Positions 1 to 64,000 of a stretch of DNA of 64,000 nucleotides are shown here, one piece after another. Origin of the DNA: Thermotomaculum hydrothermale (GTDB taxonomy: Bacteria; Acidobacteriota; Holophagae; Thermotomaculales; Thermotomaculaceae); NCBI RefSeq assembly GCF_016592575.1, contig NZ_AP017470.1, forward strand, positions 744,001 to 808,000, in the 5' to 3' direction. Position 1 is the stretch's first letter. Each line of letters starts with the position of its first letter. A program made the translations under genes and the position numbers. The notes beneath the pieces are model-generated. The model saw only the letters and a program-made list of their open reading frames with translations, was not told the origin of the DNA and made no database searches.

Positions 1-578
1 GGGCATTAAGCGAAAGGGATGACCCTGTAATCAAATACAACCTTGCTAACTCACTTTATCAAATGAAAAATTATGACAAGGCTATTGATGTTTATAAAAA
101 GATAGAAAAGGAAGTGCCTGAAAGCATAAAACCAGACCTCTATTACAATTTAGGCAATGCATACTTTATGAAAAAACAGTATGACAAGGCTGTAAAAAGT
201 TATGTAAATTGTTTAAAAATGAAGCCAAAAGACAGGTATGCAAAAGAAAATCTTGAACTTGCTTTGAAAATGCTAAAGCAACAGAAGCAGAAGCAGAATG
301 AAAACAAAAAACAGAACGATAAGGATAAAAACAAAAAGGATAAACAGAAACAACAAAAGGAAAAGGATAACAAAAAGAATAAAAACCAGAACAAAAACCA
401 GGATAAAAAGAAAGAGAAACAGCAAAACAAACAGCAGAAAAAAGAAGAGCAAAAGAAAAAAGAGTTAAAGAAATTGCTTAAAACATTGGCTGAGCAGGAA
501 AAGATAGACAGAAAGAAAAATATGAAAAATAAGAAGAAAAATCAGGCAATTATTGATAGTCCGGGAAAAGACTGGTAA
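1..578 (+). CDS. TPR protein of the Bat operon (BatC-like or C-terminus of BatB), 5'-truncated
   Basis: The reading frame is open from base 3 and already encodes TPR-like sequence before the first internal ATG at 63, so the true start lies upstream of the window. The visible part holds about two TPR repeats (Y-N-L-G-N-A-Y-F and similar), then a long tail of almost only Lys, Gln, Asn, Asp and Glu (from about base 280 to 540), which looks disordered. BatD and BatE follow directly, so this is BatC or the TPR end of a BatB-BatC protein, acting at the membrane or in the periplasm in the Bat (aerotolerance/stress) complex. The N-terminal domain cannot be judged because it is cut off. Confidence 0.75.
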   Translation, partial: ALSERDDPVIKYNLANSLYQMKNYDKAIDVYKKIEKEVPESIKPDLYYNLGNAYFMKKQYDKAVKSYVNCLKMKPKDRYAKENLELALKMLKQQKQKQNENKKQNDKDKNKKDKQKQQKEKDNKKNKNQNKNQDKKKEKQQNKQQKKEEQKKKELKKLLKTLAEQEKIDRKKNMKNKKKNQAIIDSPGKDW

Positions 579-610
579 ACTATTGAAGAGTAAGAAAAAA
601 GGGTAACATT

Positions 611-2389
611 ATGAAAAAGATAATTATGGTTTTGTGTTTTACAATAGCCATTTCTTCTCTGTCTTTTGCTGAAAGTGTAAAGGCTTATGTTTCAAATAAT
701 AAAATTGGCACAGACGATACCCTTACATTTACAATTGAAGGGGAAAACCTTGATGGGGATTTAAACATTGTTTCATCTCTAAACTTTCCTGGGTTTACCA
801 TTGTCAGCGGTCCAAACAGAAGCCACTCAATTTCAATTGTAAACGGCAGTATGAGCAAAAAAGACAGTTTGAGTTTTGTCCTTGCCCCTGAAAGGGAAGG
901 TAAGTTTACAATCCCTTCATTTACCGTTAAAGCAGGTGATAAGGAGTACAAAACTAAACCTATAGAGATTGAGGTTGTCAAGGGGAGTATTGTTCCGCAT
1001 CAGAGGAACAGGGGCAATGCTTACGACCCATTTGACAACTTCTTTGACGACGATTTTTTTGCCCCTCCACGGCCAAGAAATGTAAGGCCTGAAGATATAT
1101 TTATTAGAACTGAGGTTTCAAAGAAAAAGGTGTATTTAGGTGAGCCTATTTTAGTAAAATTCAGGCTTTTTACAACAGTTCCAATAACTCAGCTTGGTTT
1201 GCAGGAAGCACCATCCTTTGAAGGCTTTTTGGCTTACGATATTGATGCAAATAAGAGAATAAGGTTTCAATCAACGGTGCTTGCAGGGAAAAGGTATAAC
1301 ACTGCAATAATTTATAAAAAGGTTTTATATCCAACAAAATCTGGAGAATTGGTAATAAAGCCTTTAAGTTTTGTATTAAATGCACAGGCTGATTTCTTCT
1401 TTGGCAAAAGGGTTATCAGAAAGAGTGAGCCTTTAAGGATTAAGGTTTTACCTTTGCCTGAGCCACCGAAGGATTTTTCAGGGCTTGTTGGAAGTTTTGA
1501 CATTCATGCGTCGGTTGATACAAACAATGCCAAGGTTGGCCAATCAATATCCTTTAAAGTTGTTGTAAGCGGTAAGGGAGATTTAAAAGCACTTGAAAAC
1601 ATAATTCCCGATACAATTGATGGATTTAAAATATTTAAATCTTCATCCCCGAAAATAACTTCAAAAGACCCGATAAACCAGTCAAAGGTCTGGGATATTG
1701 TCCTTGTCCCTGTAAGGGAAGGAAAGTTAGAAATCCCTTCTATAAAGTTGACATACTTTGACCCTCTTCTTGAAAAGTATGTAACAAAGGAAACAAACCC
1801 AATTGAAATTTCAGTTAGCGGAAAGGTTGAAAGCGGAGGAACAGTAAATATTGTTTCACCAGCTGAAGGAAATGAAGTTAGAGTATTAAACAAAGATATT
1901 GCCTTTATAAAAACTGGAAAGATTGATACCACTTCATACATTGTGAATTCAAAGGCTTTGATAATTGTTTCTTCAGTTGTGCCATTTTTGTTTATTTTCT
2001 GGGGGATATTTGTAAGGATTGTTGATGAGAGAAGAAAAAACGATGTTGAATACAGAAAACAAAAGGCATACTCATTTTTTAAAAACAAATTGAAAAAGGC
2101 AAGGAAGTTTGCAAGAAAGAAAAATTCAAAAGAGTTTTATCAAACACTTTCAAAGGCTGTTATCTCTTATTTTTCAGACAAATTTTCAAAGCCAAACATT
2201 GAATTGAGAATAGACGAGATTGAGCAAATGCTGAAGGAGAAAGGTGTTGATGAAAAGTTAATAAAGCAGTTAACTGATTTTGTTGAATACTGCGATTTTG
2301 AAAGTTATACCCCTCATTCTTCAGGGATAAAGCTTGAATTAATTAACGAGGCAAATGAGATTATTCAAAAGGTGGAGAAGGCGCTATGA
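611..2389 (+). CDS. batD: BatD-like protein (oxygen tolerance family)
   Basis: A 592-residue protein with an N-terminal signal peptide (residues 1-20), a long beta-rich, Ig-like extracytoplasmic region, one membrane helix near residues 448-470 and a basic, helical cytoplasmic tail. This layout and the paired 'APEREGKFTIPSFT' and 'VREGKLEIPSIKLT' repeats match the BatD family. A Phe/Asp-rich stretch (about residues 138-155) links two of the domains. The stop overlaps the start of the next gene in ATGA, and the TPR partner lies 32 bases upstream, so these genes are cotranscribed. BatD proteins are thought to scaffold Bat complexes at the inner membrane; the biochemical role is not settled. Confidence 0.85.
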   Translation: MKKIIMVLCFTIAISSLSFAESVKAYVSNNKIGTDDTLTFTIEGENLDGDLNIVSSLNFPGFTIVSGPNRSHSISIVNGSMSKKDSLSFVLAPEREGKFTIPSFTVKAGDKEYKTKPIEIEVVKGSIVPHQRNRGNAYDPFDNFFDDDFFAPPRPRNVRPEDIFIRTEVSKKKVYLGEPILVKFRLFTTVPITQLGLQEAPSFEGFLAYDIDANKRIRFQSTVLAGKRYNTAIIYKKVLYPTKSGELVIKPLSFVLNAQADFFFGKRVIRKSEPLRIKVLPLPEPPKDFSGLVGSFDIHASVDTNNAKVGQSISFKVVVSGKGDLKALENIIPDTIDGFKIFKSSSPKITSKDPINQSKVWDIVLVPVREGKLEIPSIKLTYFDPLLEKYVTKETNPIEISVSGKVESGGTVNIVSPAEGNEVRVLNKDIAFIKTGKIDTTSYIVNSKALIIVSSVVPFLFIFWGIFVRIVDERRKNDVEYRKQKAYSFFKNKLKKARKFARKKNSKEFYQTLSKAVISYFSDKFSKPNIELRIDEIEQMLKEKGVDEKLIKQLTDFVEYCDFESYTPHSSGIKLELINEANEIIQKVEKAL

Positions 2390-3147
2390 AAAATGTTGTA
2401 TTTATAATAATGCTTTGCCTGACATTCAACTTTTTAAGTTTTTCTCAAGACTTAAATGCAATTTTTGAAAAGGCTAACCATTTTTACATAAATAAAAATT
2501 ACACCAAAGCCCTTGAAGAGTATAAAAAAATTGAAAAAGAGATTGGAGAAAAGAATAAACATTCTTTCAAACTTTATTACAATTTAGGTTGCACCTATTT
2601 CAGGTTAAATGATATTGCAAACGCAAGGTATTATTTTGAAAAGGCAAAGAGAATCAAGCCATTTGACAAAGACTTAAACAAAAACCTTAAATTAATTTTA
2701 ACAAGGCTAAAGGATAAAGAGAAAAAGGTAACTAACGGATTCTTTGTTAATATTTACAAAAAGCTTTACCTATCAGTTAGCCTCAATGCTTTAACTTTAA
2801 TTACTTTAATTTTCTTTCTTGCCGTTTTTTTGATTTTAGCAATGCTAATTGCAAACAGATATGACAGAAAGAAACTCTATTATTCCCTTGGAATAAGTTT
2901 ATTCTTTTTCTTGCTTTCGTTTTCTCTATTTTATTCCCGCTATAAATACACATTTCAAAAAGAGGGGATTGTATTTTCAGAGGAAGTTGATGTATTCAGC
3001 GAACCGAACACTTCGTCAACTATACTCTTTAAACTTCACAAAGCAGCAAAGGTAAAGATAGAGGAGCAGTTAAACGGCTATGTTCACATTTCCCTTCCCG
3101 ACGGATTAAACGGCTGGATTGACAGGCAGTATATTAAAGAAATCTGA
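2386..3147 (+). CDS. batE: BatE-like TPR and SH3-domain membrane protein
   Basis: The 253-residue product has a signal peptide, two TPR units (about residues 25-105), two membrane helices (about 131-155 and 165-185) and a C-terminal bacterial SH3 domain (about 198-253, with the E-P-N-T-S-S-T and G-W-I-D motifs). TPR plus two helices plus SH3 at the end of a Bat cluster is the usual BatE layout. Translation is coupled to batD through a 4-base ATGA overlap. The SH3 domain probably binds a periplasmic or cell-wall ligand. tRNA-Arg begins 17 bases after the stop with no terminator between, so it may be read through from this operon. Confidence 0.82.
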   Translation: MKNVVFIIMLCLTFNFLSFSQDLNAIFEKANHFYINKNYTKALEEYKKIEKEIGEKNKHSFKLYYNLGCTYFRLNDIANARYYFEKAKRIKPFDKDLNKNLKLILTRLKDKEKKVTNGFFVNIYKKLYLSVSLNALTLITLIFFLAVFLILAMLIANRYDRKKLYYSLGISLFFFLLSFSLFYSRYKYTFQKEGIVFSEEVDVFSEPNTSSTILFKLHKAAKVKIEEQLNGYVHISLPDGLNGWIDRQYIKEI

Positions 3148-3163
3148 TAAAATCCAATAAAGT

Positions 3164-3240
3164 GTGCCCGTAGTTTAACTGGATAAAACATCGGCCTCCG
3201 GAGCCGAAAAGTGCGGGTTCAAGTCCCGCCGGGCGCACCA
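3164..3240 (+). tRNA. tRNA-Arg (anticodon CCG)
   Basis: A full 77-nt cloverleaf with the CCA end encoded. The acceptor stem GTGCCCG pairs with CGGGCGC through one U-G wobble. The anticodon stem TCGGC/GCCGA encloses loop CTCCGGA, which gives anticodon CCG (reads CGG). The T arm contains GGTTCAAGTCC. Confidence 0.96.
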
Positions 3241-3307
3241 TTTTAAAGATTAGCCAATTGTTTGAAAAATTACTATAAAGCAAATTTTTAATTTATTTTT
3301 TATTCTC

Positions 3308-3336
3308 TTTACTCAAAAAATTATCTCTATTACAAT
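3308..3336 (+). promoter_or_regulatory. Candidate sigma-70-type promoter of purF
   Basis: TTTACT (3308-3313), a 17-base spacer and TACAAT (3331-3336) lie 30 bases before the purF ATG. Such AT-rich DNA makes chance matches likely, so this is a suggestion only. Confidence 0.4.
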
Positions 3337-3366
3337 TACCTTGTATTTTAAATTGCGGGGGATTGT

Positions 3367-4863
3367 ATGTGTGGAATTGTTGGAATTATAGGGGTTAAAG
3401 ATGCTTCAAACAAGGTAGCAATGGCCTTACAGGCTATTCAGCATAGAGGGCAGGATTCAGCAGGTATAGGTGCTAAAAAGGGCAATCATTTCAGGTATTA
3501 CAAAGACATAGGCCTTGTCCACAATATTTTTAACGAAAAGGAGTTAAAAAGGCTTGAGGGAAGATGTGCCATAGGGCATGTTAGATATCCGACTATAGGG
3601 GGCAACAGCAAAGAAGATGCCCAGCCTTTTTATTCAAGGTGGCCTGGAATTATAATGGCACACAACGGCAATATAACAAACTTTGAAGAGATTAAGGAGC
3701 ATCTGCTTTCTCAATCCATTTTTTTGTCAAGTAAATGCGATATTGAGCCTGTTTTGTACATCCTTTCAAATGAAATTATAAGAGACAACATAAAAAGAGT
3801 TTATTCATTTAAGGATGTTGTAAAGGGATTGAAAGAGACATACAAGATTGTAAAGGGGGCTTATTCCCTTGTTGGAATTATGAGTATTGACGGAAAGGAC
3901 ACCATGTTTGCTGCAAGAGACCCCTATGGCATAAGGCCTGCTGTCTGGGGCAAAAAGGGGGATTCATACATTGTTTGTTCTGAAAGCGTTTGTCTGGATG
4001 TGCTTGATTTTGACTATATGGGCAGCATAAAACCAGGGCATGTAGTGTTTTTCCGTGAAGGGGAAGATCCTGTTGAGTTTGAAATTGAAAAAAAAGGATT
4101 TGCCCCCTGCATCTTTGAATACATTTATTTTGCAAGGCCTGATTCAAAAATAAACGACCATTGCGTATATGAAAAGAGGATGGAGTTGGGAAGGCTTTTA
4201 GCAGATGAGTTTAAGGAGAGAAAGCGGGGAATTGATTTTGATATAGTGGTTCCAATTCCGGATACTTCAAGGCCTTCTGCAATAACATTCTCCGAAGAAA
4301 CAGGAAAACCTATTAGAGAGGGATTTATAAAAAACAGGTACTCTGGAAGAACCTTTATTATGCCAACTCAGGGGGACAGGGCTTCTGCCTTAAGGTTGAA
4401 GTTAAACCCTATTAAGGCTGAAATTAAAGATAAATCTGTAATGCTAATAGATGACAGTATTGTGAGAGGCAACACTGTGAAAAGAATTGTTGAGGTTTTA
4501 AAGGGTAAGGGGGCAAGGGAGATTCACCTTGCTATTTATTCTCCCCCAGTTATAAACCCCTGCTATTACGGAATTGATATGTCCACCCATGAGGAATTGA
4601 TAGCATACAAGGTTTTAAAGGAGATGGGGTATAAGTTTAACGGCGATTCAATAAGATTGGATAAAAAACTATTAACTAAACTTGAAGAAAAACTTGCAGA
4701 AAAGTTTGGTCTTAATTCTTTAACCTATCTTTCAACTGAGAGATTAAACCTGTTACTTGAAAATAATCGTTGTGCAGCCTGTTTTGATGGGGATTATCCA
4801 GTCAATGTTGATGAAAAATCAAGAAGATGTATAGTCTTTGACAGGTTGTCAAGCAGGGATTAA
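3367..4863 (+). CDS. purF: Amidophosphoribosyltransferase (PurF), Fe-S type
   Basis: This enzyme makes 5-phosphoribosylamine from PRPP and glutamine, the first step of purine synthesis. The product begins Met-Cys-Gly-Ile-Val, so Cys2 becomes the N-terminal nucleophile once Met is removed, with no propeptide. The glutaminase domain fills the N-terminal half, and the phosphoribosyltransferase loop VMLIDDSIVRGNT lies near residues 358-370. Cys248, Cys399, Cys469 and Cys472 (in R-C-A-A-C-F) match the four cluster ligands of the Bacillus-type Fe-S enzyme. Its length (498) is normal. The gene stands alone, after a 126-base gap and a G-rich ribosome site (GCGGGGGA). Confidence 0.97.
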   Translation: MCGIVGIIGVKDASNKVAMALQAIQHRGQDSAGIGAKKGNHFRYYKDIGLVHNIFNEKELKRLEGRCAIGHVRYPTIGGNSKEDAQPFYSRWPGIIMAHNGNITNFEEIKEHLLSQSIFLSSKCDIEPVLYILSNEIIRDNIKRVYSFKDVVKGLKETYKIVKGAYSLVGIMSIDGKDTMFAARDPYGIRPAVWGKKGDSYIVCSESVCLDVLDFDYMGSIKPGHVVFFREGEDPVEFEIEKKGFAPCIFEYIYFARPDSKINDHCVYEKRMELGRLLADEFKERKRGIDFDIVVPIPDTSRPSAITFSEETGKPIREGFIKNRYSGRTFIMPTQGDRASALRLKLNPIKAEIKDKSVMLIDDSIVRGNTVKRIVEVLKGKGAREIHLAIYSPPVINPCYYGIDMSTHEELIAYKVLKEMGYKFNGDSIRLDKKLLTKLEEKLAEKFGLNSLTYLSTERLNLLLENNRCAACFDGDYPVNVDEKSRRCIVFDRLSSRD

Positions 4864-4929
4864 AATTAGCAATTTGTTTATAGAACCCATTCTTTTTCCT
4901 TTTTTTAAAAGATTGGTTTTGTAAAAAAT

Positions 4930-4958
4930 TTTACATTTAAAACTTTTTACCTTAAAAT
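4930..4958 (+). promoter_or_regulatory. Candidate promoter of the transglutaminase/TPR gene
   Basis: TTTACA (4930-4935), a 17-base spacer and TAAAAT (4953-4958) lie 42 bases before the ATG at 5000, with a good ribosome site (GGAGGT) in between. Position and spacing fit, but the surrounding DNA is very AT-rich. Confidence 0.4.
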
Positions 4959-4999
4959 TTCGTTTATAAAAATAGAGTTCCTATTGGAGGTAAAAGGTT

Positions 5000-6193
5000 A
5001 TGAAAGGTAAAAGTATTGCTGTTTTTTTATTATTTTTTCTCTTGTTTTTTACTAAAACCTTTGCACAGCAGAAATACATTTATTCTTATTCAGAATACGC
5101 TTCAATAGTACAAAATATATTGGATGGAAGATTAAAAAAGTATGAAAAAATTTATCCCACAGAGTTTGATGTATTTTACGATTTAGACGAAAGAACGGTT
5201 AAAATGCACATTAATTTGTTAAAACCTCCTTATATGCCTGATGAAGAATTAATTCAAAATATTGAAGATTTTGAAAACAAATACGGCAACTATGTCACCT
5301 CAAGGATTTTTTATATTTACCTGATAAAAGAGAACTTTTACTATACCCCTGATTTGTTTAAATACTATGGGATGTTGACCATGGATACCCAGACCACATT
5401 CAAAGAGAGAATGGGCAACTGCTTTTCTTTAACAAACATGTTTATAACTATAACAAGAGAGTTAGGTTTTAATTCATACTACTACCTTGTCTCAGATATT
5501 AACTCAACCTACCTTTCTGAAAGTACTTTAATTAGAACAGTACATATTGTATGCGGTATTGACATAAATTATCCAAGGCCATATATTATTGATTTTTTGC
5601 CACAGGAAGACATTGATTACAAAAGATTATTCAGGCTTAACAGGGTAAAAAAATTAACCGATATTCAGGCAGCAGGGCTTTTTTACAACAATATTGCCTG
5701 TAAATATATGATGGAAAGAGATTATGGGTTTGCAAAGTATTTACTTGAATTTGCAGATTCACTTTACCCTGATTCTGGAATTATTAAAAATAACCTTGCT
5801 GTAATTTACAAAAAGAACGGTCAGTATGCTGACTCCATTAAAACATTTTTAGAGGCTTTAAAGTATGCTCCCTCATTTCAATTTATAATTGCAAATATTT
5901 TAAAGCTTGAATCTAAATTACCGGAAAAAGATAGAGCAGAAATTGATAACTTACTTGAAAATGAATTTGTTAACAATTATTACTGGCATTTGTTGAAGGC
6001 AAATGAATACTTATCTCAAAAGAAATTTAAAAAAGCATTAAAGGAGATAAAAAAAGCTGATAAATTATCACAAGGCAATCAAGAGGTGTATATATTTTAC
6101 TATAGATTGGGAGTTTTAACCAGGGATAGTAAACTGATTGAAAAGTACTCAAATAAGATAAACTTATTGGAAAACAATAATAAAAATAAATAA
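5000..6193 (+). CDS. Secreted transglutaminase-like and TPR protein
   Basis: A 397-residue protein with a clear signal peptide (residues 1-22, cut near F-A-Q). The next part looks like a transglutaminase/papain-like fold with a candidate Cys-His-Asp triad: Cys141 in MGNCFSLTN, His182 in TVHIVCG and Asp198 in YIIDFLP. After about residue 215 come several TPR-like helical pairs to the end. It is therefore probably an exported or periplasmic cysteine protease, amidase or crosslinking enzyme with a protein-binding TPR tail. Substrate and role are unknown. It has its own promoter candidate and is followed by the convergent tmRNA gene, so it appears monocistronic. Confidence 0.65.
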   Translation: MKGKSIAVFLLFFLLFFTKTFAQQKYIYSYSEYASIVQNILDGRLKKYEKIYPTEFDVFYDLDERTVKMHINLLKPPYMPDEELIQNIEDFENKYGNYVTSRIFYIYLIKENFYYTPDLFKYYGMLTMDTQTTFKERMGNCFSLTNMFITITRELGFNSYYYLVSDINSTYLSESTLIRTVHIVCGIDINYPRPYIIDFLPQEDIDYKRLFRLNRVKKLTDIQAAGLFYNNIACKYMMERDYGFAKYLLEFADSLYPDSGIIKNNLAVIYKKNGQYADSIKTFLEALKYAPSFQFIIANILKLESKLPEKDRAEIDNLLENEFVNNYYWHLLKANEYLSQKKFKKALKEIKKADKLSQGNQEVYIFYYRLGVLTRDSKLIEKYSNKINLLENNNKNK

Positions 6194-6198
6194 AATTT

Positions 6199-6549
6199 TG
6201 GTGGAGGCGGGGGGAGTCGAACCCCCGTCCGAACAGTTTCGGCTTCAGGCATCTACATGCTTAGCCCTATCTTTTATTGTTTCGCGAGGATTACGACCCG
6301 ATAGGGCAGGGTGTAATCCCGCTATCAGCCTTTAATTTAGGCTCAATGCCGGCTGAAAAACATTGAGCCGAGCCTGCTACACGACGGGTATCTATTCCCC
6401 GCAGGCGAAGGAATAGTACCCGGCTGCGTTAATTAAGCAGCGTATGCAAAATTATCTGCATTTACATTTAGCGACCCTGTTTAACGAGGCGGGACACCTC
6501 GGCATGCAGCCTGAGCCTCAACGCTGCCCGTCGAACCCATTTCGCCCCC
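6199..6549 (-). ncRNA. ssrA: Transfer-messenger RNA (tmRNA)
   Basis: On the minus strand the 351-nt gene begins GGGGGCGAAATGGGTTCGAC and ends with the T arm GGGTTCGACTCCCC and CCTCCACCA, the hallmark of one-piece tmRNA. The acceptor stem GGGGGCG/CGCCTCC pairs fully with one G-U. The tag frame ends GCA GAT AAT TTT GCA TAC GCT GCT TAA, giving a tag ending ADNFAYAA, close to known tags that end in YAA/LAA and are seen by ClpXP-type proteases. The resume codon is probably GCA (TAAAT just before it), but GTA six bases earlier has the same TAAAT context. tmRNA rescues stalled ribosomes together with SmpB. Confidence 0.96.
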
Positions 6550-6643
6550 GTATTATCAAAGAACAATAAACATTATACACTCTTATTAACTTGCATAATT
6601 AAATATAATGACAAAGACTTTTTTTGCAAGGAAATATTGAAGA

Positions 6644-6732
6644 TGGTGCCGGCGCTCGGGGTCGAACCGAGACGGGATTTAACTCCCACTGGATTTTGAG
6701 TCCAGCGCGTCTGCCAATTCCGCCACGCCGGC
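6644..6732 (-). tRNA. tRNA-Leu (anticodon CAA)
   Basis: An 89-nt class II tRNA on the minus strand. Acceptor stem GCCGGCG/CGCCGGC, D arm with GGCAGAC, anticodon loop CTCAAAA (anticodon CAA, reads UUG), a long variable arm and T arm GGTTCGACC. CCA is encoded. Confidence 0.96.
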
Positions 6733-6867
6733 GTCAGATAAAATTATAGAAAAATAAAGTAAAAAGTAAAGAGTTTTTTGTTAAATGGCAATGTCTTTTT
6801 TTATTTTTTGTAGTATTTATTCACAAACGTTTAATTAAATTTTTTTCATTAAAAATTGTATAAATAG

Positions 6868-6896
6868 TTGTTAAGTTTATAATTTTGTGTTATATT
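6868..6896 (+). promoter_or_regulatory. Candidate promoter of the PATAN/7-TM/coiled-coil cluster
   Basis: TTGTTA (6868-6873), a 17-base spacer and TATATT (6891-6896) sit 34 bases before the chosen ATG at 6931. It would drive the run of same-strand genes that follows. Confidence 0.45.
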
Positions 6897-6930
6897 TTTT
6901 TCAGAATAAATTTTTTGTAAGGAATTGGGT

Positions 6931-7794
6931 ATGGCACTTAAAGGTCAAATTGGTAATGTTGGTTTAAATGATATTGCACAATTATTGCATTTAAACAAAA
7001 AAACAGGGATGTTAAAGATTGATTCAAATGAGGCTAAAGGGGTTTTGTATTTTAATAATGGTAATGTGGTAGATGCAGAAACGCAAGAAAATACTGGAGA
7101 AATTGCGGCTTATGAATTGTTCCAGGCTCAGAGCGGTACTTTTGAGTTTATAGCTACCCCCCCTCACAAAAAAGTGACTATTAAACAGACCCTCCACGAT
7201 TTAGTGCTGGAATCAGCTCGACAGAAAGATACAATTAAAAGATTGAGAGAAGTAATCCCTGACAATGACCTTGTTTTCAGGGCAGTGGTAGACCCAAGGC
7301 TTGACAGTTTGCAGGGAAATTTATCAAAAGAAGAGATTGTGCTGTTAAATCTTTTAGATGGAACTAGAGATGTGAACGATTTAGTTGAAGATTCGGGATT
7401 ATCAGAATTTAAAGTGCTAACACTCCTTGTTGACCTTTACGATAAAAAGTATATTGAAACATTTGAGATTTTAAAAATTCTGGAATTTGAACCAATAACC
7501 GGAATGTTTATTTCTGAGGATACTGCGTATGTTGATACGCTTGTTTATAACGACTGGAAAGACAAATTAATTAATGAAAGTAGAATGAGGGTTGTTAAAA
7601 TTAAAACCCAGAGTAAGAGATTTGTTGTGTTGAAACTTTCACATAAAAAGAAAATAGGTAACAAAATTAAGTTTACTCCTTCAATTGCTCAAAAACTTAA
7701 AATTAAAGAGGGGGATAAACTTATTGTAAAACCAATTTCAAGGAATATTCCCAAAGACGAAAACGAGGAATTGTTAGAAGACTTTTTTGATTAA
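6931..7794 (+). CDS. PATAN (DUF4388) domain protein
   Basis: The first 80 or so residues (MALKGQIGNVGLNDIAQLL, then G-V-L-Y-F-N-N-G-N-V-V-D-A) are a clear PATAN/DUF4388 domain, a small adaptor found in signalling and gliding or pilus-linked proteins, often with response regulators. The rest (about 205 residues) has a winged-helix-like stretch and a basic C-terminal domain of no known family. ATG 6931 was chosen because AAGGA lies 7 bases before it; an in-frame TTG at 6925 has no such site. Genes for a 7-TM protein, a coiled-coil protein and a DnaC-like ATPase follow closely. Function is unknown; a signal adaptor is likely. Confidence 0.7.
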   Translation: MALKGQIGNVGLNDIAQLLHLNKKTGMLKIDSNEAKGVLYFNNGNVVDAETQENTGEIAAYELFQAQSGTFEFIATPPHKKVTIKQTLHDLVLESARQKDTIKRLREVIPDNDLVFRAVVDPRLDSLQGNLSKEEIVLLNLLDGTRDVNDLVEDSGLSEFKVLTLLVDLYDKKYIETFEILKILEFEPITGMFISEDTAYVDTLVYNDWKDKLINESRMRVVKIKTQSKRFVVLKLSHKKKIGNKIKFTPSIAQKLKIKEGDKLIVKPISRNIPKDENEELLEDFFD

Positions 7795-7807
7795 AAAGGA
7801 GGGGTTT

Positions 7808-8539
7808 ATGGGAAGTACCCAGTACACAGGATTGCTGGTAAATGCAGCTGTTAGTTTCATTGTGTTTATTTCAAGCTGGTTTCTTGCAATTAAAGTTATA
7901 AAAAAGAAAGCTTACGGTAAAGCAAGAATACCTGCATTAGCATTCTCTGTTGTTTGGCTGGATATAGGATTAATTTATCTTTCAGTTGCTATCAGGACAA
8001 TAGCAGCCTACTTTGGGCTTGAGCAAATGGATAAAATGTTTTTTTATGCAGATAACTTTTTTGGGGCAATGTTAGCGGGTACTATTATTTTCTTTACTAC
8101 ATATTTTCTCTTTAAAAATAAAAAAGTTGCAGATAGTCTGGCAATAATATGGGTGATTGCCGGTTTTATTTGGTTTTATTTTGATGTAAAAATAGGTGCT
8201 CAAAGGGTGGGTGTCTCTTATTGGCTGTCTGAGTGGAAGCCTGGTAGTGAAATGTTGATGATTGCTTTTGGGGCAATGTTTTATGTTCCAGGATTAATAG
8301 CCTTAATACTTCTCTTGTTAACATCCAAGAAAGCATCTTCAAGAACCAGTAAATATAAAATTGTTATGACCGCATTATCTCTTTTTATAGGTGCTACTTT
8401 GATGATGATAGATCTTGCTGGGACCAAAAACCCGATTGCAGGTTTGTTTGTTCGTGTGCTAATTGCATTTGTCACTATATTGGGTCATCTGGCTTACTTC
8501 CCGACTAAAAAGATTGAAGAATGGCTTGAGAGAGGTTAA
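7808..8539 (+). CDS. Seven-helix membrane protein of unknown function
   Basis: The 243-residue product is almost wholly hydrophobic, with seven predicted membrane helices joined by short loops and a Lys/Arg-rich cytoplasmic bias. I do not recognise the family. ATG 7808 is preceded by a strong AAGGAGG; an upstream in-frame TTG at 7787 would overlap the previous gene and lacks a site. The gene starts 13 bases after the PATAN gene and is followed 17 bases later by a coiled-coil protein, so the three are one transcription unit. A membrane sensor or transporter for the PATAN adaptor is possible, but that is inference. Confidence 0.6.
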   Translation: MGSTQYTGLLVNAAVSFIVFISSWFLAIKVIKKKAYGKARIPALAFSVVWLDIGLIYLSVAIRTIAAYFGLEQMDKMFFYADNFFGAMLAGTIIFFTTYFLFKNKKVADSLAIIWVIAGFIWFYFDVKIGAQRVGVSYWLSEWKPGSEMLMIAFGAMFYVPGLIALILLLLTSKKASSRTSKYKIVMTALSLFIGATLMMIDLAGTKNPIAGLFVRVLIAFVTILGHLAYFPTKKIEEWLERG

Positions 8540-8556
8540 AAAACTTTGGAGGTTAG

Positions 8557-9333
8557 ATGGAACAGGAGCAGAAGTCTGAAGAAAATAAGAACGATTTGGA
8601 AAAAGAAAGTAGCTCTTTAAATTTAAGTGATTATGTAGAAGATATTCTACGTCAAATTAAAGAAGTAGAAAAAAAAATTTTAAACTTTGAGCAGGTAAAG
8701 GAATATAAAAGTTCTGACTATATAAACAAGACGATTGCGGATTTTAAAACAAAAATAAATGCTTTTAGTAATTATTGTAAAAGTTTATCTTTTCAAATAA
8801 ATGAATTGGCAGAGAGTGAAGAGTGGAATGAGTTAATAAACCTTTCTGATAAATTGGAGTTGTTGGGGCAAAAAATAGAACAATTTATTGGTTTATTTTC
8901 AGGACGGAAGCAGGTAAATCAGGATTTTCTTAAAAAAATTGATTTTATCATTATGAATGAGGCTATCAAAAATGAAATGGTAAGCCATATTTTTGAAATG
9001 CTAAATAGAGGAGAATCTAAAGATAAGTTAATGATAGCCTCCCTTGAATTTGTTTACTTTTTGAAAGAGATAGAAAGTGATGAAACTCTTAATGAATTAA
9101 AAGAGTTGAAAAACCTTTTGCTTACAACAGAAAAAGAGGAAGCGAATATCAGGCATTTTCTGGAAAAGCTTTCAGAGAAAATGGATGGTTTTTCTAAAGC
9201 TGTAAATTTGCCTGTACAAAAATTACAGGAATTGAAAAAAACAACAGTGGAAATACAATCAAAACTTTCTGAAATAGTTAATGAAATAGAAGAGAGAAAT
9301 AAAGAGATTGAGGAAAATTTAGAAGGAAAATAA
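8557..9333 (+). CDS. Soluble coiled-coil protein, unknown
   Basis: A 258-residue, strongly charged (Glu/Lys) protein with no signal peptide or membrane helix. Heptad-like Leu/Ile spacing covers about residues 25-120 and 165-255, so it should form long coiled coils in the cytoplasm. A GGAGGT ribosome site precedes ATG 8557. It lies between the 7-TM gene and the DnaC-like ATPase, whose start is 3 bases after this stop, so translation is probably coupled. No family recognised. A structural or partner protein for one of its neighbours is the simplest guess. Confidence 0.55.
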   Translation: MEQEQKSEENKNDLEKESSSLNLSDYVEDILRQIKEVEKKILNFEQVKEYKSSDYINKTIADFKTKINAFSNYCKSLSFQINELAESEEWNELINLSDKLELLGQKIEQFIGLFSGRKQVNQDFLKKIDFIIMNEAIKNEMVSHIFEMLNRGESKDKLMIASLEFVYFLKEIESDETLNELKELKNLLLTTEKEEANIRHFLEKLSEKMDGFSKAVNLPVQKLQELKKTTVEIQSKLSEIVNEIEERNKEIEENLEGK

Positions 9334-9336
9334 TAA

Positions 9337-10062
9337 ATGTCAGAACAATTCAAGTGTTTAAAGTGCAATAATACAGGGTGGATTTTATTTAAAGACGAGC
9401 AGGGATATCAAATTGCAAAGCCCTGCGATTGTGAATATGGAATAACTTCTACCTTGAGAAGAATAGGAATACCTGAAAAATACTTAAAGTGTAGTTTTGA
9501 GAATTTTAAAATAAATATTCCCAAAGCTATTGGGCTAAAACAGGCCAAAACCCTTTTATACGATTATGTACAACTTGAATTATTTAAATCAAAAAAACAG
9601 AGCTTTTTAATAAAAGGGACAGTTGGTTCAGGAAAAACCCATTTGTGTGCTGCTGTTGTTAGAGAGCTTGTAAAAAAGGGCTATTATAATATTTATTTTG
9701 TTGATTTTAAAGAGCTGTTAGATGAGATTAAGTCCACCTTTTCATATGCCTCGGATTTAAGCGAAGCTGATATTTTATTTCCTGTGTTAAATGCTGGGTT
9801 ATTGATTATTGATGATTTGGGCTCTGAAAGAAATACTGAATGGAGTGAGGATGTATTTGCAAGAATACTCAATTACAGGTACAATAGAGACTTGCCTGTT
9901 ATAATTACAACAAATTACTTTGACAGGCAAATACCAAATGCTTTGACAGAGGAGACCCTTGAAGAGAGAGTAGGTATCAGAATGCGTTCAAGGTTATATG
10001 AGATGTGCAGGGATATTGAGATAATAGCTCCTGATTTTAGAATGTTAAAGAATAAAATATGA
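9337..10062 (+). CDS. DnaC/DnaI-like AAA+ ATPase (possible helicase loader)
   Basis: The 241-residue product has an N-terminal zinc-binding segment (C-L-K-C at 7-10 and C-D-C at 30-32) and an AAA+ domain with Walker A GTVGSGKTH (about 94-102) and Walker B LLIIDDLGSE, followed by the sensor-1-like I-I-T-T-N. Zinc knuckle plus small AAA+ domain is typical of DnaC, DnaI and IstB-type ATPases; no transposase lies nearby, so a chromosomal helicase loader fits better than IstB. The stop overlaps an unused ATG at 10059, and proS starts at 10074. Place in the PATAN cluster may be chance or may show a wider role. Confidence 0.72.
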   Translation: MSEQFKCLKCNNTGWILFKDEQGYQIAKPCDCEYGITSTLRRIGIPEKYLKCSFENFKINIPKAIGLKQAKTLLYDYVQLELFKSKKQSFLIKGTVGSGKTHLCAAVVRELVKKGYYNIYFVDFKELLDEIKSTFSYASDLSEADILFPVLNAGLLIIDDLGSERNTEWSEDVFARILNYRYNRDLPVIITTNYFDRQIPNALTEETLEERVGIRMRSRLYEMCRDIEIIAPDFRMLKNKI

Positions 10063-10073
10063 AGGAGAGTTGT

Positions 10074-11807
10074 ATGAGGTTTTCAAGGTATTTTCTCTAT
10101 ACTTTAAAGGAAAATCCAAAAGAAGCGGAAACAGTAAGCCACAGGCTGATGCTAAGGGCATGTATGATTAAAAAACTTGCATCAGGTATTTATTCATACC
10201 TTCCATTGGGATACAGAGTAATAAAAAAGATTGAAAATATAATTAGGGAAGAACTGGATAAAGAGGGTTGTATTGAACTATTAATGCCTGCTGTTCAGCC
10301 TGCAGAATTGTGGCAGGAAAGTGGGAGATGGGATTATTATGGAAAAGAATTATTAAGGTTTAAAGATAGAAAAAATGGTGATTTTTGTCTGGGGCCAACA
10401 CATGAAGAGGTAATAACAGACATTGTTAGAAAAGAGTTAAGGTCATACAAGCAATTGCCTTTAAACCTTTATCAAATACAGTCTAAATTCAGGGATGAAA
10501 TAAGGCCTCGTTACGGTTTGATGAGGGGAAGAGAATTTATCATGAAGGATGCATACTCATTTGATGTTGATGATGAATCCTGTGATAAGTCATACTGGCA
10601 AATGTATGATGCCTATACAAGGATTTTTAAGAGATGTGGCCTTAAATTCAGGGCTGTTGAGGCTGATTCAGGAGCGATAGGGGGTAATTATACCCATGAA
10701 TTTCATGTTCTTGCTGAAACAGGTGAAGATACAGTATTAAGCTGTAATAATTGTTCTTACACGGCAAATATTGAAAAGGCTGAATGCCTTAAACCTGAAA
10801 AGGTTAACGACAACATTGAAATGAAACCTCTTGAAAAAGTTGAGACTCCCAATAAAAAAAGTGTTGAAGAAGTGTCTGAATTTCTTGGTGTGAAACCATC
10901 AGACCTTGTTAAGACAATGATTTTTAAACTTGAAGATGGAAGTGCAATCGCTGTTCTTGTAAGAGGTGATTACGAAGTTAACGAAGTAAAAGTTAAAAAT
11001 CATTTAGGAGTGGCAATTCTTGAACTTGCTGACGAAGAGACAATAGAAAATGTAACAGGTGGCCCCTCTGGGTTTTCAGGACCTATTGGTTTGAAAATTC
11101 CTGTTTATGCAGATTATTCGGTGCTTAATATGAATAATTTTGTTGTTGGGGCAAATGAGAAAGATATGCATTTTATAAATGTTAATTTAGGAAGAGATTT
11201 TGAGGTTAAGGAATTTGCAGATTTAAGGCTTGCAGTGGAAGGCGAAACCTGCCCAAGGTGCAAAAAGGGCACTTATGAGCAGTTTAAGGGAATAGAGGTT
11301 GGACAGGTGTTTAAATTAGGTACAAAATACTCAAAAGCAATGAATTGTACATTTCTTGACGAAAACGGCAAGGAAAGGTATGCAGTTATGGGTTGTTATG
11401 GAATAGGTGTGGGAAGAACCGCCGCAGCTGCTATTGAACAAAATCATGATGAAAACGGTATAATCTGGCCTGTGAATATAGCTCCTTTCCAGGTTATCCT
11501 TTTAAACCTTGAAGTTAAAGACAAAGAGTTTACTGAAAAGATTGATAAATTATACCAAAATCTTTTAGAGGAAGGGTTTGAAGTGTTATATGACGATAGG
11601 GATGTAAGACCTGGTTTTAAATTTAAAGATGCAGACTTAATAGGCATACCTGTTCAAATTATTGCAGGCAAAAAAACCATGGCAGAAGGTTTGCTCGAAT
11701 TGAAGGTTAGAAGGACAGGAGAGAGAATTAAAGTTAAACCAGAAGAATTAATTGAAAAAACAAGAGAAATACTTGAAAATTTAAGAATTGAAGAAGAAAA
11801 TAGGTAA
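10074..11807 (+). CDS. proS: Prolyl-tRNA synthetase (bacterial type with editing domain)
   Basis: Charges tRNA-Pro with proline. The N-terminus (MRFSRYFLYTLKENP) aligns with E. coli ProS from its first residue, which together with AAGGAG 6 bases upstream places the start at 10074 rather than the in-frame ATG at 10059. Class II motifs are visible (LGPTHEEVITD; FRDEIRPR; the GCYGIGVGR motif near the end of the catalytic core). Residues about 220-395 form the YbaK-like editing insertion that clears Ala-tRNA-Pro, and the anticodon-binding domain closes the 577-residue protein. The gene is 12 bases ahead of a Nudix hydrolase gene. Confidence 0.96.
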   Translation: MRFSRYFLYTLKENPKEAETVSHRLMLRACMIKKLASGIYSYLPLGYRVIKKIENIIREELDKEGCIELLMPAVQPAELWQESGRWDYYGKELLRFKDRKNGDFCLGPTHEEVITDIVRKELRSYKQLPLNLYQIQSKFRDEIRPRYGLMRGREFIMKDAYSFDVDDESCDKSYWQMYDAYTRIFKRCGLKFRAVEADSGAIGGNYTHEFHVLAETGEDTVLSCNNCSYTANIEKAECLKPEKVNDNIEMKPLEKVETPNKKSVEEVSEFLGVKPSDLVKTMIFKLEDGSAIAVLVRGDYEVNEVKVKNHLGVAILELADEETIENVTGGPSGFSGPIGLKIPVYADYSVLNMNNFVVGANEKDMHFINVNLGRDFEVKEFADLRLAVEGETCPRCKKGTYEQFKGIEVGQVFKLGTKYSKAMNCTFLDENGKERYAVMGCYGIGVGRTAAAAIEQNHDENGIIWPVNIAPFQVILLNLEVKDKEFTEKIDKLYQNLLEEGFEVLYDDRDVRPGFKFKDADLIGIPVQIIAGKKTMAEGLLELKVRRTGERIKVKPEELIEKTREILENLRIEEENR

Positions 11808-11819
11808 AAGAGTAATTTA

Positions 11820-12281
11820 ATGAAATATGAGTTTGTTGTTAATGTGTTTGTTTTCAACAAAGATGGTACAGCGTTAGCTTTTATCAAAAGGGAAAAGAAG
11901 CCATTTGTCGGTTTTTATCTCCCGCCTGGAGGCCATATAGAAGAGGGAGAGCACCCTATTCATGCAGCCGTCAGGGAAGTTAAGGAAGAAACAGGGTTAG
12001 ATGTTGAAATTATTGATTTCAGGCCGGGGATTCCTATTGTACTTGATGCAACAACGGTGAGAATACCTTCACCTCTTCATGTTCAGATTGAATACATTGA
12101 TCAAAATCATAAGCATATAGATTTTATTTTTGTTGCAGAGGTGATTGGTGATGATAAACTTTCAGATGAGTTTAAGGGAAAGGTAAAATGGTTTCATTAT
12201 AATGAGATAAAAGGGAAAAAGATGCCTAAAAATGTGAAAGATGTGGCTAATTTTCTTTTTAGATGGAGGAGAGGTGAATAA
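11820..12281 (+). CDS. Nudix hydrolase
   Basis: A 153-residue protein with a perfect Nudix box (G-x5-E-x7-REVKEETGL, about residues 38-60). Such enzymes cleave nucleoside diphosphates linked to another group, using Mg2+ bound by the box glutamates. The substrate cannot be read from the sequence. The stop overlaps the hslV start by one base (TAATG), so the two are translationally coupled, and it follows proS by 12 bases. A housecleaning role (removal of damaged nucleotides) is a family-level guess. Confidence 0.85.
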
Positions 12282-12808
12282 TGTTTAAAGGTACAACAAT
12301 CCTTTTCGTAAAAAAAGATGGTAAAAGTGTAATTATAGGAGATGGGCAGGTTACTCTCGGAAATACTGTCTTAAAGCATAAGGCAAAAAAGGTGAGGAAA
12401 ATATATAAAGATAAGATTGTGGTTGGTTTTGCTGGTTCGACTGCAGATGCTTTTACATTGTTTTCAAGGCTTGAATCAAAATTAGAGCAATTTTCTGGAA
12501 ATTTAGAAAGGGCTGTTATTGAACTTGCAAAAGATTGGAGAACAGATAAGTATTTGAGAAGGCTTGAGGCAATGATGATTGTGACAAATGGTGAAAAGGT
12601 ATACCTTCTTTCAGGAGTAGGGGATGTGGTGGAGCCTGACATACCAGTTGTTGCAATAGGTTCAGGGGGCCCTTATGCTTATGCTGCTGCTAAGGCTTTA
12701 TATGAAAATACAAGCCTGTCTGCAAAAGAGATTGCTGAAAAGGCAATGGAGATTGCTGGAGACATTTGCATATACACCAATAAAAATTTTACTATTGAAA
12801 CTATTTAA
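12281..12808 (+). CDS. hslV: HslV peptidase (ClpQ), proteasome-like protease subunit
   Basis: The product (175 aa) carries the whole HslV core: [45 protein letters not shown] and the end motif GDICIYTN. The catalytic Thr is residue 5, so a four-residue propeptide (M-F-K-G) must be removed, as in Thermotoga and unlike E. coli, where Thr follows Met. HslV forms a double hexamer that degrades proteins unfolded by the HslU ATPase. The usual partner hslU is not next door: the following gene encodes a TPR protein. The start overlaps the Nudix stop (TAATG). Confidence 0.96.
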
Positions 12809-12841
12809 CTGTTGTATAATAAGGTTAAAATTAAAGGCTAA

Positions 12842-14455
12842 ATGAGGTTAGCAATGAAAGATGTATTTATAAGTGATTATGCATTACGGGAATTAATAGA
12901 AAAGGTAAATAAAAATCCAAACTCTGAAACCTATACTGAACTTGCAAAGTTTTATAATTACCGTTCTTACTATAATAAGGCTATTAATGCAGCAAAGAAA
13001 GCAATCGAGTTTAACAGGTTTAATTTTGACGCATGGTTTGAGCTGATTATGGCTTCTGGTTTTAAAAGTGATGCTGATTTGAACCAGATTAAAGAGGAAC
13101 TTGAAAAAATATATGACTTTTTAGAGCTTAAAGAAGAGGTTAGCGATGCTATATACAGGGTGTTAGCTTTTATTAACTACTTTCTTGAAAATGATGGTGT
13201 GGCAATAAGTTTAATTAACAAAGCAATTGAAATAAATCCTGAGCATAGTGTTAATTATGAAATTTATGGTTACATACTACACGCAATAGGTGATGTCAAA
13301 AAGGCATTAGAAACTTTTGGAAAGGCCATATTTCACAATCCTGAAAGTTTCAGGGTTTTGAGAATGATAGCCAAATGTTATTTTGATTTAGGGGAAAGTG
13401 AGAAAGCGAAATTAAAGGTTGAAGAATCTCTAAGGCTTGAACCTTTTTTTATTGCATCCTGGCACCTTTTAGGTGAAATATATCTCTCAATAGGTGATTT
13501 TGTTAAGGGAACTCAAGCACTTGCAAAAGCAATTTCTATTAACCCTGAAGACTGGTCATCTTATTTTATATTAGGGGAGTATTACCTCTCTGAAAAAGAG
13601 TATGACAGTGCCATTGCTGAAATGAAAAAGATAGAAAGAATAATGGGAGATAAAGACCCAATTATTATTGCAGAAGTTAACAATTTTATAGGCTATGTGT
13701 ACACCCAAAAAGGGGATGATAATGAAGCTATTAAACACTTTAACATTGCTATTCAATACAATGAGGAGTATGCTTTACCATTTTACAATTTAGGAAAGAT
13801 AGAATCTGAGAGGGGCAATTACAACAAGGCTATAAAATTTTACAAGGAAGCTATAAAAAGAGATAAATTTCATGTCCCTTCTTACACAGAGGCAGGATTT
13901 GCATATCTTAATCTGAAAAAAACAAAACAGGCAGAGAAATTTTTCTTAAAAGCGGTTGAATATGATGAGAATGAATATTGGGCTTACCTGGGATTAAGTG
14001 AGGTTGCAAGATTGGAAAAAAGGTTTGCTGACCAGCTTAAATATGTTGAAAAAGCACGCGAGATAAACCCTAAAGATAGCGAAATATGGAACTATGTTGG
14101 AATTGCCTACCAATGTAATAAAAATTTTAAAGCTGCTGAAGATGCCTATCTTGTATCTCTTGCAATAAATCCACTTAATAGAAAAGCAGCAAACAACCTT
14201 GCATATCTTTACGAAAAATTGATTACAAAAGCTGAAGATGAAGGAGAGAAAAGGAATTATACAAAACTTGCTATTGAAAGCTGGAAAGTTAGATTGCTTG
14301 CCTGCAGAGAGGCGGGGACTTCTATCAAAGGGGCTGTGAATCATTTAAGAAAGTTAGGTATGGAAAAAAGGGAAATTGATAATTTAATAAGGTTTGGAGA
14401 GATAGAAGAACTTCCTTTAATAAAAGTAATTGCAAAAGAAATCGTAATTGATTGA
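12842..14455 (+). CDS. Large TPR protein
   Basis: A 537-residue cytoplasmic protein made of about twelve TPR-type helix pairs (for example A-I-E-I-N-P-E-H, Y-N-L-G-K-I-E-S-E-R-G-N-Y) with no signal peptide or membrane helix, ending in a short helical cap. TPR arrays bind other proteins; the partner is unknown. Two starts are possible: ATG 12842 and ATG 12854, the latter with GAGGT just upstream, giving 533 residues. TATAAT at 12815-12820, in the 33-base gap after hslV, may be a -10 element of its own promoter. The gene is followed by a 108-base gap before accA. Confidence 0.75.
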   Translation: MRLAMKDVFISDYALRELIEKVNKNPNSETYTELAKFYNYRSYYNKAINAAKKAIEFNRFNFDAWFELIMASGFKSDADLNQIKEELEKIYDFLELKEEVSDAIYRVLAFINYFLENDGVAISLINKAIEINPEHSVNYEIYGYILHAIGDVKKALETFGKAIFHNPESFRVLRMIAKCYFDLGESEKAKLKVEESLRLEPFFIASWHLLGEIYLSIGDFVKGTQALAKAISINPEDWSSYFILGEYYLSEKEYDSAIAEMKKIERIMGDKDPIIIAEVNNFIGYVYTQKGDDNEAIKHFNIAIQYNEEYALPFYNLGKIESERGNYNKAIKFYKEAIKRDKFHVPSYTEAGFAYLNLKKTKQAEKFFLKAVEYDENEYWAYLGLSEVARLEKRFADQLKYVEKAREINPKDSEIWNYVGIAYQCNKNFKAAEDAYLVSLAINPLNRKAANNLAYLYEKLITKAEDEGEKRNYTKLAIESWKVRLLACREAGTSIKGAVNHLRKLGMEKREIDNLIRFGEIEELPLIKVIAKEIVID

Positions 14456-14505
14456 AAATAAATAAGAAACTCATTAACTATAAATTTATTCTTCCCTCCA
14501 TAAGG

Positions 14506-14533
14506 TTGACATAATTCTATATTTTTGTAAAAA
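14506..14533 (+). promoter_or_regulatory. Candidate promoter of the accA-recJ-lpt-rpoN-PTS run
   Basis: A perfect -35 hexamer TTGACA (14506-14511), a 16-base spacer and a weak -10, TAAAAA (14528-14533), lie about 30 bases before the accA ATG. No other promoter-like site is obvious until ptsI ends. Confidence 0.5.
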
Positions 14534-14563
14534 TCTAATAAGATTGAAAATAGAGGTGTAGAT

Positions 14564-15511
14564 ATGGGTTTATATTTTTTGCCTTTTGAAAAAGAATTGG
14601 TAAACTACCACAAAAAACTTGAGACAGCAGAAACTTTCGGAAAAGAGAATGAGATAAAAGAAATTAAAGCCAAAATAGAAGAATTAAGAAAAAAGATATA
14701 CAAAAATCTTGATGAATGGCAGATAGCCCTGGTGGCAAGGCATCCAAATAGGCCTTATTTTTTAGACTATGTTGAAAGAATTTTTTCCGATTTTATTGAA
14801 TTACACGGTGACAGAAATTTTGGAGATGATAAAGCTATTGTTGGTGGTTTTGCCTTTCTGGATGATATTCCAGTTTGTATTATAGGACAGCAAAAAGGGA
14901 GAGACACTAAAGAGAAGATATACAGAAATTTTGGAATGCCAAAGCCAGAAGGATATCGTAAGGCTTTAAGGATAATGAAGATGGCGGAAAAATTCAAGAG
15001 GCCAATAATAACTTTTGTAGATACGCCCGGCGCATATCCAGGAATTGACGCAGAGGAGAGGGGGCAGGCCGAGGCTATTGCAAGGAATTTGCTTGAAATG
15101 TCTAAATTAAGAGTTCCTGTAATAACAGTAATAATAGGAGAAGGTGGAAGTGGTGGAGCCCTTGGAATTGCTGTTGCAAACAGGGTTTTAATGCTTGAAT
15201 ATTCAATTTATTCTGTCATTTCTCCTGAAGGATGTGCATCTATTTTGTGGAAGGATGCAGCAAAAGCTGACGAAGCGGCAAGGGCTTTAAAATTTACAGC
15301 CAATCATTTAAAAAAATATGGAATAGTAGACGAGATTGTCCCTGAGCCTATTGGTGGTGCTCATGTAGACTATGATAAAACAGCGGAGGTTTTAAAAGAA
15401 TATTTGTTGAAGAATCTTGAATCTTTAAACTCAGTACCTGTTCCTGAGATAGTGAACGATAGGTATTTGAGGTTCAGGAGGATAGGAGAATTTCAGGAAG
15501 TAAAAGCATGA
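14564..15511 (+). CDS. accA: Acetyl-CoA carboxylase carboxyltransferase subunit alpha
   Basis: AccA pairs with AccD to move the carboxyl group from biotin to acetyl-CoA, making malonyl-CoA for fatty acid synthesis. The 315-residue product has the family's N-terminal helical segment (L-E-T-A-E-T-F), the H-P-N-R-P and LHGDRNFGDD motifs, and the oxyanion-hole glycines in IGEGGSGGALG near residue 195. Length is normal. GAGGTG precedes ATG 14564. The stop overlaps the recJ start (ATGA). accD is not in the window. Confidence 0.96.
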   Translation: MGLYFLPFEKELVNYHKKLETAETFGKENEIKEIKAKIEELRKKIYKNLDEWQIALVARHPNRPYFLDYVERIFSDFIELHGDRNFGDDKAIVGGFAFLDDIPVCIIGQQKGRDTKEKIYRNFGMPKPEGYRKALRIMKMAEKFKRPIITFVDTPGAYPGIDAEERGQAEAIARNLLEMSKLRVPVITVIIGEGGSGGALGIAVANRVLMLEYSIYSVISPEGCASILWKDAAKADEAARALKFTANHLKKYGIVDEIVPEPIGGAHVDYDKTAEVLKEYLLKNLESLNSVPVPEIVNDRYLRFRRIGEFQEVKA

Positions 15512-17206
15512 AATACAAATGGCAGTTTACTGAGTACAACGAGGAAAATTTAAATGAAATAGTAAGGAAGCTCAATATCCCTGAATTTATTGGAAAACTT
15601 CTATGTATGAGAGGTATAGATACTGTTGAAAAAGCAGAAATTTTTTTCTTCGGCACAAAAGAAAATTTTAGAGACCCGGAGGGTTTGAAGGGAGTTAAAG
15701 AGGCTGTTTTAAGGATAGAAGAAGCTATAAAAAAAGGGGAAGAGATTGTAATTTACGGTGACTACGATGTTGATGGAATTACATCAATTGTTGTGCTAAA
15801 AAAATGTCCTTCAAAAACTTGGTGGGAAAGTAAGGTATGCCCTTCCCAATAGGTTTCAGGACGGCTATGGGGTGAAGGTTGAAAAAGTTGAAAAGGTTTA
15901 TCATGAAAAGCCTTTTTCATTGCTTATAACGGTTGACTGTGGAGTGAAAGCTAAGGATGAGATTAAGCAAATTCACGATATGGGTATAGATGTTATAATT
16001 ACAGACCATCATGAGCCTGATACAGAACTTCCTGAAGATGTTGTTGCAATAATAAACCCCAAAATCGAAGGTAGCGGATTTGAAAATGAGCCTCTGGCCG
16101 GAGTTGGAGTTGTTTTTAAACTTGTTCAGGCATTACAGAGGCATTTTAATGTAGAGCTTGACGAAGAGTTTGTTATTAAGCTTGTTTCTATTGGTACTGT
16201 AGCTGACCTTGTTCCTCTTATTGGGGAAAACAGAATTATAGTAAAAGAAGGGCTAAAAACAATAAGGGAAACAGAAACTAAAGAGCTTGAAGCAATTTTT
16301 AATAGTTGTCATATTGATAAAAAAAATCTTGCATGCATTGATATAAGTTACAAAATTGCCCCAAGAATTAATGCCCTTGGCAGACTTGGAGATGCAAGCT
16401 TTGCTATAGAACTATTTTCCCCCGAAAACAGAGAAAATATAAAAGAGTATGTGGATTATATGAATAGAAAAAATTATGAAAGACAAAAACTCGAGAAAAC
16501 CCTTGAAAAGTTAATTCAAGCTGATTTAGATGAGGAAAGTTTAATGAAGCAGAGGTTTTTGCTATTAAGGGGGGAAGATTGGCACAGAGGGGTAATAGGG
16601 ATTGTTGCTTCAAAGATTCAGAAAAAATATTATAGGCCTGTTGGAATTGTGAGTATAGAGAATGGTATAGGTTACGGTTCAATTAGAAGTATAGAAGGGA
16701 TAAATATTATTGAAATCCTTGATAATTTTAGAGATTTACTTGAAAATTACGGGGGTCACCATCAGGCTGCTGGAATTACTTTAAAAGCTGAAAATATTCC
16801 CATATTACACCAGAAAATAAATGAATACCTTTTTGAAAATTTTCCTGAGGATTTGTTTATTCCAAGGGTTAATATAGATTTTGAAATTGAACTTTCTCAA
16901 ATAAACGAGGAATTTTACAATTATTTAAATATGCTTGAACCTTTTGGAATAGGTAATCCCCAGCCAGTTTTTTTAAGCAGGGATGTGATTGTTGAAAGCG
17001 ATGTAGATATTCTCAGTGATAAACATATAAGGTTTTATGTTTCAGATGGATTGCACAAATTTGTTGTTATAGGATACAACAAGGCTAAGCAAGCGAAATA
17101 TTTAGAAAAATTTTGCTCAATGGATATAGTATACACTCTGGATAAAGTGAGATGGAATAACAGGGAATACTTTCAGTTAAATTTGATAGATTTTAAGGTT
17201 AGATGA
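15508..17206 (+). pseudogene. recJ: Single-strand exonuclease RecJ, frameshifted
   Basis: RecJ degrades single-stranded DNA 5' to 3' in repair and recombination. The gene is split by a one-base shift. The frame from 15508 gives the N-terminus with motif I (YGDYDVDG) and, past the break, runs out at a stop at 15850-15852. The next frame continues with LGGKVRYALPNRF, ITVDCG and DHHEPD, then the rest of RecJ to 17206. Dropping one A from the A7 tract at 15798-15804 joins the halves exactly (V-V-L-K-N-V-L-Q-K-L-G-G). Without repair both halves lack key motifs. The start overlaps accA (ATGA) and the end overlaps the LptC-like gene. Sequence error, true lesion and transcript slippage all remain possible. 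Confidence 0.85.
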
Positions 17207-18882
17207 GAAAATTAAAGTTAATACGCCTGCTTCTTATAATCCTTCTTTTTTTGTCGGTGTTATTGGTAGTTTTTAATTTTTACAAGCCAGCGAAAATTGA
17301 AATCAAAGATAACACAAAAACTCCTGTAGATGCCAGTATGGTTATTGAAAATGGTGAGCATGATATTTATTCAAATGGTGAGAAGTTTGCCCATTTGAGC
17401 TATTTAAAAGCAATACAAAAAAAGCAAACCCTTGAACTTGAAAAAATAGACATCAATTTCCTCAAAAATAATGGAACATTAAATTCTAAAAAAGCGGTTT
17501 TTAAAGAGGGTATTGTTAGTTTTTTAAGCGAAGTTAATGGATTTTTCCCTGAAAAAAAGGTTAAGGTTTTAATAGACCCTCCATGTTTATTGAAAAACAA
17601 GAAAATCTTTGGAGAAAACACTATAAATTTATCCTTTCCAACTTTTAAATTATCTGGTAAAAAATTTGTTTTTGATATAAACAATAGTTTTCTTAAATTA
17701 AAAAGCAAAACAGAGCTTTTATCAGAAGATATTAAAATTAACTCTGATTACGGGGTGTCAGATTTTAAAGAAAAAATTAAATCCTTTTTTTTATATAATG
17801 CCAGTCTATTTGAGAAAAAAAATAAAATAAAGGTGAAGGCTGATTTAATAAAACATCTTGTAGATTTTAATAAAATGTTTTTTTTCGGGAAGTGCTTAGT
17901 AAAAACAGGAGAAATATCCTTATTTTTTAATGAAGGATATATGAATTATGAAAGCAAAAATAGTTCAATAGTCATAAGAGGTTTATTTAATTTTGTTTCA
18001 AATGATTTTTCTGGAAAAGGGTCAGATGGATATTTTCATAATGGCTATTTCCAAACAAGGTATATTCAAACTGTATTTAACTCTTATGTTTTTTCAGGTG
18101 TGAATAACCTGTTTGAGCAAAAAAATTCTTTGGTTTATGGGTACAACCCCTACCTTTATTCCCTTAAAACTGACAGGAAGATTAAGGGCGAGAGCTACAC
18201 ATTAAAAAATAAAGAATTGAGGATCTTAAACCCGGTTTTAAAGGACAGGGATATTTTACTTTTGTCTTCTCTATGTATTGTTAATAACAAACAGGAAGCT
18301 TTTTTCCCTGAAAAGGTTTACGGAATTTTTGACCAATATGAATTTAAAGGTAATTCAGCTGTTTTTAAAAAGGACAAAAGTACTGTAGTAAAGGGAGAGG
18401 TTATCTCCCTGCAAAAACAAAATGATAGAATCAAGGGCGATTTAATTTCTTTTTATTCAAACAACAACATGAGGATTGAAAACAATGTTGTTGCAACTAA
18501 AGAAATGAGAAATGAAACAATTGGAAAGCTTTTGTCTAATTATATGGAAATAGTTAATAGCGGAGAAAAAGTTTATATTAAAGATAATGTTAGAATAATT
18601 AATGAAAAATTATTTGCAAAACCTGAAACTGCAATAATTTTCAAAAATTATGCTATCTTTTTTAATTGTAATTTTAAAGTAGAAGGAAGTTATTCTGGTT
18701 TTGCCAGGATTATTGTTTTAAATTTTAAGTCAAGGTATTCTTATCTGTTTTATTCCAATGTGAAGGATAAAAACGGAAATACCTTAAAAGGGGACAAATT
18801 GACTTTGGATAATGTAACTGATAAAATTTTTATTGAAAAAACTAATAAGAAAAGTCAGGTTGAGGTAAAAATAAAAATATGA
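17203..18882 (+). CDS. LptC/OstA-like lipopolysaccharide export protein
   Basis: A 559-residue protein with one N-terminal membrane anchor (about residues 7-26) and an otherwise periplasmic, beta-rich, poorly conserved sequence. The early part (about 40-110) reads like an LptC domain; later repeats (about 400-550, such as N-N-N-M-R-I-E-N-N-V and V-Y-I-K-D-N-V-R-I-I-N) look like OstA/LptA strands. It sits directly before lptB, where lptC and lptA normally lie, and no separate lptA is present, so it may combine both bridge proteins that carry LPS across the periplasm. The assignment rests on position and fold pattern rather than clear motifs. Overlaps recJ and lptB by 4 bases each. Confidence 0.55.
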   Translation: MRKLKLIRLLLIILLFLSVLLVVFNFYKPAKIEIKDNTKTPVDASMVIENGEHDIYSNGEKFAHLSYLKAIQKKQTLELEKIDINFLKNNGTLNSKKAVFKEGIVSFLSEVNGFFPEKKVKVLIDPPCLLKNKKIFGENTINLSFPTFKLSGKKFVFDINNSFLKLKSKTELLSEDIKINSDYGVSDFKEKIKSFFLYNASLFEKKNKIKVKADLIKHLVDFNKMFFFGKCLVKTGEISLFFNEGYMNYESKNSSIVIRGLFNFVSNDFSGKGSDGYFHNGYFQTRYIQTVFNSYVFSGVNNLFEQKNSLVYGYNPYLYSLKTDRKIKGESYTLKNKELRILNPVLKDRDILLLSSLCIVNNKQEAFFPEKVYGIFDQYEFKGNSAVFKKDKSTVVKGEVISLQKQNDRIKGDLISFYSNNNMRIENNVVATKEMRNETIGKLLSNYMEIVNSGEKVYIKDNVRIINEKLFAKPETAIIFKNYAIFFNCNFKVEGSYSGFARIIVLNFKSRYSYLFYSNVKDKNGNTLKGDKLTLDNVTDKIFIEKTNKKSQVEVKIKI

Positions 18883-19607
18883 CTCATATATTAAAAACTG
18901 AGAACTTAAAAAAGAAATTTGGGGAAAGAGTGGTTGTAAACGGAGTCTCTATAGAGGCAAAAACGGGAGAAATAACCGGGTTGTTTGGCCCAAATGGAGC
19001 AGGGAAAAGCACTACTTTTTATATGATTGCAGGATTGCTTGTTGCTGATGAAGGAAAGATTTTTTTAGATGATTACGATTTGACTGATTATCCTGTTTAT
19101 ATGAGGGCAAGAAAAGGGATTGGCTATCTTCCTCAGGAAGCCTCAATTTTCAGAGGGTTAACAGCGAGAGAAAATATAAAGGCTGTTTTGCAATTCAGGG
19201 ATTTAACTGAAAATGAAATTGAAGAGAAAACAGACAGTTTGCTTGAAGAATTTGGTTTAAATCATGTTGCAGATACAAAGGGAAGTTATCTATCAGGTGG
19301 GGAAAGAAGGAGAGTCGAGATTGCCAGGGCGCTGGCGACTGACCCTTTGTTTATTCTTTTAGATGAACCTTTTGCAGGAATTGACCCAATAACAATAATT
19401 GAACTTCAGGAGATTATCATAAAACTTAAAAAAAGGGGGATAGGGATTATACTTACAGACCATAATATTAAAGATTCCTTGCGCATTACAGATAAGGCTT
19501 TTATATTATCTAATGGAAGCATACTTAAAATCGGTACACCGGGGGAAATAGCGCAGGATGAAGAAATAAAAGAGATTTATTTAGGAAAGGACTTTAAGTT
19601 AGATTAA
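18879..19607 (+). CDS. lptB: LPS export ABC transporter ATPase LptB
   Basis: LptB powers extraction of lipopolysaccharide from the inner membrane with LptF/G. The 242-residue protein shows Walker A GPNGAGKST (37-45), the Q-loop (YLPQEASIFRGL, typical of LptB), the signature LSGGERRRVEIARA, Walker B FILLDEPFAGIDP and the switch His in TDHNIKD. Place before rpoN, hpf and ptsN is the conserved lptB setting of many Gram-negative bacteria. The start overlaps the LptC-like gene (ATGA) and the stop overlaps rpoN (TAATG). Confidence 0.96.
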   Translation: MTHILKTENLKKKFGERVVVNGVSIEAKTGEITGLFGPNGAGKSTTFYMIAGLLVADEGKIFLDDYDLTDYPVYMRARKGIGYLPQEASIFRGLTARENIKAVLQFRDLTENEIEEKTDSLLEEFGLNHVADTKGSYLSGGERRRVEIARALATDPLFILLDEPFAGIDPITIIELQEIIIKLKKRGIGIILTDHNIKDSLRITDKAFILSNGSILKIGTPGEIAQDEEIKEIYLGKDFKLD

Positions 19608-21082
19608 TGGCTTTTATAGAGCAGAATTTAAAACAAAAACTTGATTTAAGGCTTTCTCAAAAATTAGCTTTAACCCCGGCTTTACAACAGGCAATTAAAC
19701 TTTTGCAATTGACAGTTCCTGAATTACAACAGGAAATAAAAAAAGAATTGCTTGAAAATCCCCTTCTTGAAGAAGTAAGGGATATTGAGGAAAAAGAACC
19801 TGAACAAAAAAAGGAAGAAACAAATGACCTTCTCCACGAAAAAGACATAAACATAGAGGATTTTTTCAGAGATTATTTTGATGACCAGTATGTACCTAAA
19901 AGCAGAAACAAAGAGTATGAAGATAACGATTTTAATTATGAAAATTTTGTTTCCAAACCTCAGTCTTTAAAGGAATACCTTGAATGGCAGGCTGGAATAA
20001 ATATTGAAGATGAAAAAGTTTACAATGCAGTATTAATGATAATTCCGTATATTGATGACAATGGTTATTTAAAGGTGCCGGAAGAGCTTAAAACCAGGTA
20101 TCAAAATGTTATAGATTATTTAAGCAATGAGTTAAAACTTGAAAAATCATTGATTGAAGATGCGATAAAAGAAATTCAAAAGTTTGATCCAACAGGGGTA
20201 GGTGCAACCTCTGTGGAAGAGTGCCTCTGGCTTCAAAGCTGCTATCTTGGATTTGAAAAAGATGAAATTTTGAGAAAAATGATTTTTAATCACCTTGAAG
20301 ATATTGCCTCAAATCAAACTTCTAAAATAGCTTTAGTTTTAGGGATAACTGAAGAAGATGTTAAAAATTACATTGATTTTATTAAAAAATTAGAGCCAAA
20401 ACCGGGAAGAAAGTACGCTAGTGAAAGAACGCAATATATAATACCTGATGTAATTGTTTTTAAAGTAGATGACGAATACTATGTTGATTTAAACGAAGAT
20501 GGGATACCAGGTTTAAAAGTTAACAGACAATATGCTGAAATGTTGAAAAACAGAGATAAAATAGAGAAAGAAACTGAAGCTTACATAAAAGAAAAGTTGA
20601 AATCTGCTCTATGGTTGATTAAAAGTATTCACAACAGACAGAAAACTATTTTGAAAGTTGCTAAGTCTATAGTAAATAGGCAGAGAGATTTTTTTGATTT
20701 TGGAGTTGAGTATATGAAGCCGTTAACTCTCAAAGATATAGCCGATGAATTGGGGATTCATGAATCAACTGTTGCAAGGGTTGTAAAAAACAAGTATATG
20801 CAAACACCAAGGGGGGTATTTGAATTAAAATACTTTTTTTCAAGTAAGCTGGGAACATCGTCAGGGATAGATGTATCAGCAATGGCGGTTAAGGAAAAGA
20901 TAAGGAGAATAATTGAAAATGAGAACAAAAATAAACCTTACTCAGATTCGGAGATTGTTAAAATTTTGCTTTCACAAGGGATTAAGATTGCAAGGAGGAC
21001 GGTGGCAAAATATAGGGAAGAATTAGGTATAGAATCTTCATCAAAACGAAAAATTTATTATAGGAGGAAATATGAAAATTGA
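19607..21082 (+). CDS. rpoN: RNA polymerase sigma-54 factor
   Basis: Sigma-54 directs RNA polymerase to -24/-12 promoters that need AAA+ activators. The 491-residue product has the N-terminal Gln/Leu-rich activator region (LKQKLDLRLSQKLALTPALQ), an acidic linker, the core-binding domain, a helix-turn-helix (LKDIADELGIHESTVARV) and the RpoN box ARRTVAKYRE (462-471). The start overlaps lptB by one base, and the last codons overlap hpf by 11 bases. No activator gene is in the window. Confidence 0.97.
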   Translation: MAFIEQNLKQKLDLRLSQKLALTPALQQAIKLLQLTVPELQQEIKKELLENPLLEEVRDIEEKEPEQKKEETNDLLHEKDINIEDFFRDYFDDQYVPKSRNKEYEDNDFNYENFVSKPQSLKEYLEWQAGINIEDEKVYNAVLMIIPYIDDNGYLKVPEELKTRYQNVIDYLSNELKLEKSLIEDAIKEIQKFDPTGVGATSVEECLWLQSCYLGFEKDEILRKMIFNHLEDIASNQTSKIALVLGITEEDVKNYIDFIKKLEPKPGRKYASERTQYIIPDVIVFKVDDEYYVDLNEDGIPGLKVNRQYAEMLKNRDKIEKETEAYIKEKLKSALWLIKSIHNRQKTILKVAKSIVNRQRDFFDFGVEYMKPLTLKDIADELGIHESTVARVVKNKYMQTPRGVFELKYFFSSKLGTSSGIDVSAMAVKEKIRRIIENENKNKPYSDSEIVKILLSQGIKIARRTVAKYREELGIESSSKRKIYYRRKYEN

Positions 21083-21599
21083 ATTTATTGGAAGAGGAAT
21101 TGAAGTAACAGACGCTTTGAAGAAATTTACTGAAGACAAGCTTAATAAATTATCCCGTTTCGTTGATAATATTCTTGATGTGGAGGTTAGGCTTACAGTT
21201 GAAAGGCATAGGCATATAGCTGAGATTGTTATAAAAGCTGGTCATGAAAAGGTTGTGGCAAAAGAAACAACAAATGATATGTATGCCTCAATAGGTGGTG
21301 CCCTTGATAAAATTGAAAAACAGTTGAAAAAAAGCAAAGACAAATTTGTTTCTAAAAAGAAAAAATCTTTTGTTAAAGAAGAAGGAAATTTAACTATTAA
21401 TACCCCTCAGGGAGAAGAGATTGTAATATCTCATAGAAGGATTGAAAGTGTAAAGCCTTTAACAAAGGAAGAGGCTATTATGGAGATGGAAGATGCGAAT
21501 GCCGATTTTATAGTTTTCAGAGATGCTGAAAATAGAGAGGCAATGAGTGTACTTTATAAAAAAGACCACAAAAATTATCATTTAATTACGCTGGAATAG
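21072..21599 (+). CDS. hpf: Ribosome hibernation promoting factor, long form
   Basis: The product (175 aa) has the N-terminal ribosome-binding domain (S30AE/YfiA type, about 1-95, with GRGIEVTDALKKF and VERHRHIAEI) and the C-terminal dimerisation domain of long HPF (about 120-175, with K-P-L-T-K-E-E-A and F-R-D-A-E-N). Long HPF pairs ribosomes into inactive 100S dimers in resting cells. A strong AGGAGG lies before ATG 21072, inside the rpoN end. ptsN follows 9 bases after the stop. Confidence 0.95.
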   Translation: MKIEFIGRGIEVTDALKKFTEDKLNKLSRFVDNILDVEVRLTVERHRHIAEIVIKAGHEKVVAKETTNDMYASIGGALDKIEKQLKKSKDKFVSKKKKSFVKEEGNLTINTPQGEEIVISHRRIESVKPLTKEEAIMEMEDANADFIVFRDAENREAMSVLYKKDHKNYHLITLE

Positions 21600-21608
21600 A
21601 GGACTTAA

Positions 21609-22094
21609 ATGGGGAAAAATAAGATTTGTTTAAGAGATTATGTGAAAGAAGGTTGTATTTTTGAATTAAAAGAAAGGGACAAAAATTCTGTTTTGAAAAC
21701 TATTTCATTTAAATTGAAAGAATTAGGATATGTAGAAGATGAAAAGTCTGCCAATGAGATTTTTAAAAAACTTGCAGAGAGAGAAAAATTAGGTAGTACT
21801 GGAATAATTAAACACATAGCTATTCCTCACTGTAAAACTGATGAAATAAACAAAGATATGGTAATTCTTGTAGGTTATTCTAAAGAGGGGGTTGAATTCA
21901 AATCTCACGATGGCAAACCTGTTCACATAATTTTTGCTGTTTTTACCAGAAAGAATAAAGTAACTTTACATTTAGGTGCCCTTGCTGCGATTTCAAGGCT
22001 TGTAAGTAAACATTCTATTTCTTCCAGAATAGAAGATTTTTTGAACAAAGAAAAACTCAGGGAGATAACAGAGGAATGTGAGTATGCAATCTAA
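21609..22094 (+). CDS. ptsN: PTS IIA-like nitrogen-regulatory protein (EIIA-Ntr)
   Basis: A 161-residue EIIA of the fructose/nitrogen family. The phosphorylated histidine is His74 in IAIPHCKTDE, with the usual LGSTGI before it. In other bacteria EIIA-Ntr takes phosphate from HPr/NPr and acts by binding partner proteins (potassium transport, sigma factors) rather than moving sugar. Here it lies between hpf and hprK with no permease genes nearby, which supports a regulatory job. The gene ends inside the hprK start. Confidence 0.93.
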   Translation: MGKNKICLRDYVKEGCIFELKERDKNSVLKTISFKLKELGYVEDEKSANEIFKKLAEREKLGSTGIIKHIAIPHCKTDEINKDMVILVGYSKEGVEFKSHDGKPVHIIFAVFTRKNKVTLHLGALAAISRLVSKHSISSRIEDFLNKEKLREITEECEYAI

Positions 22095-23067
22095 AATCCC
22101 TCTAATACAATTGATATCATTGGAAGATGTCAGTACACAAGATAGTATTACATTTGAATTTGTAGCAGGAACAGCGCACATTGAAGAAAAGGAAATAACA
22201 GTTCCTCTTCAATACCAGTATCTTGAAAAAATTCTTTTAGGCAACCAAACCTGTGTAATTCCTGAAAGTTTGATAATTACTGAGCAGGAGGGATTAGAAA
22301 AACTGTTATCCTACTCAAAACATAGAATTCACAAATTTTTCCATCTGATGGATGAAAGAAATGTTTCTTGTCTTGTTGTTTGCAATAATGCAGAAGTCAG
22401 CAATGACATTAAAAAAAGGGCTGAAAAGTTTTCTGTACCTATATTGAGAACTGCTCTTTCATCAAGGGTTGTTATTTCAACCATTTTAGATAGAATTCAT
22501 AATTTAACAACTGAAACAAAGGTAATTCATGGAACAATGATTGATGTTTTTGGAATGGGAGTTTTACTTTTAGGTAAAAGCGGAGTTGGTAAATCGGAAA
22601 CATCCCTTGAGTTAATAGCGAGAGGGCACAGGCTTGTTGCGGACGACCTTGTAAAGCTTTATAAGAATAGATTAGGGAAAATTACAGCTACATGTTATAG
22701 CGAAAATGCTTTTGGTTTGATGGAATTAAGGGGAGTTGGTATAATAGACATAGATAAAATATACGGAGCATCAGCTTTAAGGCCAGTAAAAGACCTTGAT
22801 ATTGTAATCCGGCTTATTAGCTGGGATGAGGAGCAAGAGTTGAAGAAAAGTGATTCTTACTCAAGACTTGGAGAAAAAGATATAGAAGGGTTGGAAAATG
22901 TTTTAAATGGTGGAAAGTTTTTGTCAGAGAGGGTATCTGATTCATTTTTCGAATTGTTCAATACAAAAATTTACTACAGAGAAGTGCCGGTTGGTCCCGG
23001 AAGGAACATTGCTACAATTGTTGAAGTAATAGTTAAAAATTATTTAAGTCAGATAAACAGGCTTTAG
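22084..23067 (+). CDS. hprK: HPr kinase/phosphorylase
   Basis: HprK phosphorylates and dephosphorylates Ser46 of HPr according to energy state. The 327-residue protein has the N-terminal DRTGG-like domain (about 1-130), the P-loop GKSGVGKS near residue 164-171 and the following A-R-G-H-R-L-V-A-D-D, plus the family signature region (MELRGVGIIDI). ATG 22084 lies 9 bases after GAGG; an in-frame GTG at 22078 is too close to that site. It overlaps ptsN by 11 bases, and EIIA-Man follows 17 bases after the stop. Confidence 0.95.
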   Translation: MQSKIPLIQLISLEDVSTQDSITFEFVAGTAHIEEKEITVPLQYQYLEKILLGNQTCVIPESLIITEQEGLEKLLSYSKHRIHKFFHLMDERNVSCLVVCNNAEVSNDIKKRAEKFSVPILRTALSSRVVISTILDRIHNLTTETKVIHGTMIDVFGMGVLLLGKSGVGKSETSLELIARGHRLVADDLVKLYKNRLGKITATCYSENAFGLMELRGVGIIDIDKIYGASALRPVKDLDIVIRLISWDEEQELKKSDSYSRLGEKDIEGLENVLNGGKFLSERVSDSFFELFNTKIYYREVPVGPGRNIATIVEVIVKNYLSQINRL

Positions 23068-23084
23068 CCTGGTAGGAGATAAAC

Positions 23085-23507
23085 ATGATTGGAATTATAG
23101 TTGTAACACACGGAAATCTTGCCGATGTTTTAATTCAGACCTGTTTTAAAATTATAGGCAAAAGGGAAAAAATCTCATCCCATTCTATTCAATGGGAAGA
23201 TGAAGCTGACATTGCACTGAAAACTATCGAAAAAAAGGTAAAAAAACTTGACGATGGAGATGGGGTTTTGGCCTTAACCGATATGTTTGGTGGCACACCA
23301 ACCAATTTAATGATTTCTCTATCAAATAAATATAATCTTGAGATTGTTACAGGGGTAAATCTACCTATGTTAATAAAAGCTGCAACAATGCAATCTAAAG
23401 AGATTGATTTAGCGGAGTTTGCTTCCAAAATAAAAAGCCAGGGACAGAGGAATATTTACAGAGTTGCAGAAATTCTTTCAATGAAAAAGGGAAATAGAAA
23501 TGATTGA
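23085..23507 (+). CDS. PTS EIIA, mannose family
   Basis: A 140-residue EIIA of the mannose/sorbose family. The phosphorylated His9 lies in IVVTHGN, and the LTDMFGGTPTN motif is diagnostic. No IIB, IIC or IID genes follow, so this lone EIIA is probably part of a regulatory phosphate relay, as in other Gram-negatives with the hprK-EIIA-Man-HPr-EI order. The stop overlaps the HPr start by 8 bases. Confidence 0.92.
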   Translation: MIGIIVVTHGNLADVLIQTCFKIIGKREKISSHSIQWEDEADIALKTIEKKVKKLDDGDGVLALTDMFGGTPTNLMISLSNKYNLEIVTGVNLPMLIKAATMQSKEIDLAEFASKIKSQGQRNIYRVAEILSMKKGNRND

Positions 23508-23769
23508 GAAGAAACTTGTTTTAAAGAATAAATTAGGATTACACGCGAGGGCAGCTGCTAAACTTGTACAGGTGGCAGAACAATTTAAGTCTGATGTTAA
23601 AATAGTAAAAGATAATGTTGAAGCTGATGGTAAAAGCATTTTAGGAGTTTTGTTGCTTGCAGCTCCGATTGGAACAGAATTAATTTTTCAAGTTAGTGGT
23701 GAAGATGAAGAGGATGCAATTAAAGCAATTGAAAATTTAATTGAGGATAAATTCGGAGAAGAAGAGTAA
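23500..23769 (+). CDS. ptsH: Phosphocarrier protein HPr
   Basis: The product (89 aa) has both regulatory sites of HPr: His15 in KLGLHARAAAKL, phosphorylated by EI, and Ser46 in DGKSILG, the target of HprK. The match of HprK (2 genes upstream) with an HPr keeping Ser46 shows that both phosphorylation routes are likely active. Overlaps EIIA-Man by 8 bases and lies 2 bases before ptsI. Confidence 0.96.
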   Translation: MIEKKLVLKNKLGLHARAAAKLVQVAEQFKSDVKIVKDNVEADGKSILGVLLLAAPIGTELIFQVSGEDEEDAIKAIENLIEDKFGEEE

Positions 23770-23771
23770 TT

Positions 23772-25547
23772 ATGTCAAATAGAATTAAATTGAAGGGAAC
23801 GGGGATTGTTCCAGATGTAGCTATTGGGAAAGCGGTTATTCTTGAAGATAAAACCAAGATTGTTATTCCCTATTACAATATTTTAAAAAATCACATTGAT
23901 GAAGAAGTTGAAAGATTTCTAAAAGCATTAGATAAAACAAAAAAACAAATTGAGGATGCAAAAGATAATTTAAATTCAGATTTGAAGTCAGACCACCTTT
24001 CTATCTTTGATACCCATCTTTTAATCTTAAAAGACCAATCTTTGGTGCAAAAAACAATAAATCTTATAAAAGAAAGGTTTATAAATGCTGAATATGCTTT
24101 TAAAGAAGTTATAAAAGAGTTAATAGGCAAATTTAAAGGAATGGATGATGAATATTTTAAACAAAGGCGTGAAGACCTGGAAGATATAGCCACAAGGGTA
24201 ATTGCAAATCTTATTGATAAAGAGGTAAACAAGAAAATTGATTTTAGAGAAGATACAATTCTGGTGTCAAAGGTAATTCACCCCTCTGACTTGTCTATTC
24301 TATACAATGATAAAGTTGTTGGAATAGCAACAGATTATGGGGGAGTTACAACTCATACCTCAATTATTGCCAAGGCACTGAATATCCCAACAGTTGTTGG
24401 ATTACATAACGCTACAAAGGTTATAGTAGATGGAGATATTGTAATTGTTGATGGGATTGAAGGCGAGGTTATAGTTAAACCTCAGGAATCAGAAAAAAGT
24501 GTTTATCTGGAAAAACATCAAAAAAGGTTACAGTTAGAGAAACAATTTATTGAAATTGCCAAAAAACCTTCAATAACATTAGACGGAGAAGAAATTCGCT
24601 TACTTGCCAATGTTGAACTTGCTGAGGAACTGCCTCTTCTGAAGAAATTTAAAGCTGAAGGAGTGGGACTTTACAGGAGTGAGTTTATATTTTTGCAATC
24701 AGCACCTAATTTGCCCAGCGAAGAAGAACATTACAATTTCTATAAAAAACTTTGTGCCCAGGTGAAGGGCGAGGTTATAATCAGAACTCTTGATTTAGGG
24801 GGGGAAAAGTTTTTTCATGAAGTATTGGAAAAGGATGAACAAAATCCTGTATTAGGATTAAGAGCTGTTAGATTCTGTTTAAAAAGGAAAGATATATTTA
24901 GAACCCAGTTAAGGGGAATATTAAGGCTATCAGGAGAGAATGAAAAAGTAAAGATAATGTTTCCGCTTATAAGCGGTGTTGATGAATTGAAGGAAGTAAT
25001 CTCTTTTCTTGAAGAAGTAATGGATGAAATGAAAAAAGAAGGAGTCAAGATAAATGAAAATATTCAAAAGGGTATTATGATAGAAGTTCCTTCTGCGGCG
25101 GAAATTCCTGATTTACTTGCCAAATATGTTGATTTCTTCAGTATAGGAACAAATGATTTAATTCAATACACTCTTGCAATTGATAGAAATAATGATAAAG
25201 TGAATTACCTTTATCAACCATCTCACCCTGCTGTTATAAGAATGTTAAATAAGGTGATGGAAGCGGCAAAAAAATCTGGAATTGATGTTTCTATGTGCGG
25301 TGAAATGGCAGGTAATCCTAAATTCACTACATTACTTTTAGGAATGGGTTTAAGAAAATTCAGTATGACTCCACCATCACTTCCAGTAATTAAATCAGTT
25401 TTGCGAAATGTAAAGATTTCTGATTGTGAGCAATTGCTGAAAAGGGTATTATCAATGGAAAGCGCTTCTCAAATAGAAAAGCATATTATAGCGGTAAACC
25501 ATAAATTAATACCTGATTACGACAAACTAACAAAGATTAAGTTATAA
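23772..25547 (+). CDS. ptsI: PTS enzyme I (phosphoenolpyruvate-protein phosphotransferase)
   Basis: Enzyme I takes phosphate from phosphoenolpyruvate and passes it to HPr. The 591-residue protein has the HPr-binding N-terminal domain, the phosphohistidine His195 in GGVTTHTSIIAKALNIP, the PEP-binding TIM barrel (IRTLDLGGEKF; GTNDLIQYTLAIDR) and the catalytic Cys in SMCGEMAG. Length is normal. It is the last gene of the run; the next gene has its own promoter candidate 5-32 bases after the stop. Confidence 0.97.
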   Translation: MSNRIKLKGTGIVPDVAIGKAVILEDKTKIVIPYYNILKNHIDEEVERFLKALDKTKKQIEDAKDNLNSDLKSDHLSIFDTHLLILKDQSLVQKTINLIKERFINAEYAFKEVIKELIGKFKGMDDEYFKQRREDLEDIATRVIANLIDKEVNKKIDFREDTILVSKVIHPSDLSILYNDKVVGIATDYGGVTTHTSIIAKALNIPTVVGLHNATKVIVDGDIVIVDGIEGEVIVKPQESEKSVYLEKHQKRLQLEKQFIEIAKKPSITLDGEEIRLLANVELAEELPLLKKFKAEGVGLYRSEFIFLQSAPNLPSEEEHYNFYKKLCAQVKGEVIIRTLDLGGEKFFHEVLEKDEQNPVLGLRAVRFCLKRKDIFRTQLRGILRLSGENEKVKIMFPLISGVDELKEVISFLEEVMDEMKKEGVKINENIQKGIMIEVPSAAEIPDLLAKYVDFFSIGTNDLIQYTLAIDRNNDKVNYLYQPSHPAVIRMLNKVMEAAKKSGIDVSMCGEMAGNPKFTTLLLGMGLRKFSMTPPSLPVIKSVLRNVKISDCEQLLKRVLSMESASQIEKHIIAVNHKLIPDYDKLTKIKL

Positions 25548-25551
25548 CTAT

Positions 25552-25579
25552 TTGTATTTTTCCCACTCTATACTATAAT
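25552..25579 (+). promoter_or_regulatory. Promoter of miaB
   Basis: TTGTAT (25552-25557), a 16-base spacer and a perfect TATAAT (25574-25579) in the 63-base gap between ptsI and miaB. The expected start of transcription is near 25586, 25 bases before the ATG. Confidence 0.6.
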
Positions 25580-25610
25580 TATTCCTCGAAAGTAAACTAA
25601 AGGAGCGTTT

Positions 25611-26918
25611 ATGCCTAAGTTTAAAATAGAAACCTGGGGTTGCCAGATGAATGAATACGATAGTCAGAAAATGGCTGGTATTCTAAAAGCATACGGGTAT
25701 GAGGAAACACAAAGTGATGAAGATGCTGACATCTTTGTGTTAAATACATGTAGTGTAAGGGAAAAGGCTGCCCATAAAATCTTTACAAGAGTTGGGGTAA
25801 TTAGAAAAAATTATGGCAAAGATAAAATTGTTGGAGTTACCGGTTGTGTGGCATCTCATGAAGCTGAAGATTTGTTTAAAAAAATTCCCAATTTAAACTT
25901 TGTTTTAGGTACAAGAAGTGTTCATTTAATAGCAAAAGCTGTTGATAATGCACTGAAGGGTAAAAGGTTCTGTGATGTTTCAGATCATCCTGAAAGCCTT
26001 GAAATTAGTCCAGAACTTGTTGATAGGGAAAAAAAGGTTAAAGCCTATGTTTCAATAATAGAAGGTTGTGATAATTTTTGTACATACTGTGTTGTCCCCT
26101 ACACAAGGGGCAGGGAGAGGTCAAGGCCTTTGCAGGATATTGTAGAAGAAATTAAGGTTGCTATAAAAGAATACGGTATAAGGGAAGTTGAATTATTGGG
26201 GCAGAATGTTAATTCATACAGTTATCAGGGGAAAACATTCAAAGATGTATTAATTGAGGTTGATAAAATTAAAGAGTTAAAAAGGATAAGATTTTTAACC
26301 TCTCATCCCAAAGACTTTAATGAAGAGCTGGTAAAGGTGATTGCATCCTCTGAAAAGATTTGCAAGTATATTCACCTTCCAATGCAATCAGGCTCTAATA
26401 AGGTTTTGAAACTTATGGGGAGGAAGTATACAAGAGAGGAGTACCTGGAAAAAATTGATATGCTTCGTTCATATATCCCTGATGTGGTTATTTCTTCTGA
26501 TTTTATAGTTGCATTTCCCGGGGAGGATGAAGAAGATTTCCTTCTAACAATGGATGCAATTTACAGGGTGCAGTATGACAATATCTTTTCTTTTAAGTAC
26601 TCTCCAAGGCCTAAAACAGCTGCTTTAAGACTAAAATATCCTCTTATCCCAAAAGAGATTGCGGATAAAAGGCTTTTTGTACTTCAAAAGTATCAGGAAA
26701 AGGTACAGGAAATTAAGCACAAGAATATGGAAGGAAAAGTATATGAAGTGCTTGTTGAAAGTGTTTCAAAGCGAGATAAAACCAAACTCACAGGAAGAAC
26801 AGAAGGGAATCATGTTGTAAACTTTGAGGCTGGAAGGGGAGAAGATTTAATAGGGAAATTTGTAAAGGTTAAAATTATATCTTCAACCTTTACGAGCCTT
26901 AAAGGAATGCTTGTATAA
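25611..26918 (+). CDS. miaB: tRNA-2-methylthio-N6-dimethylallyladenosine synthase (MiaB)
   Basis: MiaB is a radical-SAM enzyme that adds a methylthio group to i6A37 in tRNAs reading UNN codons. The 435-residue product has the UPF0004 domain with three cluster cysteines (C11 in TWGCQMNEYD, then LNTCSV and TGCVAS), the radical-SAM C-x3-C-x2-C at 153/157/160 (GCDNFCTYCVVPYTRGRERS) and a C-terminal TRAM domain. The MNEYDS and RGRERS motifs favour MiaB over RimO or MtaB. AAGGAG precedes ATG 25611, and a promoter candidate lies just upstream. Confidence 0.95.
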   Translation: MPKFKIETWGCQMNEYDSQKMAGILKAYGYEETQSDEDADIFVLNTCSVREKAAHKIFTRVGVIRKNYGKDKIVGVTGCVASHEAEDLFKKIPNLNFVLGTRSVHLIAKAVDNALKGKRFCDVSDHPESLEISPELVDREKKVKAYVSIIEGCDNFCTYCVVPYTRGRERSRPLQDIVEEIKVAIKEYGIREVELLGQNVNSYSYQGKTFKDVLIEVDKIKELKRIRFLTSHPKDFNEELVKVIASSEKICKYIHLPMQSGSNKVLKLMGRKYTREEYLEKIDMLRSYIPDVVISSDFIVAFPGEDEEDFLLTMDAIYRVQYDNIFSFKYSPRPKTAALRLKYPLIPKEIADKRLFVLQKYQEKVQEIKHKNMEGKVYEVLVESVSKRDKTKLTGRTEGNHVVNFEAGRGEDLIGKFVKVKIISSTFTSLKGMLV

Positions 26919-26931
26919 CCTGAATCTTTCT

Positions 26932-26959
26932 TTGACTTTTTAAGAATTTTTCTTATATT
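26932..26959 (+). promoter_or_regulatory. Promoter of the nuclease-aroB-aroD-aroEK run
   Basis: TTGACT (26932-26937), a 16-base spacer and TATATT (26954-26959) in the gap after miaB, 37 bases before the next ATG. Both hexamers are one base from consensus. Confidence 0.6.
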
Positions 26960-26996
26960 TTATATGACAAAATATTAACTTTTCAGAGAGGATGCC

Positions 26997-27389
26997 ATGT
27001 TTGTTGAAGCGGAATTAAAAGAATTGATAGACCATCCTTTAATTGATTCTCCCGTCCTTGTTTTAAAAGAAAAAACAGGGCAAAGGTATTTATCTATGAA
27101 GATAGGGCTTATAGAAGCAAACACAATTGCAAATGAGATTGAAGGAATAATTCCTCCAAGGCCAATGCCTCATGATTTAATTTGTGATTTAATTAAAAGA
27201 TTAGAGGCTGAGTTAAAAGGTGTTTATATTAAAGAAAATCAGGATTCTATTTACTTTGCGGAGATCAAAATTGAAAAAAACAAGCAGTTTATAGCAATAG
27301 ATTCAAGGCCTTCCGATGCAATTACAATAGCAATAAAGTATAAAAAACCTATTTATGTAAATGAAAAACTTTTGAAAATTGGCGAATAA
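26997..27389 (+). CDS. Bifunctional nuclease family protein (DUF151)
   Basis: The 130-residue product matches the BFN/DUF151 family through L-I-D-S-P-V-L-V-L, the E-A-x-x-I-A core, RPMPHDL and DSRPSDAI near the end. The founding plant member has RNase and DNase activity; the role of bacterial members is unclear. It lies 12 bases before aroB and seems to share its promoter, though no link to shikimate synthesis is known. A GAGAGGA site precedes ATG 26997. Confidence 0.85.
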   Translation: MFVEAELKELIDHPLIDSPVLVLKEKTGQRYLSMKIGLIEANTIANEIEGIIPPRPMPHDLICDLIKRLEAELKGVYIKENQDSIYFAEIKIEKNKQFIAIDSRPSDAITIAIKYKKPIYVNEKLLKIGE

Positions 27390-27401
27390 CTGGAAAACTT
27401 A

Positions 27402-28466
27402 ATGAGAATAAAATTAAAATCCCATAGTGAGAGTGAATCACTTATTTTTTCTTTACCTTTTACTGAAATCAAAGATTATTTATATAATCTGGAAATAAAT
27501 GGGAAAAGTGTATTTTTTATTGTTGATAAATCCCTTTTAGCGTTTAAGCAATATAGAAAATTTTTAGAAAACAAAAGGTTTTTTTTGTTTAATGCAACAG
27601 AAGATAACAAAAGCCTTGAAAGCTTTTTTAAAATACACAACTTTTTATTACAAAACAAGGCAGATAGAAAAAGTTTAGTTGTTGGGGTGGGGGGAGGAAT
27701 TACCCTTGATATTACTGGTTTTGCAGCAACAACCTTTATGAGAGGAGTCAAGTTTGGGTTTATTCCCACAACCTTGCTTGCAATGGTTGATGCGTCAATA
27801 GGCGGGAAAAATGGAGTTAATTTTAAAGGCTTTAAAAATTACATAGGCACTTTTAACCATCCCTCTTTTGTTTTAATTTCCCCTGAATTTCTGAAAACTT
27901 TACCACAAAAAGAGTTTAATGTTGGTTTAGCTGAGATAATAAAATACGGCGCTATTTATAAGCCAGAATTACTTGATTTTTTAGTTTCAAATAATGAGGC
28001 TATTAAATCAAAAACTCTCGATGCTTTAAGTTACTTAATTGATGAATCTGTCAAATCAAAGGTTGAAATTGTTGAAAAGGACTTTAAAGAATCAGGTTTG
28101 CGAAAAATTTTAAACTTTGGGCATACTTTGGGACATGCACTTGAAAGGCTAAAGAAAGTTAGTCACGGTGAAGGGGTTGCTGCTGGAATGGTTTTTGCCT
28201 CATATCTTTCTTTCAAAAAAGGGTATTTAAGAGAGAAGGAATTTAAAAGAATTGTTGAGATTATAAAGTTATACGGATTACCTGATTATATTAAGGATGT
28301 AAATCTAAAAGATATTTTAGAAGGGATTGCAGGTGATAAAAAAAAGGATGGCGAAAAAATTGATTTCATCCTTTTAAAAGGTTTTGGTAAGCCAGTTATT
28401 GAAGCTATGGACTTATTGGAGATTGAAAATGGACTTCAAGATTTGCGTAAGTATTACAGAATCTAA
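27402..28466 (+). CDS. aroB: 3-Dehydroquinate synthase
   Basis: AroB converts DAHP to 3-dehydroquinate, the second step of aromatic amino acid synthesis, using NAD+ and a divalent metal. The 354-residue product shows the NAD-binding GVGGGITLDITGFAA, the FIPTTLLAMVDASIGGK motif with its catalytic Lys, and the metal ligand NFGHTLGHALE. aroD starts inside the last 38 bases in another frame. No DAHP synthase or chorismate synthase is in the window. Confidence 0.95.
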   Translation: MRIKLKSHSESESLIFSLPFTEIKDYLYNLEINGKSVFFIVDKSLLAFKQYRKFLENKRFFLFNATEDNKSLESFFKIHNFLLQNKADRKSLVVGVGGGITLDITGFAATTFMRGVKFGFIPTTLLAMVDASIGGKNGVNFKGFKNYIGTFNHPSFVLISPEFLKTLPQKEFNVGLAEIIKYGAIYKPELLDFLVSNNEAIKSKTLDALSYLIDESVKSKVEIVEKDFKESGLRKILNFGHTLGHALERLKKVSHGEGVAAGMVFASYLSFKKGYLREKEFKRIVEIIKLYGLPDYIKDVNLKDILEGIAGDKKKDGEKIDFILLKGFGKPVIEAMDLLEIENGLQDLRKYYRI

Positions 28467-29076
28467 TATTGATAAAGTTAAAAAAATACTAAAACAATTT
28501 AATTTCTGCGAATTAAGGCTTGATTTAATTAAACCGGAAATTAGCCAGATTGAAGAATTGTTGGCAGTTAACAGAAATGTAATTGTTACCTGCAGGGAGA
28601 ATCAGGAAATAGACAGAGTATCCTACTTAAAAGAAGCAATTAAATTTCAACCAGAGTACATTGACATAGAGTTTGAAACAGAGGAATCAGTGAAAAAGGA
28701 ATTGATTAATCTATGTGAGAGATTTGGCGTTAAAAGAATCCACTCATACCACAACTTTAATGAAACACCTGATTATGTTTTTTTAAAAAACATTGCCGAG
28801 AAAGAATTTGAGAGATTTTCGCCATCTCTAATTAAAATTGCAACCTATGTTAAAAAAGAAAGTGATAATATTACGCTACTCTCTTTACTTTCCCTTGACA
28901 TACCTTTAATTGTTCTTGGGATGGGGGATTATGGAAAAAAAACAAGGTTATTTGCCCCTCTTTTTGGGTCTAAAATAACCTTTGCATGTGTAAATAACAA
29001 GCCTTCAGCACCGGGGCAGATTGATTATTACAAAATGAAAGAATTTTACAATATTCTGGAGAATTACTCTCTATGA
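28429..29076 (+). CDS. aroD: 3-Dehydroquinate dehydratase, type I
   Basis: AroD removes water from 3-dehydroquinate. The type I (Schiff-base) features are visible: CELRLDLIKPE near the N-terminus, the catalytic His in IHSYHNFNETPD and the Schiff-base Lys in LIKIATYV. ATG 28429, 8 bases after GGAG, gives 215 residues that start like the family (MDFKICVSI). A longer frame from 28384 would add 15 residues read from the aroB end and has no site. It overlaps aroB by 38 bases and aroEK by 4 (ATGA). Confidence 0.9.
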   Translation: MDFKICVSITESNIDKVKKILKQFNFCELRLDLIKPEISQIEELLAVNRNVIVTCRENQEIDRVSYLKEAIKFQPEYIDIEFETEESVKKELINLCERFGVKRIHSYHNFNETPDYVFLKNIAEKEFERFSPSLIKIATYVKKESDNITLLSLLSLDIPLIVLGMGDYGKKTRLFAPLFGSKITFACVNNKPSAPGQIDYYKMKEFYNILENYSL

Positions 29077-30341
29077 AGCGCTTTGCAGTAATAGGAAAGC
29101 CTGTTGCCCACAGCAAAAGCCCTCAAATGTTTAACAGATTTTTTAGAAACAAAGGTATTGACGCTGTTTACACAAGGATAGCATCTAAAAATCTTAAAGA
29201 TGCACTTAAAACCTGTCGTTTATTAAATATTGATGGGATTAATGCAACAATGCCTTTCAAAAAAGAGTTGTTGGAAACAGTTGATTTTGCAAGTGATGAA
29301 GCAAAAGGTGTGGATGGCGTTAATACTGTTGTTTTTGGAAATCAGCTGAAAGGGCACAATACTGATATTTACGGTGCTTTAATGCCTTTAAAAAAACGAT
29401 TAAAGAGTTTAAAAGATAAAAAAATACTCATTATAGGAGCTGGCGGTGCGGCAAGGGCTGCCCTTTATGCTTATAAAAAAGAGAATGCAATATGTTATTT
29501 ATCAAATAGAACTTACGAAAAGGGCAGGGAGCAGGCGAAAAAGTTTGGGGCTTATGTTGTTCTCTTTGAAAAAATAAATTCAATCTTGAGAGAGATTGAT
29601 ATAATTTGCTATACCATTCCAGTAAAGATAGATTTAGACATATCTCAGATTAAACCCTCTGCTATTTTTTTTACTGCGATTTACAATCAGCACTTTTTTA
29701 AAGAAGAATGTAAGAAAAAGGGGATTATTTATATTCCCGGTGAAGAGTGGCTAATTGAACAGGGAAAAGTAGCATGTTCATTATTTGGGTTTGATTGTAA
29801 AAATGGCTTTCCTGATAGTATTCTTGATAAAGCTAAGCCTAAAAACAGAATTGCGCTGATAGGCTTTATGGGAAGTGGGAAGAGCACTGCCGGGAAATTA
29901 CTTGCCAAAAAATTAGATTATCAATTTATTGATTTAGATAAGAGCATTGAAAAAGGAGAAGGGAAAGGTATCCCAGAAATTTTCAATAATTTTGGAGAAA
30001 GTTATTTTAGAAATCTTGAATACAGGTATTTATCTGAATTAAAAGATAAAAACAGAATAGTTTTAGCTACAGGTGGGGGAATAGTTGAAAGCCAGTATTG
30101 TTTTGATATGTTGAAAGATTATTTTTTTAATATTTTTCTCTGCGGTAATCCAGAAGATTTTTTTAGAAGAACAGAAAATTCAAGCAGGCCTTTGAGAAAA
30201 GGCAGTAATTTTTTTATCAATCTTTATAGAAAAAGAAAAGATAAATATCTCATGCTCTCAGATTTGATTCTCAATAGTTCGATATATACACCAGAAGAAA
30301 TATCCGACATTATTTATTACGAATTTTGTAAAGTATTATAA
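29073..30341 (+). CDS. Fused shikimate dehydrogenase and shikimate kinase
   Basis: One 422-residue protein carries two steps of the shikimate path. Residues 1-255 are AroE: VIGKPVAHSKSPQMFN, the catalytic Lys in NATMPFKKE, GVNTVVF, the GHNTD motif and the NADPH loop LIIGAGGAARAA. Residues about 258-422 are AroK: P-loop GFMGSGKST (264-272), DLDKSIE and LATGGGIV. The frame is continuous, so this is a true fusion and not adjacent genes. With aroB and aroD upstream, steps 2-5 of the path are coded together. An A/T-only hairpin follows the stop. Confidence 0.93.
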   Translation: MKRFAVIGKPVAHSKSPQMFNRFFRNKGIDAVYTRIASKNLKDALKTCRLLNIDGINATMPFKKELLETVDFASDEAKGVDGVNTVVFGNQLKGHNTDIYGALMPLKKRLKSLKDKKILIIGAGGAARAALYAYKKENAICYLSNRTYEKGREQAKKFGAYVVLFEKINSILREIDIICYTIPVKIDLDISQIKPSAIFFTAIYNQHFFKEECKKKGIIYIPGEEWLIEQGKVACSLFGFDCKNGFPDSILDKAKPKNRIALIGFMGSGKSTAGKLLAKKLDYQFIDLDKSIEKGEGKGIPEIFNNFGESYFRNLEYRYLSELKDKNRIVLATGGGIVESQYCFDMLKDYFFNIFLCGNPEDFFRRTENSSRPLRKGSNFFINLYRKRKDKYLMLSDLILNSSIYTPEEISDIIYYEFCKVL

Positions 30342-30382
30342 ACAAAAAATTGATAAATTTTCACAAACTTTTTTGTTTTTTT
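30340..30382 (+). terminator. Weak A/T hairpin after aroEK
   Basis: AAACAAAAAA (30340-30349) pairs with TTTTTTGTTT (30369-30378), followed by more T. The stem has one G-C pair only, so termination is uncertain. Confidence 0.3.
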
Positions 30383-30385
30383 AAT

Positions 30386-30415
30386 TTGAATATTAGAAAA
30401 ATATGATATTATAAT
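30386..30415 (+). promoter_or_regulatory. Promoter of the cytochrome/porin operon
   Basis: TTGAAT (30386-30391), an 18-base spacer and a perfect TATAAT (30410-30415). The predicted leader of about 65 bases before the cytochrome ATG holds a small inverted repeat (ATTTGT/ACAAAT near 30439-30452). Confidence 0.5.
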
Positions 30416-30485
30416 TTTCGGTGGTGCGAATGGTCTAATTTGTATAAACAAATCCCAAAAATAAATTTGAGTTTCGGAGGAAATA

Positions 30486-30824
30486 ATGAAAAAGTTAGTA
30501 ATTTTAGCTTGTGCGATTTTTCTGGTTTCATCTTTAAGTGTACTTGCCCTTGACAGAAAAAAGGGTGATATTAAACATGGAAAACAGATTTTTAAAGAAC
30601 AGTGCAAAGCCTGCCACAATGGGAAAAAGGCCAAGAAATTAACCCCTGCTCATAAAACAAGGGCTCAGTGGAAAAGGTATCTTAAAGATAATGGTAAGAA
30701 ATTGTTTAGAAAACACAACAAAGCAAATGTTAAATTAAATTTAAACGAAAAAGATATTAATGATCTCTGGTCTTTTTGCTACGTTGGAGCTTTAGATTCA
30801 GAAAAGCCACAAACCTGCGATTAA
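30486..30824 (+). CDS. Small monoheme cytochrome c
   Basis: A 112-residue exported protein: signal peptide (residues 1-21, ending L-A-L) and one heme-binding CKACH motif near residue 37, followed by a Lys/His-rich body. Two further Cys lie near the C-terminus (F-C-Y and T-C-D) and could form a disulphide. It is probably a soluble or lipid-free periplasmic electron carrier. A good GGAGG site precedes ATG 30486. A GC-rich hairpin separates it from the porin gene, which with the octaheme cytochrome gene makes a likely electron-transfer operon. Confidence 0.82.
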   Translation: MKKLVILACAIFLVSSLSVLALDRKKGDIKHGKQIFKEQCKACHNGKKAKKLTPAHKTRAQWKRYLKDNGKKLFRKHNKANVKLNLNEKDINDLWSFCYVGALDSEKPQTCD

Positions 30825-30839
30825 TAGTAAAACTTTGAT

Positions 30840-30864
30840 AAGGGGGGCTTAATTAGCCCCCTTT
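30840..30864 (+). terminator. GC-rich hairpin between cytochrome and porin genes
   Basis: GGGGGCT (30843-30849) pairs with AGCCCCC (30855-30861) around loop TAATT, extended by three A/T or G-T pairs. The T run after it is short and broken (TTTCCCATTT). It may act as a partial terminator or an mRNA stabiliser that sets the cytochrome:porin ratio. Confidence 0.55.
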
Positions 30865-30893
30865 CCCATTTAATTATTTTAGGGAGGTTTTTT

Positions 30894-32756
30894 ATGTTCA
30901 GGAAGGCTTTATTTGTTCTGATTATGTGCGTTTTTTCACTTTATGGCTTTAAATCTTTTGCACAGAACACATTAACCAAGGAACAGCTTAAAAAGAAAAT
31001 TCAGGAGTTACAGGAGCAGCTTGAAGAATTGCAGGATGATATGGATGATTTGTCAGACAGGGTTGATAAAAACGAGCAGCATACTGTAATGGATAAAATT
31101 AATTTTTCTTATGAGTTGAGATCAAGGGCTGATTCTATCCATTATTCAGATATGAGAATAATGCCTGATTGGGCTAGCGCAATGCTCCAGCTCTGGGCAT
31201 TTAACAGGCTTGCTGTTCCAGCAAATCAGATTGGTGGCACACTCTATGGAGAAGGTTCTGGCTATACCTTTAACCCAGCTTTTGCTCAGAGTTATGGACA
31301 GATTTTACAGGGAATGATGAGTGCAATGGTGCAAATGGGTTTTGTTTCAGCAAATGGGTTTGTTGATATGAATGGAAACGGTCAGTTTGACCAGTACGAT
31401 ATGCCATCTATTGCGGTAAATTCATTGGGAGTACCTTATTTTTCCGACAAGTTTGGAGCAAACGACCTTGCTCTTTACCAAATGATGTTTAACGGTATTG
31501 CACCTGCCATTGACAATAAAGACAATTCAGTTATGTACTCAACAAGGTTAAGAATTAACATGGCTTCACAGATTAATGAAAATTTAAAGTTTATGGGCAG
31601 ACTTGCTATGTATAAAACCTGGGGTGATGGCGCTGATATGAAATTCTACAATGGTCAGATGACCTCAATGTTAATGGATGGTTTTGATGCTTCTGTTCCA
31701 ACAGATGATAAGTTGAGGGTTGAAAGGGCATTCTTTACCTATTCAGGAGATAACTGGCATTTTTCTGTTGGAAGAAGGCCTTCAACTGATGGTTTGCCAA
31801 TGGAGTACAAAAATTACTCTGTTGTTGGCGGTTCACCTATTGCCACAATTATCAACTGGCAGTTTGATGGATTATCTTTAGGGTTTAACCTTGAAGATAA
31901 ATTAGGTATTCCTGGTTTTACATTTAAATTCTGTTATGGTGTTGGTTTTGAATCAGGATGGGGAAATTCCTATTCAGTATATCCAAACCCTGACATAAAG
32001 GATGTTCATCTTGCTGGATTTATCTCAAACCTTTATAGAACAGATAAAATCAGGGTTACTTTAAGTTATGCGCACGCTTTTGATGTTACTGATGGATTTA
32101 CAGGCACAGTTGTAATGCCTTTTACCGTAAACGGTGTGGATATTAATAATGATGGAAAGTTTGATGAATACTATCTTGCTGCAAATTCAGGTGGCTATGT
32201 TTCAAGGCTTCAGCCTTCAAACAATATAGGAGATGTTGACCTTGTAACACTTCTTGTTGAAGGCAAATACAAAAATTTTCAATATTTCTTTTCTTATTCT
32301 ATAAGCAGTGCAAATCCAGATGGTTCTTCAATGAATCCTATGATGGTGTTCTGGGGTAAAGACGCATTACTTAACGATAACGGTGGTCAGGAAAAACATA
32401 GTGGAAACGCTGTTTGGGCAGGTTTAATCTATGATTTTGAAAACGGTTCAAGAGTAGGTATTGAGTACAACCACGGTTCAAAATACTGGTTCAACTTTAC
32501 AGGTGCTGAAGACAATATAGTTGGTAGCAAAGCTGCTGTAAGAGGTGATGTCTACGAGATTTATTACATCTATCCTTTCTTCGGTCAGAAATTTTTCTTA
32601 ACAACTGGTTATCAGCACTACGATTATGAATATACAGGAAGCGGAACACCTTTAGGTGCACCTAAAAAGATTGAAGATGTAACAGCTTTTGACACTTTAA
32701 TGCCTGTTTTTGACAAAATAGACAATATTTATTTGTCTCTTACTGTTAGATATTAA
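30894..32756 (+). CDS. Outer-membrane porin-like protein (DUF3373-like)
   Basis: The 620-residue product has a signal peptide (1-23), a short coiled coil (about 27-60, rich in Glu/Gln/Leu) and a long beta-barrel-type region ending in aromatic Tyr (L-S-L-T-V-R-Y), as expected for an outer-membrane barrel. It resembles the DUF3373 family of putative porins from anaerobic Proteobacteria. Two Asp/Asn-rich loops (DMNGNGQFDQYD and DINNDGKFDEYY) look like calcium-binding sites. It lies between two cytochrome genes, so it may form the sheath or channel of a porin-cytochrome unit, or simply admit the substrate. A GGGAGG site precedes ATG 30894. Confidence 0.65.
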   Translation: MFRKALFVLIMCVFSLYGFKSFAQNTLTKEQLKKKIQELQEQLEELQDDMDDLSDRVDKNEQHTVMDKINFSYELRSRADSIHYSDMRIMPDWASAMLQLWAFNRLAVPANQIGGTLYGEGSGYTFNPAFAQSYGQILQGMMSAMVQMGFVSANGFVDMNGNGQFDQYDMPSIAVNSLGVPYFSDKFGANDLALYQMMFNGIAPAIDNKDNSVMYSTRLRINMASQINENLKFMGRLAMYKTWGDGADMKFYNGQMTSMLMDGFDASVPTDDKLRVERAFFTYSGDNWHFSVGRRPSTDGLPMEYKNYSVVGGSPIATIINWQFDGLSLGFNLEDKLGIPGFTFKFCYGVGFESGWGNSYSVYPNPDIKDVHLAGFISNLYRTDKIRVTLSYAHAFDVTDGFTGTVVMPFTVNGVDINNDGKFDEYYLAANSGGYVSRLQPSNNIGDVDLVTLLVEGKYKNFQYFFSYSISSANPDGSSMNPMMVFWGKDALLNDNGGQEKHSGNAVWAGLIYDFENGSRVGIEYNHGSKYWFNFTGAEDNIVGSKAAVRGDVYEIYYIYPFFGQKFFLTTGYQHYDYEYTGSGTPLGAPKKIEDVTAFDTLMPVFDKIDNIYLSLTVRY

Positions 32757-32776
32757 ACTTTTTGTTGGGAGGGGAA

Positions 32777-34225
32777 ATGAAAGAATGGTTTAAGTGGGTT
32801 AAGTTTTTCTCTTTACTTGTTGTGCTTATAGCACTTACCGTAAATCTTGCGGTTGCTCAGGATGACGATGATGATGAAGATATGAATCCCCCTCATTACT
32901 ATTACATTCAAAAGTATGAGGGAACCAAAACCTGTTTGAAATGCCATATGAAAGAGGCGCAGGATGTTTTCCATTCATTGCATTATCAGTGGAAAACAGA
33001 AGCAAGAGCGGAAGATTTAATTGGTATAGAGCCAGGAACAAAAGTCGGGAAATTGGTTGACAATAATGATTTTTGTACAAACCCGTCTGCTCCCTGGATT
33101 GATAGGTACTTAAATAAAGATGGTAAATTAATTGTAGATGGTTGCTCAAAGTGCCATGTTGGATTTGGGAAAAAACCATCAGAAAAAATGACTGAAAAGG
33201 AACTTGAAAATATTGATTGTTTAATGTGCCACGCTCCAGGTTATTCAAGGAAAGTGGTTAAAGGTAAAGATGGTCAATTACACTGGATTCCTGATATGTC
33301 AGATGATTTGCTTACCTTAAGGGCAAAGAATGTTAGAAAACCGACTGCTGCAATGTGCTTAAAGTGCCATGCCGGTTCCGGTGGTGGAGCAAACTTTAAA
33401 AGAGGCGACATTGAAATGGCTCACTATGAAGCTGATGAAGATTTAGACGTTCACTTTGCAAACGATATGTCTTGTATTGACTGCCACACAACTAAAAACC
33501 ACAGAATTGCAGGCAGGGGAGTTGACCTTGCAGCAAGGGATTTACCTGGGGTTAAAGTTGCATGCGAAAACTGCCACGATGAAGAACCACATGACAGTGA
33601 TGTGTTGAACAGACACACTAAAACAGTTTACTGCACAACATGCCATATTCCTGATTATGCAAGGTATGATGCAACGGATGTTGAAAGAGATTGGTCAAGG
33701 AACGAACTTGAACCTAATGGAAAGCACGGTGAACATACTGTTTTGAAAAAGCATGTAAGGCCTGTATATATGTGGTGGAATGGAAAAACAGTTGCGCAAG
33801 ACCCGCACAAACCGGCTATCGCTGTGAATGGTTATGTGAAGATTATGTATCCTGATGGTTCAATTAATGACCCAAATGCAAAGATCTATGCGATGAAAAG
33901 GCATGTTGCTAACATGCCTATTTTGAAAAAGGAAAGGTTGATACTTCCTATTAATGTAAACACAGTTTTCAAAACAGGTGATGTTAACAAAGCAATTATT
34001 GAAGGTGCTAAAGCTTATTTTGGTAAAGATATAACTGCAAATGATTATGAATGGATAAAGGTTGAAAGATACATGGGGCTTTTCCATGAAGTCGTGCCTG
34101 GTGATAAGGCTCTTAAATGCCAGGATTGCCATGGTAAGAACGGTAGGATGGATTGGAAAGCATTAGGCTACAAGGGAGATCCAAGAAAGTTTGGAGGAAG
34201 GTTCTCAAAAAAGAGAACTAAATAA
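32777..34225 (+). CDS. Octaheme c-type cytochrome (tetrathionate reductase family-like)
   Basis: A 482-residue exported protein with eight CXXCH heme sites in order: CLKCH, CSKCH, CLMCH, CLKCH, CIDCH, CENCH, CTTCH and CQDCH. An acidic run (D-D-D-D-D-E-D) follows the signal peptide. Size, heme number and the first motif (T-C-L-K-C-H then H-S-L-H-Y-Q-W) suggest the octaheme tetrathionate reductase-like family, whose members reduce tetrathionate, nitrite or hydroxylamine in vitro. ATG 32777 is preceded by GGGAGGGG; an upstream in-frame start at 32762 is not. The natural substrate cannot be read from the sequence. A strong terminator ends the operon. Confidence 0.78.
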   Translation: MKEWFKWVKFFSLLVVLIALTVNLAVAQDDDDDEDMNPPHYYYIQKYEGTKTCLKCHMKEAQDVFHSLHYQWKTEARAEDLIGIEPGTKVGKLVDNNDFCTNPSAPWIDRYLNKDGKLIVDGCSKCHVGFGKKPSEKMTEKELENIDCLMCHAPGYSRKVVKGKDGQLHWIPDMSDDLLTLRAKNVRKPTAAMCLKCHAGSGGGANFKRGDIEMAHYEADEDLDVHFANDMSCIDCHTTKNHRIAGRGVDLAARDLPGVKVACENCHDEEPHDSDVLNRHTKTVYCTTCHIPDYARYDATDVERDWSRNELEPNGKHGEHTVLKKHVRPVYMWWNGKTVAQDPHKPAIAVNGYVKIMYPDGSINDPNAKIYAMKRHVANMPILKKERLILPINVNTVFKTGDVNKAIIEGAKAYFGKDITANDYEWIKVERYMGLFHEVVPGDKALKCQDCHGKNGRMDWKALGYKGDPRKFGGRFSKKRTK

Positions 34226-34250
34226 AAAAAGCACCACCAATTTTTTAAAG

Positions 34251-34275
34251 GCGGGGAGTAATCCCCGCTTTTTTT
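34251..34275 (+). terminator. Rho-independent terminator after the octaheme cytochrome
   Basis: GCGGGGA (34251-34257) pairs with TCCCCGC (34262-34268) around GTAA, followed by seven T. This separates the cytochrome operon from the Tad locus. Confidence 0.93.
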
Positions 34276-34473
34276 AACATAAATTTAGAGATAAAGTTAA
34301 TAATTAATAGTAAAGCTATTCCCCATTTTCAGAGAAAAATTTAAAAATAAGATTTTGTATCCAGATTTTATATTTTTAAGCTACTTTACACTATTTAAAA
34401 GTAATTTATACCCTAACTCCCTCTACTTTAAACCTTATTCATCTTTAACCCTCTTTTTTGTGATTTGTAGCAC

Positions 34474-34502
34474 TTGACTTTTAAGATTTTAAGGTTTACT
34501 TT
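34474..34502 (+). promoter_or_regulatory. Promoter of the Tad/Flp pilus locus
   Basis: TTGACT (34474-34479), a 17-base spacer and TACTTT (34497-34502), 41 bases before the first pilin ATG. The 198 bases between the terminator and this site hold no gene that I can see. Confidence 0.5.
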
Positions 34503-34542
34503 ATTAGTAACAATAAAACATTCTAAAAATGGCGAGGGTGTT

Positions 34543-34746
34543 ATGATATTGCGGGATAAAAAACGGAAATTTTTTAGAAAAGATAAAGAAGTTTTTAAAA
34601 ATGAAGATGCTCAAACATACACCGAATACGCTATGCTTTTAGTTCTTATTATGGTGCCTATTTTCTGGATTTTGAAGGCATTTATATATGCGGTTAACTT
34701 TAATTTCAACATAATCAGTTTTTTTGTGCAATTGCCTTTTCCTTAA
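34543..34746 (+). CDS. Flp-type pilin-like protein (first copy)
   Basis: A 67-residue protein: a basic leader (about 28 residues), then a single hydrophobic helix that starts A|QTYTEYAMLLVLI. Glu at position 5 after the likely cut and the following Tyr are the Flp prepilin hallmark, though the residue before the cut is Ala rather than Gly. ATG 34543 follows GAGGG; a longer frame from 34474 would overlap the promoter. The tail after the helix is short and hydrophobic (F-F-V-Q-L-P-F-P), unlike the second pilin. It may be a minor pilin or a non-cleaved relative. Confidence 0.65.
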   Translation: MILRDKKRKFFRKDKEVFKNEDAQTYTEYAMLLVLIMVPIFWILKAFIYAVNFNFNIISFFVQLPFP

Positions 34747-34770
34747 TTGATAAATCTTTAGGAGGTGTTT

Positions 34771-35010
34771 ATGTTCAGGCTTTTGGGTTTAACAGAATTG
34801 GTTAAGGGGTTTGATTTAAAATCCCTTGCAAAAAGGTTTCACGAAGATGAAACAGGTCAGGGTATGACAGAGTACATTATCATTATTGTACTTGTGGCTA
34901 TTTTAGTGTTGTTTGTTGTAAAGGCTTTTGGTGGAAAAATTAAAGGGCTGTTCAAGAAATCAACCGAAACATTAGGCAGCGAAACAGAAGGCGCATTCCA
35001 GGGTTCATAA
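34771..35010 (+). CDS. Flp pilin (major subunit candidate)
   Basis: A 79-residue prepilin with a 29-residue leader ending in Gly, then QGMTEYIIIIVLVAILVLF, so Glu is residue 5 of the mature protein and Tyr residue 6, exactly as in class IVb Flp pilins. The mature part is one hydrophobic helix followed by a charged tail ending in a Gly/Ser stretch. A perfect AGGAGGTG site suggests high expression, fitting the major pilin. The prepilin peptidase gene follows 25 bases after the stop. Confidence 0.85.
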   Translation: MFRLLGLTELVKGFDLKSLAKRFHEDETGQGMTEYIIIIVLVAILVLFVVKAFGGKIKGLFKKSTETLGSETEGAFQGS

Positions 35011-35035
35011 TAACTTTTTTGGATAAGATTTTAGT

Positions 35036-35587
35036 ATGATTTTTTTTAGGGATATCCTTTTATATGTTGTTATAGCAGTTTGTGCTATTACCGATGTAAT
35101 GTACGGCAAAATTTTTAATAAAGTTACATATCCTGCCATATTGCTTGGATTGATTATTAACCTTTTTTTAGGAAAAGATAATTTTCAATCCTCAGTAATC
35201 GGGCTTCTTGTTGCTTTTATCCTTTTCCTTATTGTTTTTATGATCGGAGGATTGGGGGGAGGCGATGTAAAGTTAATGGCTGCTATAGGGGCAATAAAAG
35301 GATATCCCTTTGTTTTGTATGCAGCTTTCTATTCTGCCCTTGTTGGCGGATTAATGTCTATTGCAATAATGATATGGAAGGGTAAGTTTTTAAGGGGAAT
35401 GAGAAATATTTTTAGAGTAATTTTCTCTTATATCTTTTCTTTTATTTTTCCAGGCGTTAAACCGCTTTCTTTAAGCCCAGAGGAAAGTGAGAAAATCCCA
35501 TTTGGATTTGCTATCTGTTTAGGAACATTATGGGCTGTTTTAGAGTTTATGTTTAATGTGTCTATTTTTGATTATATAAAAATTTAG
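35036..35587 (+). CDS. Prepilin peptidase, CpaA/TadV family
   Basis: This 183-residue integral membrane aspartyl protease should cut and perhaps methylate the Flp prepilins. The two catalytic Asp lie in AITDVMYGKIFN near the N-terminus and in GGLGGGDVKLMAA (GxGD) near residue 77. It lacks the N-terminal methylation domain of PilD, as is usual for TadV/CpaA. Five or so helices fill the rest. It follows directly after its pilin substrates. Confidence 0.9.
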   Translation: MIFFRDILLYVVIAVCAITDVMYGKIFNKVTYPAILLGLIINLFLGKDNFQSSVIGLLVAFILFLIVFMIGGLGGGDVKLMAAIGAIKGYPFVLYAAFYSALVGGLMSIAIMIWKGKFLRGMRNIFRVIFSYIFSFIFPGVKPLSLSPEESEKIPFGFAICLGTLWAVLEFMFNVSIFDYIKI

Positions 35588-35595
35588 GAGTTTTT

Positions 35596-36753
35596 ATGCT
35601 AAACGGCAAGAAGGGTTCATCTATTGGAGAGTACATGATAGTTTTGCTTCTTGTTGCCGTTGTTGCAATTATTGGAACTTATGCATACCAGAAATTTTTT
35701 GTAAAAAAATCATTTGATACTGCAATTGAATCGCTTGAGACAGGAGATGATGTATCAAGTGAATTAATGGAAGAAAACACTTCAAAGATTGATAAAGTTA
35801 AGTTAGCCGCTCCTGTATTTCTTGCAATTTTTACTTTTCTAATATTTCTAATGATAATTTTTTCTACAATTAGTGCCGCAAAAAAATCCAAAAGAAAACT
35901 AAAAGACTTGGGGGATGATGAAGACGGGCAGGCTTTAACTGAATTTATTTTAATTTTTCCTCTCCAGTTGTTTATTACTCTTTGCATAATGCAATTAAGC
36001 CTTATTTATACTGCAAGATTAGTGGTAAATTACGCAGCATTTAACGCTGCAAGGGCAGCTATAGTGGTTATACCGCAAAGTATGGAAGATGAGATTGCTG
36101 GACATATTAACCTTCCTTCAAATGAAGAAAATAACGAAAACGAAAGTTCTGGAAATAATTCGGATGATACCAAAAAGCAAAAATATAAATTAATTAAAAA
36201 AGCAGCAGCATTGTCATTAATGCCTATTTGCCATGGTTCAAAAGCATTTTTAAAGGATTTCAAAATTACGCTTTTTGGAGGAACAACAGTAAGTGGGATG
36301 GATATTGTTGAAACATTACAAATTGATGAGATAATAACGCTTTTAGGAAAATTTATAGGCTTTATAGGGGATGTTTTTGGAGTTAATGACCTTGACAAGT
36401 ACACTGAGGCTGTAAGTTACAGGTTTATGTATGCCTCATTGTTTACTGATATAAATATACTTGATGAAAATCTGGATCAAATTTATGACGAAAAAGAATA
36501 TTCAAGAAGTGATTTAGTTGTGGTTAAGGTTAAGTTTCCATATTATCTTGTAATTCCAATTGCAAATAAATTTATGGGGAAAAAATTCAATAAAGAGTTG
36601 TTTGATGATTTAGGATTAAGTAGTTCAACCCAGGAGTATCTTGGATACCTTGATAATCAATATTTTTCAGTTTTAAAGATAGATTGCAGCGGTTATGTTT
36701 ATCCAATAACCGCTGAGTGTGCAATGCATGTTGAAATGAAAGCAAAGCATTGA
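35596..36753 (+). CDS. Double-module pilin-like and TadE-like protein
   Basis: The 385-residue protein holds two prepilin-like segments. At the N-terminus, KKG|SSIGEYMIVLLLVAVV has Gly before and Glu5-Tyr after a class IVb cut site. A second helix (about 76-97) leads to an acidic linker and then a TadE domain opening G|QALTEFILIFPLQLF with Glu5 again, followed by the family's N-A-A-R-A-A segment. The rest (about 160-385) is probably extracytoplasmic, with a Glu/Asn-rich linker. TadE proteins are minor pseudopilins. Joining a pilin head to TadE in one chain is unusual. The start lies 8 bases after the peptidase stop. Confidence 0.72.
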   Translation: MLNGKKGSSIGEYMIVLLLVAVVAIIGTYAYQKFFVKKSFDTAIESLETGDDVSSELMEENTSKIDKVKLAAPVFLAIFTFLIFLMIIFSTISAAKKSKRKLKDLGDDEDGQALTEFILIFPLQLFITLCIMQLSLIYTARLVVNYAAFNAARAAIVVIPQSMEDEIAGHINLPSNEENNENESSGNNSDDTKKQKYKLIKKAAALSLMPICHGSKAFLKDFKITLFGGTTVSGMDIVETLQIDEIITLLGKFIGFIGDVFGVNDLDKYTEAVSYRFMYASLFTDINILDENLDQIYDEKEYSRSDLVVVKVKFPYYLVIPIANKFMGKKFNKELFDDLGLSSSTQEYLGYLDNQYFSVLKIDCSGYVYPITAECAMHVEMKAKH

Positions 36754-36760
36754 GGTTAGT

Positions 36761-38700
36761 ATGATTGCTAAATTAAGAGGATTACACAAAAACGAAAGCG
36801 GCCAATCAATTGTTTTTTCAGCAATTACTTTTCTGTTTTTAGCAATGTTTGTTTTTATGGTTTTAAATGTAGGAGATGTTACAAGTAAAAAGATGAGGCT
36901 TACCAACAATGCAGACGCTATTGCCGTCTCCGGTGCAACCTGGATGTGCAGGGGCTATAACCTTACGGCGATGTTAAATATAACTCAAACTCAGGTTCTT
37001 GCAATAATAATGCTTATGAAATCTTTTAAAAGAGCCAATAAAATTGCGAAAGCATTGTTACAGGCACAAAAAGCAGTTGCTGAAATTTTAAAGGACATAC
37101 CGTATACTGCTGCAATTGGAGCTGTACTATACGCAATAACTGTTCCACAGCAATACCTTATTAAATACGTTGGGGAAAAGGTTTATGAGCAGGTTCTTGC
37201 TGATAATTTAGAAGATAATGGTAATGGTGTCTTATGGGATATTGAGGATTTTCTTGTAGATGCTGAAGAGATTGAAGTAAAGGTTATTCCAGTGATTGCT
37301 CAGGTGGAAGCTGTTAAAACAGGGCTTGCTAATGGTGCCACGATAGGTTTTTTGTATCCTTTAATACCTGATGTAGATTTAAAATTGCCATTTATTGATG
37401 ACGATGACAGGAAATTTGAGTCATTGTGTAAGCCTGTTGCACATCATTTTAATGCTATTTCAAGGGCTGTTGACACTAAAATTGCGAAAATTGGGGAAAT
37501 CGGGATGGAAGGGCAAAAAAATATAGAACATATGCCAACCACAAGTTTTTTAGCTTCAGATAAAGTATCGGATATTCTGGGTTCTATTATGGATATTTTA
37601 ACTTTTGGTGACTTTGGCCCTGCACCTTTAGAATACTTTAAAGCTTATCTGTTTTATCCGTTATTAAGGGCTGTACCTCCATTTATAGGAGCTGTTTACG
37701 ATGGGGTGGTAAGAGCAACATATGAATCAATGTGTGAGGGGAAACCTGGTAAATACAGCTATAAAAAAACTACCTCTAATTGCAATGAAATTAAAAACAA
37801 TGCAGATAAATTGACAAAACTCACCTATATAAAAAATGGTGGGATAACAATTAGGTCGGGGGTTGATTCGTTAGATGAAATTCTTACAAAAGAATCCTGT
37901 AATTGTGGAGACCCTGCTCCCTGTAGGGTATTATCAACATATAAAGATATTAATGGCAATGATACTCAGGATTGTGGTTATTTTGCAGGTAAAGTATCTG
38001 GCAAGGATGCATGGCTGGAAAACGAAGCAACTTCTGCTACTTTAGAGGGAGATGATGCTAAATTTTTCTTTAAAAATATTATGGGGAAAAAATGTGACAA
38101 AAAGAAAAAAGTAAGGTTTGGGTTAATCCTGAAACCTATGGTTTCACTGTAGAAAATGAACCTATGTTAGGGAGCAATGTTAGGGCATACAAAATTATAG
38201 AAATTAAAATTGTTTCTGCTGAATATGAAACGACTGAGGAGATTTCTCCTGAAGAATCATGGGGTAATAGAGGAGGAAGTGGGGGTAGTGGAGGAGATAG
38301 CGATAAACCAAAGCCTTATCTATTGAAACGAGACAAAGAAAATGGGAAAGAGTACTGGGAAAATCACAAAGATTACGTTGGTATAGCCTATGTTTTACCT
38401 CAAAAGAACATTGTAAATATTAAAGCTGGTTTGAAAAATCCAAATCCAGTTGGAATGGTTTACTTTTCTCAGGCAGAAATTTATGTTCCAGATGGGGTAG
38501 AACCTCATTTATTTAATCAGTGCTGGCAGGTAAGGCTTGTAAGATTTACCAAATTAAGTGAATTAGCTAAAAAACTTGATTCTTCTGGTGTTAATCAGGC
38601 TCTTTCATTAGGTGGAGGGAAATCAGGCAGCACAAATAAGTTTATGAAACTCTTTAATGCGATAAAGGAGATGTTTAGTGGTGACATATTCATTCACTGA
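36761..38700 (+). pseudogene. TadG-like pilus assembly protein, frameshifted
   Basis: The first frame (36761-38152) opens with a TadE/G-type segment, SGQSIVFSAITFLFLAMF, then a long, partly hydrophobic region with a Cys-rich part (about residues 325-410: N-C-N-E, S-C-N-C-G, P-C-R). It stops soon after a Lys-rich tract. The next frame carries on with KVWVNPETYGFTVENEP and runs to 38700, including a Gly/Ser linker; its first ATG (38164) has no ribosome site. Adding one A in the tract at 38099-38110 joins the two into about 646 residues. So this is probably one gene with a one-base loss, or a site of -1 slippage. TadG-like proteins act in Flp pilus assembly at the envelope. Confidence 0.68.
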
Positions 38701-39241
38701 TGAAAAAGGTCAGTCTATGACTGAATTTGTAATGGTAATACCAGTGTATCTAATTATGATATTCGGGGTAATCTTTTTTGTTAAAGCCTTTTTTATAAAA
38801 CAACAAACCATTTCAGCAGCTCGATATGTAACAATTGCAAAAGGAGAATTTAAAGAAAAAGATGAAGATATTAAGGAAAACCTTGGAAAGATTTTTTTCA
38901 ATAGAGTTGATAAAGATAAAGTTACATTTGAGAAGGTAAATAGCTCAGAGGCTCTTGATACTGTTTTTAGTGGACATGGGGGAGACACTAACGAGGTTTT
39001 AGGATTTTTCTTGAAGGTATTGGACAAGATAAGTAGTACAAAAGGGTATAAAGTTTCATATGAAATAGAGGTGAAAGGCAAATTTACTCAAAAAATTATT
39101 GGAAATAAGAAGAAAGTTACAATAAGCACAACCTATTATATAGACAAAAATACGTGGAGTCACAAAGATGTTGGGAGTTTTCTTAATTTTCTATGGGATT
39201 TAATAAAAGAACTTGGTGGCGCAATAGGAGATTTATTTTAA
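38678..39241 (+). CDS. TadE-like minor pseudopilin
   Basis: A 187-residue protein whose N-terminus reads E-K-G|QSMTEFVMVIPVYLIMIF: Gly before the cut, Glu5 and Phe6 after it, then a single membrane helix. The remainder (about 40-187) is a small extracytoplasmic domain. GTG 38678 is 7 bases after AAAGGAG and lies inside the end of the TadG-like gene (23-base overlap), so translation is coupled. TadE-type pseudopilins are processed by the same peptidase and needed to assemble Flp pili. Confidence 0.8.
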   Translation: MVTYSFTDEKGQSMTEFVMVIPVYLIMIFGVIFFVKAFFIKQQTISAARYVTIAKGEFKEKDEDIKENLGKIFFNRVDKDKVTFEKVNSSEALDTVFSGHGGDTNEVLGFFLKVLDKISSTKGYKVSYEIEVKGKFTQKIIGNKKKVTISTTYYIDKNTWSHKDVGSFLNFLWDLIKELGGAIGDLF

Positions 39242-40174
39242 ATGGTTAAACTATTAAGGTTAATTCTTATTATTACAATCGGAATTGGGCTTTTATGGGT
39301 AGGCAATAGATTTCATGTAACTGTACAGGATAGTAAAGCCGATGTTTTTGATTTTTTTTACGGAGGAACAAAATCTATCCCAGATTTTATGGAAGGAGCA
39401 AATTATTCTCCAAAAGGCAAGACAATTGCTAATGGAGTGCCTTTTACTTACTCAGTTGAGGTAGTGAATGCCTCAATAGATGATGTTATAGATTACTATA
39501 AAAATCTTTATAATCCACACTTTTTAAGAATGTTTACTGATGAACAACTTGAAAGGGCAGGTGTTCAGCAGGGGGATGACGCTTTCAAAGCAATCAGGTT
39601 TTATGAAACAATTTTTGCTAAACTTGCCCCTCCTGTACTTGAATTTAAGGGAGAAACAATGGGAATGCTTGGAATACTTGATATGGGAGACAACACAAAG
39701 CTTTTTATAGATAAAAAAGCAGGCGAAAAAATAGTTCCTAAAGTAGTAATGGCTTTTAAAGAAAATCCAGAGTCTGAAAAAACAGTAGTTGTAAAGTACT
39801 GGACTGATAAAGTTTTCAGTTTTAAAAACTTTGTCCCAGAGGGAAATGAAGATTTACCTGGGTTTGACCTTGATGATGTTGACAGGCATCCTTATTCGCA
39901 AAGACTTCTTTCTATTGCCCAAAAAGATAATTATGCAAGCAGCAAGCTTGTTGCATACAGGGTTGATGACAATATTGACTCAGTAATAATTTATTACCTG
40001 TCTGATTTAAGGGGAAATGAATGGGAAATTCCTGAAACTGTTGTTAAAGCCCTTGATAAAGCAAAAGAAAAAAGGTTTATATACGCAAGGAAGGGAAATA
40101 AAAGTCTATATATTACTTTTTGCGTTGATAGGTTAAATTACACAAGCGTTGTAATGGTTGAAAAATACGAATAA
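39242..40174 (+). CDS. Membrane-anchored protein of unknown function in the Tad locus
   Basis: A 310-residue protein with one N-terminal helix (about 5-22) that anchors an otherwise soluble, probably periplasmic domain. I do not recognise a family. The start directly follows the TadE stop (TAAATG), so it belongs to the same operon. A repeated theme (V-E-V-V-N-A-S-I-D-D-V-I-D-Y-Y and Y-R-V-D-D-N-I-D-S-V-I-I-Y-Y) suggests two related subdomains. A role in pilus assembly is inferred from position only. Confidence 0.5.
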   Translation: MVKLLRLILIITIGIGLLWVGNRFHVTVQDSKADVFDFFYGGTKSIPDFMEGANYSPKGKTIANGVPFTYSVEVVNASIDDVIDYYKNLYNPHFLRMFTDEQLERAGVQQGDDAFKAIRFYETIFAKLAPPVLEFKGETMGMLGILDMGDNTKLFIDKKAGEKIVPKVVMAFKENPESEKTVVVKYWTDKVFSFKNFVPEGNEDLPGFDLDDVDRHPYSQRLLSIAQKDNYASSKLVAYRVDDNIDSVIIYYLSDLRGNEWEIPETVVKALDKAKEKRFIYARKGNKSLYITFCVDRLNYTSVVMVEKYE

Positions 40175-40192
40175 AACACTTTAGGAGGGTTT

Positions 40193-40996
40193 ATGGATAA
40201 GAAAAAGGCTATGATTTTTGCAATTATTGTGGCTGTTATCGGCGTAATTCTTGTTCAACTGTATATAATGGGCGAGAAAAAGAAGTATACCGATGAAACT
40301 AAACTTGTTAAAGTTATAGTTGCCAAAAAGAATATTGCTGCAGGCACTCCAATTGAAAGGTCTATGCTTACCGTTAAAAAGTATTTCAGGGAATTTGTTC
40401 CTAAAGACGCTGTTTCTGTTAGAGATGTTACAAGAATATTAGGCGTTCCTCCTAAAGTTGATATAAAAAAAGGCGAGCCGATTTTAGCATCTCATTTCCG
40501 TGAAGGTGGTGTTGCTGGATTATCAACAAAGTTTCTATCAGGAGCAATATTGCCTGGTGAAAGGGCAATTACTGTTAGAGTTGATGAGGAAAGCGGTGTG
40601 GCAGGATTGATTCGGCCTGGTGATTATGTTGATATTTTAGGTACTTTCACCAAGATTGGGGGGGGAGTTGCCAGCCAGACAGTAACAATTCTGCAGAGTG
40701 TTCCGGTTCTTGCAATTGGAAGTCAGGTTGGTACCACTTTAAATAAGAAAAATGTAAGAACAGGCAGGAGTTACAGAACAATTACATTGTCAGTAACACC
40801 TGAAGAAGCAGAATTAATTGAATTTGCAAGGAGAAAAACAAAACTTGTTTTTGTTTTGCGTAATCCAGAAGACACTAAAACAAAAGAGGATATTAAAAAA
40901 GTTAGTTTTTCAAGTATTTTTAGTGGCGACACTTTAAAGCAATTGCAGAAAAAAAGAAATCAGATGAACAAAAAGAGAATTGAAATTTTAAAATAA
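40193..40996 (+). CDS. cpaB: CpaB/RcpC pilus assembly protein
   Basis: The 267-residue product has one N-terminal membrane helix and a SAF domain (about 40-105, with V-A-K-K-N-I-A-A-G-T-P-I), followed by the RcpC/CpaB domain (R-A-I-T-V-R-V-D-E, then D-Y-V-D-I-L-G-T-F and V-T-P-E-E-A-E-L-I). CpaB proteins sit in the periplasm and help the secretin in Tad systems. A strong TAGGAGGG site precedes ATG 40193, and the secretin gene follows 11 bases after the stop. Confidence 0.9.
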   Translation: MDKKKAMIFAIIVAVIGVILVQLYIMGEKKKYTDETKLVKVIVAKKNIAAGTPIERSMLTVKKYFREFVPKDAVSVRDVTRILGVPPKVDIKKGEPILASHFREGGVAGLSTKFLSGAILPGERAITVRVDEESGVAGLIRPGDYVDILGTFTKIGGGVASQTVTILQSVPVLAIGSQVGTTLNKKNVRTGRSYRTITLSVTPEEAELIEFARRKTKLVFVLRNPEDTKTKEDIKKVSFSSIFSGDTLKQLQKKRNQMNKKRIEILK

Positions 40997-41007
40997 GGGG
41001 GGAATAA

Positions 41008-42225
41008 ATGAAAAGAAAAATTTTTCTAATATTTGCACTGTTTCTTTTGTGCTTTAGTTTAATGGCGCAGGAATTCACTCTTGTAATGGGTAAACAGAAG
41101 GTAATTCCTGCAGAGGGAGTGAAATCAGTTTCATCAGGAAATCCGAGGATTGTGAGAATTGTTATTCCCAAAGACCAGTCAAAGATTATTTTAAAGGCTG
41201 TTGGGGCAGGCACAACAACAGTTACATTAATTAAACAGGATGGAAGTACAGAGGAATTAACAGTAAATGTAATTGCACATGACCCTCAAAAGATTAAAAG
41301 AGAAGTTGAGCAGCTTCTTGCAGGAGTGGAAGGAATTGAAATTAAAACGGTTGGAGACAAGGTAATAATTGACGGTGAAATACTAACAGAAAAGGATAAT
41401 AAGAGAATTGACAAAGTAATGAAGCTGTATGGAGACCAGGTTGTCAAATTTGCAGAGTTTAACAGGGCATATTTACCTAAAGAAGACAATATAATGGTTG
41501 AATTTAATTTTTGTGAAGTAAATACAAACAAAATGGGGAATTACGGGATTAACTGGAATCAGGCGATTAAGCCACTATCTGTTGAATATGCTAAAAACTT
41601 TGGAACAGGGGATGTGGTAAAAAGCACCATTGGTATTGTTTCAAACTTTGGCCAGGCATTAAATATTATGGTAGGGAATGGAGATGCAAAGGTTTATGAC
41701 ACACACAGGGTTATTACTGTATCAGGGCAGCCGGCTGAATACTTTGTAGGTGGTGAATTTGGAACGAGAAATATTACCCAGGATACAAGTTCTGTTGTGT
41801 GGAAAAAGTACGGCACCCAATTTAAAGTAACTCCCGAGATTGATTCATTAAATAATATGAGGATTAAAATTGATTCTGAAATTTCCGAATTAAGCGGCAC
41901 AATGGTTGACGGTATCCCCGCTTTAAATACAAGAAAAATAAATACTGTTGTCAGGATAAAAGAGGGACAAACCATTGCATTAGGTGGTTTTATTAAAAGG
42001 ATCAAGAGTCAGGATATTCAAAAAGTACCTGGTCTTGGAAGCATTCCCGTCTTAGGTGCTCTTTTCAGGTCAAAACAATACCAGAACGGGGTGACAGATG
42101 GCGTTATCTTTATTACCGCAAAAAGAATATCTGCTGAAGATCAGGATATGAAGCAGATGATAGATAAGCCTATTAAAGAGTTTCACAAAGAAAAGAAAAA
42201 GTGGTGGCAGAGGGATAAGAAATGA
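41008..42225 (+). CDS. cpaC: Tad secretin (CpaC/RcpA)
   Basis: A 405-residue outer-membrane channel protein through which the Flp pilus leaves the cell. It has a signal peptide (1-20), an N-terminal pilus-formation domain (about 22-90, G-N-P-R-I-V-R-I), a BON-like segment (about 95-145) and the secretin core ending in the signature VPGLGSIPVLGALFRS. Length suits the short Tad secretins. The stop overlaps the FHA-TadA start (ATGA). Confidence 0.93.
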   Translation: MKRKIFLIFALFLLCFSLMAQEFTLVMGKQKVIPAEGVKSVSSGNPRIVRIVIPKDQSKIILKAVGAGTTTVTLIKQDGSTEELTVNVIAHDPQKIKREVEQLLAGVEGIEIKTVGDKVIIDGEILTEKDNKRIDKVMKLYGDQVVKFAEFNRAYLPKEDNIMVEFNFCEVNTNKMGNYGINWNQAIKPLSVEYAKNFGTGDVVKSTIGIVSNFGQALNIMVGNGDAKVYDTHRVITVSGQPAEYFVGGEFGTRNITQDTSSVVWKKYGTQFKVTPEIDSLNNMRIKIDSEISELSGTMVDGIPALNTRKINTVVRIKEGQTIALGGFIKRIKSQDIQKVPGLGSIPVLGALFRSKQYQNGVTDGVIFITAKRISAEDQDMKQMIDKPIKEFHKEKKKWWQRDKK

Positions 42226-43901
42226 AACTAACCGTTGTTTTTAAAGACGGTTCAAAAAAAGAGTTTGAAAATTTACCTGAAAAATTCATTATTGGAAGAG
42301 AACCACCTGCCCATGTGGTTCTACCTTCCCCTGTTGTTTCAAGGAAGCATTGTACTGTTGAAATTGAAAATGGTAAAGTTTTTGTGACTGACACAAGTTC
42401 AAATGGGATTTTTATAGGTCAGAATAGGCTGGAAAGAGGCAAAAAAATTGAGCTTCCTTTAAATAATCCTGTAATTATTGGTGAATTTGGATTGATTTTT
42501 ACCACTGATGAAGAAAAAGGCGGGACTCAACAAAAACTTTCTGAGCCTGAAATTAAGAAACAACGGGTTGAGGTAAAGTCTCACCATAAAAAAGAACCAA
42601 AAGCAGGGAAAAAGTTAACTCCTGAGCAGTTAGATGCTTTATCTGGTATTAGGGATAAAATCCATAAAAGATTGCTGGAGTTGTTAGATTTAAGGTGGGT
42701 TGATTTTACCTCTAAGCCTGACGAAGAATTAAAAAACCTTGTAAACAAAAAACTTGATTTAATTTTAGATCAGATGAGAGGGGACATCCCGGCATGGGTT
42801 GACCTTACAACTTTGAAAAAAGAAATGTTAGACGAGGTTGTGGGGTTAGGGCCTTTAGAAGATTTTTTGAGAGATGACGATGTTAGCGAGATAATGGTAA
42901 TTCACAAAGATTTAATTTATGTTGAAAAAAAGGGTAAAATAGTTGAAACTGACAAAAGGTTTTCTTCAGATGCTGCTTTAATGGCAATTATTGAAAGGAT
43001 TGTTGCCCCAATTGGAAAGAGAATTGACGAATCCCAACCCCTTGTTGATGCAAGGTTAAAGGATGGTTCAAGGGTTAATGCAATCATACCTCCGCTTGCT
43101 TTAAAAGGACCCTGTCTTACAATTAGAAAGTTTGGGAAGAAAAACCTAACTATTGAAGACCTGGTTAGATTTGGGACATTGAATAAACCTATGGCAACTT
43201 TCCTTGAACTTTGTGTAAAGGGAAGAAAAAATATCATTATCTCCGGTGGAACAGGTTCAGGTAAAACAACCTTATTGAATGTTTTATCTTCTTTTATTCC
43301 ACCAAATGAGAGGATTGTAACAATTGAGGATGCTGCTGAGTTGAGGCTTCCTCAGAAACATGTTGTTTCTCTTGAATCAAAACCGCCCAATGTTGAGGGA
43401 AAAGGAGAAATCACCATAAGAGACTTAGTTAAAAATGCTTTGAGAATGAGGCCTGACAGAATAATTGTTGGAGAATGCAGAGGAGGGGAAGCACTTGATA
43501 TGCTTCAGGCAATGAATACAGGGCATGCAGGCTCAATGACAACAGGCCACGCAAACTCTCCTGACGATATATTGAGAAGACTTGAGACAATGGTTTTAAT
43601 GTCAGGAATGGAATTGCCAATAAGGGCAATAAGAGACCAGATTGCTTCCGCAATTGATATTATTGTCCAGCAACAGAGGCTGTCTGACGGTTCAAGAAAA
43701 ATTACGAGCATTACAGAGGTTTTAGGGGTTGATGATGATTACAACATTGTTACTGAAGAGGTATTTAGATTTGAACAGGCAGGTATAGACAGCGAAGGCA
43801 AGGTGATAGGAAAGCATACAGCAACCGGCTATTTACCTTCCTTCCTTGCAGATTTCAAGGCAAGGGGCATACCAGTCCCGGAAGATTTATTCAGGGTGTG
43901 A
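42222..43901 (+). CDS. FHA-TadA fusion: pilus assembly ATPase (CpaF) with N-terminal FHA domain
   Basis: Residues 1-95 are an FHA domain (IIGREPPAHVVLPSPVVSRK, then S-S-N-G-I-F), with the Arg, Ser and Asn of the phosphothreonine pocket present. Residues about 130-559 are a CpaF/TadA secretion ATPase with Walker A GGTGSGKTT (342-350), the Asp-box region IVTIEDAAELRL, Walker B R-I-I-V-G-E-C-R-G-G-E and the His box MTTGHANSPDD. TadA powers pilus extension and retraction. The fused FHA domain could tie the motor to a threonine kinase. No TadZ gene was found between secretin and ATPase. Confidence 0.92.
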   Translation: MKLTVVFKDGSKKEFENLPEKFIIGREPPAHVVLPSPVVSRKHCTVEIENGKVFVTDTSSNGIFIGQNRLERGKKIELPLNNPVIIGEFGLIFTTDEEKGGTQQKLSEPEIKKQRVEVKSHHKKEPKAGKKLTPEQLDALSGIRDKIHKRLLELLDLRWVDFTSKPDEELKNLVNKKLDLILDQMRGDIPAWVDLTTLKKEMLDEVVGLGPLEDFLRDDDVSEIMVIHKDLIYVEKKGKIVETDKRFSSDAALMAIIERIVAPIGKRIDESQPLVDARLKDGSRVNAIIPPLALKGPCLTIRKFGKKNLTIEDLVRFGTLNKPMATFLELCVKGRKNIIISGGTGSGKTTLLNVLSSFIPPNERIVTIEDAAELRLPQKHVVSLESKPPNVEGKGEITIRDLVKNALRMRPDRIIVGECRGGEALDMLQAMNTGHAGSMTTGHANSPDDILRRLETMVLMSGMELPIRAIRDQIASAIDIIVQQQRLSDGSRKITSITEVLGVDDDYNIVTEEVFRFEQAGIDSEGKVIGKHTATGYLPSFLADFKARGIPVPEDLFRV

Positions 43902-43904
43902 GCC

Positions 43905-44765
43905 ATGATGGATACAATAATTTTCTGGTTGTCTAATTTATTGATATTTGCTGGCTTTGCAATGTTTGGCTATTCAATTTATGAAGCAGTGTTGTTAGGA
44001 TATAAAAAATACAAAGAAGGTTATATAAAGAAAGTAGGGAATGAGTTAAACAAAAATTTTATGGCCTATTCTCCTGAAAGGTTTTATAAAAACACTATTC
44101 TTGCAGCAGTTGGAATGGCAATTGTTGGTTATCTATTGTTTGATAGTGTTCTATTTTTGATTCTTTTTGGCGCAATAGGGTATTTCTTGCCCAAAATGTT
44201 TTTGTATATGACTGCAAGGAAGAGGGCGGAGAAGTTAGAAGTGCAACTGGTTGACGCTTTGTATGTACTGTCAAATTCAGTATCCGCAGGGCTTACCCTT
44301 CCACAGGCATGTGAGGTTGTGAGTAAGCAGCTTGTTCCTCCTGTTTCCCAGGAGTTTGGTTTGCTTGTAAATGAAATAAGGCTTGGTGTCCCATTTGATA
44401 AGGCTCTTGAAAATATGGCAGAAAGACTTCGTTCAAATAATTTTGATTTGCTTGTTACCGCTATTTTAATATCAAGGCAAACAGGTGGAAACATTGCCGA
44501 GATTTTTAAAAAATTAGCTGAATCCATTAAAGAGATAATGAGATTGGAAGCTAAAGTAAAAGCATTAACCGCGCAGGGAAGAATGCAGGCGGTTGTTTTA
44601 GGGGGGATGCCTTTTGCTCTCGCTTTTGTTTTAGCGTCCATTTCTCCTGATTTGATGCAACCTCTGTTTAATACTCCTCAAGGGACTGTGATTTTGTTTG
44701 TGGCAGCACTTTTCTGGTTGTTAGGTATTTACTTCCTGAGAAAAGTTATAAACATAGATATTTAA
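43905..44765 (+). CDS. tadB: TadB inner-membrane platform protein
   Basis: A 286-residue type II secretion F-domain protein with helices at both ends and the conserved cytoplasmic core (Q-L-V-D-A-L-Y-V-L-S-N-S-V-S-A-G-L-T). TadB and TadC form the platform that couples TadA to pilin movement. It starts 3 bases after the FHA-TadA stop and is followed by tadC. Confidence 0.9.
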   Translation: MMDTIIFWLSNLLIFAGFAMFGYSIYEAVLLGYKKYKEGYIKKVGNELNKNFMAYSPERFYKNTILAAVGMAIVGYLLFDSVLFLILFGAIGYFLPKMFLYMTARKRAEKLEVQLVDALYVLSNSVSAGLTLPQACEVVSKQLVPPVSQEFGLLVNEIRLGVPFDKALENMAERLRSNNFDLLVTAILISRQTGGNIAEIFKKLAESIKEIMRLEAKVKALTAQGRMQAVVLGGMPFALAFVLASISPDLMQPLFNTPQGTVILFVAALFWLLGIYFLRKVINIDI

Positions 44766-44776
44766 GGCAGGTGGTT

Positions 44777-45700
44777 ATGAATCCGCAAATTTACTTTATT
44801 CTGGCAACAGTTTTTCTGTTTATTGCAATATTTTTGTTATTCTACTATTTTTTGCCTACTGAGGCAGAAGTTGAGGAGTTTAGAAAACAATTACCTACCG
44901 GACATCTTGAAAATAAAAAAATGAGAACATTTGAGGAAAGTCCAGTAATGAAAGCCCTTTATCCAGTAATTATTGCGTTTGCTGCCAGGGCTAAAAAGAT
45001 GAATATCCCTCAAAAGTATATTGATTTACTTGAAAGAAGGATTGCGGCAGCCGGTTATCCCTATGGCTTTACTTCTTATGAATACATAGGCTATGCAACG
45101 ACAATAGGGTTTATTGTGACTGTTTTAGCTGCATTTTTTACCTATTCAATGTTTGGTAGCATAAATTTTATTTTTTTAATTATTGCCTTTGTTTTTGGCA
45201 ATGTTTTCCCTTACTTTTTCCTTGCCAATCAAGCTGACGAGAGAAAAATAAAAATTTATAAAGATATTCCATATAAGTTAGATTTACTTTCAATGGCTGT
45301 AGAGGCTGGGCTTGATTTTCTCTCTGCGGTTAAAAGAATGGTGGAAAAGGATTCAACAAAAAGTCCTTTGGTTGAGGAGTTTTTCCAGTTTTTACAGGAA
45401 GTTAGAATGGGAAAAACTAAACAGGAAGCATTGCTGGATTTGGCAAAAAGGGCTGATGTTGAAGCATTAAACAGCATTGTTACAGCTATAATACAGGCGG
45501 AAAAAATGGGGACTCCTGTTGCTCAAGTTTTAAGAATTCAGGCAGAAAGTTTGAGAATTTCAAGAAGCCAGAAGGCTGAAAAAGCGGCTGGAGAGGCATC
45601 TGTAAAGATTATGTTTCCACTTGTCTTTATTCTTATTTCGACAGTTTTAATTCTTTTCGGTGGTATTATAGTTAAATGGGTGAGAGGAGAGTTATTCTAA
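44777..45700 (+). CDS. tadC: TadC inner-membrane platform protein
   Basis: The 307-residue product has helices near the N-terminus and at the C-terminus around an F-domain core (P-Y-K-L-D-L-L-S-M-A-V-E-A-G-L-D-F). ATG 44777 was chosen because AAGG lies 9 bases before it; the in-frame GTG at 44771 is too close to that site. The stop touches the next gene's TTG start, so the two are probably coupled. Confidence 0.9.
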   Translation: MNPQIYFILATVFLFIAIFLLFYYFLPTEAEVEEFRKQLPTGHLENKKMRTFEESPVMKALYPVIIAFAARAKKMNIPQKYIDLLERRIAAAGYPYGFTSYEYIGYATTIGFIVTVLAAFFTYSMFGSINFIFLIIAFVFGNVFPYFFLANQADERKIKIYKDIPYKLDLLSMAVEAGLDFLSAVKRMVEKDSTKSPLVEEFFQFLQEVRMGKTKQEALLDLAKRADVEALNSIVTAIIQAEKMGTPVAQVLRIQAESLRISRSQKAEKAAGEASVKIMFPLVFILISTVLILFGGIIVKWVRGELF

Positions 45701-46069
45701 TTGCCTGTTTCTTTTAATAGTTTGAATCTTAATTTAATTAAAAAAGTAAAACTGATTTATTCAGACAGTACTTACTCTATAAAAACTCTTATTGTCTGTA
45801 ATACCTTTTTTTCAAGGCTAAAGGGAATGCTTTTCTCAAAAGAGAACCATAAAAATGCCTATCTTATTATTCCATGCAATTCAATTCACACATTTTTTAT
45901 GGGTTATTCTATTGATGTTGTTTTTTTGAATAAATCAGGGGATATTGTTTCTCAATTCAATGTTGATCCGTTCAAAACAAAATCTGAAAAGGAGGCTTTT
46001 GCAGTTTTGGAAGGGACAAGATTATTAAAATCTAACAATAATATTGTCCAGGTTGTATTTTTGTGTTAA
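45701..46069 (+). CDS. DUF192 protein
   Basis: A 122-residue protein matching DUF192: CNTFFSRLKGMLF near residue 33, then I-I-P-C-N-S-I-H-T-F-F-M-G-Y-S-I-D-V-V-F-L. Function of the family is unknown. It begins with TTG directly after the tadC stop, with GAGGAGA about 11 bases upstream, and has no signal peptide. It lies between the pilus platform genes and two FHA genes, so it is in the same transcription unit; whether it serves the pilus is not known. Confidence 0.72.
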   Translation: MPVSFNSLNLNLIKKVKLIYSDSTYSIKTLIVCNTFFSRLKGMLFSKENHKNAYLIIPCNSIHTFFMGYSIDVVFLNKSGDIVSQFNVDPFKTKSEKEAFAVLEGTRLLKSNNNIVQVVFLC

Positions 46070-46103
46070 ATTATACTTTAAGAAAGCATTCAAAGGAAAT
46101 TAT

Positions 46104-47039
46104 ATGGAAATTAAATTAAGTGTTTATTATGGCGATATTAAAAAAGCTTCTTTGAATTTTTCAAAGAAGGAAATAACTGTTGGCAGGGCTTTGGACTGTG
46201 ATGTTATAATAAATGACCCATCTGTTTCCTCAAAACACTTTATTATTTTGAACGAAAAGAATAACCTGAAAGTTAAAGATTTAGGGAGTATAAACGGAAC
46301 CTTTGTGAATGGAGAACAGGTTATTGACGAAAAAGAAGTTTTTCCTGGTGATAAAATCACCTTTTGCGGATATACAATTGAGGTTAGTTTTGAAGGAGAA
46401 GGAAGAGTTGTAGATGGCAAAGAAGAGAAAGTAGGCAATAAGACAGTTGTTATTGAGAGAGAAGACTTTCTATCAGACTTGAAAAAAGCGGCAAAAAAGG
46501 AAGATAAAAAAAAGTGGATACTGGTAGGCTCTCTAATAGGTGTGTTTTTTATTCTATTGATTACACTTTTATTGCTCCCTTCATCAGAGAAAAAAACAAA
46601 AACCTCTCCAATTACAGTTGATGTGATTGACACCTATTTCCTTCAACTGGAAAAACACATTGATAAAACAATTGCAGACAAAAAATCTATTGAAAATGCA
46701 AAAAGGTTTTATGAATTAGGTCAGGAAAAATTAAAATTAAAAAATCTGAATAAAGAAGCATTATACAGCGCCCTTGTTTATTTCTTAAAAGCAAAAAAGA
46801 GTGTAGAGGGAATAAATCCTAAACCGCCTATATGGGATAAGATTATTCCTGCTATAAATTCTACAAAAACTGAATTAAAATTGACATTAAAGAAGTTGTT
46901 TAAAGATGCATGGTTGCTGGAATCTGATGGAAACAAAGAGGGTGCAAGAGATGTTTATCTTGCAATAATGCAGACAATTCCAGATGAGAGTTCACGAATT
47001 TATATTACTGCTTTAAGGAGGTATAACTTACTGAAATGA
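46104..47039 (+). CDS. FHA-domain membrane protein
   Basis: A 311-residue protein: FHA domain at about 5-95 (V-G-R, S-V-S-S-K-H-F and G-S-I-N-G-T-F are the pocket motifs), a charged linker, one membrane helix near 139-160 and an outer or periplasmic helical region. ATG 46104 follows AAAGGA and a typical spacer; the longer frame from 46044 overlaps the DUF192 gene and has no site. The FHA domain faces the cytoplasm and should bind phosphothreonine. The outer part looks TPR-like but is not clear. The last codons overlap the next FHA gene (ATGA). Confidence 0.78.
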   Translation: MEIKLSVYYGDIKKASLNFSKKEITVGRALDCDVIINDPSVSSKHFIILNEKNNLKVKDLGSINGTFVNGEQVIDEKEVFPGDKITFCGYTIEVSFEGEGRVVDGKEEKVGNKTVVIEREDFLSDLKKAAKKEDKKKWILVGSLIGVFFILLITLLLLPSSEKKTKTSPITVDVIDTYFLQLEKHIDKTIADKKSIENAKRFYELGQEKLKLKNLNKEALYSALVYFLKAKKSVEGINPKPPIWDKIIPAINSTKTELKLTLKKLFKDAWLLESDGNKEGARDVYLAIMQTIPDESSRIYITALRRYNLLK

Positions 47040-49063
47040 AGGTAATATTTAAACCTCTTTCAAAAGAGGTAGAGAATGCTTTTACTATTAATTGTAGAAA
47101 AAATCCCAGGTTAACCATAGGCAGGAAAGACACAAACGATATAGTTTTGCCCTTTAGAAATGTATCGTCGTTCCATGCAATAGTGGAATGTGTTGACGAA
47201 GTAATTTATGTGGAAGACTTAAACAGTACAAACGGGACATTTGTAAATGATAATAGGATTACCGGTCGAGTATCGGTAGCTGATAAAGACAGAGTAAGAT
47301 TTGCAACATATGAGTTTTTAATTGAAGTTGAGAAGGAAGAAGAAAAACAGTCTGTTGAGACAGATGAAGCTTCAAACGGTACAGTTTTAATGGATGCTTC
47401 AAAAGTTCAGGAAATTCAGGAAATTATTGAGGAAGAAAGCAAAGATGATAATAATGTTGCAAATAAAGAGAAAGGGACAGAGACTGTTCTCTACGGAGTC
47501 AAGGGGCTTGTGCAATATGGTAGGCTTGTGCTTCTTGATGAAAACAGAAATTTTTTAGAAGAGTTTGAATTAAAAGAGAGTGAAATTTCAATTGGCAGAG
47601 ATAGTATAAACAATATTTCAATTGACCATCCATCTATCTCAAGGGTACACTGTTTTATTAATAGAAAAGATGATTATTATGAAGTTGTTGACAACGATAG
47701 CACTAATGGAGTATTTATCAACGATAAAAAAGTAAAAAAGGCAATTTTAAAAAACGGAGATATTTTAAAATTAGGGGATAAAGAATTTGTTTTTATTGCC
47801 CCAGGAGAATTATTTTCTCCGTCTTTTCTAAAAGACAAAAAAGAAAAAAAATCTTTTAATTTTGATAGAAAGAAAGTGTATATAACAATTTTTGCAGTGT
47901 TTTTTGTGTTGATTGTTATCCTTGCTTTGCTTCCGTCTGGAGAAAAGAGGGTAAAAAGAAATACTAAAATATCAGTTAAAGAATTGAAGCTTGATGTAAT
48001 AAACTCTTTCAAGAACGAGGATTGGGACAATGTTGTTTATTTGATTGAAAATTTTAATTTAAAAGGTTTTGAAAATGAGTATAGTAAGGCTAAATTTGAG
48101 ATAGAAAATAGGAAAAAATATTTAAAACTTGTTGATTTGATAAGCGATAATAATTTTCAAGAAGCAGAAAAACTTTTGAGCACAATTGATGAAAAATCAG
48201 TTTATTATCAAAAAGGGCAATCATTGTTAACTGAAAAGAAGGGCGAATTTATTTCAAATAAACTTGAAGAGATTGATTCTCTTATTGACAGTGATAAAAT
48301 TGTTGAAGCATATAACAAAATTATAAAATTGAAAACAAAGTTCCCGGAAAATGAAAAGATTTCTCTTCTTGCACAGGAGTTAGAGAAAAAATATAAGACT
48401 TACCAGAAAAGAAAAAAAGCAAGACAAAAGTACTTTGCTTTGAGAAGAAAGGTAAATTCTCAAGCAAACTCTTTGGTTGAAAAAGCTAAGGAGCTTTATC
48501 TTAACGGTAATATTGTTGATTCAATCGCAAAGTTAATTGATGCAAGGCAGTTATACATTGCTAAAAACCTGACAGTACCTTCAAAAATCGATAGACTTAA
48601 AGAAAATTTGTCAAAGGTAAGAACCCTTTACTTAAAAGGAAAAAAACAGGTAATGCAGGGGAATACAGAAGCAGCTGCTAATAACTTTGAAAAATTGTTT
48701 GAAATCTCCAAAAAATATTTATGGGGTGAAGATGGAAAAATTGAAAATGAATGCAAAAAACTGCTAAAAGATTACTATGTAAGTAAGGCAAATTCATTTT
48801 ATAAAGTTAATAATTATACAAAGGCTCTGGATTATGCCAATAGAGTGCTTGATATTTCTCCGTCAGATAGGTCTATGCAGGCATTGAAAAGAGATATTTT
48901 AAGAAAGGCAAAAAGTCTTTACAATAAAGGTTATATAGAACAAACTCAATACAATAACTGCAAAGCAGCTTTATATTATTTCAGGCAGGTTGTAGAAATA
49001 CTGCCTTCTTCAGACCCGATTTATAAAAAAGCAATGAAGAGGATTAAAGAATGCGAAAAATAG
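47036..49063 (+). CDS. Protein with two FHA domains, a membrane helix and TPR-like repeats
   Basis: The 675-residue protein has a first FHA domain (about 15-95, T-I-G-R-K and N-S-T-N-G-T-F), an acidic linker, a second FHA domain (about 165-260, S-I-G-R-D and S-T-N-G-V-F), one membrane helix (about 282-300) and a long helical, Lys/Glu-rich region with TPR-like pairs to the end (about 320-675). Both FHA pockets keep the key residues. It overlaps the previous FHA gene by 4 bases and the next TPR gene by 13. It looks like a receptor that joins a phosphothreonine signal inside to protein contacts outside. Confidence 0.78.
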   Translation: MKVIFKPLSKEVENAFTINCRKNPRLTIGRKDTNDIVLPFRNVSSFHAIVECVDEVIYVEDLNSTNGTFVNDNRITGRVSVADKDRVRFATYEFLIEVEKEEEKQSVETDEASNGTVLMDASKVQEIQEIIEEESKDDNNVANKEKGTETVLYGVKGLVQYGRLVLLDENRNFLEEFELKESEISIGRDSINNISIDHPSISRVHCFINRKDDYYEVVDNDSTNGVFINDKKVKKAILKNGDILKLGDKEFVFIAPGELFSPSFLKDKKEKKSFNFDRKKVYITIFAVFFVLIVILALLPSGEKRVKRNTKISVKELKLDVINSFKNEDWDNVVYLIENFNLKGFENEYSKAKFEIENRKKYLKLVDLISDNNFQEAEKLLSTIDEKSVYYQKGQSLLTEKKGEFISNKLEEIDSLIDSDKIVEAYNKIIKLKTKFPENEKISLLAQELEKKYKTYQKRKKARQKYFALRRKVNSQANSLVEKAKELYLNGNIVDSIAKLIDARQLYIAKNLTVPSKIDRLKENLSKVRTLYLKGKKQVMQGNTEAAANNFEKLFEISKKYLWGEDGKIENECKKLLKDYYVSKANSFYKVNNYTKALDYANRVLDISPSDRSMQALKRDILRKAKSLYNKGYIEQTQYNNCKAALYYFRQVVEILPSSDPIYKKAMKRIKECEK

Positions 49064-50064
49064 TGGTTGCTTTTTGTCTTGTATTTACAATGAACATTTT
49101 TGCAGGCTTTAGTTTAAGTGACCTTGGAAGCGCTAAAAAGTATTTTAAAAAAGCGGAACAATTGTTTAATGCAGGTAATTATCAGCAGGCAATTCCTAAT
49201 TATTTAAAGTATTTATCAAAAAAGAAAAACCAGAAAGACGAAAAAGCTCTTTATCATATAAGTATTTGTTATATGGAAACAGGTAACCCTCAATCAGGTT
49301 TTTCTTTTATAAAACAACTTTATCAATTAAAAGGCACTGAGTTAAAATATGCAGTACTTTATGCAGAGTATCTTGTTCAATTAAATAAATTACAGGATGC
49401 TATTAATGTGTATAAGGGGGTAATTGCTATTTATCCTGACGATTATTTAAGTTATGTAAGGTTAGGAGAGTTGCTTGTTAATAACGGGCAATTAAAAGAA
49501 GCAAGAAAAATGTGGAATAAGGCAATAACATTAAAAGACAGGCCGACTGAAGCTTATGCTTTGCTTTCAGAAAGTTATCTAAATGTTGAGAAAAACAAAT
49601 TGCTTGCATATTACTATGCCAGAAAACTTTATGAAATAGCCCCTGATGAAAAAAAACCGGGAATTAAATCAATGTTAAACAGTATAGCAGGAGACTTTAA
49701 AGATGATTTTGAAAATTATTATTTATTAAGAACCTGTAAAGAAAAGGCTAAGTTAGAAGTTCAAAAAGGTGATTATTTATCAGCATTTTCGACTTTATCC
49801 AGGTGTGAAGATCTGGAAAATATTGACGAAGAATATCTTTTAATGTTTGCAGATATAGCAAAGAAGCTCAAAAAGTGGGACAAAGCGCTGGAGCTTTATA
49901 AAAAATGCCTTGCATTAGGTTTTGAAAGTGGACAAACTTATCTTGAACTTGCAAAGTGCTATTTAAAAACAGGGAATTTGGCACTTGCGAAGGTTAACTT
50001 AAAAATGGCAATGAACTATAAGGATACAAAGGAAGAGGCTTTAAAACTTTTAAATTCAATATAG
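49051..50064 (+). CDS. Exported TPR protein (TadD-like by position)
   Basis: A 337-residue protein with a signal peptide (1-18) and about eight TPR units (for example F-N-A-G-N-Y-Q-Q-A-I-P-N-Y and A-L-E-L-Y-K-K-C-L-A-L-G). It should be periplasmic or attached to the outer membrane. Tad loci usually include a TPR lipoprotein, TadD, but no lipobox Cys is visible here, so the match rests on location and TPR content. It overlaps the two-FHA gene by 13 bases and ends 9 bases before an HU-like gene. Confidence 0.68.
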   Translation: MRKIVVAFCLVFTMNIFAGFSLSDLGSAKKYFKKAEQLFNAGNYQQAIPNYLKYLSKKKNQKDEKALYHISICYMETGNPQSGFSFIKQLYQLKGTELKYAVLYAEYLVQLNKLQDAINVYKGVIAIYPDDYLSYVRLGELLVNNGQLKEARKMWNKAITLKDRPTEAYALLSESYLNVEKNKLLAYYYARKLYEIAPDEKKPGIKSMLNSIAGDFKDDFENYYLLRTCKEKAKLEVQKGDYLSAFSTLSRCEDLENIDEEYLLMFADIAKKLKKWDKALELYKKCLALGFESGQTYLELAKCYLKTGNLALAKVNLKMAMNYKDTKEEALKLLNSI

Positions 50065-50073
50065 GAGGTTTTT

Positions 50074-50346
50074 ATGACAAAGGCTGATTTAATTAACATT
50101 CTTATTCAGGAAATGGGAATGAGTAAAAAAAATGCTGAGGCTGTTGTCAACACCTTTTTAGGTTCTATGATTGAGTCTTTAAAAAAGGGAGAAGGGATTG
50201 AATTAAGGGGGTTTGGTAGTTTAAGAATTAGAGAAAGAAAGCCAAGAATAGGCAGAAACCCGCAGACAGGGGAGAAGGTGAATGTCCCGGCTAAAAAAAT
50301 AGTTTATTTTAAGCCAGGAAAGGAGTTAAAAGAGGCTACTAAATAA
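50074..50346 (+). CDS. HU/IHF-family DNA-binding protein
   Basis: A 90-residue histone-like protein with the family signature GRNPQTGEKVNVP and the usual helical start (TKADLINILIQEMGMSKK). HU/IHF proteins bend DNA and compact the nucleoid. TAGGAGG precedes ATG 50074. Sequence alone does not separate HU from an IHF subunit. It is 9 bases behind the exported TPR gene, and a 75-base gap separates it from the CsgG-like gene. Confidence 0.93.
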   Translation: MTKADLINILIQEMGMSKKNAEAVVNTFLGSMIESLKKGEGIELRGFGSLRIRERKPRIGRNPQTGEKVNVPAKKIVYFKPGKELKEATK

Positions 50347-50421
50347 GATTTGTGATTTATATCAAGTCATAATTTCTTTTATAAATGTAAACTTTAATGA
50401 GAATAATTCGGAGGTGGATAA

Positions 50422-51330
50422 ATGGTGAGGAAATTTTTAAGTGTATTTTTAATCTTTCTGCTTTTTGGAGGGATGCTGCAGGCACGAGATACGAGACCTC
50501 GTATTGCCATAGTTGATTTTGATGTTGATGATGCCGGTTTGTGGTATGGTTTTAAACCTCACAAAAGGGAAATTTCGGCGGCATTGGTGTCACTTTTTAC
50601 TACTGCACTGGTTGAAAGAGGAGCAGTCAGGGTTTTTGAGAGGAAAAGACTTGAAGCAATAATGAAAGAGCAAAATCTCAGTATGTCAGGGAATGTTGAC
50701 CCTGCTACAGCTGTAAAAATAGGAAAATTGGTGGGTGTTCAGTATATTCTTACTGGAAAGGTTACAAGGTTTGCGTATAAAGGCAAGAGTTTTGACGCCT
50801 TTTTCAAGGTGGGATTTAAATTTAAGAATAAAAAGCTTGAGGGAAGGCTTGATATTAGACTTATTAGAACTGATACAGGTGAAGTTGTATATGTTGATAA
50901 GGGTATGGGTTCAAAGAAGTTTATGAATTTAAGGATTGCAACTATAGGCGGTGGCACTGATTACGACGAAACCATGGTAAATGACATATTTGAACCTATT
51001 GTTGAACAGATGGCAGATAAGTTGAGCAAAAAAGTTCAGGAATTAAAGATTGAATCCCCAGAGATGAGTGTGAAAACAGGTAAGGTTATTGCTGTAAAAG
51101 GAGGAGAAGTCTTTATTAATTTAGGTGCCAGAAATGGTGTACAAAATGGTGATGTTTTTACAGTTAAAAAGAAAGGCGAAGTTTTAATAGACCCTGATAC
51201 TGGAGAAGAATTAGGGGCGGAAATGACAACAGTTGCAAGCATAAAGGTGATTGAAGTAAAAGAAAAGTATTCAAAATGCAAAATAATTTCTGGTACTGCC
51301 AAAAAAGGAGATATTGTTTCAAGGGAATAA
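50422..51330 (+). CDS. CsgG-like envelope protein with FlgT-type C-terminal domain
   Basis: A 302-residue exported protein. After the signal peptide (1-22) comes a CsgG-type domain (about 25-190: I-A-I-V-D-F, L-V-E-R-G, F-E-R-K-R-L-E-A-I-M-K-E and V-G-V-Q-Y-I-L-T-G). The C-terminal part (about 215-302) reads like an FlgT-C domain (K-G-G-E-V-F-I-N-L-G, N-G-V-Q-N-G-D-V-F). Such proteins build or line outer-membrane channels or aid curli-like or motility structures. No lipobox is present, unlike true CsgG. No curli genes are near. A clear terminator follows. Confidence 0.75.
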   Translation: MVRKFLSVFLIFLLFGGMLQARDTRPRIAIVDFDVDDAGLWYGFKPHKREISAALVSLFTTALVERGAVRVFERKRLEAIMKEQNLSMSGNVDPATAVKIGKLVGVQYILTGKVTRFAYKGKSFDAFFKVGFKFKNKKLEGRLDIRLIRTDTGEVVYVDKGMGSKKFMNLRIATIGGGTDYDETMVNDIFEPIVEQMADKLSKKVQELKIESPEMSVKTGKVIAVKGGEVFINLGARNGVQNGDVFTVKKKGEVLIDPDTGEELGAEMTTVASIKVIEVKEKYSKCKIISGTAKKGDIVSRE

Positions 51331-51359
51331 AATACAAAACAATAGAATGTTTAATTTGC

Positions 51360-51388
51360 AGGGGGACTAATTGTCTCCCTCTTTTTTT
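51360..51388 (+). terminator. Rho-independent terminator after the CsgG-like gene
   Basis: AGGGGGAC (51360-51367) pairs with GTCTCCCT (51373-51380) around TAATT with one G-U, then C and seven T. It ends transcription before the convergent minus-strand genes. The rest of the gap up to 51530 holds only an AAGTGCACTT palindrome (51468-51477) and a small CCCGATTT/AAATTGGG stem. Confidence 0.93.
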
Positions 51389-51530
51389 ATTAAATGAAAA
51401 GTGAGTTGTTTCCCTGTAAAAAAATACGATTGAATGTTAAAAAATAAATAAGTAATAAGTGCACTTTTCCCGATTTCAAAATTGGGAATTGAATAGTTTT
51501 TGAAAAATACTTTAATTAAAAATAAAAGCA

Positions 51531-51914
51531 TTAGAAAAAAACAAAGTATTCAAGCAATTCTATAGATACAATTTTTCCTATCTCTCTGATATTTCTTTCA
51601 TTATCTTCCATTTGTTTGGTTATTTTTGCTTTCTTTTCCTGTTCAGGGTCTGGAAAAGAAATTGGTTTATATTCATCTTCTTCGTCAAATGATGTTTGTA
51701 TAGGTTCTTCCTCAGACGAATCAAATAAAAATTCGTTTTCATTTGTTTTAATTTTGTGGTTATCTTCAATTTCAAAGAGAAAGTCGGATGAATGCATCTC
51801 GTTTTCTAAAATTTTTTCAAAAATTTGCGAATATTTTAGATTGCACCCACAATTATCACAAACTTTTTTGTTATCTGGATTAATGTAACCGCAAGATCTA
51901 CATTTAATACTCAT
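51531..51914 (-). CDS. Zinc-ribbon acidic protein
   Basis: A 127-residue protein with one N-terminal zinc ribbon (C-R-S-C-G-Y-I-N-P and C-D-N-C-G-C-N) and then a long acidic, probably disordered region, ending in a short helix. It starts one base after the stop of the TPR membrane gene, so the two are coupled. No enzyme motif is visible. Small zinc-ribbon proteins often serve as adaptors for larger partners; that is a guess here. Confidence 0.65.
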   Translation of the reverse strand: MSIKCRSCGYINPDNKKVCDNCGCNLKYSQIFEKILENEMHSSDFLFEIEDNHKIKTNENEFLFDSSEEEPIQTSFDEEDEYKPISFPDPEQEKKAKITKQMEDNERNIREIGKIVSIELLEYFVFF

Positions 51915-51915
51915 T

Positions 51916-53805
51916 TTACTTTATGTAAAAATAGAACCATTGAGTTAATAGTCTTTGATTTATCTGTCCTTTAAGATACCTATCTAAAACTTTAAGGTGT
52001 TTAGGAATTTCTGAATCGTTTCTATTTAATACCAGTGCATATTTAAAATATGTTTTAGCTTTTAGTACATTATTATTTAATGCATAGTTAATAGCAGTTT
52101 TTTTATAACAGTCAAACAGTTTTTCTTTAATAGTTAAATCTTCAGGATTTTCTGAAAGAAGGTTTTTATAGTGTGGGATAGCCTTTTCGTACTGTCGGGT
52201 TTTATAGTATCTTTCAGCTAATCTTAATTCTTTTCTTTTGTTAATTGCCTCCTGTTTCATTAACCTTCTGGCTTTAGAAAGGAATGCTATTTGTTGTTCA
52301 TTCAGTTTTCCAAATCGTTCAGCATGAAGGTAAGTATAGTATGCAAACAAATACTCTCCCAGATCAAAATAATTTCTTGCTTCTTTAATGTATTTGTTAA
52401 AACGTGCTTTTTTTTGTTTTTCCAGTTCTTGAAGTTGAAATGTCTGTATGTCAAATGCAGTGTTATCTGTTTGAATATTTGATTGAATTACTTTTATTCC
52501 ATAGAAAATTACCACAGCGAGTATTACTATTAAAAGTATAAAAAAGAAGGTTGTTTTGAAGTAAACACTTAGATTTGATTTTTTGTTTTTATGTTTAATG
52601 TTTTTTCTTGCTTTAAGCTTAATGTTTTCTCTTTTAAGTATAGGTTTTGACTTTGTTGTTTCAAGTTTTGTTTCAGGTTGTTCGTCAAGTTCAAGTTCAA
52701 AAGATTGAGATAATGCTTGCTCCTGTTTTTTTTGCATTATCAACTGCTCAATTCTATTTGCTTCTTCTACACTTAACCTGTTTCTATTTTTTTTAAGATA
52801 GTTTAGTGCATTTTCAAAGTCCTTGTCGTTTATCATATTTTTTAGTTTATTTTTGACAATAGTAACGCCTACTTCTTTTTCAATTTTTGAAATAAATTTT
52901 TTAGCATTTTTGTACTGATTTTCGTTAATTTGATTGTTGCTATAAAGAGAGTTTAGTATTTTATTTGCTCTTTCTACATCTCCACTCCTTGCAATAGCAA
53001 TAGCCCTTTTTAATTCTCCGCTTAAATTTTCTTCATCAAATATAATCTCAACTTCTTCCTCTTTTTCTTTTAATTCATCATTTTGTTCAGGTTCTAATGA
53101 AGGTGTGTCTGTTTGAAATTCCTGTAAGGAATTGTCAGAATAATTGGAATCTGAATCTATATCCTGGGCAACAGTATTGTCTCCTAATTCTCTCCTTGCA
53201 TTTGCTATATACTCTTTTACAAAATCGTTTTCAGGTTGCAGTTGCAAAGCTTTTTCCCACACTACTAAAGCATTTTCAATATCTCCTACTTCGTAAAGAG
53301 AAACACCTTTTTGTATTAACGCGTTTACGTCCTGTTCTCCCATTTCGTCTTCAGAAAAAGATGAGAGTTTAAAGTTATCAGCATTAAAATCAAAGCTTTC
53401 AGACTCATTTTTTTCATCTTCTGTGTAGTTGTCTTCAAGGCTTATCCCCTGGTAGGTAGATGAGTTTTCAGAAAAATCCTCTAAATCTTCTTCCTCTTTT
53501 AACTGTTCAAGCAGTTTTTTTCTATCTTCTCTTGCTTTCTGAAATATTTTCTTTATTGCGGGTATGTTGACACCCTCAAAAAACATATACTCTATTTCTT
53601 CAAGTTTGTTCAATTCTCCACTATTGTACAAATCCTCAAGAAGTTGTTTTGCTTTTATAGTTATAACTTTATAAAGTTTTTGCACTTTTTCTGTTTTGAC
53701 TTTCTGTGCAACGGGATAAATTTCTTTAAATGCATGATATATTTTATTTTCTTTATATAATTGGTAAGCTTTTTTTGTCTTTTCAATTATTTCTTTTTTT
53801 TCCAT
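51916..53805 (-). CDS. TPR membrane protein with long acidic linker
   Basis: A 629-residue protein: TPR-like pairs at about 10-95 and 165-205, Glu/Ser/Asp-rich linkers, another helical region, a Lys-rich stretch just before a membrane helix (about 410-440) and TPR repeats near the C-terminus (about 465-600). The cytoplasmic part is thus likely the N-terminal two thirds. It resembles the FHA/TPR proteins upstream in build but has no FHA domain. The zinc-ribbon gene follows one base after its stop. The function is unknown. Confidence 0.65.
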   Translation of the reverse strand: MEKKEIIEKTKKAYQLYKENKIYHAFKEIYPVAQKVKTEKVQKLYKVITIKAKQLLEDLYNSGELNKLEEIEYMFFEGVNIPAIKKIFQKAREDRKKLLEQLKEEEDLEDFSENSSTYQGISLEDNYTEDEKNESESFDFNADNFKLSSFSEDEMGEQDVNALIQKGVSLYEVGDIENALVVWEKALQLQPENDFVKEYIANARRELGDNTVAQDIDSDSNYSDNSLQEFQTDTPSLEPEQNDELKEKEEEVEIIFDEENLSGELKRAIAIARSGDVERANKILNSLYSNNQINENQYKNAKKFISKIEKEVGVTIVKNKLKNMINDKDFENALNYLKKNRNRLSVEEANRIEQLIMQKKQEQALSQSFELELDEQPETKLETTKSKPILKRENIKLKARKNIKHKNKKSNLSVYFKTTFFFILLIVILAVVIFYGIKVIQSNIQTDNTAFDIQTFQLQELEKQKKARFNKYIKEARNYFDLGEYLFAYYTYLHAERFGKLNEQQIAFLSKARRLMKQEAINKRKELRLAERYYKTRQYEKAIPHYKNLLSENPEDLTIKEKLFDCYKKTAINYALNNNVLKAKTYFKYALVLNRNDSEIPKHLKVLDRYLKGQINQRLLTQWFYFYIK

Positions 53806-53860
53806 ACAAAAATTCTAACAGACAGATTTTTATAATTCAATATATATCTATTTGAACTTT

Positions 53861-53869
53861 TGCTATAAT
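53861..53869 (+). promoter_or_regulatory. Extended -10 promoter of panD
   Basis: TGCTATAAT is an extended -10 element (TGnTATAAT); no good -35 is visible. Transcription should start near 53876, 25 bases before the panD GTG. Confidence 0.6.
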
Positions 53870-53900
53870 ATTTGCGGACAAAAAAACAAGGAGGCTACTT

Positions 53901-54257
53901 GTGTTAAGAGAATTTTTAAAAGCCAAAATTCACAGAGCCACAATTACAAGAGCCAACCTTGATTATAGCGGTTCTCTCACTATTGACGAAGAAATTATGG
54001 AAGTTGCTGGAATAAGAGAATTTGAAAAAATCCAGGTTTACAATGTTAATAACGGTGAGAGGCTTGAAACATACGCAATCAAGGGAAAAAGAGGAAGTAA
54101 GGCTTTTGAATTAAATGGTGCAGCGGCAAGAAAGGGAATGGTGGGAGATAAGATAATTATTACAACTTTCTGTATGTTAGATGAAAAAGAAATGGAAAAA
54201 CATAAACCTGTTCTTGTAATAATGGATGATAATAATGAAATAAAAGAGGTACTATAA
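53901..54257 (+). CDS. panD: Aspartate 1-decarboxylase
   Basis: PanD makes beta-alanine for pantothenate and CoA. It is made as an inactive 118-residue chain that cuts itself between Gly24 and Ser25 (L-D-Y-S-G|S-L-T-I-D), turning Ser25 into the pyruvoyl cofactor; the motif is intact. NGAAARKG and GDKIII also match the family. GTG 53901 follows AAGGAGG by 6 bases. The stop overlaps the thioredoxin start (TAATG). panB and panC are not here. Confidence 0.95.
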   Translation: MLREFLKAKIHRATITRANLDYSGSLTIDEEIMEVAGIREFEKIQVYNVNNGERLETYAIKGKRGSKAFELNGAAARKGMVGDKIIITTFCMLDEKEMEKHKPVLVIMDDNNEIKEVL

Positions 54258-54682
54258 TGCATATTGTTTGTCCTTTTTGTGATACTGTTAACAATGTTGA
54301 AATAAAAGGGGGGGCAAAAGATATTAAATGTGGAAAGTGTAAAAATAGCCTTAAAGACACTCATCCAGTTGAATTAAATGCTCAGAATTTTAAAAAGCAT
54401 ATTGAGAAAAACGACATACCTGTTGTGGTGGATTTTTGGGCTCCCTGGTGTGCCCCATGTTTAATGATGGCTCCTCAATTTGAAGAGGCAGCAAAGCATT
54501 TTCCGTTAAAAGTTAGATTTGCTAAACTAAATTCGGATAACTATCCTGAAATTGCAGGAATGTACGGAATAATGGGAATTCCAACAATGATTGTTTTTAA
54601 AAATGGGCAGGAGTTGGGAAGAATCTCTGGTGCCATGAGTGCACCTCAGATAATTCAATGGATTAATTCGGTAATAGGATAA
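54257..54682 (+). CDS. Thioredoxin with N-terminal zinc ribbon (TrxC-like)
   Basis: A 141-residue cytoplasmic thioredoxin. Cys5/Cys8 (C-P-F-C) and Cys25/Cys28 (C-G-K-C) form a zinc site as in thioredoxin 2, and the active site is W-C65-A-P-C68, with the cis-Pro in GIPTMIVF. Zinc-bearing thioredoxins respond to oxidative stress. It is coupled to panD and msrA by one-base overlaps (TAATG), and as the likely reductant of MsrA it makes sense beside that gene. Confidence 0.93.
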   Translation: MHIVCPFCDTVNNVEIKGGAKDIKCGKCKNSLKDTHPVELNAQNFKKHIEKNDIPVVVDFWAPWCAPCLMMAPQFEEAAKHFPLKVRFAKLNSDNYPEIAGMYGIMGIPTMIVFKNGQELGRISGAMSAPQIIQWINSVIG

Positions 54683-55185
54683 TGGTAAAGGAAAAGGCTA
54701 TTTTAGCAGCAGGTTGTTTCTGGGGTGTTGAGGCATACTTTAAAAGGGTAAAAGGGGTTTTAGATACAGAAGTAGGTTATTGTGGAGGGCATAAAGAGAA
54801 CCCAACATACGAAGAAGTGTGCACAGGAGAAACAGGTCACGCGGAAAGTGTGTTAATAGAGTTTGATAATAAAGTAATTTCTTATGAAGAAATTTTGGAG
54901 CATTTCTGGAAAATTCATGATCCAACTTCTTTAAACAGACAGGGGGCGGATATTGGTACTCAGTACAGAAGTGCAATTTTTTATTTAAATGAAGAGCAAA
55001 AAGAAAAGGCTATAAAAAGCAAGGAAGAGCAAGAAAAGTCTGGAAAGTACAAATTTTCAATAGTTACAAAGATTGAGCCTGCGGGGAAATTCTGGCCTGC
55101 TGAAGAGTATCATCAGGATTATCTTGATAAAAACCCTAACGGATATTGCCATATAGACCTTTCAATTTTAGAAAAAGAAGATTGA
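54682..55185 (+). CDS. msrA: Peptide methionine-S-sulfoxide reductase MsrA
   Basis: MsrA repairs oxidised methionine in proteins. The 167-residue product has the catalytic Cys12 in AAGCFWGVE, Y-C-G-G-H and the substrate-binding G-H-A-E and Y-R-S-A-I-F motifs. Thioredoxin, its usual electron donor, is encoded immediately upstream with one base shared. The end of the gene forms one arm of an inverted repeat (ATTGAGGAA at 55181-55189, around the stop). Confidence 0.96.
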   Translation: MVKEKAILAAGCFWGVEAYFKRVKGVLDTEVGYCGGHKENPTYEEVCTGETGHAESVLIEFDNKVISYEEILEHFWKIHDPTSLNRQGADIGTQYRSAIFYLNEEQKEKAIKSKEEQEKSGKYKFSIVTKIEPAGKFWPAEEYHQDYLDKNPNGYCHIDLSILEKED

Positions 55186-55360
55186 GGAATTATTTTAAAG
55201 AATCCCTTCCTCAATTCAAAATCCAAAATTCATAATTTAAAATTTGTTTAAGAATTATAAGATGTTGAATGATGAATGCTAAATGTTGAATTGAGATAAA
55301 AATCTTTTAATTTGAAAAAAATTCCTCAATTCAAAATTCAGAATTTATAATCCAGCATTA
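55181..55360. repeat. Intergenic repeat with direct and inverted CTCAATTCA copies
   Basis: TTCCTCAATTCAAAATCC (55207-55224) and the close copy TTCCTCAATTCAAAATTC (from 55322) repeat in the same direction. TGAATTGAG-type inverted copies lie at 55181-55189 (ATTGAGGAA) and 55286-55295 (TTGAATTGAG). The region can fold into alternative stems between msrA and the minus-strand tRNA-Glu. It may be a terminator for both strands or a short dispersed repeat. Confidence 0.6.
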
Positions 55361-55370
55361 AAGATGAAAA

Positions 55371-55445
55371 TGGTAGGGCATAGGGGAATCGAACCCCTGC
55401 TACCGGCGTGAGAGGCCGGCGTCCTAACCCCTAGACCAATGCCCC
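55371..55445 (-). tRNA. tRNA-Glu (anticodon CTC)
   Basis: A 75-nt minus-strand tRNA with CCA encoded. Acceptor GGGGCAT/ATGCCCT has G1-U72. The anticodon stem CCGGC/GCCGG holds loop CTCTCAC, anticodon CUC (reads GAG). T arm AGGGGTTCGATTCCCCT. It lies behind gltX and tRNA-Gln on the same strand. Confidence 0.95.
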
Positions 55446-55456
55446 ACAAAAAGAAA

Positions 55457-55531
55457 TGGCTGGGAGACAGGGACTCGAACCCCGACAACCAGATCCAGAG
55501 TCTGGCGTCCTGCCAATTAGACGATCTCCCA
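55457..55531 (-). tRNA. tRNA-Gln (anticodon CTG)
   Basis: A 75-nt minus-strand tRNA: acceptor TGGGAGA/TCTCCCA with discriminator G and CCA, anticodon stem CCAGA/TCTGG around CTCTGGA (anticodon CUG, reads CAG). U1-A72 and the rest fit bacterial tRNA-Gln. It starts 16 bases after gltX ends and 11 bases before tRNA-Glu. Confidence 0.95.
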
Positions 55532-55547
55532 GCAGGCGGATTATATT

Positions 55548-56972
55548 TTATTCATTTTGAGATAAAAAATCAAGTGCTTTTTTGACCCTATTTATACAAT
55601 TCTCTTTGCCTATTAGTACAGCTGTTTCAAATATACCAGGGCTTACTGTAAAACCTGTAATTGCGAGCCTTAGAGGATGAATAAACTTTGCAGCAGATAA
55701 CTCTTCTTTTTCTGCCTCACTTCTTAAAACTTCCTCAAGTTTCTCCTCTGTAAAAGGCTCTGTATTTTCAAGTATTTCAATAAGTTTCTCAAGTAATTTC
55801 TTTGAATTTTCTTTTTTAAAGTACTTTTTTATCCCTTTCTCATCGTAACTTTGCGGGTCTTTGAAAAAGTAAAGCCCAAATTCGTAAAATTCATTTATTG
55901 TTTTAACTCTTGTTTTTAAAAGTTCCAGTATTTTCAAATAATTGGGATTGGAGGTGAAATCTATTCCATGTTTTTTGTAAACTTCTTTTACAAGCGGGAG
56001 TAATTCTTCGTTTTTCTTTTCAGATATGTATTTACCGTTAATCCATAGTGCTTTTTTATAATCAAACACAGCAGGGCTTTTGTTGATTCTTTCAAGTGAA
56101 AATTCTTTAATAATTTCATCAAGAGACATTTTTTCCCTGTCGTCACCTGGAGACCAGCCTAAAAGTGCAATAAAGTTTACGAGGGCTTCAGGGAGAAAGC
56201 CGTTTTCTCTATACTCTTCAACACTTGTTGCACCGTGCCTTTTACTTAACCTTTTCTTATCCTGTCCTAAAATTAGGGGAATATGAGCAAATTCTGGCGT
56301 TTCAAACCCTAAAGCCTGATATATGAGGATTTGCTTTGGAGTATTTGAAAGGTGGTCATCTCCTCTAATAACGTGGGTGATTCCCATCTCATAGTCATCT
56401 ATTACAACTGTAAACTGGTAAATAGGGACACCGTTTGATCGAACAATTATAAAGTCTTCAAAGTCTTTTGAATGGAATTTCATATCTCCCTTAACATAGT
56501 CGTAGAATCTTATTTCGGTATCCGGGAGTTTAAGCCTTATTGTATACGGTTTACCTTCTCTTAAATTTTTCTCAATTTCTTCCTTGCTTAAATTCAGGCA
56601 TTTTCTGTTGTATTTCCATTTAGGGTTGTTTTTCTTTTTTTCTTCAATTTCTTCTTTTGTGCAAAAACACCTGTAAGCTTTACCTTCGTTTAGTAATCTT
56701 TCTGCATACTTTTTGTAAACTTCAAACCTTTCAGATTGATAAACAATTTTTTCGTCGTGCTTTATTCCAAGCCATTCAAGGCTTCTTATAATTTGTTCAG
56801 TGTATTCTTTTTTTGACCTTTCAGTGTCTGTATCCTCAATTCTTAAAAGGAATTTTCCATTGTGTTTCTTTGCAAAAACATAGTTAAATAGTGCGGTTCT
56901 TGCTCCCCCTATGTGAAGGTACCCTGTGGGGGAAGGGGCAAACCTTACCCTTACTTCTTTATTCTTTTCCAT
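55548..56972 (-). CDS. gltX: Glutamyl-tRNA synthetase
   Basis: GltX charges tRNA-Glu, and in many bacteria also tRNA-Gln for later amidation. The 474-residue class I enzyme has the HIGH region RFAPSPTGYLHIGGAR, the KMSKS-like DKKRLSKRHG and the usual C-terminal helical anticodon-binding half. AAGGAG precedes the start. It follows a phosphodiesterase gene by 13 bases, and tRNA-Gln and tRNA-Glu lie directly downstream on the same strand. Whether the enzyme charges both tRNAs cannot be read with certainty. Confidence 0.96.
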   Translation of the reverse strand: MEKNKEVRVRFAPSPTGYLHIGGARTALFNYVFAKKHNGKFLLRIEDTDTERSKKEYTEQIIRSLEWLGIKHDEKIVYQSERFEVYKKYAERLLNEGKAYRCFCTKEEIEEKKKNNPKWKYNRKCLNLSKEEIEKNLREGKPYTIRLKLPDTEIRFYDYVKGDMKFHSKDFEDFIIVRSNGVPIYQFTVVIDDYEMGITHVIRGDDHLSNTPKQILIYQALGFETPEFAHIPLILGQDKKRLSKRHGATSVEEYRENGFLPEALVNFIALLGWSPGDDREKMSLDEIIKEFSLERINKSPAVFDYKKALWINGKYISEKKNEELLPLVKEVYKKHGIDFTSNPNYLKILELLKTRVKTINEFYEFGLYFFKDPQSYDEKGIKKYFKKENSKKLLEKLIEILENTEPFTEEKLEEVLRSEAEKEELSAAKFIHPLRLAITGFTVSPGIFETAVLIGKENCINRVKKALDFLSQNE

Positions 56973-56985
56973 TTTTTCTCCTTTA

Positions 56986-57468
56986 TTATATTTGAGATAT
57001 GTTTAATATTTTAACTTCTAAATTATCTGTTTCTAAAATAGCAAATGTTGGTTCACCAGTCAGGTATCCGCACGCTTCTCCAGGGTTGATTATAAGTTTT
57101 TCGTTGTTTTCACGCAAATCCTTTTCATGGGTATGACCATAAATAATTATGTCTGTATCTGTTTTGTCAAAATCAAGTGTTTCAGGGTTATGGGTGAGTG
57201 CAATTTTTTTACCGTTAATTTCAAAGAAGTGTGGTGGATAGTAAATTGTTTTATATAGTTTTTTCAAATACCTCATTTCTCCATCGTTATTTCCAAAAAC
57301 TCCTATGAAATTAAATTGTGAATAATCACCGAAAACTCTTATTGTAAATGGAGAAATTATGTCTCCTGCGTGAATTATTGTAAAAATCCCCTGTTTTTTG
57401 CAATAATCAATTCCTTTCTTAAATAGGGTTAAGTTGTCGTGTGTGTCAGAAAAAATTGCAACTTTCAT
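56986..57468 (-). CDS. YfcE/MJ0936-type metallophosphodiesterase
   Basis: A 160-residue calcineurin-like phosphoesterase. The metal ligands are all present: DTH in FSDTHDN, HAGD, GNND, T-H-N and G-H-T-H-E. Short members of this family cleave phosphodiesters such as bis-pNPP in vitro; the cell substrate is unknown. ATG 57468 starts the protein as in the family (MKVAIFSDTHDN); the in-frame TTG at 57477 is less likely. No ribosome site is visible, and the promoter candidate implies a very short leader. First gene of the gltX-tRNA unit. Confidence 0.88.
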   Translation of the reverse strand: MKVAIFSDTHDNLTLFKKGIDYCKKQGIFTIIHAGDIISPFTIRVFGDYSQFNFIGVFGNNDGEMRYLKKLYKTIYYPPHFFEINGKKIALTHNPETLDFDKTDTDIIIYGHTHEKDLRENNEKLIINPGEACGYLTGEPTFAILETDNLEVKILNISQI

Positions 57469-57477
57469 ACTTAACAA

Positions 57478-57505
57478 TTATTATTTTAAAAGGGTTTTTT
57501 GTCAA
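57478..57505 (-). promoter_or_regulatory. Candidate promoter of the phosphodiesterase-gltX-tRNA unit
   Basis: On the minus strand TTGACA (57505-57500), a 16-base spacer and TAATAA (57483-57478) end 9 bases before ATG 57468, which would leave an almost leaderless mRNA. The -35 is perfect; the -10 is only fair. Confidence 0.4.
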
Positions 57506-57536
57506 GAAACAAAGAAATGCAATGTCGGGAGGATAA

Positions 57537-58097
57537 ATGAGAATTACCGGAGGAACAAAAAAGGGGATGCAATTAAAAACTCCGAAAGGCAAAGATATAA
57601 GGCCGACTTCAAGTTTAATAAGAGAGGCGGTTTTTAATATTGTTGGTAGTGATATTAAAGGTGTTTGTTTTTTTGATTTGTGCTGTGGAACAGGCATAAT
57701 GGGAATTGAGGCTATATCCAGAGGCGCAAAAAAGGCAGTTTTTGTGGATAATGCAAGGGAATCTATTGACATAGTAAGGCAGAACTTAAAAAAGACAGGG
57801 TTTGATTTTAATACTTTAGTTGTAGAAGAGAATGTATTAGTTTTTCTGAAAAATTTTACAAAGTATTTAAAGGATATTGATAGAGCGATAATCTATATTG
57901 ATCCTCCATACAAAAATGAAAAATTGTACTCTGCAATAATGAAATATTTGAATAAATATCTTCCGGAAAAAAATTTGCTGATAATTATCGAACACAGAAT
58001 TAATATTGATGTGGGGCTTGAAAATTGTGAGTTATGGAAAGTAAAAAAGTATGGAAACAAAAGAGTTTCTATGTTTACAAAGAACAATTTTTTCTGA
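57537..58097 (+). CDS. rsmD: 16S rRNA (guanine966-N2)-methyltransferase RsmD
   Basis: RsmD methylates G966 of 16S rRNA. The 186-residue product opens with the RsmD motif MRITGGTKKG and R-P-T, then the SAM-binding FFDLCCGTGIMGIEA and the catalytic DPPY (Y-I-D-P-P-Y-K). GGGAGG precedes ATG 57537, 69 bases from the divergent phosphodiesterase start. The MCP-like gene follows 14 bases after the stop. Confidence 0.94.
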   Translation: MRITGGTKKGMQLKTPKGKDIRPTSSLIREAVFNIVGSDIKGVCFFDLCCGTGIMGIEAISRGAKKAVFVDNARESIDIVRQNLKKTGFDFNTLVVEENVLVFLKNFTKYLKDIDRAIIYIDPPYKNEKLYSAIMKYLNKYLPEKNLLIIIEHRINIDVGLENCELWKVKKYGNKRVSMFTKNNFF

Positions 58098-58111
58098 TAA
58101 CATAAATAATT

Positions 58112-60649
58112 ATGAGTAGCACGAATAACAAAGAATTTAATGCTTTTGTAAAAAAATTAATTTTAAATGATATATTGGTGCAATTAAGCGGAAGTTTTGG
58201 TGTTTTTTTACTTTATATTCTATTACAATTTTACACTCCTATATTTATAATTAAATCAATTGCTTATGAATTAATTTTTATTTCTGTTGTTTACCTGATT
58301 CAGAATTATTTTATTCTTAAAAAAATATCAAAAAATAAAGTTTTTTTAAACGAGTTAGATAAGGGAAAAATAAGGGATATTGTAGAAAAAATAAAATTTT
58401 TTTATCGTTTACCAAATAAATTTTATTTAAACAGTTTGCTTCTCTGGATAATAGGAGGAGTTAGTTTTGCTGTTGTCTTGAGGTTATTTTTCATGGAAAA
58501 TGATTTTTTTAGGATAATTGTTGTTTTGTTTTCGGTTGTTGGTCTTTCTCCGATTTCTGCATTTGTAAGTAAAATAATATCAAAGAGAATAGTTGGAACC
58601 TATTTTTCCGGGATACTAAAAGAGTTTGATGATGAGATTCAGTTGAATTTTTTACCGGAAAAAATTATTGATTTTAAATGGTTTTTAGTTAATTTAACTT
58701 ATGTCCTTTTTTATGTCATTCTCTTTTTTAGTATTGTTAGTTTAAGTGTTACTACAGATATTTTGAAAAATAATATAATGGATTTTATAAATGGCTCAAT
58801 AGACCAAATTGAAGAATCCATAGAAGGGTATTACTTTTCAAATAGCTCTCCTGAAGACCTTGATATTTATTTAAAAACGGTAAAATTTCCTAAAGGGGCA
58901 AGAATTTCTTTTATTGATAGAAAAGGGAAAATTTTTGGATATTCCTTTCCTCAAAAAATGTCAAGTCAGGATGTTTTTATTAAATCAAAGGTGAAAGATT
59001 TAGGAACACTTTTTGTTTATGTTCCTATAAAATCTTTTCAAATTTTTAAATTAATATTGAGCAAAGGCTTAATTTTCTTTTTGATTTTTTTATTATTTTT
59101 AGGGTATGTAGTTTATGTTCAAATGGGTAAAGATATTAAAAATGAATTTAGCATCATAGAAAGTAATGTGGAAAAGCTTGTATCCAAAGATCTGCAAAAA
59201 TTTAAAGTTCTGTACTCAGATGATCAGTTAGTGAAACTTAATTTAAAGATTATTGAAGCTAAAAAAAGTCTGTCTCTGTTATTCACCAGAATTTCATTCT
59301 TAATTTCCCATATTACTTCCGATGTAAATAATCTTCTTTCAAGTTATGATTCTTTTTCTTTACATTCAACAAATCAATCGAGAAATTTGTCTGCAACAAA
59401 ATCTCAACTACTATTTTTAAATGAGTTTGTTACAAATATAACAAGTGTTACTTCTCAGTTGTCGCAAATTGCGGAAGATTTCTCTCATGTTATTGTCAAA
59501 TTTGTGGCAGCTATCAATGAAGCAAGGAATGAAACTCATAATTTACTTAAAATTACTGATAGTATTACTACTTCGATTACAGAAGTGAATGTTACTCACA
59601 GCGAATTAGAAGAACAAACCAGAAGGATTTTAATGATTAGTGATAGGCTTAACAAGTCTATCGAAAAAGTTTTTGATTTTGCAAGAAACCTGTCAATTGA
59701 AAATAATGAGGCAATAAAAAAGCTTTTAACCCTTGAAAAGCAAAATATAAAAAATAAGGATTATTTAGACAACACTGCTGATTCATTAAATAAATTTAAA
59801 AAATATTTTGAAGAAATTTTACAAAAGATTGATTTGCAATCTGAGGAAATAAATAAAATAAACCAGATATTTAAAATTATTGAGGATTTGATTGACCAGA
59901 CTAATGTTTTGGCTTTAAACGCATCTTTAATTGCAGTTAAAAGTGGTAGCGAGGATTCAGGTTTTGGGGTTATTGCTGAGTCGATAAAAGATTTGTCAGA
60001 AAGATTGCATATTTCTATGTCTGAAATGGGTGGGATTATTTCAAAAGGAGTTGGTAATTTTAAGGTTATAAAAGAGATAGGAATGAATTCAAAGAAATCT
60101 TTAGCATCAGTTGAAAATTTTTTAGATAAGGCATCTAAGGTTGTGGAAGAAAACAAGAATCAGATTAAATCTATTTCAAAGAGTAATGATATTATTTTTG
60201 TTATTATTGAAGATGCAAAGATGATGTTAGGGGAACTGGTTGAGGATTTAAGGAATATTGAGAATTTTCTTGATTCTATAAATTATGATTTCTCTGAACA
60301 AAAAAAAGTTATGGATAAGATATTTGATAACGCTATTGATTTAAAAGATGTCGTTGAGGTTATCAAGGTTTCATATGAACAGATGTCTGACAGTACTTCA
60401 ACATTTAGTTTTACATACGATAAAATGAGAAACCTTTCGGTAGATTTAAATGAATCCATTGTCAGATTTAAAAATAGACTTAAGGAGATATTAACTTTAT
60501 TAAATAATATTGATGCAGGCTCAGAAGGGATGAAAGAAGCTATTATTAATATTGAATTTATTTTATACAGTATTAATAAGGCAATGATTGCATTAAATTC
60601 AATATTTTCAACAATAAAATTACCTTCCTCTGATGTAGAAAATGAATAG
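58112..60649 (+). CDS. MCP-like membrane receptor with divergent signalling domain
   Basis: An 845-residue protein with about six membrane helices in the first 350 residues, a likely extracytoplasmic loop between helices 5 and 6 (about 215-310), and a long helical cytoplasmic part. Near residues 593-625 it reads LIDQTNVLALNASLIAVKSG, then G-F-G-V-I-A-E-S-I-K-D-L-S-E-R-L, which is the tip of an MCP signalling hairpin, but with changes from the usual A-A-I-E-A-A-R-A-G-E. It may thus signal to an unusual CheA/CheW pair or work outside chemotaxis. No che genes are in the window. It overlaps metH by 8 bases. Confidence 0.75.
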   Translation: MSSTNNKEFNAFVKKLILNDILVQLSGSFGVFLLYILLQFYTPIFIIKSIAYELIFISVVYLIQNYFILKKISKNKVFLNELDKGKIRDIVEKIKFFYRLPNKFYLNSLLLWIIGGVSFAVVLRLFFMENDFFRIIVVLFSVVGLSPISAFVSKIISKRIVGTYFSGILKEFDDEIQLNFLPEKIIDFKWFLVNLTYVLFYVILFFSIVSLSVTTDILKNNIMDFINGSIDQIEESIEGYYFSNSSPEDLDIYLKTVKFPKGARISFIDRKGKIFGYSFPQKMSSQDVFIKSKVKDLGTLFVYVPIKSFQIFKLILSKGLIFFLIFLLFLGYVVYVQMGKDIKNEFSIIESNVEKLVSKDLQKFKVLYSDDQLVKLNLKIIEAKKSLSLLFTRISFLISHITSDVNNLLSSYDSFSLHSTNQSRNLSATKSQLLFLNEFVTNITSVTSQLSQIAEDFSHVIVKFVAAINEARNETHNLLKITDSITTSITEVNVTHSELEEQTRRILMISDRLNKSIEKVFDFARNLSIENNEAIKKLLTLEKQNIKNKDYLDNTADSLNKFKKYFEEILQKIDLQSEEINKINQIFKIIEDLIDQTNVLALNASLIAVKSGSEDSGFGVIAESIKDLSERLHISMSEMGGIISKGVGNFKVIKEIGMNSKKSLASVENFLDKASKVVEENKNQIKSISKSNDIIFVIIEDAKMMLGELVEDLRNIENFLDSINYDFSEQKKVMDKIFDNAIDLKDVVEVIKVSYEQMSDSTSTFSFTYDKMRNLSVDLNESIVRFKNRLKEILTLLNNIDAGSEGMKEAIINIEFILYSINKAMIALNSIFSTIKLPSSDVENE

Positions 60650-63008
60650 AAAAGAATTTATTCAATTGCTTTTTGATAAAATTCTTATTCTTGACGGTGC
60701 TTATGGTACTCAACTATCCGCTTCTATAAAAGGAATAAACTTTCCAGAAGAAGCTAATATAGTGTCTCCTGAAACAGTGTTAAGCCTTCATAAAAATTAT
60801 ATTGATGCAGGGGCAGATATAATCAAAACAAATACTTTTGGGCTATTTCACCTCTTTAATACCGGGAAAATAGACAAAAATTACGCTTTGAAACTCTTAA
60901 AATCTGGTGTTGAAATAGGGGTTAAAGCGGCAAAAGAGAAAAGTGTATTTTGTTTTGCCAGCTTTGGTCCTATGAGTGATTCAATATTTAGTTATTCTGC
61001 TGAAACTCTGGACTTTTTTATAGATTTTTATTCAACTGCCACTGAACTGGCACTTTTGCAGGGAGTTCAAGGCATACTTTTTGAGACATTTTCAGACTTT
61101 CTTGAATTAAAATTGGCGGTTTATTCTGTAAGAAAAATTTCAAATTCTATTCCAGTAATTGCTCAATTTACTCTGAATTCAAACGGGGCAACAATTCAGG
61201 GTGTTGATGCGAAAAACTGTGGGGCATTTTTAGATACAATTGACTGTGATGTGGCAGGGTTAAATTGCTCTACCGGGCCTTTAGATATGGCTTTAAACTT
61301 TGAATCTTTTTCAGAATATATTTCAAAGCCAATGTCTGCTTCTCCAAATGCAGGGCTTCCAGAATTGAGAAATGGGGAAGTTTATTATCCTGATATTAAA
61401 AAAGAATTTAAAAAAGCATTATCTGTATTTTTAAAAAATGGAGCAAGGATTGTTGGAAGTTGTTGTGGTTCAAATCCAGATTATACGAGGGCAATTAAAG
61501 AAGAAGTTAATAAATTTAAGGGTACTTATGTCAAGAAAAATAAAAAAGATTTTTTGGTTTCTCCTGATTTTCTTGTAGATTTTGAAAACAAATCATTTTT
61601 TCCAATAGGCGAAAGGCTAAATTTACTTGGCAATAAAACATTTAAAGAAAATTACCTGAAAAATTTTGAAAATGCTATTGAAATAGAGGTTAACAGGCAG
61701 ATAACTGCAGGGGCTAAATGTCTTGATTTTAATGTAGATTTGATTGCCAGAGATGACTATTTAACTGCTAAAAGGGATATAATTGCTCTTCAAAATTTTG
61801 CAAAACCTATAATTTCAATTGATACCTTATACCTGGAAGTTATGAATGAGGTTGCTTTGTATTCTGCTTGTACCCCCCTTTACAATTCTGCTGACTTAAC
61901 GGAAAAGAGGTTTAATTTTATTGCCGAGTTGTATAAAAAATTTGGGGGCAAAATAATAGTACTTCTAATGAGTGGCAAAAAAGTACCTAAAACCTTTGAA
62001 GAAAGGCTTAAAGGCCTTGAATTGGTGGATATGTTTGTAGAAGAGTACGAAATTGATAAAAGAGATATTTTTGTCGATCCCCTTGCTTTAACTTTGGGTA
62101 CAGGGGTTGAAAACTACCATTATGTTGAGGAGATAATTGAAAAATCAAAATATAAAACAATTGTTGGTTTATCTAACTTTTCCCACGGTTTACCTGATAG
62201 AAGCAGGCTTAATTCATTTCTTCTAACAAATTTAATTAGAAGGGGCTTAACTGCCTCTATATTAGATATTTCTGACCCAAATATTGCTTCAGTTATTTTT
62301 AATAACGAGGCTATTTTTGAAGGGAAAGGTTTTTCTCTGGGAGAAAAGAATGGCTTGGTTTTTAAAGGGGAATTTTCCAAATGGGGCGAGTATCTGATTA
62401 AAGGGGATATTGAAAATTTAACCAGAGAGATTATTTCAAGGCTTGAAAAAAGGGATAAAGCCACATTTTTACTTGAAAAAGGGTTAATTGAAAATATGGA
62501 AAAAATCGGGAGCTATTTTGAGAAGGGAGCAATTTACCTTCCTCAATTACTCTCTTCAGCAGAAACAATGAAAAACGCTTTTGAGACATTAAAGCCTTAT
62601 CTTGAAGAAGAGTTAGCCGGGGAAAATAAAAATAAAAACATGGATAATGCAAGAATACTTCTTTTTACTGTTCAAAACGATGTGCATGATATAGGGAAAA
62701 ATATTGTTTTAACAGTTTTAAAGAGTTTTGGTTTTTCTGTCTTTGATGGTGGTATTGATAAATCTCCTGATGAGATTATTGAGGAAATTAATTCAACAAA
62801 TGCAAGAGTTGTTGGTTTATCCGCTTTAATGACAACAAGTTTACCTTATATGAGAGAAACAGTAAAAAAAATAAAGGAAAGTCTGCCAGAGGTTAAGGTA
62901 ATTGTAGGTGGGGCTGTTGTAACGAAAAGGTTTGCAGAGGAAATTGGAGCCGACGGTTATGGAAAAAATGCCTTTGATGCAGTTAACCTTGTAAGGAATC
63001 TGTTATGA
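60642..63008 (+). CDS. metH: Cobalamin-dependent methionine synthase (MetH) without reactivation domain
   Basis: Transfers a methyl group from methyltetrahydrofolate to homocysteine through cobalamin. The 788-residue protein has the homocysteine domain (1-290; zinc ligands Cys209 in LNCSTGP and Cys274-Cys275 in GSCCGSN), the pterin-binding domain (about 310-560, IGERLNLLGNK), the B12 cap (about 565-660) and the B12 domain with the lower ligand His682 in NDVHDIGKN. The C-terminal AdoMet reactivation domain of E. coli MetH is missing, as in Thermotoga and other anaerobes, so a separate reactivase or low oxygen is expected. Starts inside the MCP-like gene. Confidence 0.94.
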   Translation: MNRKEFIQLLFDKILILDGAYGTQLSASIKGINFPEEANIVSPETVLSLHKNYIDAGADIIKTNTFGLFHLFNTGKIDKNYALKLLKSGVEIGVKAAKEKSVFCFASFGPMSDSIFSYSAETLDFFIDFYSTATELALLQGVQGILFETFSDFLELKLAVYSVRKISNSIPVIAQFTLNSNGATIQGVDAKNCGAFLDTIDCDVAGLNCSTGPLDMALNFESFSEYISKPMSASPNAGLPELRNGEVYYPDIKKEFKKALSVFLKNGARIVGSCCGSNPDYTRAIKEEVNKFKGTYVKKNKKDFLVSPDFLVDFENKSFFPIGERLNLLGNKTFKENYLKNFENAIEIEVNRQITAGAKCLDFNVDLIARDDYLTAKRDIIALQNFAKPIISIDTLYLEVMNEVALYSACTPLYNSADLTEKRFNFIAELYKKFGGKIIVLLMSGKKVPKTFEERLKGLELVDMFVEEYEIDKRDIFVDPLALTLGTGVENYHYVEEIIEKSKYKTIVGLSNFSHGLPDRSRLNSFLLTNLIRRGLTASILDISDPNIASVIFNNEAIFEGKGFSLGEKNGLVFKGEFSKWGEYLIKGDIENLTREIISRLEKRDKATFLLEKGLIENMEKIGSYFEKGAIYLPQLLSSAETMKNAFETLKPYLEEELAGENKNKNMDNARILLFTVQNDVHDIGKNIVLTVLKSFGFSVFDGGIDKSPDEIIEEINSTNARVVGLSALMTTSLPYMRETVKKIKESLPEVKVIVGGAVVTKRFAEEIGADGYGKNAFDAVNLVRNLL

Positions 63009-63634
63009 AAAAAACTATATTTTTTCTGTTTATAATATTTATTTCATTTTCTGCATTTAGTGATGTTTACAAGTACAAAGACGAAAAAGGGAGGGTTTAC
63101 TTTGTTGATTCAATCTATCAGGTGCCTTTGAATTATAGAAAAAATATGGAGATTTTACCCTCTGGAAAGGATGTAAATAGAGAAGAAAAATTTTTTGCTG
63201 ATATTTTTCTTAACAAAGATACGGTAGTTAAAGCAGGTAATTTTTACTACAATTTTATTTTTTCTAAAATAAAACCTTTATTGGTTTTCTGGCTCATTGT
63301 TTTTGTGATTTTTCTGATTTTAATGTTTAAAATAAAAGATTTTTTATGGATTTTAAATTTGCTTTTGCTATTTTTAATTTTAACTGAAGGAATATATTTA
63401 TTTGGAGTATATCCTGCAGTAAAAAGGGGAACTATAGTTTATTCATATTTAACAACAAGATTTTTTAATAAAAGTATGAGCGTTTCCGAGAGAGTGAAGA
63501 AGTATGCTCTGGAAAATGCAGTTGCAAAAAATCCCTTACCTTTAAATCCTTATTCTTATTATTTGAAAACAAAGAGATTAAAAGAATTCTACAATAAAAT
63601 ATCTTTAGAGGTTTCTATTGGAAATAAAGAATAA
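63005..63634 (+). CDS. DUF4124-domain membrane protein
   Basis: A 209-residue protein with a signal peptide (1-19), a small DUF4124-type domain (about 20-50, D-V-Y-K-Y-K-D-E-K-G-R-V-Y-F-V-D) and then two membrane helices (about 93-115 and 117-140) and a basic tail. DUF4124 is often found at the N-terminus of envelope proteins of unknown role. It overlaps metH (ATGA) and the hemW start by 17 bases. Confidence 0.7.
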   Translation: MKKTIFFLFIIFISFSAFSDVYKYKDEKGRVYFVDSIYQVPLNYRKNMEILPSGKDVNREEKFFADIFLNKDTVVKAGNFYYNFIFSKIKPLLVFWLIVFVIFLILMFKIKDFLWILNLLLLFLILTEGIYLFGVYPAVKRGTIVYSYLTTRFFNKSMSVSERVKKYALENAVAKNPLPLNPYSYYLKTKRLKEFYNKISLEVSIGNKE

Positions 63635-64000
63635 TTTTCAGGGATTGTATGTCCACATCCCGTATTGTATTCAAAGGTGTAAGTATTGCTCTTTTTATTC
63701 AAGAACTGGAAAGATAGAAGAGGATAAATACCTTAACTCATTGACAAATCACTTTAATTTTTTGATAGAAAAATTTGATTTTGTTCCACGCTTTGAAACT
63801 CTTTACTTTGGAGGAGGTACTCCCTCTTTAATGAGTTTGAACTTTTTTGAGAGCTTTCTCGTAAACTTAAATAGATTTATGGATATTTCAAATTTTAAAG
63901 AAATTACAATTGAGGCAAACCCTGAAACATTAACCCAGGATTATTTAAAAGGGTTAAAAGGGCTTGGAGTTAACAGAATAAGTATTGGAGTGCAAAGCAC
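63618..64000 (+). CDS. hemW: Radical-SAM heme chaperone HemW-like, 3'-truncated
   Basis: Only the first 127 residues are in the window. They show the radical-SAM C-x3-C-x2-C as Y-C-I-Q-R-C-K-Y-C-S-F and then LYFGGGTPSL and I-E-A-N-P-E-T, which match the HemW/HemN family. The extra Cys pattern C-x3-C-x2-C without a third heme-binding feature fits HemW, a heme chaperone, rather than a true coproporphyrinogen oxidase. TTG 63618 was chosen: GAGGT lies 5 bases upstream and the family N-terminus (L-Y-V-H-I-P) follows soon after. It overlaps the DUF4124 gene by 17 bases. Confidence 0.88.
   Translation, partial: MEIKNNFQGLYVHIPYCIQRCKYCSFYSRTGKIEEDKYLNSLTNHFNFLIEKFDFVPRFETLYFGGGTPSLMSLNFFESFLVNLNRFMDISNFKEITIEANPETLTQDYLKGLKGLGVNRISIGVQS

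Follow-up and report, generated by a model that had tools for sequence, protein, structure and literature searches.

In some Tad pili, the motor TadA carries an N-terminal FHA domain in place of TadZ, a genomic pattern that is well supported: none of 55 loci with such a fusion has a tadZ gene, versus 85 of 92 loci with a plain TadA. In an ordinary Tad system, a ParA/MinD-type ATPase known as TadZ or CpaE, whose gene usually directly precedes tadA, is believed to encircle the TadA hexamer and position it at the inner membrane, while the typical ligand of an FHA module is a phosphorylated threonine (pThr). We started from a fusion encoded in 64,000 nucleotides of Thermotomaculum hydrothermale (hereafter the window; NZ_AP017470.1, positions 744,001-808,000 of the forward strand), an organism with a genome of 2.3 Mb. 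With moderate confidence, we favor the reading that this is a TadZ-less Tad motor, in which the FHA domain on TadA would take the role of TadZ by docking the hexamer to membrane partners, here via pThr.

The fusion is a single open frame (+ strand) from an ATG at 42222 to a stop at 43901, laid out as an FHA domain (residues 23-87), a linker, and an ATPase (residues 208-538).

42222..43901, + strand: FHA-TadA (CpaF) fusion of 559 aa, with Pfam FHA and T2SSE domains and a PDB match to CpaF
42288..42407, + strand: predicted pThr pocket of the FHA domain, G25-R26, S40-R41-K42-H43, and S59-S60-N61-G62, kept in 9/9 genomes of the family
43245..43274, + strand: Walker A motif of the motor, GGTGSGKTTL, read from the sequence

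Residues 23-87 match Pfam FHA (PF00498) with 56.8 bits, against a cut-off of 20.7, and this part has a PDB match to GarA. The ATPase part matches T2SSE (PF00437, residues 208-485, 211 bits), and its top PDB relatives are CpaF structures (E 2e-118). An AlphaFold2 model of residues 1-104 is all-beta with a mean pLDDT of 89.5, and its top Foldseek matches are the FHA domains of MDC1, GarA, and OdhI (E ~4e-7), which bears out the FHA fold. An earlier note on this DNA had proposed a complete FHA domain with its pThr-binding residues ahead of the TadA ATPase in one frame, and Pfam, the model with its Foldseek matches, and the residues of the pocket all bear this out. Since each of the nine genomes in the family of the window keeps the full-length protein, with 73-100% identity, an assembly artefact is excluded. 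The genome of the window also encodes a second FHA-TadA of 477 aa, an orphan without tad neighbors (L082:9241-10674, - strand, corresponding to G000:C1:2243240-2244673). Such orphans are found across the family, with ~55% identity to the tad-operon FHA-TadA over the ATPase and, in most genomes, a canonical pocket.

The fusion gene sits within a complete tad operon, running from the pilin genes at 34543-35010 to a TPR protein at 49051..50064.

34543..34746, + strand: small Flp-like pilin of 67 aa, short and hydrophobic with a TEY motif, judged by sequence only
34771..35010, + strand: small Flp-like pilin of 79 aa, with G-x-x-x-TEY ahead of a hydrophobic stretch, judged in the same way
35036..35587, + strand: prepilin peptidase (TadV/CpaA), Peptidase_A24
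35596..36753, + strand: TadE-like pseudopilin, TadE 29.5 bits
36761..38152, + strand: possible TadG/TadE-related protein, a weak assignment from its position and an NCBIfam tadE_like_DECH match under the cut-off, with no Pfam match
38678..39241, + strand: TadE-like pseudopilin, TadE 33.7 bits
40193..40996, + strand: RcpC/CpaB, RcpC 94.8 bits
41008..42225, + strand: secretin RcpA/CpaC, Secretin 124.7 bits
43905..44765, + strand: TadB platform protein, T2SSF
44771..45700, + strand: TadC platform protein, T2SSF
45701..46069, + strand: DUF192 protein, by Pfam, following tadC
46104..47039, + strand: protein with an FHA domain (65.4 bits), a linker, a transmembrane (TM) segment, and a C-terminal domain, conserved in the family
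47036..49063, + strand: protein with two FHA domains, a TM segment, and TPRs
49051..50064, + strand: TPR protein in a TadD-like position

The probable start of the FHA-TM protein is the ATG at 46104, and two further operon proteins (38164-38700 and 39242-40174) have no Pfam match. We dropped the DUF192 gene as a marker for FHA-type loci; it adjoins tad genes of all classes, including those of a plasmid locus in Moraxella bovis. Of the components of a Tad (type IVc) system, the operon encodes the TadA/CpaF ATPase, TadB and TadC, the secretin RcpA, RcpC/CpaB, a prepilin peptidase, TadE-like pseudopilins, and putative Flp pilins. The stop of the secretin gene and the start of the FHA-TadA gene share 4 bp, which leaves the usual place of tadZ unavailable. 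Because TadZ/CpaE, a usual component, is absent from both operon and genome, we filed the operon as a TadZ-less Tad variant and not as a canonical Tad system.

We searched for TadZ using HMMs built from the loci themselves, whose sensitivity was checked on proteobacterial plasmid loci. Pfam TadZ_N (PF16968) was discarded as a detector because it is uninformative, scoring over cut-off in 0/14 control genomes, Caulobacter included. In the nine family genomes, the profile search turned up no TadZ; the best scores there were 50-64 bits, versus 145-225 bits for clear TadZ matches. In the genome of the window, the matches to the TadZ model are Soj/ParA, Mrp, and ferredoxin-MinD types, the strongest being a Soj/ParA protein with 62.7 bits. 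That the usual TadZ gene had not been found in the window thus extends to the whole 2.3 Mb genome, and the profile found no tadZ elsewhere that might have undercut the idea of a replacement.

How general is this pattern? We annotated ~175 loci with the same kind of HMMs. FHA-TadA proteins occur in Myxococcota, Verrucomicrobiota, Lentisphaerota, Planctomycetota, and Pseudomonadota; most TadA proteins have no FHA domain, as the earlier note had said, although the fusion is widespread and already published. In a sample of genome contigs and phyla, a TadZ-like gene is present in 0/40 FHA-TadA loci versus 34/39 plain-TadA loci, and 25 further TadAs carry a fused TadZ-like domain. Within the window's own phylum, 18/20 plain loci have TadZ, and the same HMM detects it in 8/8 plain proteobacterial plasmid loci, including genes annotated merely as hypothetical. 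In one Burkholderiales family, where both types often share a genome, TadZ is found in 0/15 FHA-type loci (one of which, L227, is identical with locus L095, while L222 has its FHA part in a separate frame fragment) versus 25/25 plain loci. The short separate frame of L222 may reflect a frameshift or a real split. The Fisher values for the pooled counts (0/55 versus 85/92) are descriptive and not probabilities, because the loci are related. In 39 FHA-TadA loci, no TadZ-like match appeared even at E<=5. In nearly all FHA-TadA loci, the secretin stop lies within ~150 bp of the FHA-TadA start, often overlapping it, so the slot for tadZ is gone. These findings show that FHA fusion and TadZ are mutually exclusive 1) within a phylum, 2) within a Burkholderiales family, and 3) between loci that share one genome. 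Genomes with FHA-TadA need not lack tadZ altogether: several in Burkholderiales also hold TadZ at a plain locus. Genomes of Rugamonas and Telluria hold TadZ-scoring genes, and the one we examined (Rugamonas, G405) belongs to a separate, plain tad locus.

In a tree of 128 TadA cores, plain TadAs are set apart from a clade that unites FHA-TadA and TadZ-TadA (SH-aLRT 99). The rows nearest to the window protein are the FHA-TadAs of its own family, followed by one from Myxococcota and one from its own phylum (G221). The closest TadAs of that phylum outside the family carry a TadZ-like ATPase at the same N-terminal end. Such TadZ-TadA fusions, with a MinD/ParA-like N-terminal domain, occur in Acidobacteriota, Bdellovibrionota, Omnitrophota, and others (L057-L065, L098, L103, L113, L116, L121, L123, L134, L138, L141, L146, L153, L154, and other loci). 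A quick tree had suggested four changes between FHA and TadZ; we make no claim of repeated exchange, as a single FHA-TadA clade is not rejected by the AU test (p = 0.87). The safe reading is that TadZ and FHA were swapped at least once at the N-terminal end of TadA and that the arrangement has been stable since. Because the loci are related, the AU test keeps a single clade, and the tree holds only two supported independent contrasts, the association of FHA with TadZ absence may rest on one ancient event. The suggestion that FHA replaces TadZ is thus backed by the pooled counts, by fusions at the same position, and by a TadZ-free family, with the reservation that the exchange was perhaps a single one.

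The same tree bears on two other explanations. Fusion of FHA and loss of tadZ could have happened once, by chance, in one ancestor, so that common descent alone would account for the pattern and no function was exchanged. The single clade that the AU test does not reject and the only two starred contrasts fit this, but TadZ has not been regained in any of the 55 FHA-TadA loci, which span several phyla, even though several Burkholderiales genomes have it at hand in a plain locus, and the nearest relatives of the phylum outside the family carry TadZ on the very end of TadA where FHA is found. We consider this account unlikely. Alternatively, FHA might regulate the ATPase, or a switch between extension and retraction, as a phosphorylation-dependent brake, with TadZ lost for unrelated reasons. 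CpaF drives both assembly and disassembly of the pilus (PMC12019362), and a linker connects FHA to the motor. However, FHA and TadZ alternate at one N-terminal position in one TadA clade and exclude each other at each locus, which suggests a shared function over an unrelated loss and makes the brake quite improbable.

Is the FHA domain a reader of phosphothreonine? The canonical pocket of the window protein (R26/S40/H43/N61/G62), with the G-R, S-x-x-H, and N-G motifs predicted to bind pThr, is intact in the FHA-TadA of 9/9 family genomes, and the full pocket is present in 5/6 FHA-TadAs labeled as Myxococcota. In contrast, it is present in 0/27 proteobacterial FHA-TadAs, in which the R, S, and N residues are lost (R to K/S, S to G/A, and N to other residues) while the fold positions G25, H43, and G62 remain in most (L088-L089, L093-L095, L100, L102, L110, L112, and L221-L235). 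Judging from these residues, the FHA domain of the proteobacterial proteins probably does not read pThr. With 27/27 pockets degenerate, the architecture would not need phospho-binding to persist, and pThr control is not a general rule.

If pThr is read in the lineage of the window, a kinase would be expected to write it. The genome encodes seven Hanks kinases over the cut-off and 11 FHA domains, and neither the operon nor the rest of the 64-kb window contains a kinase. Elsewhere in the genome, FHA genes lie beside or near Hanks-type kinases at L085 (G000:C1:472185-473168) and L084 (G000:C1:514755-523933), and these kinases are candidates for the kinase of this Tad system. Across the survey, FHA genes in trans are found near 2/83 plain TadAs, 18/48 FHA-TadAs, and 12/21 TadZ-TadAs, and kinases near 1/83 plain TadAs versus 9/69 otherwise. 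The linkers of FHA proteins near tad loci contain 31 Thr-x-hydrophobic-hydrophobic motifs versus 8.0+-2.8 in shuffled sequences (22 versus 7.0+-2.5 outside the window's family), an enrichment that counts as a lead because the pattern was picked post hoc and the sequences are related. The same pattern with Ser is not enriched (10 versus 14.8), nor is it with Ala, Glu, or Asp. We rejected a pThr motif acting within the FHA-TadA molecule, as its own linker shows no enrichment (5 versus 5.0). Three sites in the operon stand out as candidate phosphoacceptors.

46434..46454, + strand: GNKTVVI, in the linker of the FHA-TM protein, with G, N, and T invariant in 7 genomes
47375..47395, + strand: NGTVLMD, in the protein with two FHA domains, a TM segment, and TPRs, with GTV..D invariant
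47477..47497, + strand: TETVLYG, in the same protein, with TVL.G.K invariant

GN.T, GTV..D, and TVL.G.K are the invariant spots within the family in linkers that are otherwise variable. An intact pocket, kinases in the genome, and conserved Thr motifs make Ser/Thr control, as proposed in the earlier note, possible in the lineage of the window, where pThr reading by FHA is plausible; as a general rule the proposal fails on the pThr residues lost in proteobacteria.

FHA domains can also bind without phosphate. The FHA domain might therefore be a phospho-independent adaptor on the motor, a structural substitute for TadZ, and the intact pocket of the window protein ancestral or incidental. This would explain how R, S, and N could be lost in 27/27 proteobacterial FHA-TadAs while the three fold positions stay in most. 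Nevertheless, the full pocket is kept in every family genome and in most Myxococcota, and conserved Thr motifs and kinases go with FHA-linked Tad loci. We regard such an adaptor as somewhat unlikely.

We return to the TadZ-less motor with a docking FHA domain. Such a motor would belong to a Tad (type IVc) lineage in which the N-terminal FHA fills the role of TadZ/CpaE, and we propose that the TadA hexamer would use its six FHA domains to dock to cytoplasmic partners located at the membrane. As partners, the two downstream FHA-containing TM proteins of the operon are the leading candidates. Docking would occur via phosphorylated threonines in GNKTVVI, NGTVLMD, and TETVLYG, with the phosphates added by a kinase whose gene lies in another part of the genome. 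Of the two halves of this reading, docking as a substitute for TadZ has the better backing, while the phospho-dependent half would apply to this and similar lineages. A broader proposal, which we put forward tentatively as a little short of an even bet, is that a Tad branch without a ParA/MinD-type ATPase uses FHA both to place and to switch its motor, that the lineage of the window reads pThr on the FHA membrane proteins of its operon, and that nucleotide-driven positioning has thereby given way to phosphoprotein docking. If true, the large and stable set of FHA-TadA loci without TadZ would mean that the localizing role of TadZ/CpaE is replaceable, and pilus placement would be tied to Ser/Thr kinase signaling in some lineages.

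How does this compare with known systems? TadZ/CpaE has been called ubiquitous in Tad systems, and six CpaE dimers have been modeled around CpaF in Caulobacter, moving between states (PMC13170226). The window system shares the motor core, platform, secretin, RcpC, and pilins with the canonical CpaE-CpaF/TadZ-TadA systems but has no separate TadZ/CpaE, carrying FHA on the motor instead (PMC13170226 and PMC11300603). Our literature search for Tad pili without TadZ returned no match, and a limited search found no description of a TadZ-TadA fusion. The latter fusions share with the window protein the TadA clade and the end at which the fusion occurs, often with FHA proteins in trans, and differ in having a MinD/ParA-like domain where the window protein has FHA. 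In the Kil system of Myxococcus xanthus, KilF is an FHA-TadA that is spread diffusely before prey is touched and gathers into clusters where contact is made (PMC8460266). Kil resembles the window system in its FHA fused to a TadA-type ATPase, the many FHA proteins of its clusters, and what is described as a single ATPase (PMC8460266), whereas its genes form two clusters and serve in prey killing and the window has one complete tad operon. Finally, the FHA-IDR-CpaF architecture has already been named class III CpaF, an example being E3HIW0 of Achromobacter xylosoxidans; the class is described mostly from betaproteobacteria, and the main text of that paper is silent on TadZ/CpaE (PMC12019362). 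The window protein fits this class, with an N-terminal FHA, a linker, and a CpaF core in one frame, and differs from its sampled proteobacterial members in having a canonical pThr pocket where theirs is degenerate. The fusion itself is thus not new; what is new is that it goes along with a missing TadZ, both in several phyla and inside single genomes.
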